Positions 1 through 24,340 of a stretch of DNA of 24,340 nucleotides are shown here, in pieces. The position numbers and the translations under genes are program-made. Within the stretch, counting starts at the first letter, position 1. Each line of letters starts with the position of its first letter. Where the stretch lies: positions 1 to 24,340 of the IMG/VR virus record IMGVR_UViG_3300005918_000125. The stretch is one strand, 5' to 3'. The notes under the pieces were generated by a model that saw nothing but the letters and a program-made list of their open reading frames with translations, searched no databases and was not told the origin of the DNA. The DNA comes from a virus.

Positions 1-196
1 TTATAAACAAGAATTTGAAAAACTAAACAAACCAGAGGTTAATAAACCAACCTAACACACACATACAGCAGCGCATACTTTTAAGCAGTAATAACAAATA
101 ACTCAGTTTTTGAAATACTACAGGGATAAAAGATTTAGAATATACTGTTGAAAAAGAATTATCAGACGAAGAATTATTAGAATATAGGTGAACCAA
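1..196 (+). other. Left-edge leader with two short coding-like fragments
   Basis: No complete gene is visible here. Bases 2-55 form the open end of a frame entering from the left (ending in residues NKPEVNKPT and TAA), possibly the C-terminus of an upstream plus-strand gene. Bases 114-190 are another open stretch in the same reading phase as neither neighbour, rich in Glu, Leu and Lys (KDLEYTVEKELSDEELLEYR), but without an ATG, GTG or TTG start; it closes in the TGA that overlaps the SD of the peptidase gene. It could be a decayed gene or simply AT-rich leader. A weak TATA-like stretch (TTTAGAATAT, about 134-143) may serve the peptidase gene. Confidence is low because the window edge hides the context. 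Confidence 0.25.
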
Positions 197-943
197 ATGA
201 AAAATAACTATTGTCTACAATCAAAACCAGATTCAAATGATTTCTATATACCTGCAGAATCTACACCGTCAGAAAAGTTTAAATGTTTAGTACATTTCTG
301 TCCACCAATCAGGAATCAAAAAAATCTCGGATCTTGTGCAAGTCATGGTTTAATAACTTGTTACGAATCTGAGTTAATCAAGAAAGATAAGTATATTGAA
401 ATGAGCGAATTGTATCATTATTATAATGCTAGACTTGTAGACGGTAATGAGAAAAAGAATGTAGGAATGACTATGCGTCAGTCATGTAAAACTCTTAAAC
501 AAAATGGACTTAGCTTCGAGAAATACTGGCCATACTATATTGACCTTTATAAATTTGAACCTAGTGCAGTTAATTACTGGCTGAATGTTTTTCTTAATGT
601 ACATCCTAAATTTAAAGTAAAAACTTATTATATTGTTGATTCAATACAAGATGCAATTCGATGGATAGATGAAGACAACACAATAATTGCTGCTGGGATT
701 AAAGTATTCCCAGCGTTCATGAAAGCTTTTAATAAAAGTGATATTACAATGGATGACATTAAAAATGTAGATTTATCGAAATATGGCGGTCACTGTGTTA
801 ATATTATCGGTTATAATTTGAATGCTAAACAACTTTTAATTAGAAATAGTTGGGGTACTGAATGGGGAACTTATGGATACATCTGGATTGACTTCGATGT
901 CTGGGATGAAATCTGTTTTGAAATGCGAACTGTTGTTGTTTAA
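197..943 (+). CDS. Papain-family (C1A-like) cysteine peptidase
   Basis: This 248-residue protein carries the complete papain signature. Gln41 and Cys47 lie in NQKNLGSCASHG with the six-residue Gln-Cys spacing of papain, His199 is in GGHCVNIIGY, and Asn217 is in IRNSWGTEWGTYGYIWID. Gln forms the oxyanion hole and Cys-His-Asn the catalytic triad. There is no signal peptide and no inhibitory propeptide; the catalytic Cys comes early, so the protein looks like a minimal mature domain. The ATG at 197 is chosen over the upstream GTG at 188 because AGGTGA lies about six bases before it. It is the only plus-strand gene and ends 13 bases from the holin-like gene that converges on it. Known papain-family enzymes cleave proteins; a role in lysis, cleavage of host surface protein, or virion maturation is inference. 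Confidence 0.88.
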   Translation: MKNNYCLQSKPDSNDFYIPAESTPSEKFKCLVHFCPPIRNQKNLGSCASHGLITCYESELIKKDKYIEMSELYHYYNARLVDGNEKKNVGMTMRQSCKTLKQNGLSFEKYWPYYIDLYKFEPSAVNYWLNVFLNVHPKFKVKTYYIVDSIQDAIRWIDEDNTIIAAGIKVFPAFMKAFNKSDITMDDIKNVDLSKYGGHCVNIIGYNLNAKQLLIRNSWGTEWGTYGYIWIDFDVWDEICFEMRTVVV

Positions 944-956
944 AAGAAAAAAAAAA
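942..956 (-). terminator. T10 tract ending the minus-strand tail/lysis unit
   Basis: On the minus strand the stop codon of the holin-like gene is followed at once by ten T (956-947), then CTTTT. There is no stem-loop. Archaeal RNA polymerase stops at such T tracts without a hairpin, so this is the natural end of the leftward transcript just before it would run into the convergent peptidase gene. Confidence 0.55.
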
Positions 957-1160
957 TTAATAAAGTTTTAAGTCTCTGAATAATTTATCAACTACTGTTA
1001 ATACACCACCGATTGCTACCAATACTGGAAGCCATTGTGCTGGAAATACTGTTCCAAAATAACTCATTAATGATGGTATTTGTGGAACTACAGTTCTTAA
1101 GAATCTTTTTAGTATCCACCAAATTGTAGACCAACCTTTCCAAAATTTTTTATTTACCAT
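957..1160 (-). CDS. Small membrane protein, holin-like
   Basis: A 67-residue protein with a basic, Trp-rich amphipathic N-terminus (MVNKKFWKGW, then IWWILKRFLR), a short turn, and a hydrophobic segment at about residues 44-58 (LPVLVAIGGVLTVV) followed by a charged tail KLFRDLKLY. GGAGG lies five bases before the ATG, and the gene overlaps the end of its upstream neighbour by 11 bases, so it is translated with the tail operon. It is the last gene of the leftward unit and faces the papain-like peptidase. Size, membrane segment and end-of-operon position fit a holin that opens the host membrane; no specific holin family was recognised, so another small membrane role is possible. Confidence 0.6.
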   Translation of the reverse strand: MVNKKFWKGWSTIWWILKRFLRTVVPQIPSLMSYFGTVFPAQWLPVLVAIGGVLTVVDKLFRDLKLY

Positions 1161-1425
1161 TCTTTCCTCCGTGAATAGGTTTTTTAAATATTTTTCCTTG
1201 AATTTCTTTATTTATTTTTAATAAATCAGGTTCTACTATTTTTTCTTCTAGTTCTATTTTTTTAGATATATGTAACATAAATTTAAATTGTTCACCAACT
1301 TTATCTTCCCATCCATTATTAAATGAAAATAGAAATTTTCGCCGTTTAGCATTATCTTTGAATTCTATTTCTACTTGGAAAGACTTTTGATTTTTTATAA
1401 TTTCTATAACTTTGAATTCTCGCAT
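1150..1425 (-). CDS. Hypothetical 91-residue protein downstream of the tail hub
   Basis: Not recognised. The protein is very rich in Lys and Glu with alternating beta-like stretches (MREFKVIEIIKNQ, SFQVEIEFKDNAKRRKF) and a charged C-terminus ending HGGKNGK. The ATG at 1425 is preferred over a TTG at 1449 because AAGGTG stands six or seven bases upstream and the longer form would overlap the tail-hub gene. The spacing of 10 bases after the hub gene and the overlap with the holin-like gene place it in the same transcript. A small accessory tail or lysis-regulating protein is possible but nothing in the sequence decides this. Confidence 0.7.
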   Translation of the reverse strand: MREFKVIEIIKNQKSFQVEIEFKDNAKRRKFLFSFNNGWEDKVGEQFKFMLHISKKIELEEKIVEPDLLKINKEIQGKIFKKPIHGGKNGK

Positions 1426-1435
1426 ATTAATCACC

Positions 1436-3400
1436 TTATTTACTATCAAGTAAATGTTTTATTTTTACTATTGTTTGAACATAATCCGGATCAGCACTAT
1501 CTGTTGCTATTCGAATTCTCCATAATCCAGCCGCATCTGGATAAGTTCCACTATCAGATACATCAACATCATTTTCTAATGTTTTACCAGTATTCATTAT
1601 AGAATGTTTATTTATCCAAGCGCTTCCATTCCAGAAATCTAAATAAATATCAACTTCAGTTGCATTAATACTTCCAGCATCTGATATGTCATCGCCAATA
1701 CTTACATCTGCTGTGCTTGATTCAGTACCAGTTAATGCTGTAATATCATGAGTATGAATTGTATCCATATCAAACACTTCTATAAAACCTTCATAATCCT
1801 CATTAGAAGCACTATAATGACTAATAGCTAAAGTTTTTGCACTACTATAAACAGCTAAAATTGGAATCATCACTGTCATATATAATGGGTCGACAGTTGT
1901 ATCATATGCAATTCCCATTTGTTGGAAATAAGGTGTGCCGTCTACAGTTATTTTTACACCAGTTACATCAATTCCAGACCATCCATCTGCAAATAGTTGA
2001 AAATATACTAATAAAAATCCATATGAACCAGCTGGTATTGTAATATTTTTTACTAAGTCCCAAGTTGTGGCTAAATTTTCTGACCAACTATCATCATCAA
2101 TTAATCTTGGCATTGACATATTATCAGTTGTTGTTGATGAAATAGCATGAACATGACCTGAATCTGATGCAGATCCAACTCCTTTTTTATACGGGTCAAC
2201 ATCATAATCAATTGTAAATGAATTAATTCTAATTGATCCAATTTCATCTTCAATATATGTTGCTGGGATTTGAAAATTAATAGCAAGTGGTGATGAATCT
2301 TTTGCATTAACTCCACGCTCCCAAGTTAAAGTATTTCCTGAACCCTGCATATATGTATTACTGTCAACAGAACTTTTTTGAAGTTCTCCTAGTAATTGAT
2401 TACTTGTTTTTAAAACTGTAGAAAATGCCGAGTTTGTAACCTGTAATGACAAGTATTCTCTACTTCCAATAATTCCTCTTTCTTTCCCAACAACTCTAAC
2501 TTCTTCATTATCTAAATCTTTATCTTGTGAATTTAAAGTGATTACATCACCGGTATCAATATCAGCATCAAGATTCATAACCTCAAAATCATATACTTTT
2601 AAAGGGTCTTTAATTTTTGGAACTTCAATATTTGCTCGAGCATTTGCTTCAGCAACACTGATTATAGAACGATCAATAATTACTTGTTTAATTATACCAT
2701 AAGTTGATTGAGAACCAGCATCTACCCCTTGAGCGTCATCGCTTTCAATTTGATTTTCACCATCTCCTTTACCATAAACCTTAACCCAATTACCTTTTGG
2801 ATATGCTGTAGACACACGAATATTCTTTATATGAATTCCATCGTTTAATGTAGCAACTGAAGTTGTACTTCCACGATGGTCTAAGATATTTACTTCATCA
2901 TTATCATATCTTATTTGAATATCCTGTCCTGTCTTAGTTGATAGATTACCTAGAGCGCTCCATAAACTTTGTGCTTTGTCAAGTCTAAAATCAATGTTAG
3001 CTCCAGCATTAATAATCCCATCAGTGTAATAATTACTTTCAGAAATAATATCAAATGCAATATCAACACTATCTTCTCCAACCCATGGAGAATTGGCATA
3101 AGCTCCTTTCTCTTGAACTAATCGGATTTCAAATCCTGATATATGAATAACCTGACCACCTGCGTCTAGGCTATCAGTTTTATCAATGATACCTTTAAAT
3201 TCGAGATCCCCATTTCTAGATATCTCTACTTCAGCACCCATTGTAAGAAGTCCTCTTTTAATAGCACCAGTTCCAGAAAATTTTAATTCTCCTTCATTAA
3301 TGTCATTTAATTTATCAGTATATCTAAGACCAATATCTATTTGGTTTTCAACCGTACCAACATCTGAACCGCTTGTGACTTTAACAATATAATTTCCCAT
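1436..3400 (-). CDS. Tail hub / tail-associated receptor-binding protein
   Basis: A 654-residue protein directly after the distal-tail-like gene, with one base between them. The first 330 residues look like a siphovirus tail hub (gp27/gp44/Tal-like): opening with IDIGLRYTDKLNDINEGELKFSG, a hallmark LNDI-E-F pattern, then LEFKGIIDKTDSL and a later IDTGDVITLN. A short helix (SNQLLGELQKSS, about 340-355) leads into a beta-rich C-terminal half. That half contains two HxH motifs, GHVHA near residue 415 and IHTHDI near 549, as found in metal-binding trimeric fibres and spikes such as T4 gp37. The most likely reading is a hub with an attached receptor-binding fibre at the tail tip. It lacks a visible lytic or peptidase motif. 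Confidence 0.72.
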   Translation of the reverse strand: MGNYIVKVTSGSDVGTVENQIDIGLRYTDKLNDINEGELKFSGTGAIKRGLLTMGAEVEISRNGDLEFKGIIDKTDSLDAGGQVIHISGFEIRLVQEKGAYANSPWVGEDSVDIAFDIISESNYYTDGIINAGANIDFRLDKAQSLWSALGNLSTKTGQDIQIRYDNDEVNILDHRGSTTSVATLNDGIHIKNIRVSTAYPKGNWVKVYGKGDGENQIESDDAQGVDAGSQSTYGIIKQVIIDRSIISVAEANARANIEVPKIKDPLKVYDFEVMNLDADIDTGDVITLNSQDKDLDNEEVRVVGKERGIIGSREYLSLQVTNSAFSTVLKTSNQLLGELQKSSVDSNTYMQGSGNTLTWERGVNAKDSSPLAINFQIPATYIEDEIGSIRINSFTIDYDVDPYKKGVGSASDSGHVHAISSTTTDNMSMPRLIDDDSWSENLATTWDLVKNITIPAGSYGFLLVYFQLFADGWSGIDVTGVKITVDGTPYFQQMGIAYDTTVDPLYMTVMIPILAVYSSAKTLAISHYSASNEDYEGFIEVFDMDTIHTHDITALTGTESSTADVSIGDDISDAGSINATEVDIYLDFWNGSAWINKHSIMNTGKTLENDVDVSDSGTYPDAAGLWRIRIATDSADPDYVQTIVKIKHLLDSK

Positions 3401-4177
3401 TTAACCTGACCATCCGTTTCTGAATTTAACAGTAAATCCAGCATCTAGATTTCCAACTGAAATTGTAGAAGTACTTCCAGCAGCTGCCAATTGTATTAAT
3501 CCAAAACCAGTAGTTGTTTGTACAGTTTTTATTTGTGCTCCTGCAACTGTAGCATAATTATATTCTGTAACGTAAATTCCAGAACCTGAATCAACCATTT
3601 TTACAAATGTAACCACAACTGTTTGACCTGTAGTTAAACTAGCAGCTGGTATTTTTATAGCGTTTCCTTCAGCATCGCTAATTGTAATATCAGCAGCTCC
3701 GCTTGTGACATCCCCAGATATTTCTTCAATAAATGTAGTTACATCTCCGCCATTAGTTAATTGTCCACCACCGTTTGTGTAAGTCTGTTGTGTATTATCG
3801 AATAATATACCAATAATTGTTTGATATGTAGCAACGTAATCTATAAAATTAGTCCTTCCACCGCTGTTTGTTTTCTTTATCTGTCTGCCAATACCTAAAT
3901 AGAACTTGTCAGTCTCAAAGTAAAGCTTTTTAAGCTGTGTATTTTCTTGAATGTGTCTTCTGAGATTACGATAATTTGCTAGCTTAGTAGAGCCATCCAT
4001 GTGTCCTGTAAGGATAATACTTAATGGATTAATTCCACCACCGCTAATTGCAATATGATGTCTCTGATATGCTATATTAGAGAATGTAAAGTTGGCATCT
4101 AACGTGTCGTCAAATGTATTTGGATTATGCGGAAACGTGAATGCATCAGCAGTTCCTGCGTAGTTTTCTATTTTCAT
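3401..4177 (-). CDS. Distal tail (Dit-like) protein with extra C-terminal beta domain
   Basis: A 258-residue protein between tape measure and tail hub, the normal place of the distal tail protein. The N-terminal part contains AFTFPHNPNTFDDTLDANF and a later GHMDGSTKLANYRNLRRH, resembling tail proteins that build the ring joining tube and hub. From about residue 125 a Gly/Thr/Ser-rich stretch (YTNGGGQLTNGGDVTTF) leads to a beta domain ending in RNGWSG. The ATG at 4177 is chosen because it overlaps the tape-measure stop as ATGA; upstream in-frame ATGs would overlap more. The family assignment rests on position and a few motifs, so the precise fold is uncertain. Confidence 0.6.
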   Translation of the reverse strand: MKIENYAGTADAFTFPHNPNTFDDTLDANFTFSNIAYQRHHIAISGGGINPLSIILTGHMDGSTKLANYRNLRRHIQENTQLKKLYFETDKFYLGIGRQIKKTNSGGRTNFIDYVATYQTIIGILFDNTQQTYTNGGGQLTNGGDVTTFIEEISGDVTSGAADITISDAEGNAIKIPAASLTTGQTVVVTFVKMVDSGSGIYVTEYNYATVAGAQIKTVQTTTGFGLIQLAAAGSTSTISVGNLDAGFTVKFRNGWSG

Positions 4178-4908
4178 GACCATAGTGCATCCCACCATCT
4201 AAGCATAAAAGCTTTTCTTGAATCTTCAGATTTTATCATTTGAAGCTCACCACCAGGAGTTGGCCGAAATCCTTCTGCTGCTATTTCAGAAGCAGATTGA
4301 TCTACAGAAGCTAATGCTTGTAAACTTCCAGGAACTTGTTCAGCTTCTTCTGTTAAAAATTGTCTAGATTTTCCTGATACATGTTCACCGGCTTTTGCGC
4401 CAACATATCCAGTAACAGCAACCGCTGCTAATGCAGCTAACATTGGGGCTGAAACTGCACCACCTAGTGCTGTAACTAATGCTGTTAATGCTTTAATACC
4501 AACAAGTGAACCAGCTGTTATTAAGAACCCTTTTGTAATATCTGGATGTGCATCAACAAAACTTACAAATTTTGTAAAGCTTTCTGCAAATTTATTAAAG
4601 AACGGTTGTAATTGTTGGCCTAGAACTCTGGATAATCTTCCAAATTCTACACCAATCTTTGCCATTGCTGGTGCAACAGCTGGTGCACTTTTTGCTAATC
4701 CAATCATTGCAGCTAATCCGACAGATGCAATAAGACCTAACCCTTTACCAACTTGTGCAGTAGCTTGTCCTATTCTCTGCATATCAGAACCAAATGACTT
4801 TGCACTAGACTTAACTCTATCAAATCCTCGTTTCATTCTCACGAATCCACGGTCAATCATTGTTGTATCGATTGAACCTGTTATAGTTAATTCTCCTGCT
4901 TCTACCAT
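4174..4908 (-). CDS. Tape measure protein, unusually short
   Basis: Only 244 residues. The N-terminal third is helical with a regular charged pattern (RGFVRMKRGFDRVKSSAKSF), followed by a hydrophobic Gly/Ala segment (LGLIASVGLAAMIGLA), a helical section, and a second hydrophobic region around residues 128-165 (GFLITAGSLVGIKALTAL, then APMLAALAAVAVTGYVGA). This is the usual layout of tape measure proteins, which set tail length and help DNA cross the membrane. The gene starts directly after the stop of the frameshifted chaperone frame (TAA-ATG) and overlaps the next gene by ATGA. Most siphovirus tape measures are far longer; by the usual 0.15 nm per residue this one predicts a tail of only some 35-40 nm. 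No lytic domain is seen. Confidence 0.8.
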   Translation of the reverse strand: MVEAGELTITGSIDTTMIDRGFVRMKRGFDRVKSSAKSFGSDMQRIGQATAQVGKGLGLIASVGLAAMIGLAKSAPAVAPAMAKIGVEFGRLSRVLGQQLQPFFNKFAESFTKFVSFVDAHPDITKGFLITAGSLVGIKALTALVTALGGAVSAPMLAALAAVAVTGYVGAKAGEHVSGKSRQFLTEEAEQVPGSLQALASVDQSASEIAAEGFRPTPGGELQMIKSEDSRKAFMLRWWDALWS

Positions 4909-5507
4909 TTAAAATCTCACCTTCGCCATTAATGCATTAACTGCTGATTGTCTAACAGCTTTTTTATTGATTTCGTTATCGATTTCAATACAATTAATTA
5001 TGTCTTTTGTAAAGTTTTTCCTGAACTCTCGAGGAGATATTCCGTTTTTCCAATTAACGTACATCTGCCAATTAAATTGACTTTGTTTATCTGATATTAT
5101 AAAGCCTTGTTTTGGGTCACAGTATTGGATGGCTCGATAGAGTCTTTTTTTTTTACAACATCTAGCTTATCAATTTTTGCTATTGCTTGGAATATCTTAT
5201 CAAACATTGTTGGATGTAATTTTTTAAATAGATCCCATTTCTGATCATTGTTTAAAGAAGACCATTCTAATTCTAGTCCTATAAACTTTCTAATTGTTTC
5301 CTTATCATATGGTACTTTTTTAATGTTTCGAACTTTACATTTATTAAGTTTCGAAAAATCAGGTTTTGATTTTCCATCCTCTCCCATTATAATATATTCA
5401 TTTATCCAATCGTTTTCCTCACCAGCTGTTACTGGTTTGTATGAAAATTTCTTTTCATCGATTATAAATTCAACAACATCTTCATTTACAAAATCTTCGT
5501 CATACAT
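4909..5507 (-). CDS. Tail assembly chaperone, -1 frameshift fusion product
   Basis: Reading -1 at the A10 run (5154-5145) links the upstream chaperone frame to a second open frame that ends in TAA at 4911-4909, touching the tape-measure ATG. The fusion would be 199 residues: 121 from the first frame, ending KKK, then 78 starting RLYRAIQYCDPKQGF and ending NALMAKVRF. The downstream frame has no ATG, GTG or TTG for about 27 codons and no SD before its first ATG, yet is fully open and ends precisely at the next gene. This is the G/GT arrangement of lambda, in which both products bind the tape measure during tail assembly. The exact slip codon is inferred. Confidence 0.82.
5097..5507 (-). CDS. 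Tail assembly chaperone, unshifted product
   Basis: This 136-residue acidic/basic helical protein sits between tail tube and tape measure, the conserved place of tail assembly chaperones. It starts MYDEDFVNEDVVEFIIDEKKF, a beta-like opening seen in this group, and continues with a helical core (IRKFIGLELEWSS, KWDLFKKLHPTMFDKIFQAI). Past the A10 slip site it adds only DSIEPSNTVTQNKAL and stops at 5097. The ATG at 5507 is preferred to the upstream one at 5537 because AGGGG stands about seven bases before it and the longer form overlaps the tail-tube gene. In the lambda model this short form is made in large excess over the fusion. Confidence 0.8.
   Translation of the reverse strand: MYDEDFVNEDVVEFIIDEKKFSYKPVTAGEENDWINEYIIMGEDGKSKPDFSKLNKCKVRNIKKVPYDKETIRKFIGLELEWSSLNNDQKWDLFKKLHPTMFDKIFQAIAKIDKLDVVKKKDSIEPSNTVTQNKAL
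5145..5154 (-). promoter_or_regulatory. A10 slippery site for programmed -1 frameshifting
   Basis: The minus strand reads GTT GTA AAA AAA AAA GAC in the chaperone frame. Ten A give several A-AAA-AAA heptamers, the strongest type of tandem slip sequence. Sliding back one base gives AGA CTC TAT and opens the second chaperone frame. No strong stem-loop was seen just downstream, so a homopolymer-driven slip (or transcriptional slippage) would have to suffice. Confidence 0.78.
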
Positions 5508-5517
5508 TTTATTACCC

Positions 5518-6483
5518 CTAATAAGTTGATATGTCATCTCTTGCCACTACAGAACTAAAAGTATCTGCATTAAATACAAGATCTACATTTGTCACACCAT
5601 CAATTGTTGTTGGTGCTACTCCTTCATAAACATAAAAATCACCGAATGTAAATAACATCTGGTCGTTACCAGTTCCATCTTTATCAAACAATAAAGTGTT
5701 AGTACTTCCAACAACTGCTCGAGATACCCACATATCATAGAACGTTTTATCTTTAATATTTACATTCATTCGACCAGTAATTCTGAATACTTTCGGAATT
5801 GGTTCTCCAAGATTTGCGTCTAATGTACTATTGCAGTATCGAGAATCATTCTCATCAATACCAACTTCTATAGTCATTTCTCCATTGTTGACTTCAACAA
5901 TCTCGTTACCATTAAGTGTTAATTTTGCCATCCGGTATTGGAATGGGTCTTTAGTTAAAGCACTTAAACTTGTAACAGATGAACCTTGTGTAACTGTTTG
6001 TGCTACACAATTTAATGCAACATTAATAAATCCATCACTACCTTCTCCTGTAGCTTTTGACCAGGATAGAGTTGCACTCTTTGCGACATTTCCAGCTAAT
6101 GTTAAAACGTGACTTGTAGTATGTCGTTTAGCCCATTCTAAATTATAGGATAAGATAGAATTACGAACTGTGAATGTATGTGTTTTTGTACCGCTATCGT
6201 CAGCATCTGCAACAGCCATTAACCATTTAAGCCATCTCCAATTAACAGGAACAAAATTCATAGTGTATGGTAATACTAGAGGGCCTGGAACTCTGGATTC
6301 AACTGTTAATTCATCAGCACCAGCAGTTAATACTTCCTGCCATCCTGATGAAAAATCTGGTTCTATTTCCATGTTGTTTCCAACAACTTCACCACCTGAC
6401 ATAGTTCCACCTGAACCATAACTAGTCTCAGCAATCCAAGACATACGCTCTCTTTTTCCTATTAGAAACTCTTCAAATGCCAT
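5518..6483 (-). CDS. Major tail tube protein
   Basis: A 321-residue beta-rich protein upstream of the chaperone pair. Features typical of siphovirus tail tube proteins are the N-terminal RERMSWIAETSYGSGG, a central WRWLKWLMAVADADDSGTKT linked to HTFTVRNSILSYNLEWA, the repeated ATLSWSKATGEGSDGFINV strand pattern, and the C-terminal VTNVDLVFNADTFSS. It would polymerise into the hollow tube through which DNA passes. AGGT is about ten bases before the ATG, and only six bases separate it from the preceding tail-terminator gene. The protein is longer than the shortest tube proteins, which suggests one decorated surface domain, but no separate domain boundary is obvious. Confidence 0.8.
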   Translation of the reverse strand: MAFEEFLIGKRERMSWIAETSYGSGGTMSGGEVVGNNMEIEPDFSSGWQEVLTAGADELTVESRVPGPLVLPYTMNFVPVNWRWLKWLMAVADADDSGTKTHTFTVRNSILSYNLEWAKRHTTSHVLTLAGNVAKSATLSWSKATGEGSDGFINVALNCVAQTVTQGSSVTSLSALTKDPFQYRMAKLTLNGNEIVEVNNGEMTIEVGIDENDSRYCNSTLDANLGEPIPKVFRITGRMNVNIKDKTFYDMWVSRAVVGSTNTLLFDKDGTGNDQMLFTFGDFYVYEGVAPTTIDGVTNVDLVFNADTFSSVVARDDISTY

Positions 6484-6489
6484 TTTTAA

Positions 6490-7194
6490 TTATACCTCAA
6501 TTCTCCCTAATTTTAATCCTTTAACATTGACTTCAACGATACTATGGAATGCTTGATATTCAAAACTATATGGTGCTGCACGAGCTCCAGATACTGGTCG
6601 ATATGCATAGAGTTCTGGGAATAAATCAGATTCATTCTTTTCGAAAGCTCTAGTTATTCGATTGCCTAAGTACCTTGTTAAATAATTGTTTGAATATTTT
6701 CTTCCAGCAATTGCATCTGTTATATATCCATCTTTACTCCAGATATCAATTTGTAATACTGGACTACCTTCAACTGCTGCTTCATACTGTCCTAATCGAT
6801 TACCAGGATTACTGACGGTAAAAATAGATATTCTAGGAAATGAACCTGCTGATAATTCCTCATCTGGTTTATCGGAATAAATCCAGTTAGTAGTTCCATA
6901 TTTAAATGTGATAACAACTGCATCATTTAATGATAGTGCAGTAAAGAATGTAACTTTTTGATTTTGATAATCCCAGTAATAATCACGCCACTTGACTTGT
7001 GCCGTCCCATTAATAGTTAGCGCAGTTATACATGACGCACTTCCAGAAGGAGGAACTAATGTAATTTCAGTTTGCCCAGCGGTTGCTGTAACATTATCGG
7101 TGTCACTTGCTTCAGCTCTAGCTTTTGGATCTGTTAGACGTACTCTCAAAAAATCAGAGATTATGTCTTCAGGATCTACATAATATTCTGTCAT
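6490..7194 (-). CDS. Tail terminator / tail completion-like protein with inserted beta domain
   Basis: A 234-residue protein between the gp10-like neck gene and the tail tube, where the tail terminator is expected. The N-terminus (YYVDPEDIISDFLRVRL) and the C-terminal part (LQIDIWSKDGYITDAIAGRK, then TRAFEKNESD and FHSIVEVNVKGLKLGRIEV) fit tail completion proteins. Between them, at about residues 34-100, lies an inserted sandwich-like domain (TATAGQTEITLVPP ... KVTFFTALSLNDAVVITFKYG), a module also seen twice in the connector-like protein at 8080-9243. AAGAGG stands eight bases before the ATG. The gene is the first after promoter 3 and so heads the tail operon. The ring-forming role is inferred from position and family resemblance. 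Confidence 0.65.
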   Translation of the reverse strand: MTEYYVDPEDIISDFLRVRLTDPKARAEASDTDNVTATAGQTEITLVPPSGSASCITALTINGTAQVKWRDYYWDYQNQKVTFFTALSLNDAVVITFKYGTTNWIYSDKPDEELSAGSFPRISIFTVSNPGNRLGQYEAAVEGSPVLQIDIWSKDGYITDAIAGRKYSNNYLTRYLGNRITRAFEKNESDLFPELYAYRPVSGARAAPYSFEYQAFHSIVEVNVKGLKLGRIEV

Positions 7195-7261
7195 ACAAAT
7201 TTCCTCTTGGAATAATAAATTAGAACCCTCTTGGGTTATATAATATATAACGATAATGTAC
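7195..7261 (-). promoter_or_regulatory. 5' leader of the tail operon with palindrome and hairpin
   Basis: Between promoter 3 and the tail-terminator ATG lie a near-perfect palindrome (GTTATATA-A-TATATAAC, 7235-7251) and a small hairpin (AACCC/GGGTT, 7224-7237), followed by the SD AAGAGG. The hairpin loop repeats the AAGAGG sequence. The palindrome overlaps the expected transcription start region and could be an operator or part of the leader RNA. This is the only one of the three promoters with a real leader. Confidence 0.35.
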
Positions 7262-7276
7262 TATTTAAATACTACT
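7262..7276 (-). promoter_or_regulatory. Promoter 3 (TATA type), tail operon
   Basis: The minus strand has AGTAGTATTTAAATA, identical over 15 bases to the core of promoters at 16927 and 20306. Here the TAA inside TTTAAA is the stop codon of the gp10-like gene, while at promoter 1 the TAG of GAGTAG is the stop codon of its upstream gene, so the shared sequence is not explained by shared protein. It reads toward the tail terminator gene, whose ATG is about 68 bases away. Confidence 0.6.
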
Positions 7277-7699
7277 GAATTCTTCCCTTAAAAACTTAGG
7301 ATACCATAGAGATTTGACTTCAAATAATGCTGGTCGCATGAAAGGTTGTGCTGTAATTCCTTCTTTAGCAATTTTTGCTCTAACTGCATAACCTATATTT
7401 TCATCGCCAAGTTTTCTTCTCGCCCAAGCTTTCAATGGATCAATCGGTGCATAGAATGGTCGGCTTCCATATTCCATCGACGCTGAATATCCAGCTCCTG
7501 AAGTTAAGAAATATTTATCTGCAAGAATCTGTGGAAATAGAGAAATCTTTTGTCTCAGTTCACCCTGGTCAGTTGGTGCTTTTTGGATTGCTAATTCTTC
7601 CATCTTAAACATGGAACGCATCAAAACACGTCTAACTGTATTTTTAGATTTTTTCTTTCCTTTATCCACACCTTTGAATTTAACATTAAACTTGAGCAT
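7265..7699 (-). CDS. HK97 gp10-like neck / tail-completion protein
   Basis: A 144-residue basic protein of the HK97 gp10 family. The hallmark APTDQGELRQKI (family APVDTGxLRxSI) sits near residues 41-52, followed by YSASMEYGSRPFYAPIDPL and, near the C-terminus, AQPFMRPALFEV. These proteins sit at the head-tail joint. The start ATG overlaps the end of the preceding head-closure gene by 14 bases. Its stop codon is inside promoter 3. Confidence 0.82.
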   Translation of the reverse strand: MLKFNVKFKGVDKGKKKSKNTVRRVLMRSMFKMEELAIQKAPTDQGELRQKISLFPQILADKYFLTSGAGYSASMEYGSRPFYAPIDPLKAWARRKLGDENIGYAVRAKIAKEGITAQPFMRPALFEVKSLWYPKFLREEFSSI

Positions 7700-8078
7700 T
7701 TTTCTGTATTATGAAGCCCTTGAAATCAATTTCTCCAGTGACTTGCTCTCCTTCCATTTGATTGGTAACTCGCCATTGTGTAGAATTATATGTTATTGCA
7801 TCATGAAGTTCTATATCTGCTGAATTTTCAACAAATAACATACCATCTCCAACCTTGACATCTCCAAGGTTCAAGTGAAGTAGGTCTTTTTTGGTAACCC
7901 ACTGTATGTCAGCTTTATAGGTCTTTGTAGCAGTAGTTGAACCTGTTACTCTGTCCATAGAATCTTTTGTTTCAGTGGTGCGAGTTCGAACTACAGTAGT
8001 ACAGAAATCATTAAGATAACTTAATGTGTCTGCTCTAAACTGCTCGATATCGCTTCCAGTTAATCTCGTTGTTACCAT
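7686..8078 (-). CDS. Head closure / head-tail adaptor protein
   Basis: A 130-residue protein between the connector-like and gp10-like genes. It is beta-rich with a typical head-closure ending: DAITYNSTQWRVTNQMEGEQ followed by DFKGFIIQKNAQV, the small barrel ending in a strand that binds the connector. The ATG at 8078 follows the upstream stop (TAAAATG) directly; a GTG at 8087 is in frame but would overlap the connector gene. In this virion type the protein closes the portal channel after packaging. Family assignment rests on size, order and the C-terminal pattern. Confidence 0.68.
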   Translation of the reverse strand: MVTTRLTGSDIEQFRADTLSYLNDFCTTVVRTRTTETKDSMDRVTGSTTATKTYKADIQWVTKKDLLHLNLGDVKVGDGMLFVENSADIELHDAITYNSTQWRVTNQMEGEQVTGEIDFKGFIIQKNAQV

Positions 8079-8079
8079 T

Positions 8080-9243
8080 TTATACACAAAAGAATCGTGG
8101 GCCCATGTCTTCAGTTATTTGAAGAATTCTAGCTTTCATCTGGTCAATCGATTCTCTAATATTAACATATACCTGACCTCGAGAGAAATTCTTTCGACCT
8201 AAACTATAAGTACTAATATCTTTATATGAACCACCTGAAATATTAACAAGTGCCATCATTCCAGTAACTAATGCACAGAGTTCCTGGATTAATACAGGTA
8301 CTGTATCATATCCATGAATAAATGTTATCTTGATATTCCGTTTTCCATTAGGAATTGATTGTGAATTTAATACCACTCGGCCTTCATCATCTAAACTAAT
8401 ATAATCAGAATCAACTGTCATATCAACAGTTCCAGTTCTACTAAGATACTCAACAGTAGTTATAGATGTAATTCCTTTATAATCTAATTCAAATTCTGGT
8501 GCTTCTTCAATTTGGAATCCAAAAGGTCTATTTGTTTGTGGATATCCGGAATCGTAACCATCAAAATACTGAATACTCGTTTTATCAGTACCCCAATAAT
8601 TCCCAGTTAATTTATCAACTTCAGCTTGAGCCATCGGTAAATATGTAGCTAAGATAGTGTCAGATTGCTTTGGTGAATAAGTATAACTAATATAAAGTTC
8701 ATTTGTAGACAATGCAGTAACTCCAGCTGTTAATAGTAATATTCGACCATCGTCTTTAAAAATAGTATAATGTGTGCCTTCAGTCATTTCAGATAAATTA
8801 TTTGCATCATCACCGGTTGCTCCATAGTAAACAGTATATGAACCATCAATAATATTACCTTTATCTGTATCAAATGATTTATTACTTGCATCACCAGTTC
8901 CTAGACTTTCAAGTTCTATTGCAACTCCGATTCCACTAAATTGAACAGCTTGTAATGTATCACAATAATATGGACCACCGGATGCAGGTGTTGTTGATGT
9001 AACAAAATAATCCAAAGATATAGGCTGGTCGTCCCAGATTTCATTTAAGAATGTAATTGTATTAAGATCTGAATCAAATGTAAAATTAATAGTGTTTTGT
9101 AAGATAGCTTCTGATACTAGGATTTGCATCTGTAAAACTGTAGCGTCATCATTTCCAAGCTCATAAGTTCTATTAGCTGTGCCAGATGCACCTGTTAAAT
9201 CAGTACCCGTGATTGTTTCTGATTTTGGAATATAAGTTGTCAT
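8080..9243 (-). CDS. Head-tail connector-like protein with two added beta domains
   Basis: The 387 residues are about twice or more the length of ordinary connectors. The C-terminal half carries the helical connector-like part (PVLIQELCALVTGMMALVNI, then SLGRKNFSRGQVYVNIRESI and DQMKARILQI). The N-terminal half consists of two sandwich-like modules, at about residues 20-85 and 115-190, with the pattern of a T/F-x-L start, a turn, and an ISLDYF or ISYTYSPK end strand; the same module is inserted in the tail-terminator-like protein. AGGAGGAG lies five bases before the ATG, one of the strongest SD sites here. The protein probably sits under the portal with the extra domains pointing outward. Confidence 0.65.
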   Translation of the reverse strand: MTTYIPKSETITGTDLTGASGTANRTYELGNDDATVLQMQILVSEAILQNTINFTFDSDLNTITFLNEIWDDQPISLDYFVTSTTPASGGPYYCDTLQAVQFSGIGVAIELESLGTGDASNKSFDTDKGNIIDGSYTVYYGATGDDANNLSEMTEGTHYTIFKDDGRILLLTAGVTALSTNELYISYTYSPKQSDTILATYLPMAQAEVDKLTGNYWGTDKTSIQYFDGYDSGYPQTNRPFGFQIEEAPEFELDYKGITSITTVEYLSRTGTVDMTVDSDYISLDDEGRVVLNSQSIPNGKRNIKITFIHGYDTVPVLIQELCALVTGMMALVNISGGSYKDISTYSLGRKNFSRGQVYVNIRESIDQMKARILQITEDMGPRFFCV

Positions 9244-9252
9244 TTTCTCCTC

Positions 9253-9630
9253 CTAATATATAACACACCCGTCAGTGCATAACATTGTGCATTGTTCAGT
9301 TGTACTATTTCCTGTAATTTTTATATCATTAAAATTTGTGAGGTTTCCAGTTACATTGAAAATTCCTTCTCCTAAAACTATTAAATCATTACCGTCTAAA
9401 TCTACTTCTGTAGTAATTGAACAATTATCACCACAGACAACTTCCCAATCTCCTGACCCGGAATATGTACATGAATCAGATGGCACAACTTCATAAACAA
9501 TTAATTCGACATTTGTATAATCAATTGTTGCTGTTCCTACTTCTCCTGTTAATGCGACATCAGTATAATCAACACCGGATGCTGAAGTAATCATGATAGA
9601 TATCATTATAAAATAAATTAAATATTTCAT
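9253..9630 (-). CDS. Exported small Cys-rich beta protein
   Basis: A 125-residue protein with a clear signal peptide (MKYLIYFIMISIMITSASG) and a mature part that has beta-solenoid character (CSITTEVDLDGNDLIVLGEG) and ends with a Cys cluster (CTMLCTDGCVIY). It has four N-glycosylation sequons. The ATG at 9630 overlaps the stop of the previous gene as ATGA, so the longer in-frame extension to 9705 is rejected. It is the third of three consecutive exported proteins. No family was recognised; disulfides and sequons suggest an extracytoplasmic glycoprotein, either on the host surface or added to the virion outside the cytoplasm. Confidence 0.75.
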   Translation of the reverse strand: MKYLIYFIMISIMITSASGVDYTDVALTGEVGTATIDYTNVELIVYEVVPSDSCTYSGSGDWEVVCGDNCSITTEVDLDGNDLIVLGEGIFNVTGNLTNFNDIKITGNSTTEQCTMLCTDGCVIY

Positions 9631-10796
9631 GGTACGGTTATATTGGTGGCACAAGTTGTATTTTGTAAAACTGAACCTATAGTCCACGCCCAACAAGCAC
9701 TCCAAATTCCTCCATAAACTTCATCAATCCAATTTCCAGTTGAATTAGAAAGAACATTATCTAATGATACATTTGTCAATTGATCTGTTAACATAATTAC
9801 ACCGTTTTCTACAACAGTCCCATTGACATATTTTGTAGTTCCCTGCATATTATATAAATCTAAACTTACATTTAATGCTTCACTTGTGGCTGTTGAAGTT
9901 TCATTTGTAAAAGTTGTATCGATACATCCAAGATATATTGAAGTATACCCAGTTCCAGTTACTAAAGCATCAGCGTCTGGTAATAAACAATCATGTGATG
10001 TTGCCCCTGTAGTTGTACAATTTCTATCATTATCCATAGTTGTCCAGTTTTCATCAACCGTATTAATTCTACAATATGCTGGTAAAAATGTATCAAATGT
10101 AATTCGTGGAGTTTTATTTCTTGTTGAAATAGCAACATCACCATTTCCGTCACGCCAGGCAGTTGTGTTTTGTCCTGTAAAAGCGTTTGTAAAATTATAA
10201 GTTGCATTATTAATAACTGGTTCTAATGGACTAGATTCTTCAAATCCTAACTTTAAACCATAATCTCTGGCGAAAGGATTCCCCCAAGTATTAGGATTAT
10301 ATGTTGCATCTATATCTGTATCAGTGTCTGAATCAGCACAACCTGCAGTTATAGTTCCTTGAGTCCAATAATTATTTGCTACTTCAGCTCCTTTATTTGC
10401 TGTTGTCCAAACAATCCAAAAAGGAGTATCTGCATTCATTTCATAACTAGAATTAAACACACAAGTATTCCACGCGCTAGTGTTACCCGTATCTATAGTT
10501 CCTTCTAACAAAATTGTTGCTGATGGTTCACCTGATCCGTCATCTGGTCTTAACTGACAAACTGCTTGACCTGGAGTTCCAACTTTAGAATATAAATATG
10601 TTGTAGCGTTAATTATACTATTAGTTGAATTAATAGAAAAATTAGAAGCATCCAAATAAAAATTATTATTAGAAAACATTCCTAATACCTGACCATCACT
10701 ATCAACAGTAGGACAAACATCATACTCAGTCCAAGCATTTACCGTTCCTACTAGCAACACTAGTAATAAAACCCAAATTAATATTTTATGTTTCAT
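9627..10796 (-). CDS. Exported, sequon-rich surface protein
   Basis: A 389-residue protein with signal peptide MKHKILIWVLLLVLLVGTVNA followed by WTEYDVCPTV. Residues about 22-190 resemble a jelly-roll binding domain (NATTYLYSKVGTPG, then TPFWIVWTTANKGAEVANN), and residues 200-310 look like an immunoglobulin-type module with paired cysteines (YCRINTVDENWTTMDNDRNC, DCLLPDADA, LGCIDTTF). About 18 N-x-S/T sequons are present. This composition is typical of secreted proteins of DPANN-like archaea. It overlaps both neighbours by ATGA, so the three exported proteins are translationally coupled. Candidate roles are adhesin, host surface remodelling, or a fibre; none is proven. Confidence 0.75.
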   Translation of the reverse strand: MKHKILIWVLLLVLLVGTVNAWTEYDVCPTVDSDGQVLGMFSNNNFYLDASNFSINSTNSIINATTYLYSKVGTPGQAVCQLRPDDGSGEPSATILLEGTIDTGNTSAWNTCVFNSSYEMNADTPFWIVWTTANKGAEVANNYWTQGTITAGCADSDTDTDIDATYNPNTWGNPFARDYGLKLGFEESSPLEPVINNATYNFTNAFTGQNTTAWRDGNGDVAISTRNKTPRITFDTFLPAYCRINTVDENWTTMDNDRNCTTTGATSHDCLLPDADALVTGTGYTSIYLGCIDTTFTNETSTATSEALNVSLDLYNMQGTTKYVNGTVVENGVIMLTDQLTNVSLDNVLSNSTGNWIDEVYGGIWSACWAWTIGSVLQNTTCATNITVP

Positions 10797-12085
10797 CCTA
10801 TTATTATTGACGAGGTTTGACCCTGTATTATAATGTGCGTTGAATTATCTGTTATATAATGATTTGTTGAATTAGTTTCTAATTTAATATATTCAACTGT
10901 TAAATTTGTGTCCATTATATAATTACCAGTTCCGAAAGTTCCAGTTGTTACTTGACTAGCTGGATATGTTAATGCATCAGATTGGGTTGTATTATAATAA
11001 TTTCCTTCATCCGCACTCCAATTTCCTAGGGTATCAACAACTGCTGATGTGTAGTAATCTGATTTATCCGCACTCCAATTTCCTAGGGTATCAACAACTG
11101 CTGATGTGTAGTAATCTGATTTATCCGCACTCCAATTTCCTAGGGTATCAACAACTGCTGATGTGTAGTAATCTGATTTATCTGCAGTCCAGTTTCCTAG
11201 GGTATCAATAATTGATTGTGTGTAATATAATGTGTTAGTATATGTTGTATTAAGATCCCACACATTATTTGTTATATTTATTGCAATACTTCCAGTATGA
11301 CTTGCATTTACTCGGGTATCAATTGTTGTATTAAGTAATGTTTTATTAAATGTTAAATCAGCATCTCCGGAAACAGTATTTCCACCTAACCAGTTGTCAC
11401 TAGAGTTAGTTAAGACAGCAGTAATAGTACCACTACCTGCCGGAGTCCCACAAGACAGTGAGCCATTATCCAATATCTCATTAATAAAATCACCACCACT
11501 ACAAGTATTCGGTGTAATTTCTTTTTGGAAAGTCGCATTTACATAAGTTTCCATAGATATATTTGAAGCAATAACAATAATATCAATAGTTTCATTTAAT
11601 TTTGTTTCATTTAAAGTAGCTGTAGTTCCAACCATATAGATATAAATACCGTCGACAGCTGTGATAAATTTGTTTGTTAAGTAACTCCAATCCACAAATC
11701 CTTTAAATCTATTAGCAGTCACGTTATTAGTTACTGTAAGATTTACTAGTGTTCCAACTTGAGTAATATTTCTAGGTTCATCCAAATCATCCCAATACTC
11801 AGAACTGTTTGCTGTCGTAGCTGAATCAGAAAAATCAGAGTAATTAGCATAACTAGAATAATTAGCTAATGTTGAATAATTTGAATAACTAGAATAATTT
11901 GTAGTAGATACTCCAGTTCCTGAGTCTATTACTTTATTACCGTCTTGATAAAATGCAGTAGCATTAATTTGCCAACTATCATTTATTGTACGATTTCTCA
12001 TAACAATATCACTTGATGGTGTCCAAGCTACCGCTATCGGAATTAATAACAATACAAGGATTATTAATAAAAGTTTATTCTTCAT
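10793..12085 (-). CDS. Exported fibre/adhesin-like protein with 19-residue repeats
   Basis: A 430-residue protein with signal peptide MKNKLLLIILVLLLIPIAVAW. The mature part contains a Ser/Tyr/Asn-rich region (TNYSSYSNYSTLANYSSYAN), a long beta region, four tandem 19-residue repeats near residues 284-360 (YYTSAVVDTLGNWSADKSD), and a C-terminal VEYIKLETNSTNHYITD. About 30 N-x-S/T sequons occur, against about four in the 509-residue portal. Similar YYT-V-LGNW repeats occur in phage tail fibres and archaeal surface proteins. It begins inside the preceding gene (11-base overlap) and has no SD of its own, so it relies on coupling. The pairing of fibre-like repeats with a signal peptide is unusual in a virion protein. 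Confidence 0.78.
   Translation of the reverse strand: MKNKLLLIILVLLLIPIAVAWTPSSDIVMRNRTINDSWQINATAFYQDGNKVIDSGTGVSTTNYSSYSNYSTLANYSSYANYSDFSDSATTANSSEYWDDLDEPRNITQVGTLVNLTVTNNVTANRFKGFVDWSYLTNKFITAVDGIYIYMVGTTATLNETKLNETIDIIVIASNISMETYVNATFQKEITPNTCSGGDFINEILDNGSLSCGTPAGSGTITAVLTNSSDNWLGGNTVSGDADLTFNKTLLNTTIDTRVNASHTGSIAINITNNVWDLNTTYTNTLYYTQSIIDTLGNWTADKSDYYTSAVVDTLGNWSADKSDYYTSAVVDTLGNWSADKSDYYTSAVVDTLGNWSADEGNYYNTTQSDALTYPASQVTTGTFGTGNYIMDTNLTVEYIKLETNSTNHYITDNSTHIIIQGQTSSIIIG
11009..11236 (+). repeat. Tandem 57-bp repeat, four copies, three identical
   Basis: Units begin at 11009, 11066, 11123 and 11180. The first three are identical over all 57 bases; the fourth is diverged (for example TCTGCAGTCC instead of TCCGCACTCC). 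Each unit encodes one 19-residue repeat of the exported fibre-like protein. Perfect identity at the DNA level, including third positions, points to recent duplication or slippage. There are no unique spacers, so it is not a CRISPR array. Confidence 0.95.
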
Positions 12086-12425
12086 CTTGTAGTTCTAAAA
12101 TATATTTTACTCTCTTTGCTTCAGTTTTAAGTGTTTTAATTATTGTATTAGCAACACCATGTTTCTTTAACAAATCAAGAAGTGATTCTTCATCAAATCT
12201 TTTTAAAGCTGATTTTGAAAATCGAGGTATTATAATTCTTTTTGGTTCTTCCATAACTTTTTCTGGTGTTTCTTTAACATCATGTTTGTCGATATCATAT
12301 TGAACATCTGTTTCATTTGTAAGAACACATTTTGGAAGTTCTGCTGTATCTCCAGGATTAACAGAAATCCATTCTCCTTCTTGTTTAAAATTTTTAATTA
12401 TATTTGATGTATTTTTAATTTTCAT
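12075..12425 (-). CDS. Hypothetical 116-residue protein with C-terminal helical domain
   Basis: Not firmly recognised. The N-terminus (MKIKNTSNIIKNF, then ISVNPGDTAELP) resembles small phage proteins of the neck/fibre region with a short beta module. The middle is charged (KETPEKVMEEPKRIIIP), and the C-terminus forms predicted helices (KSALKRFDEESLLDLLKKHG). GGAGG lies five bases before the ATG, and the gene follows the 57-residue membrane protein by one base. It overlaps the first exported protein. A role as an assembly or attachment factor for the downstream surface proteins is conceivable, but rests on position only. Confidence 0.68.
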   Translation of the reverse strand: MKIKNTSNIIKNFKQEGEWISVNPGDTAELPKCVLTNETDVQYDIDKHDVKETPEKVMEEPKRIIIPRFSKSALKRFDEESLLDLLKKHGVANTIIKTLKTEAKRVKYILELQDEE

Positions 12426-12426
12426 T

Positions 12427-12600
12427 TTATCCTCCTATAACTGATCTAACAATTATAGCTAATACCAGTGTCAATGCTGTTGATCCAATAACTCTATTAA
12501 CTATTGTTTGTGATTTTGTTTTAGCTATTACTTTCTCAATGTTCTCAAGTTTTCTATAAATATCTTGATTCGTTACTTTAATAAAAGTTTTATCTGGCAT
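12427..12600 (-). CDS. 57-residue membrane protein, XhlA-like
   Basis: A complete small gene: MPDKTFIKVTNQDIYRKLEN, then a helical charged stretch (IEKVIAKTKSQTIVNRV) and a C-terminal membrane segment (TALTLVLAIIVRSVIGG). This is the layout of XhlA/haemolysin-type small phage proteins, with an amphipathic cytoplasmic part and a single C-terminal helix. The ATG overlaps the stop of the previous gene (TAATG), and GGAGGATAA at the end of the gene doubles as the SD of the next. XhlA proteins assist holins in some phages; here the place in the head/surface-protein region is unusual, so anchoring or export of the neighbouring secreted proteins is an alternative. Confidence 0.75.
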   Translation of the reverse strand: MPDKTFIKVTNQDIYRKLENIEKVIAKTKSQTIVNRVIGSTALTLVLAIIVRSVIGG

Positions 12601-13103
12601 TATGCTGCCACCACATTTCCGTTACTAGATATAGGTGCCCATCGTACCATATATTTTATTACTCCTGCTGTTATGTTGGCTGTTTTTACAGTTTGAATAA
12701 CATCTTGACTGACAAGTTTTCTTGTAATTACACTTGTTAATTCAATACTTGAATCAGAATTAGCATCGTGCCATATGTCTTTAAGAGTAATAGTGTTTGC
12801 TATTGTTAGAGCGATTAGGTTTGCTGTACTTAAAGCAGTTCCAATCTCTAAAGTAGCACTTGTACCAACTAAAGATGTAGTACATACAGCTATTATTGAA
12901 AGTTCAACTATCCCTGTAACAGTAAAAAGAGTTGCAGGATTTCCCGTGCCGTTATAATCTCCTGGATCATTAGTTGTTCCACCATCAAAAGTCATATCTA
13001 TCTCTAATGATTTATATTGTGGCCATTCTGGATTAGCTAATAAGTTTAAATTTGATTGAGCTACGCCCATTTGGTCATATGTATTAAAAGGTTCTACTGT
13101 CAT
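12600..13103 (-). CDS. Beta-rich putative virion structural protein
   Basis: A 167-residue protein with long beta strands: an N-terminal MTVEPFNTYDQMGVAQSNLN, then TLFTVTGIVELSIIAVC, a Thr/Ser/Ala-rich core (SATLEIGTALSTANLIALTI) and a terminal KYMVRWAPISSNG. Proteins of this type occur among structural genes in many tailed viruses and are usually capsid-surface or fibre parts. GAGGT is six bases before the ATG. It resembles the protein at 14051-14548 in overall composition, though no shared motif is obvious. The specific role is not known. Confidence 0.7.
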   Translation of the reverse strand: MTVEPFNTYDQMGVAQSNLNLLANPEWPQYKSLEIDMTFDGGTTNDPGDYNGTGNPATLFTVTGIVELSIIAVCTTSLVGTSATLEIGTALSTANLIALTIANTITLKDIWHDANSDSSIELTSVITRKLVSQDVIQTVKTANITAGVIKYMVRWAPISSNGNVVAA

Positions 13104-13144
13104 TTTGTTACCTCGCTTTTTTATCGTCTGTTCCGTCGAGCGTT

Positions 13145-13441
13145 TCAGACTAAATCATGTCCTTGTACATTAACATCAATTATTTTTTCAATTTGTTCTC
13201 CAATGTTTTTCAACATATGAATTTTCTTTACTGTTCGATTAAATTCTTTTTCAAGAACATTCCCTTCAATTTGTTTACTTATCAATGACTCTTTATTAAC
13301 AGATTCCATAATTTGGTTTTGTATTTTTTTTAATTGTACTGGAGCTTCAAATTTTGAAAATGTAGTTTCTACTGAATTAGTTAAAACTAAATCTCCTTTT
13401 TTATTTAATTTTACATTAAATGATTCTTTTATTTCAACCAT
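13145..13441 (-). CDS. Hypothetical 98-residue helical protein
   Basis: Not recognised. After a beta-like opening (MVEIKESFNVKLNKKGDLVL) the protein is helical and strongly charged (LKKIQNQIMESVNKESL, EKEFNRTVKKIHMLKNIGEQ), a probable coiled coil. It overlaps its upstream neighbour by 13 bases, and its downstream spacing of 41 bases to the next gene holds nothing recognisable apart from the SD of that gene. It may act together with the equally unrecognised 205-residue protein before it. Confidence 0.65.
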   Translation of the reverse strand: MVEIKESFNVKLNKKGDLVLTNSVETTFSKFEAPVQLKKIQNQIMESVNKESLISKQIEGNVLEKEFNRTVKKIHMLKNIGEQIEKIIDVNVQGHDLV

Positions 13442-14046
13442 TTTTTCCTAATTTTATGAAGCAATGATGGTTGATTTTTCCACCAACTTCGATATTGTAA
13501 ATCCATATCAACATCCCGATTATACATCAAATGTTGTACCTTTTCACCATTATACATTTCATTACCGAATAATGCCATGTTATAAACTAAAATATTAAAA
13601 AATTCCCGGTATGCAGTATCTTTTTCAATAAACTGAAACAATACCAATTTCATATCCCGTAAAATCTTTTGTGACGGTCCATTAATATCATTGTTTAATT
13701 GTTCTGAATTTATACTTCCTTGATGAACATTATTTCCATTAATATAACATAATGTCCAGTCGGTAATACTTCTTTCAAAAACTTCATTAAACATTATGAA
13801 ATTTCTATTTTGTGGATCATCAATTATTTTTACAGGTTTTAAATATCTTTTAAGAATCCCTAATAAAGGAATTAAAAAAATATATTTAAATTTATGAAGT
13901 CGAAACCACTTCAAGGTCTGTTGACCTTTGTTTTTTCCTGAATAAATACTCCATCCGATTTTTTCAGTGTTTTTAAAAGATTTTTTATCTTTACTCCATT
14001 TACCGATTAAAAATCTCCCATCACTGAATTTTTGCTTATATCCCAA
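13429..14046 (-). CDS. Hypothetical 205-residue protein
   Basis: Not recognised. The protein is basic and aromatic, begins MGYKQKFSDGRFLIGKWSK from a TTG four bases after the previous stop, and has one short hydrophobic segment at about residues 54-64 (YIFLIPLLGIL) that is flanked by basic residues. The C-terminal half is helical and ends WWKNQPSLLHKIRKKWLK. No SD of normal strength precedes the TTG; the next ATG would remove about 80 residues, so coupling to the preceding gene is the best explanation. Its Lys/Asn-rich makeup differs from the Thr/Ser/Gly-rich structural proteins around it, which may mean an accessory gene inserted in the head module. Confidence 0.6.
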   Translation of the reverse strand: MGYKQKFSDGRFLIGKWSKDKKSFKNTEKIGWSIYSGKNKGQQTLKWFRLHKFKYIFLIPLLGILKRYLKPVKIIDDPQNRNFIMFNEVFERSITDWTLCYINGNNVHQGSINSEQLNNDINGPSQKILRDMKLVLFQFIEKDTAYREFFNILVYNMALFGNEMYNGEKVQHLMYNRDVDMDLQYRSWWKNQPSLLHKIRKKWLK

Positions 14047-14050
14047 GATA

Positions 14051-14548
14051 TCAGACTCTTTTCAAATGAATAGTTACAACACCACCTGCTAACGATGTCA
14101 TAGTTCCTGTATAGTCAAGAGCTAATCTTTCGCCATCTGCTAATTGAGTATCTGCAAGTGTAGATGAAAGTGTTAGTGATTGTACAGTATTCGCACCTGC
14201 TGCTAAATCAAGATTGCTTGAATGCATTATAGTACCTGCATTTGGTGCTAGTGTTGATGAACATTTTTTAATAGTTACGTTTGCTGAACTTGAAGCTACA
14301 GTGTGAGCTTCTTCAATAGATGTAATTTGCCAAGCATCATCCGCTACAAATATATTCTCGTCAACACTAGATGCATTAATTGGCCAATTAATTACCATTT
14401 CACTTGGTACAATAATGCTATTAACTAAGAGAGCGTCTGCTTCAGATAAATCCAGAGTATCACAATCCCATGTATAATTTTCTTTAGTATATGGTGGTGC
14501 AGCTATGTCACCACCTGGATTTGTTCTTAATCCGTTTTTAATTGCCAT
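14051..14548 (-). CDS. Capsid decoration-like / virion surface protein
   Basis: A 165-residue beta protein. It starts MAIKNGLRTNPGGDIAAPPY, has a central jelly-roll pattern (NSIIVPSEMVINWPI, then SSSANVTIKKCSSTL) and ends with the strand pair LALDYTGTMTSLAGGV and VTIHLKRV, a C-terminus common among capsid-surface proteins of tailed viruses. The ATG at 14548 is chosen because GAGGAG stands about nine bases upstream; an in-frame GTG at 14584 would lie inside the structured leader. It follows the capsid operon but is separated from it by a terminator and leader, so its level may be set independently. Confidence 0.68.
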   Translation of the reverse strand: MAIKNGLRTNPGGDIAAPPYTKENYTWDCDTLDLSEADALLVNSIIVPSEMVINWPINASSVDENIFVADDAWQITSIEEAHTVASSSANVTIKKCSSTLAPNAGTIMHSSNLDLAAGANTVQSLTLSSTLADTQLADGERLALDYTGTMTSLAGGVVTIHLKRV

Positions 14549-14561
14549 TTTTTGATTCTCC

Positions 14562-14615
14562 TCAAGGACTCGTTTCGCTACCACGTTGTGGTACGTTTCA
14601 CCAAGCCATCCTTGA
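14562..14615 (-). ncRNA. Candidate structured 5' leader element
   Basis: An outer pair of 7-base arms (TCAAGGA/TCCTTGA at 14609-14615 and 14562-14568) encloses a perfect 6-base hairpin (TACCAC-loop-GTGGTA, 14579-14593). On the minus strand the hairpin is flanked by two copies of GAAACG (GTGAAACG and GCGAAACG). The SD GAGGAG follows the outer arm immediately. It lies between a terminator and the decoration gene. This could be an RNA switch, an operator, or chance; only the pairing is seen. Confidence 0.4.
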
Positions 14616-14640
14616 TTGACTTGATACAGTTGTCATTAAT

Positions 14641-14655
14641 AAAAAAGAAAAAAAA
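14641..14655 (-). terminator. T8-C-T6 terminator after the capsid operon
   Basis: On the minus strand, about ten bases past the stop of the small decoration-like gene, the sequence reads eight T, C, six T. As at 942-956, this T tract without a hairpin fits archaeal termination and would end or attenuate the transcript from promoter 2 after the major capsid gene. Confidence 0.55.
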
Positions 14656-14664
14656 TTAATTGAC

Positions 14665-14943
14665 TTAATAGCCAATTACTGTTATATTATGGATTCCAGT
14701 TGTTATTGAACCAAGAGTTATAATACCGGTATCTGGATCCCATGTAGATGTTTTATCTGCACCTGCATCGTCCTGAACTAAAGTGTTTAAAATCCCAGTT
14801 ATAACTGTTCCCTTACCGTCAGTTGCATCTGTTAACAGGTCAATTGTCCAACCTGTATCAGCTGTTGCGTCCGTCTGGATAACGATTGTTTTAAGATCGC
14901 CGGAAAATCCAATTTTTCTGAATGTTTCTACTACTGCTGTCAT
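14665..14943 (-). CDS. Small decoration-like capsid protein
   Basis: A 92-residue beta-rich, acidic protein directly after the major capsid gene. It opens MTAVVETFRKIGFSGDLKTI and contains alternating strands and turns (TDATADTGWTIDLLTDATDG; TWDPDTGIITLGSITTGI), ending HNITVIGY. Its size and place next to the major capsid protein fit a capsid-stabilising or decoration protein. A spacing of 14 bases from the capsid gene and a terminator after it put it in the capsid transcript. No named family was recognised. Confidence 0.65.
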   Translation of the reverse strand: MTAVVETFRKIGFSGDLKTIVIQTDATADTGWTIDLLTDATDGKGTVITGILNTLVQDDAGADKTSTWDPDTGIITLGSITTGIHNITVIGY

Positions 14944-14957
14944 TTTATATTACCTCT

Positions 14958-16010
14958 CTACGCAATCCCATACATCTGGGATGATGCTGCTTCGAATGTA
15001 TTAACAACGGTTAGATATTCTTTAAGAAGATATACAAATCCGTCTTGGTCTGTGTACTTTTCTTCGTACGTTAAATCTTGTAGCACTGCTAGGAAGATAT
15101 ATCGCATGTCTAAGAATAGTATTCTTTTTGACGATGCTCCTGTTGGCATAAAGATATCCTTTATGAACATTAACTGGTCAAACTCGAATGCGTCTGGAAT
15201 ACCAAATCCAAGAATTCCTTGTGAAGGATTTGTAACCTGTCTCTGAATATCAAGAAGCAATCCTTTCACGTAGTTGTGAGTTGTTGCGTCTGTAATAGCT
15301 AGAGTAGGGAAACCTTTCGCATTAAAAGTTGTTGCAATTTCAGCCCTGATTAATGGTAGAGTTGGATTACCACCTGCACGGTTTGTTGTGTTAGTTGTAA
15401 TTAACTTAATCATACCACTAGGTTCTAGAGGAGTTGTACTTGCATCACCATTAATTAGTGCGTCTTCTTCCGCTTCATAAATAGAGTCAGTTTTAACACC
15501 AAGATCTAATTGTGTAGGGTCGATAAATCCACGCATACCAGCAATAGCAGGTCCTGAAATAAGTCCTTTAGCATAAAGGAATTTTACAGCGACTGATACT
15601 CTATCATATGTGTCATCCACAACAGCTAGTGAACCGTTTTCTGCAGCCCAGAATGCACCGCCTTTTGCAGTTAGTGGGATGTAATCGTATGTTAATCCTC
15701 TCATAGCTCGTCTTGGAGTCATGTTTCTTAGAGGGGTTTGTCTTATTGTTCTATTAACAACATTTGGGTCTGGATATACTGGAACTAAAGCTGTTCCTGC
15801 TGTACCTGCTCCGCCTGTTTGTGAATCAATAGATGCTTTCTCCATGGTTGCTTTCGCAATGTCCATTCTACTATCAACCTTATTGAATGGGTTGTAATAT
15901 TCTTTAGAGAAACCACCGAATGAATCCTTATCAATTTTTCCAGCATTAAATCGTGATTGACACTTTTCAACACTGAAGCCATCTTCGTAACCTTTAAATG
16001 TAGCTTTCAT
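14958..16010 (-). CDS. Major capsid protein, HK97 fold
   Basis: A 350-residue protein in the canonical place after the prohead protease. A charged N-terminal region (KGYEDGFSVEKCQSRFNAGK and on to about residue 75) precedes the shell domain, which shows the family-like VYPDPNVVNRTIRQTPLRN, TYDYIPLTAKGGAFWAAENG and later LLDIQRQVTNPSQGI. Thousands of these would form the head. Two ATGs compete: the one at 16010 has AAGGAGG eight bases upstream, while the one at 16016 is only two bases from it, so 16010 is chosen. The N-terminal region may be cut by the protease, as in HK97, but the scaffold here is attached to the protease instead. Confidence 0.85.
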   Translation of the reverse strand: MKATFKGYEDGFSVEKCQSRFNAGKIDKDSFGGFSKEYYNPFNKVDSRMDIAKATMEKASIDSQTGGAGTAGTALVPVYPDPNVVNRTIRQTPLRNMTPRRAMRGLTYDYIPLTAKGGAFWAAENGSLAVVDDTYDRVSVAVKFLYAKGLISGPAIAGMRGFIDPTQLDLGVKTDSIYEAEEDALINGDASTTPLEPSGMIKLITTNTTNRAGGNPTLPLIRAEIATTFNAKGFPTLAITDATTHNYVKGLLLDIQRQVTNPSQGILGFGIPDAFEFDQLMFIKDIFMPTGASSKRILFLDMRYIFLAVLQDLTYEEKYTDQDGFVYLLKEYLTVVNTFEAASSQMYGIA

Positions 16011-16023
16011 TATCATAGCCTCC

Positions 16024-16401
16024 TTATTGTATTTTCATTATTGGAAGTTTACCAGCTTTAAATGCTTCTTCGGTATCTTCCGGAGATGTTTTACTATTAT
16101 CTCCACCTTGGTCTACGAACTTTTGCTTCTCAAGAGCTTTACTTTCTACTTCTTTTACTTTTTTCTCTGCTTCAACTTTAGCTTCTTCAGCTTCTGTTTC
16201 AACTTTATCTTTAGCTTCTTCAGCTTCTGTTTTAGCTTCATCTGCCTCTTTTACAAGTTTTGCAGAGTCTTCTAAATCTTTAGTTAACTTTGTAACTTCA
16301 GTTTCTTTTTCTAAAAGAGCTTCTTTATGGGATTTCTCCAATTCAGAAACTTTCTTCTCGATAGCAGAATCAATATCTTTTTGTGTAAATTTTTCGTCCA
16401 T
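16024..16401 (-). CDS. Scaffold protein from an internal in-frame start
   Basis: The same frame as the protease, starting at Met170 (MDEKFTQKDIDSAIEKK), gives a 125-residue coiled-coil scaffold without the protease. AAAGGAGG ends eight bases before this ATG, the strongest SD of the window, while the full-length start has none and is nearly leaderless. That would yield much scaffold and little protease, as in the lambda C/Nu3 pair, where scaffold is made from an internal start. The site falls precisely at the boundary between the two domains. Separate production is inferred; the start and SD are seen directly. Confidence 0.75.
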   Translation of the reverse strand: MDEKFTQKDIDSAIEKKVSELEKSHKEALLEKETEVTKLTKDLEDSAKLVKEADEAKTEAEEAKDKVETEAEEAKVEAEKKVKEVESKALEKQKFVDQGGDNSKTSPEDTEEAFKAGKLPIMKIQ

Positions 16402-16908
16402 CTTTATGGCCTCCTTTGATTTATTATATGACTTAGCAACTGCCATTGCTCTACCATGTCTGTTACTTGGTATTGCAACGAAACTCGCTTCTAGTAATTC
16501 AAGTTCTGTGAAAACTTTCATTCCATCAATTTCATCATATGTCTTAACGATAGCACCGATTGATATTCCAATCTTTGCACCCTCGTCGAGCATTCCTTTA
16601 ATTTCTTTAGCTCTTGGATTAGATTTATAGAATTTAGGCTCTGCAACTAATGCAGTAAATCCATCAACTTCTTTAATACCTCTATTTGTCCACTCAGCTA
16701 CGAGCATAAATACATCGTTACTGTGATTACAAAGTGCTGCTAAATATCCGTCATCTAGACCTAATTTCTCAACACATCCTTTAGATAACTTTTCGTCATC
16801 TCGATCTACAGAATTATCAGAAAGTACTGCTATATATTTACCGTTTGCCTCTTTCATGATAGGCATGAAGAGTTCGGTTGTGTATCCTTCTTGGGTTGCT
16901 TTTTCCAT
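16024..16908 (-). CDS. Prohead protease fused to a C-terminal scaffold domain
   Basis: A 294-residue protein. Residues 1-165 match HK97-type prohead proteases: His62 in LCNHSND, Ser116 in KIGISIGAIV, and Glu140 in ELELLEASFVAIPSNRHG, consistent with the Ser-His-Glu arrangement of this family. Residues 170-275 are a Glu/Ala/Lys-rich coiled coil with an 11-residue repeat (ETEAEEAKVEAEKKVKEV), as in scaffolding proteins that guide capsid assembly and are then digested. An internal ATG at residue 170 has a perfect SD and would make the scaffold alone. The gene starts about 28 bases after the TATA centre of promoter 2, so its mRNA is nearly leaderless. Confidence 0.85.
   Translation of the reverse strand: MEKATQEGYTTELFMPIMKEANGKYIAVLSDNSVDRDDEKLSKGCVEKLGLDDGYLAALCNHSNDVFMLVAEWTNRGIKEVDGFTALVAEPKFYKSNPRAKEIKGMLDEGAKIGISIGAIVKTYDEIDGMKVFTELELLEASFVAIPSNRHGRAMAVAKSYNKSKEAIKMDEKFTQKDIDSAIEKKVSELEKSHKEALLEKETEVTKLTKDLEDSAKLVKEADEAKTEAEEAKDKVETEAEEAKVEAEKKVKEVESKALEKQKFVDQGGDNSKTSPEDTEEAFKAGKLPIMKIQ
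16177..16232 (+). repeat. 33-bp-spaced direct repeat in the scaffold coding region
   Basis: A 23-base sequence at 16177-16199 recurs exactly at 16210-16232, 33 bases later. It encodes the EAEEAK segments and gives an 11-residue (hendecad) period, which fits a long straight coiled coil. It could vary in copy number by slippage. Confidence 0.75.
16410..16417 (-). promoter_or_regulatory. Internal SD (AAAGGAGG) for the scaffold start
   Basis: AAAGGAGG at 16417-16410 lies inside the protease frame, where it is read as ...SKEAIK. Its spacing of eight bases to ATG 16401 is ideal. Such a perfect, well-spaced SD at a domain boundary is unlikely to be a by-product of coding. Confidence 0.8.
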
Positions 16909-16926
16909 TTTATATAATAATGCCTT

Positions 16927-16948
16927 TTCATATATTTAAATACTACTC
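16927..16948 (-). promoter_or_regulatory. Promoter 2 (TATA type), capsid operon
   Basis: Minus-strand GAGTAGTATTTAAATATATG plus two more bases are identical to promoter 1 at 20306. Downstream both share CATTATTA and TAAAATG at the same distance. The TATA centre is about 28 bases from the protease ATG, so the transcript starts a few bases before or at the ATG, as expected for archaeal near-leaderless mRNA. Confidence 0.75.
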
Positions 16949-16952
16949 GATA

Positions 16953-18053
16953 TTAGGATGAACGAAATGCTAAAACTGTTCTACAGTTGGGATGAAATGG
17001 GGGTGAACGGTAAGCCTTGTTTGTTTCTGGATCTATAAAATCGTCATCAAGATCTATAGGATTGTTACCGTACATCTTAAACATCCGTTGACATATTGGT
17101 GATGTCCTGTTATCAAGTACTACCATAACAATCTTCCCGCCCTCGATTCCAGACTCTTTATATCCCACAATCTTACCTTCATTCACAATTCTATTTGTTT
17201 CAGTACGTGCAATCATATCACTACGCCAATCTGTAAAATTATCGAAATCTTCAGAGATTGCTTCTTTTATCTCTTTAGTTGTTTGATTTTCATTAATTCC
17301 ACTTTGTACCGTCTCAATAACTTTAGCTTGAATTTCTTTAGTAACTCCTTTAATACCAGGCCACTTTTTACCATTAATCATATAACCGTCAATTTGTTGC
17401 GATGCTAATACATTCAACTTAGATTCATATGCATCCGTGAATCCTATGTCTGTATTTAGTTCTGCTTCAGCAGATGTCAATCCAGCAATCAAGTCTGCTT
17501 TGATGAATCTCTTGATATTTTTAGCAAACGCTATTGAATTAACTGTATTGAATAGATTTGTTAAAAACTCCCCGAAATTCTTTTTAGTTTGTGATTTCTC
17601 TAGATTAATCTTATCAACTGAGGATAATACCTTCTTTTCGAATTTATCAAAAAACAATCTCAGGAAATCAGAATAATCTTCTGCTTCATCAATAATGTCA
17701 TCACCTGCATCTATTTCAATAGTTTTTGTGGTTATCTCCGTAGGTTCAGATTCTACTGCCAATTCAGGAACTTCAATCATTTCATGATACTCAACAACTG
17801 TAATTGGTAATGTATTAGTACAATAATTAGTTGCGAACATATCGATAGCGTCCATTGCATCGATATCCTGTTCTCTAGCATATACTGTTATTTCTTCATA
17901 AGTCATGACAGTATAGTATTTTATATTCTCTCTACTTCTCATAACAAAAGTAAACCCAGAAGTTCCTGTCATACAATGTACAGTAGCTACATGACCGGCA
18001 AGTCTATCCTGTTCAATCTTTTTCTGAAATTCACTGAAGTTTGTTTTTAGCAT
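16953..18053 (-). CDS. Minor head protein, SPP1 gp7 / Mu gpF-like
   Basis: A 366-residue protein between portal region and protease. The C-terminal third shows the head-morphogenesis (Mu F/SPP1 gp7) signature: DWRSDMIARTETNRIVNEGK, then VVLDNRTSPICQRMFKMYG, and the ending SPPFHPNCRTVLAFRSS with the HPNCR motif. The N-terminal part is acidic and helical (DDIIDEAEDYSDFLRLFFDK). Such proteins bind the portal and enter the head with DNA. The ATG at 18053, two bases after the preceding stop, is preferred over an ATG at 18104 that would overlap the upstream gene by 50 bases. Confidence 0.85.
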   Translation of the reverse strand: MLKTNFSEFQKKIEQDRLAGHVATVHCMTGTSGFTFVMRSRENIKYYTVMTYEEITVYAREQDIDAMDAIDMFATNYCTNTLPITVVEYHEMIEVPELAVESEPTEITTKTIEIDAGDDIIDEAEDYSDFLRLFFDKFEKKVLSSVDKINLEKSQTKKNFGEFLTNLFNTVNSIAFAKNIKRFIKADLIAGLTSAEAELNTDIGFTDAYESKLNVLASQQIDGYMINGKKWPGIKGVTKEIQAKVIETVQSGINENQTTKEIKEAISEDFDNFTDWRSDMIARTETNRIVNEGKIVGYKESGIEGGKIVMVVLDNRTSPICQRMFKMYGNNPIDLDDDFIDPETNKAYRSPPFHPNCRTVLAFRSS

Positions 18054-18054
18054 T

Positions 18055-18786
18055 TTAATTTTTATCCGTGTGTTCGTACCACTCACCGCAAAAATTAACT
18101 GCATTCACATTTGCAGATTGGTTAGTTATACGTATAATATATGTTGATCCCTGTTTAAAAACAAGTTCTCTTTTTCTATCAATTACTCCACCATCTCTTC
18201 CAGCACCTATACTCTGTGAATAAATTAAATTACCATCCGTAGTTATAGTAGGATCTTGTAAAATAGTATTACCACTTGTGTTTCCTGAATTTCTATTATT
18301 GTTAAGTGGTGTTATTGGAGTCCCTCCAGGTGTTGCATTTAATGTAGCATCTTCAAAAATTTCAAATGTTACTCCTAATATACCAGAGACAATAAAAGTA
18401 AAATATGACCACTTTGTTGTACTCGCCATAGTTCCAACTATGTTGAGAATAGCGCCATTGCCTAAACTTTCAAACCCACAAACATAATAATGGTCACCGC
18501 TATGTATTTCAGCATGTTCATGTTCTACAATTTGTAAGTCTTGAGTAGAAGCATCAAGTTTTACTGGTTTGAGTAAAGTATCAGATATCCTTCCAAATAA
18601 AGCACTTGCCACAACACCGGCTTGTACACCGTCAAGATTATCTGTAAAAGCTGCTAATTCAATAGAATCAATTTCATTACCGTCGCTATCAATAAGGGTT
18701 ACACGATGTGCTTTTGCCGGCCATTGAACAGTATCTTGTTTAACACCGTTTAACTCATCAGCTGTTGGCTCTCTGTTGACGGTCAT
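18055..18786 (-). CDS. Putative virion surface protein between portal and minor head protein
   Basis: A 243-residue beta-rich protein. The N-terminal part holds RVTLIDSDGNEIDSI and the region DLQIVEHEHAEIHSGDHYY, followed by strands around FESLGNGAILNIVGTMA and the C-terminus TYIIRITNQSANVNAVNFCG with the ending WYEHTDKN. Proteins with this INxxxx-WYEHTDK-type ending are common in tailed viruses near head genes and are believed to be exposed virion parts; I know of no settled function. The start overlaps the portal end by 29 bases and has GAGGT about nine bases before it. It separates the usual portal / minor head pair, a small departure from the common order. Confidence 0.7.
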   Translation of the reverse strand: MTVNREPTADELNGVKQDTVQWPAKAHRVTLIDSDGNEIDSIELAAFTDNLDGVQAGVVASALFGRISDTLLKPVKLDASTQDLQIVEHEHAEIHSGDHYYVCGFESLGNGAILNIVGTMASTTKWSYFTFIVSGILGVTFEIFEDATLNATPGGTPITPLNNNRNSGNTSGNTILQDPTITTDGNLIYSQSIGAGRDGGVIDRKRELVFKQGSTYIIRITNQSANVNAVNFCGEWYEHTDKN

Positions 18787-20287
18787 TTAGAAATACCTCG
18801 AAACTTTTCTTGAACTGTTTATTCTTATCTTTTTCATCTTCAGGATTATTAGTAGAAGGCTTTCCATCGCCAGGGGTCGGAGACGTTGGAAAGCCTCCCA
18901 TGTCCATAAAAGAACTAGTATCAAATCCTTTCTGTGGTGGCTCGTCTCCCCACTCTACCGGGTCACGTCCTTTCTTCTGTCGGAATTCATTAATTGTTAA
19001 TGTCGTCATTTCTACTTCTTTAGAATCCTGTTCGAATTCAATCTTCTCTAATGCTTGGTCTCTAGGTTTGTATTCAAACTTGAGCCCGTGGTCTTCTACT
19101 TGTAGAATTTCAGTAATTAATCGTTTATTGATTTGTGATTCAAATAACTTGAAGTATGGTTTCAAAGCGTTCCTTACTGTCACACGTTCTTGACCTTCAT
19201 CATTTGATTTATTCGCATTCTCAAAGAAACCTGTTTCTGTAGGACTTACACCAAATACTGCGAATACTAATTTGAAATACCACTGTTGACCATTGAGCCA
19301 TTCAAGATCCCTATTAGAAGTATTTAGTTTATGGATATTCTCAATAGCCCAGTTGATGAAACCAAGTTGATGAGGTTTTCCTTTATATTGATTATTCCAG
19401 GTTCTTTTAAGTTTTCTAAGCTGGTCTCTGGATAGTTTCGGTAAACTTACTAAGATGTCAGGAATTGCGTTGTTTGTATATAGATCCTTATTATATCGAG
19501 TTCCTTGAATTAAAAGTTCTAAGACCTGCTGGACTGCTTGAACTGGTGCAAAACCATAAACTGAATAAGATTTCTTATTCATCATTAAATACACAATCTC
19601 TTCTTTCTCAAATCTCGTTGGGTTCTGTCGAGGGTGTTTAAATGAATACTGCCAGTAGTTCAGGAGATTCTTGTGAATGTCAACTTGTTTAAGCATACTT
19701 GAACCATCAACTGCTTTAACTCTCACAAGCTCCCTTTGTCCTAAAGGTTTTAACACAAGGCCAGTATCAACTGATATTACTTTACCCCATGCGTCATAAA
19801 TAGGTACATCACCTATAGTGTATGACCCATTAGAATATACGAGATTCCATGCACCTGCGTCAATTTCACCAATGTCAGTGATTGATTCAGAATTCACGTC
19901 GTCAATGGTCTCATCATTATCATTAATATTATTTAAGAAATCAGTTACTTTCTTGATGTCCTCATCTCTGTCAGATAAATCTTTGTCATCTACTTTAAGA
20001 ATTTCCCAATTTGTTGTGGATACTTGTTTCTTGAATGTATTAAGAACCATCTGCACCCACGGGGATGCTGCGAGTTTACGCATTTTGTTAGTATCAACTT
20101 GTCTAGGCTGCCCTAAACGTGAAGAAAAGAACCATTGTGGATATATCGCTTCTCTATCATTAGGATCTTGCGAGCCAGTATAGTTTAATTGGGAAAGCCC
20201 AATCTCTTGATTTCCTACCGGAGTTGATGGAATTATTCTCTTACCTAGTGTTACAGCGTTAGAAGCAAATTGTTTGAATAGGTTCAT
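18758..20287 (-). CDS. Portal protein, HK97-like
   Basis: A 509-residue portal protein that forms the ring through which DNA enters the head. Typical elements in order are KMRKLAASPWVQMVLNTFKK, GDVPIYDAWGKVISVDTG, the clip/stem FEKEEIVYLMMNKKSYSVYG with FAPVQAVQQVLELLIQG, NAIPDILVSLPKLSRDQL, and GVSPTETGFFENANK followed by NALKPYFKLFESQINKRL. The last 45 residues are Gly/Pro-rich and charged. The ATG at 20287 is preferred to a TTG at 20305 because the ATG has the same distance to the TATA box as at promoter 2. Confidence 0.9.
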   Translation of the reverse strand: MNLFKQFASNAVTLGKRIIPSTPVGNQEIGLSQLNYTGSQDPNDREAIYPQWFFSSRLGQPRQVDTNKMRKLAASPWVQMVLNTFKKQVSTTNWEILKVDDKDLSDRDEDIKKVTDFLNNINDNDETIDDVNSESITDIGEIDAGAWNLVYSNGSYTIGDVPIYDAWGKVISVDTGLVLKPLGQRELVRVKAVDGSSMLKQVDIHKNLLNYWQYSFKHPRQNPTRFEKEEIVYLMMNKKSYSVYGFAPVQAVQQVLELLIQGTRYNKDLYTNNAIPDILVSLPKLSRDQLRKLKRTWNNQYKGKPHQLGFINWAIENIHKLNTSNRDLEWLNGQQWYFKLVFAVFGVSPTETGFFENANKSNDEGQERVTVRNALKPYFKLFESQINKRLITEILQVEDHGLKFEYKPRDQALEKIEFEQDSKEVEMTTLTINEFRQKKGRDPVEWGDEPPQKGFDTSSFMDMGGFPTSPTPGDGKPSTNNPEDEKDKNKQFKKSFEVFLNDRQQRANS

Positions 20288-20305
20288 TTTAATTAATAAT
20301 GTCAA

Positions 20306-20327
20306 TTCATATATTTAAATACTACTC
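20306..20327 (-). promoter_or_regulatory. Promoter 1 (TATA type), portal operon
   Basis: Its 22 bases are identical to 16927-16948, and the downstream CATTATTA and TAAAATG are at the same distance. The TAG of GAGTAG is the stop codon of the preceding membrane-protein gene. The start lies about 28 bases from the TATA centre to the portal ATG at 20287. A TTGACA occurs downstream of the TATA element but has no matching -10 at the right spacing. Confidence 0.75.
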
Positions 20328-20714
20328 AGAATCGTTCTTAATTATTATTTCTGCAGCCTTTAACATCTTATCAGATACTGGATTTTGTTTAGCTTGTTCT
20401 TCTTCTTGCTTTCCGTACATTCCGCTTTTTCTCCAAATGAAACCCAAACCAAACAATCCAAATACAGTACCAAGAGTAAACGCACCAATCCAGGTATTAG
20501 ATAAATTAACTGTAAAGAACCTCTCTATTAAAACTACAGTCCACCCAAATTCAGGAATTTTAGCAGTGACCCAGCTTATTTGTTTCACACCAATATTGAT
20601 ATATCCTTGTACTTTACTCCCTGTAGTTATTATTCGACTGTTATCTACTCGTTCCTTTATTCTGAAGTTTGTTTTCATATTAAAAATTGTGGACTCAGCT
20701 TTCACTGAGTCCAC
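20322..20714 (-). CDS. Membrane protein of unknown role
   Basis: A 130-residue protein. A basic N-terminal half (MKTNFRIKERVDNSRIITTG), an amphipathic stretch (FGWTVVLIERFFTVNL) and a clear membrane segment at about residues 74-94 (IGAFTLGTVFGLFGLGFIW) precede a charged tail (KQEEEQAKQNPVSDKMLK). The GTG at 20714 is chosen because GAGG stands eight bases before it; the ATG at 20678 has no SD. With the GTG start, the first codons lie inside a perfect hairpin. It precedes the portal gene with its own stop in promoter 1. A tail-DNA ejection or membrane-docking role is possible but not indicated by any motif. Confidence 0.68.
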   Translation of the reverse strand: MDSVKAESTIFNMKTNFRIKERVDNSRIITTGSKVQGYINIGVKQISWVTAKIPEFGWTVVLIERFFTVNLSNTWIGAFTLGTVFGLFGLGFIWRKSGMYGKQEEEQAKQNPVSDKMLKAAEIIIKNDSE

Positions 20715-20715
20715 A
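20688..20715 (-). repeat. Perfect 11-bp inverted repeat over a GTG start
   Basis: TGTGGACTCAG and CTGAGTCCACA are separated by a 6-base loop. On the minus strand the hairpin covers the GTG start and follows the SD GAGG. Next comes AATTTTTAAT. It could slow translation of the membrane protein, terminate transcription from the upstream genes, or be a DNA operator. A complementary pairing this perfect in a coding start is unusual. Confidence 0.8.
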
Positions 20716-20735
20716 CTGATTCTACCTCAAAAATA

Positions 20736-21218
20736 TTACTTAAATGGGTTGTTAAAGATTGGCTCTTCATACAAATATTTAGTAATTATCTGTGAAGATA
20801 TTTTCTCAGCTATCTTTTCATTAGTTGCTAACAACTTCTGGTATTTCACATAATGCAGATTATTTTTCTGTTCTTCAGTATAACTATCAGGTGCTTCTGC
20901 AATTTCTGTTTTAGCATCCTCTAAAGCTTTCTTCTCACAATCATCAGTTATTTGTGTAATAAAAAGTTTCAACTTATCTACTTGAATATTGATACAACCT
21001 TCTTCGAATTCTTTTAATTGTATTTCAAATTTAGTAGCGCTTTCAATCCTTACCAAAAGTTGCTCTGTTTGTTGCATCAACTGGTCTTTCTGTTGACCCA
21101 TCTGTGTGATTTGATTTCTAACATGAGCTAGACCATTAATAATATCTTTTGGTGAATGTTTTTGTGCTTCAGTAGTTTCCACGATTTTCTCGCCATCCCA
21201 TTTGTATTTGTTAACCAT
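20736..21218 (-). CDS. Coiled-coil protein of unknown role
   Basis: A 160-residue protein, mostly helical. Residues about 28-70 form a coiled coil (NGLAHVRNQITQMGQQKDQL, then MQQTEQLLVRIESATKF), followed by a helix with KLKLFITQITDDCEKKALED. The C-terminus is YLYEEPIFNNPFK. GGAGAG is about eight bases before the ATG, with a 2-base gap after the previous gene. It lies between terminase-linked genes and the portal, where accessory packaging or assembly proteins often occur. No family was recognised. Confidence 0.7.
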   Translation of the reverse strand: MVNKYKWDGEKIVETTEAQKHSPKDIINGLAHVRNQITQMGQQKDQLMQQTEQLLVRIESATKFEIQLKEFEEGCINIQVDKLKLFITQITDDCEKKALEDAKTEIAEAPDSYTEEQKNNLHYVKYQKLLATNEKIAEKISSQIITKYLYEEPIFNNPFK

Positions 21219-21220
21219 TT

Positions 21221-21724
21221 TTATTTCTCTCCACTATCAAGCTTCACTACTTCCCGTGTGATTGGCTTTCCTGTTTTTATTGTTTCAATAACTTCATAAA
21301 TTATTTTGTACTCAGACGATAGGTGTTTCTTGACAATTCTACCATCAATTTCATTTGTACTATAATTCTTGTACTCTTTCTTATTACCTTTGTCATCAAC
21401 GTCATATACACCGAATGATATTTCACATGTATCGTTAGTAATCTTCTTTCCAGTAAGTCCCTTAACGTGCATGTTAGGATTCCTTGTCTTCCAGATACCA
21501 CGAATCTTATGAGATTCTGCTGATGAGATTTTCCTAATAGAATCTAAACGGTTCTTCATACGCACATGGACATCCATCTTTACTTCCATAGTCGCTAAAT
21601 CGTTTAATTGCAATAATTTCTCTTTGATTATGTTACTCATGCTTCTCACTTGTGTTTTAACTTCCTTGTCTTGCAGAGCTTCAGGCAAACTGTCTGAAGT
21701 CTTAATTATCTTTTCTACTGCCAT
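21221..21724 (-). CDS. Hypothetical 167-residue protein
   Basis: Not recognised. The N-terminal half is helical and charged (DSLPEALQDKEVKTQVRSMS, EKLLQLNDLATMEVK), and the C-terminal half has beta-like pieces (TCEISFGVYDVDDKGNKKEY). GGAGGT lies about seven bases before the ATG. The start overlaps the winged-helix gene by 23 bases, so the two are probably made together. A regulatory or terminase accessory role is only suggested by that coupling. Confidence 0.65.
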   Translation of the reverse strand: MAVEKIIKTSDSLPEALQDKEVKTQVRSMSNIIKEKLLQLNDLATMEVKMDVHVRMKNRLDSIRKISSAESHKIRGIWKTRNPNMHVKGLTGKKITNDTCEISFGVYDVDDKGNKKEYKNYSTNEIDGRIVKKHLSSEYKIIYEVIETIKTGKPITREVVKLDSGEK

Positions 21725-21941
21725 TTATATGACCTCCATTTATTCTGTATATAGTGACCCACCCAGCTCTCGGCTTGACACCCTTAACAATTTGATATTC
21801 AATTTCCATACGTCTCTTCATAACCCTGAGAGTTCTGGATACACTAGCTTTTGATAATCCCGATTGTTCCATAATATTCTGATACGTCAGATACTCTGGG
21901 AAATTACTTTTTAATATTTTTCCTATTAGACTTTGACTCAT
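21702..21941 (-). CDS. Winged-helix DNA-binding protein
   Basis: A 79-residue protein with the winged-helix pattern. A helix (SLIGKILKSNFPEY), the turn and recognition helix LTYQNIMEQSGLSKASVSRTLRVMKRR, and the wing strands EIEYQIVKGVKPRAGW and VTIYRI can be followed in order. Such small proteins are common transcription factors in archaea and their viruses. GAGGT lies 11 bases upstream of the ATG. Its place after the large terminase suggests a regulator of late genes, perhaps of the three matching promoters, but no binding site was assigned. Confidence 0.78.
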   Translation of the reverse strand: MSQSLIGKILKSNFPEYLTYQNIMEQSGLSKASVSRTLRVMKRRMEIEYQIVKGVKPRAGWVTIYRINGGHINGSRKDN

Positions 21942-22026
21942 CTTTTAAAATTACCTCTTTTTTCGTCTTGAACTTGATAGTTTGGGTATCAGGTTTAATT
22001 TGTTTCTTCTTGTATTCTTTTACCAT
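21904..22026 (-). CDS. Possible 40-residue basic protein
   Basis: An open frame from an ATG that overlaps the terminase stop (ATGGTAA) to a TAA inside the winged-helix gene. The product, starting MVKEYKKKQIKPDTQTIKFK and ending SNRKNIKK, is extremely basic. It fills the otherwise empty 78-base gap between the terminase and the winged-helix gene and has the start-stop overlap usual in this operon, but overlaps the next gene by 38 bases. It may be real or chance in Lys-rich, AT-rich sequence. Confidence 0.4.
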   Translation of the reverse strand: MVKEYKKKQIKPDTQTIKFKTKKEVILKDESKSNRKNIKK

Positions 22027-23423
22027 TCTATCGATACCTCTGTCATTTCCTCATTACCCGGCATTCCCAATCCAAAGAAACACCGCATCATCAAACTATC
22101 AGCAAAGTCAGGGGATCTACCAATCACATCTTTAATTTCATCTTTGCTGATAACTTGTAATTTCTTCTCATTGTCCTCGACATCTTTACGTTTGATACCC
22201 TCTAGTTCCTGAATAATCCAGTTACGAATATCAAGCGGTACTTCCGGGTAGCACCCAAGTTTCCCTTCGTTCACTAAATCTGCTAACTTGAAATAACATT
22301 GAGCCCGAAGGTTCTTGAAGGAATATCTATCAGTCTCTTGAAATCTGTATTGCTTATCGTCATCAAATTCGGTAACCGGTCGACCAGCATTGACGAATGC
22401 ACATACGCCTGGTAGATGGTCAACCACGCCCCCACCTACACCATCCTGGTCAACTACAACGTGTTCGAACGGAATTCGATATTGCTTACATTTATTCTTT
22501 ATCTTGTCCTCCAAGAAATTCGTCGAGCTCTTATCATAATACCATACTTTCCTGATATAATAACCTTGCCATAGAACAATAACTGCTTTGTCTCTCCCAA
22601 ACCTCGCAACATCAACACTCAAATACATATCACTATCTGCCTGTGGATCATAGGCTTTTCCAAATATTTTAAGAATATTCTCGTATTCCATGAGAGCTGC
22701 AGAATCGTCATCATATTCCCAAAGTCCGTTCTTCAGTCTCTCTCGCATCACTCGGTCTTTAATTTTATTTAACTGTATTCCATAAGTCTCGGCGGTATAT
22801 GGATTATCTGTATATAGTGATTGTATGAAACAAGTGTCTCTCGGTAACACATCCTCTTTCCATTTAATATAGAAATCAAAGTACACCCAGTTCTTCTTCG
22901 GGTTGCACGTCAGAAATATCTTAGCATACAAATTACACTCATCGTTCATATGTCGGCCTATCCTAGATTTCAGAACCTCGAAGGCTTTGCTGTTAATCTC
23001 GCCAACTTCTTCCAACCATCCGCCGGTGTATTCTGTACTACCGAATCTCTCGTATAGTGGGTCTGCTGGTTTGTATGCAACGTCGAGAAGATCTATTCTC
23101 GAGCCGTTCCAGAATTGAATATAATTGTATTGAGAATTAAGTTTCCAACAACTCATTGGGATGTTATGTCTTTTACAAACTTTCTGGAATGTGATAAATG
23201 TAGAAGCCATGATTCTCTTGAGTTCATTTCTACCTATAAACCATTTAGATCCCGGGTGTGCAATACACATAATGAGAAGCCATTCGCAACCAATCCAAGA
23301 TTTACCACCACCTGCTCCTCCACCAAATAGTATAAACTGAGTGAAGTCATCTTTCAGACGTTCCCAGCATTCCCCTTGTTTGATTGTAGGATTTATCTTT
23401 ATTTGAAAAGCTTTCTTTGACAA
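22020..23423 (-). CDS. terL: Terminase large subunit
   Basis: A 467-residue packaging motor. The ATPase domain has Walker A GGAGGGKS (residues 35-42), a Walker B region YTGGWLEEVGEI (about 132-143), and the coupling motif FLTCNPKKNW. The nuclease domain has SVDVARFGRDKAVIVLW, the second acidic motif VVVDQDGVGGGVVDHL, and the third DFADSLMM near the C-terminus. The start is TTG at 23423, with AAAGAGG seven bases upstream; no ATG fits better. It binds the portal, cuts the DNA concatemer and drives it into the head. It follows the small subunit after one intervening small membrane gene. Confidence 0.93.
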   Translation of the reverse strand: MSKKAFQIKINPTIKQGECWERLKDDFTQFILFGGGAGGGKSWIGCEWLLIMCIAHPGSKWFIGRNELKRIMASTFITFQKVCKRHNIPMSCWKLNSQYNYIQFWNGSRIDLLDVAYKPADPLYERFGSTEYTGGWLEEVGEINSKAFEVLKSRIGRHMNDECNLYAKIFLTCNPKKNWVYFDFYIKWKEDVLPRDTCFIQSLYTDNPYTAETYGIQLNKIKDRVMRERLKNGLWEYDDDSAALMEYENILKIFGKAYDPQADSDMYLSVDVARFGRDKAVIVLWQGYYIRKVWYYDKSSTNFLEDKIKNKCKQYRIPFEHVVVDQDGVGGGVVDHLPGVCAFVNAGRPVTEFDDDKQYRFQETDRYSFKNLRAQCYFKLADLVNEGKLGCYPEVPLDIRNWIIQELEGIKRKDVEDNEKKLQVISKDEIKDVIGRSPDFADSLMMRCFFGLGMPGNEEMTEVSIEW

Positions 23424-23438
23424 TGTATTTCCTCTTTT

Positions 23439-23488
23439 TAAAAAATGTGAACCGTTTTCATCAGCCTTTTATCACCCACGGTTTCCAC
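23439..23488 (-). terminator. Imperfect hairpin and T6 before the large terminase
   Basis: GTG-AACCGT pairs with ACGGTT-CAC (arms 23488-23478 and 23455-23447) with a two-base bulge and a 22-base loop; minus-strand T6 follows (23445-23440). This is the only notable structure in the 83-base gap between the small membrane gene and terL. It could attenuate transcription or affect the TTG start that follows. The stem is weak. Confidence 0.3.
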
Positions 23489-23506
23489 AAGTGTGACAGA
23501 TGACTA

Positions 23507-23734
23507 TTAAACTTTACAAACCACAGTCGGTAACTTATGTTCTTCATCATATCCACGAACACAATAATTCATAGGCTCTGTGAATTCCTGACATGATAGT
23601 ACACCGTTGTCGTCTATAACATAACTGGTTATCTCATCGTCCTCTCCTCTCACAAAATCAGCAACTACTGCGAGTGTCATGATAATCATACATATCATAA
23701 CTACAATTCCTACTAATTTATTAAATTTAGTCAT
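23507..23734 (-). CDS. Small exported or membrane-anchored Cys protein
   Basis: A 75-residue protein with an N-terminal membrane segment at about residues 6-27 (LVGIVVMICMIIMTLAVVAD) followed by an acidic stretch (RGEDDEITSYVI) and three cysteines (SCQEF, NYCVRG, VVCKV) in a presumably outer domain. It starts inside the small terminase stop (ATGA overlap), a surprising neighbour for packaging genes. No family was recognised. It may alter the host envelope, for example excluding other viruses, but this is speculation from topology. Confidence 0.65.
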   Translation of the reverse strand: MTKFNKLVGIVVMICMIIMTLAVVADFVRGEDDEITSYVIDDNGVLSCQEFTEPMNYCVRGYDEEHKLPTVVCKV

Positions 23735-24126
23735 TTTTGTTTTTCACCTTCTATATCTAATACCTTCCCAACTACTATTTTCTCGTTGGACGGTTCATTA
23801 AAACTAACCTTAATTTCTGAAGTTCCGAAATGCGCAACTTCCTGTCTCTCAGCATATCCTCTATTTTTACCAAGTGTTGCCAACACCCACTTAATAGCCC
23901 AGTCAGACTCAGCGTTAACTTTCTTTATTAATTTAGTTTCTGTAAGGTCAAGAAATTTTTCTTTCTCATGCCTTATAGCATCTCTGATATCTTGATTCTT
24001 AGGATGATTAATCCATACGTGTAATGTAGAGTATGATATACCGGTACGTTTTGATATTGCTAGTATTATGCCACCGCTGTCTACAATAGCTTTCTTTACC
24101 ATAGCTTTTGATATTCTACTGGCCAT
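23731..24126 (-). CDS. terS: Terminase small subunit
   Basis: A 131-residue DNA-binding protein. The N-terminal helix-turn-helix spans about residues 8-40 (KAIVDSGGIILAISKRTGIS, then YSTLHVWINHP), followed by helices with FLDLTETKLIKKV and the family-typical DWAIKWVLATLGKNRGYAER. This pattern is that of phage small terminase subunits, which recognise the packaging site and load the large subunit. The gene overlaps the previous one by TAATG and the next by ATGA. The packaging site itself was not found. Confidence 0.82.
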   Translation of the reverse strand: MASRISKAMVKKAIVDSGGIILAISKRTGISYSTLHVWINHPKNQDIRDAIRHEKEKFLDLTETKLIKKVNAESDWAIKWVLATLGKNRGYAERQEVAHFGTSEIKVSFNEPSNEKIVVGKVLDIEGEKQK

Positions 24127-24340
24127 TATAATTTACTCGCTGTCTTACCTGTCAGTGTTTCCCAGCGAGTAATAATTATCTGAACATACACTGGGTCGAG
24201 TTCCATCATGAAACATTTACGTTTCAGGTCGTTCATTTCACTCTTCAACATATCCCAATCGGTCTCAGCTAATTCAGTAAGTCTGTTATCTGCGATTCTC
24301 AAGGCTTTCACTTGTGCTTCAGATAGATCGTCTACCAATA
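24126..24340 (-). CDS. ParB-like / DNA methyltransferase protein, partial and internally shortened
   Basis: The 71 visible codons continue past the right edge. Their N-terminal part, DLSEAQVKALRIADNRLTEL, matches the end of a ParB-type nuclease domain, and the C-terminal part, KCFMMELDPVYVQIIITRWE followed by TLTGKTASKL, matches the last strand and helix of phage N6/N4 DNA methyltransferases. In the usual fusion some 250 residues of methyltransferase, with the DPPY motif, lie between the two parts; here they are joined directly after LKSEMNDL. No frameshift is involved. The gene precedes terS, where such fusions often occur. It is either an in-frame deletion or an assembly join. Confidence 0.7.
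   Translation of the reverse strand, partial: LVDDLSEAQVKALRIADNRLTELAETDWDMLKSEMNDLKRKCFMMELDPVYVQIIITRWETLTGKTASKL

Follow-up and report, generated by a model that had tools for sequence, protein, structure and literature searches.

The particles of tailed viruses are generally taken to be built in the cytoplasm, and the locus analyzed here raises the question of what three genes for predicted secretory proteins are doing among the structural genes of a tailed virus. The window, i.e. the whole stretch of DNA analyzed (24,340 bases of an IMG/VR record that carries no host label), comprises the structural half of the genome. Pfam and PHROG searches identified the terminase, the portal (phrog_2662), the capsid protein (SU10_MCP) and the head-tail adaptor (phrog_442), as well as the prohead protease with a borderline match to Peptidase_S78; the names tape measure, tail tube and hub follow from position or from homology among relatives only. 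The three genes (henceforth SP1, SP2 and SP3, together the cassette) all lie on the minus strand and overlap by four bases each (ATGA), in agreement with the first-pass annotation, which had described three coupled genes with signal peptides inside the head gene block. This location is borne out by the capsid protein gene upstream and the adaptor gene directly downstream. The relevant features are as follows:

8080-9243, minus strand: head-tail adaptor (phrog_442, E 1e-8), directly downstream of the cassette, conserved neighbour
9253-9630, minus strand: SP3, 125 aa from its ATG, predicted signal peptide and C-terminal β-rich domain, 6 cysteines
9574-9630, minus strand: predicted signal peptide of SP3, MKYLIYFIMISIMITSASG (from hydropathy)
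9627-10796, minus strand: SP2, 389 aa, predicted signal peptide, 18 sequons, 10 cysteines
10734-10796, minus strand: predicted signal peptide of SP2, MKHKILIWVLLLVLLVGTVNA (from hydropathy)
10793-12085, minus strand: SP1, 430 aa, predicted signal peptide, W-T-P-x-S-D-I module and fibre-like shaft, 30 sequons, 2 cysteines
11009-11208, minus strand: 57-base tandem repeat in the SP1 shaft, 3.5 copies, 19-aa unit with one sequon each
11930-12025, minus strand: conserved N-terminal module of SP1 (WTPSSDI...INATAFYQDGNKV), found in relatives with and without a signal peptide
12026-12085, minus strand: predicted signal peptide of SP1, MKNKLLLIILVLLLIPIAVA (from hydropathy; cleavage before WTPSSD)
12075-12425, minus strand: small gene preceding SP1, with an 11-base overlap
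14958-16016, minus strand: major capsid protein (SU10/HK97 type), upstream of the cassette, query used for relatives

Sequence features of SP1, SP2 and SP3

The N-termini of all three proteins are signal-peptide-like: the n-region is short and basic, the hydrophobic core is uninterrupted, and the c-region is compatible with signal peptidase I. This sets the proteins apart from fibres made in the cytoplasm, where no export signal is expected. Cleavage is predicted between AVA and W in SP1, VNA and W in SP2, and ASG and V in SP3, and in the aligned relatives of SP1 the probable -1 position is occupied by a small residue (A, S or G), followed by a conserved W/F/Y/D-x-P start. The lipobox check proposed earlier revealed no cysteine at +1 in SP1-3, and no strongly hydrophobic segment was found in the mature proteins (best 19-residue mean hydropathy 1.28, 0.86 and 0.75, respectively), i.e. 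SP1-3 lack both the lipobox and the mature membrane anchor that mark membrane-anchored or lipoprotein superinfection-exclusion proteins.

The number of N-glycosylation sequons (N-x-S/T) exceeds that expected from composition-preserving shuffles in SP1 (30 vs 11.0, p <0.0005), SP2 (18 vs 8.4, p <0.0005) and SP3 (4 vs 1.6, p 0.048), and the excess in SP1 is due in part to the 57-base tandem repeat. No other gene in the window exhibits a significant excess. The sequon richness reported for the two larger genes is upheld, and the cysteine richness reported alongside it applies to SP2 and SP3 but not to SP1.

The Cys-containing C-terminal domain of SP2 also occurs in cassettes of relatives, and Laminin_G_3 is present in some of the proteins concerned. 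Two other proteins of relatives end in the C-terminal domain of SP3, namely the 1562-aa protein of L004 and a large exported-type protein of L059. Pfam and PHROG searches with SP1-3 returned weak matches only, which were discarded, and a PDB search by sequence returned nothing. The AlphaFold model of SP2 shows a helix at residues 2-21 (pLDDT 36.7, remainder unusable), while that of SP3 comprises the C-terminal β domain only, for which no fold match was found in the PDB.

Conservation of the slot and selection for sequons

The capsid protein search identified 38 loci. Every exported-type relative with an intact slot before the adaptor has 1-4 exported-type hypervariable proteins there, and in most relatives the upstream edge of the slot is the small gene that precedes SP1 in the window. 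Across 8 relatives, the alignable length is 17% for SP1, 9% for SP2 and 22% for SP3, and 99-100% for the capsid protein and the adaptor. Between the window and the near-identical L002, the only two base changes in 7758 bases are both amino-acid changes in SP1, and SP1 of L002 has one 57-base repeat unit fewer. In four fully read exported-type contigs (G003, G005, G007 and G008) the slot is the only place where sequon richness and a hydrophobic N-terminus coincide in one protein, and no other fibre-like gene was seen. A capsid-alignment scan of genome contigs and a P0002 scan of viral contigs yielded nothing.

Pooled over 32 cassette proteins, N-x-S/T occurs 730 times against 366 expected from shuffles, which are uncorrected for internal repeats (z 25), with at least a 1.5-fold excess in 31 of them. 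In the same proteins the reversed motif S/T-x-N is at chance level (365 vs 366), N-x-x-S/T is at 0.97-fold, and N-P-S/T likewise shows no excess. From these sequence patterns we consider it likely that the cassette proteins are exported and selected for N-glycosylation.

The cassettes of some relatives also include partners that resemble uncleaved signal anchors (e.g. L010:15129, L014:13156 and L034:9803). Three loci (L012:14079-14909, L014:13156-14010 and L034:9803-10645) encode cassette proteins with a length of about 280 aa, 16 cysteines and an uncleaved-looking N-terminal membrane segment; such proteins are absent from the window. A more distant virus (L062, 9312-16031; G001), whose exported-type protein is sequon-rich and 1562 aa long, also has genes for glycosyltransferases, a UDP-sugar dehydrogenase, an epimerase and a B12-radical-SAM protein, and may make or modify a glycan itself.

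Relationship to unexported virus fibres

As would be expected of virus fibres, the cassette genes belong to the neck/tail block, where they lie immediately upstream of the adaptor gene. In the sister viruses G009 and G013 the same slot is occupied by fibres without a signal peptide or a sequon excess (106 vs 98 expected); the capsid protein of G013 is 90% identical to that of the window. The SP1-type protein of L006 has a signal peptide, the same-slot fibre of G013 has none, and the two share 50% identity over 164 aa (E 1e-41). The L006 protein is the sole cassette protein without a sequon excess, as expected for a recent swap of the shaft. Laminin_G_3 is likewise found both in several exported cassette proteins and in a 233-aa neighbour in G013 that lacks a signal peptide. 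The shafts of SP1 relatives match proteins annotated as tail fibres in Pelagibacter and Prochlorococcus phages. The fibre homology is that of these relatives; P0001 itself gave no match among isolate phages, and neither did the capsid protein or the fibres of L083 and L064. According to the capsid tree, the exported or unexported state has switched at least twice. G013 and the exported-type G005 share replication genes (DNA polymerase 53%, ligase 56%), which argues that the difference in export is not simply one of host kind.

The N-terminal module and a second group of viruses

The signal peptide of the SP1-type proteins is followed by a conserved module, (W/F)TPxGxIxLRxxYxI...INATxxYGNGS. 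A pattern search with this module retrieved unrelated tailed viruses in which an exported-type module protein adjoins the adaptor. The arrangement is repeated in a second group of 38 loci, whose capsid protein is about 33% identical to that of the window. The exported-type fibre lies directly after the adaptor in L081, L135, L143, L150, L151, L154 and L155 of this group; in this group and in viruses of the L083 type it is found either there or within one small ORF of the adaptor. The profile comparison of the L083-type adaptor with that of the window was not significant, and the link is made by BLAST via L081. In the second group, ORFs with a hydrophobic N-terminus contain 462 sequons against 239 expected, and all other ORFs contain 851 against 825. 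The architecture of the cassette is clade-wide and recurrent across virus groups.

The module also occurs without a signal peptide. The fibres of L146 and L147 start directly with MSDFTPQGDINLRD, their ATG overlapping the adaptor stop codon, and in L165 the module is likewise N-terminal, at the adaptor stop and not preceded by a signal peptide; this version is 51% identical over 39 aa to the exported module of L081. The L147 fibre contains 27 sequons against 16.9 expected (1.6-fold), so sequons are an imperfect marker of export. L165:4024-4281 encodes an 85-aa mini-fibre, in which the module, without a signal peptide, is linked almost directly to a C-terminal tail that recurs in the 784-aa fibre of L147.

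The simplest view of an unexported fibre encoded beside the adaptor is that it belongs to the virion, so the module is most simply a virion-docking piece, to which the signal peptide is an addition; we infer that it docks on the particle. Judging from the ordinary fibres that fill the slot in the sister viruses, and from the module lacking a signal peptide in the second group, the cassette proteins seem to be modular virus fibres, usually with an added export signal and selected for N-glycosylation.

Predicted hosts

The hosts are probably archaea, likely DPANN (small symbiotic archaea). A contig of a genome (G032) from the BMS3Abin17 phylum, a Pacearchaeota lineage (PMC11537232), encodes a related capsid protein, a tail-tube protein of about 65% identity and an SP1-type protein beside the adaptor, but at 2.1 Mb G032 is large for DPANN, and binning errors are possible. 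Run on 327 genomes of the phylum, the module HMM gave weak, mostly partial matches, of which only that on the G032 contig was used. The archaeon GLR112 encodes a related tube, as well as an adaptor followed by an SP1-type protein, and STT3/AglB (PF02516) is present in all three archaeal bins with related fibre modules. None of 299 genomes from one bacterial phylum matched the tube protein.

The terminase large subunit (22020-23423, minus strand) aligns over at least 93% of its length with those of Bacteroidota phages (Polaribacter, Flavobacterium, Cellulophaga, Bacteroides), at 36-44% identity. The Bacteroidota host that this suggests is disfavoured by the ribosome-binding sites: among the window genes considered, 48% are preceded by a Shine-Dalgarno sequence of 5 bases or more, while the share is 0-4% in Flavobacterium 11b and Polaribacter P12002L. 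Of the five genome matches of the DNA pattern, those to Altererythrobacter and Parcubacteria have no fibre-like gene and were taken as chance.

The archaeon SI037_bin53 encodes, on its chromosome (L088:3-3309) and near apparent cellular housekeeping genes, an exported fibre-like protein (636 aa, 34 sequons) paired with a LamG protein (at least 465 aa, 17 sequons). This pair is a possible cellular source or sink of viral modules.

Possible fate of the exported proteins

Export of the cassette proteins is far better supported than their destination. The reading that we prefer, with a probability of about 0.5, is that the fibres are exported, glycosylated outside the cell and docked on particles at exit. 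The cassette would then represent the virus's own adhesive fibres, re-routed via the host secretion pathway: made late in infection, exported by Sec and cut by signal peptidase, they would receive N-glycans from the host oligosaccharyltransferase (AglB/STT3) on the outer side of the membrane and collect at the cell surface until, on lysis, the conserved N-terminal module docks on the neck (the adaptor region) of released particles, resulting in virions with a sugar-coated fibre for adsorption. The export, the glycosylation, their timing, the docking and the role in adsorption are what we infer from sequence. A more tentative proposal, for which we see slightly less than an even chance, is assembly in two compartments, with the head and tail made in the cytoplasm and the fibres secreted, glycosylated by the host and joined to the neck at or after lysis; that each virion would carry host-made glycans, and that sister viruses would swap modules between exported and cytoplasmic fibres, is put forward with similar reserve.

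Docking has to contend with the cytoplasmic assembly of tailed virions, since until lysis the membrane separates a Sec-exported protein from the particles, and we know of no tailed virus that completes its particle with exported fibres. Or might the proteins, once exported and glycosylated, remain at the infected cell or in its immediate surroundings and form no part of the particle? They could then act as adhesins that block the virus's own receptor (superinfection exclusion), cover or restructure the S-layer, or cause cells to aggregate. We regard this as a real but less probable alternative. The signal peptides and the sequon selection suit it, as do the domain types, which are typical of cell-surface proteins. 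The signal-anchor-like partners in some relatives and the chromosomal pair in SI037_bin53 also agree with it and count against docking; such exported chromosomal relatives, the kind of homologs that the first-pass annotation had proposed to seek among host surface proteins, keep a surface role possible. However, display on the cell leaves unexplained the fixed place beside the adaptor and the replacement of ordinary fibres in the same slot, the apparent absence of any other fibre gene, and the module shared with fibres that lack a signal peptide and start at the adaptor stop codon; nor do SP1-3 possess the lipobox or the strongly hydrophobic C-terminal anchor that would retain them. It is mainly these module fibres without a signal peptide that lead us to prefer docking at exit over permanent surface display. 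Among the roles suggested earlier, addition to virions at exit thus fits best, given the modular fibres, the adaptor-side slot in several groups, the replacement of ordinary fibres and the shared module; S-layer remodelling and exclusion of rivals received no direct support.

It is improbable that the hydrophobic N-terminus is an uncleaved virion or membrane anchor of fibres that stay in the cytoplasm and are never glycosylated. The AlphaFold model, in which an N-terminal helix is all that is seen, would agree with such an anchor, but the sequon excess tracks the hydrophobic N-terminus in two groups and is absent from the fibres of the window's clade that lack a signal peptide, small residues occupy the likely -1 position before the conserved start, and L146, L147 and L165 use the downstream module alone. 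A segment serving solely as a virion anchor, which had been named earlier as an alternative, is disfavoured on the first and last of these grounds. Least probable of all, in our opinion, is that the genes are captured cargo, i.e. host surface-protein genes with no role in the virus cycle: archaeal chromosomes do encode relatives of similar domain make-up, but the genes occupy the slot of every exported-type relative in which the region is intact, are coupled by ATGA in the window, and keep their position in unrelated virus groups.

Comparison with known systems

The fibres of tailed viruses are generally taken as virion parts made in the cytoplasm. The cassette resembles the receptor-binding tail or neck fibres found in tailed phages and in archaeal tailed viruses, e.g. 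the hafunavirus adhesins (PMC8651126), in its modular repetitive shafts, hypervariability, place in the structural block, shaft similarity and LamG lectin domains. It differs from them in its signal peptides, the two-fold sequon excess and the cysteine-rich partners, and its slot is at the head-tail adaptor, whereas that of known tail fibres is at the tail tip. The LamG/DUF2341 protein of the cultivated Methanoculleus virus Blf4 (L122) matches the DUF2341/LamG region of the 1562-aa L004 protein, but it is encoded in the tail gene block, lacks a signal peptide and has 4 sequons vs 2.8 expected.

Glycosylated parts are not unheard of in archaeal tailed virions: virion proteins of the lytic HRTV-DL1 are reported to be faintly glyco-stained, and its life cycle was unaffected in an aglB mutant (PMC10384203, PMC10544981). 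However, no export signal was seen there. ORF24 (attachment) of HRTV-DL1 has nine sequons, but, unlike in the window, none of the structural genes found in its genome encodes a signal peptide, and sequons are not in excess (33 vs 30.1); across the cultivated archaeal tailed viruses HRTV-DL1, HFTV1 and psiM2, neither signal-peptide-like structural genes nor an overall sequon excess was found. The spike proteins of the enveloped pleolipoviruses HFPV-1 and HRPV-1 are N-glycosylated (PMC10384203) and resemble the cassette as virus-encoded surface glycoproteins modified by host N-glycosylation (predicted for the cassette). However, pleolipovirus virions are enveloped and bud, while the window carries a tailed-virus gene set and SP1-3 lack a C-terminal membrane anchor. 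The L088 pair shares with the cassette the signal peptide, the sequon density, LamG and the adjacency of the genes, but it is chromosomal, next to cellular genes, whereas the cassette lies beside virus structural genes. In the open literature (subscription journals were largely outside the scope of the search), no description of exported, sequon-selected tailed-virus fibres was found. If our prediction is true, either particle assembly extends beyond the cytoplasm or fibre genes are re-used as adhesins of the infected-cell surface. Few viruses have been described for poorly known archaea, and an export signal with an FTPxGxINLR module beside the adaptor offers a signature for finding them.

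Other genes of the window

A 75-aa protein encoded just upstream of the terminase gene (23507-23734, minus strand) has a strongly hydrophobic N-terminus and 4 cysteines, and is possibly a fourth exported or membrane protein. The gene in the tape-measure position (4174-4908, minus strand) encodes only 244 aa with no Pfam match; the tail may be very short, or the gene may have another function. Near the left end, the sole large plus-strand gene (188-943) encodes a papain-family C1 peptidase (Pfam E 1.5e-12) and faces a minus-strand gene (957-1160) for a 67-aa protein with a membrane segment; the two possibly form a lysis module.
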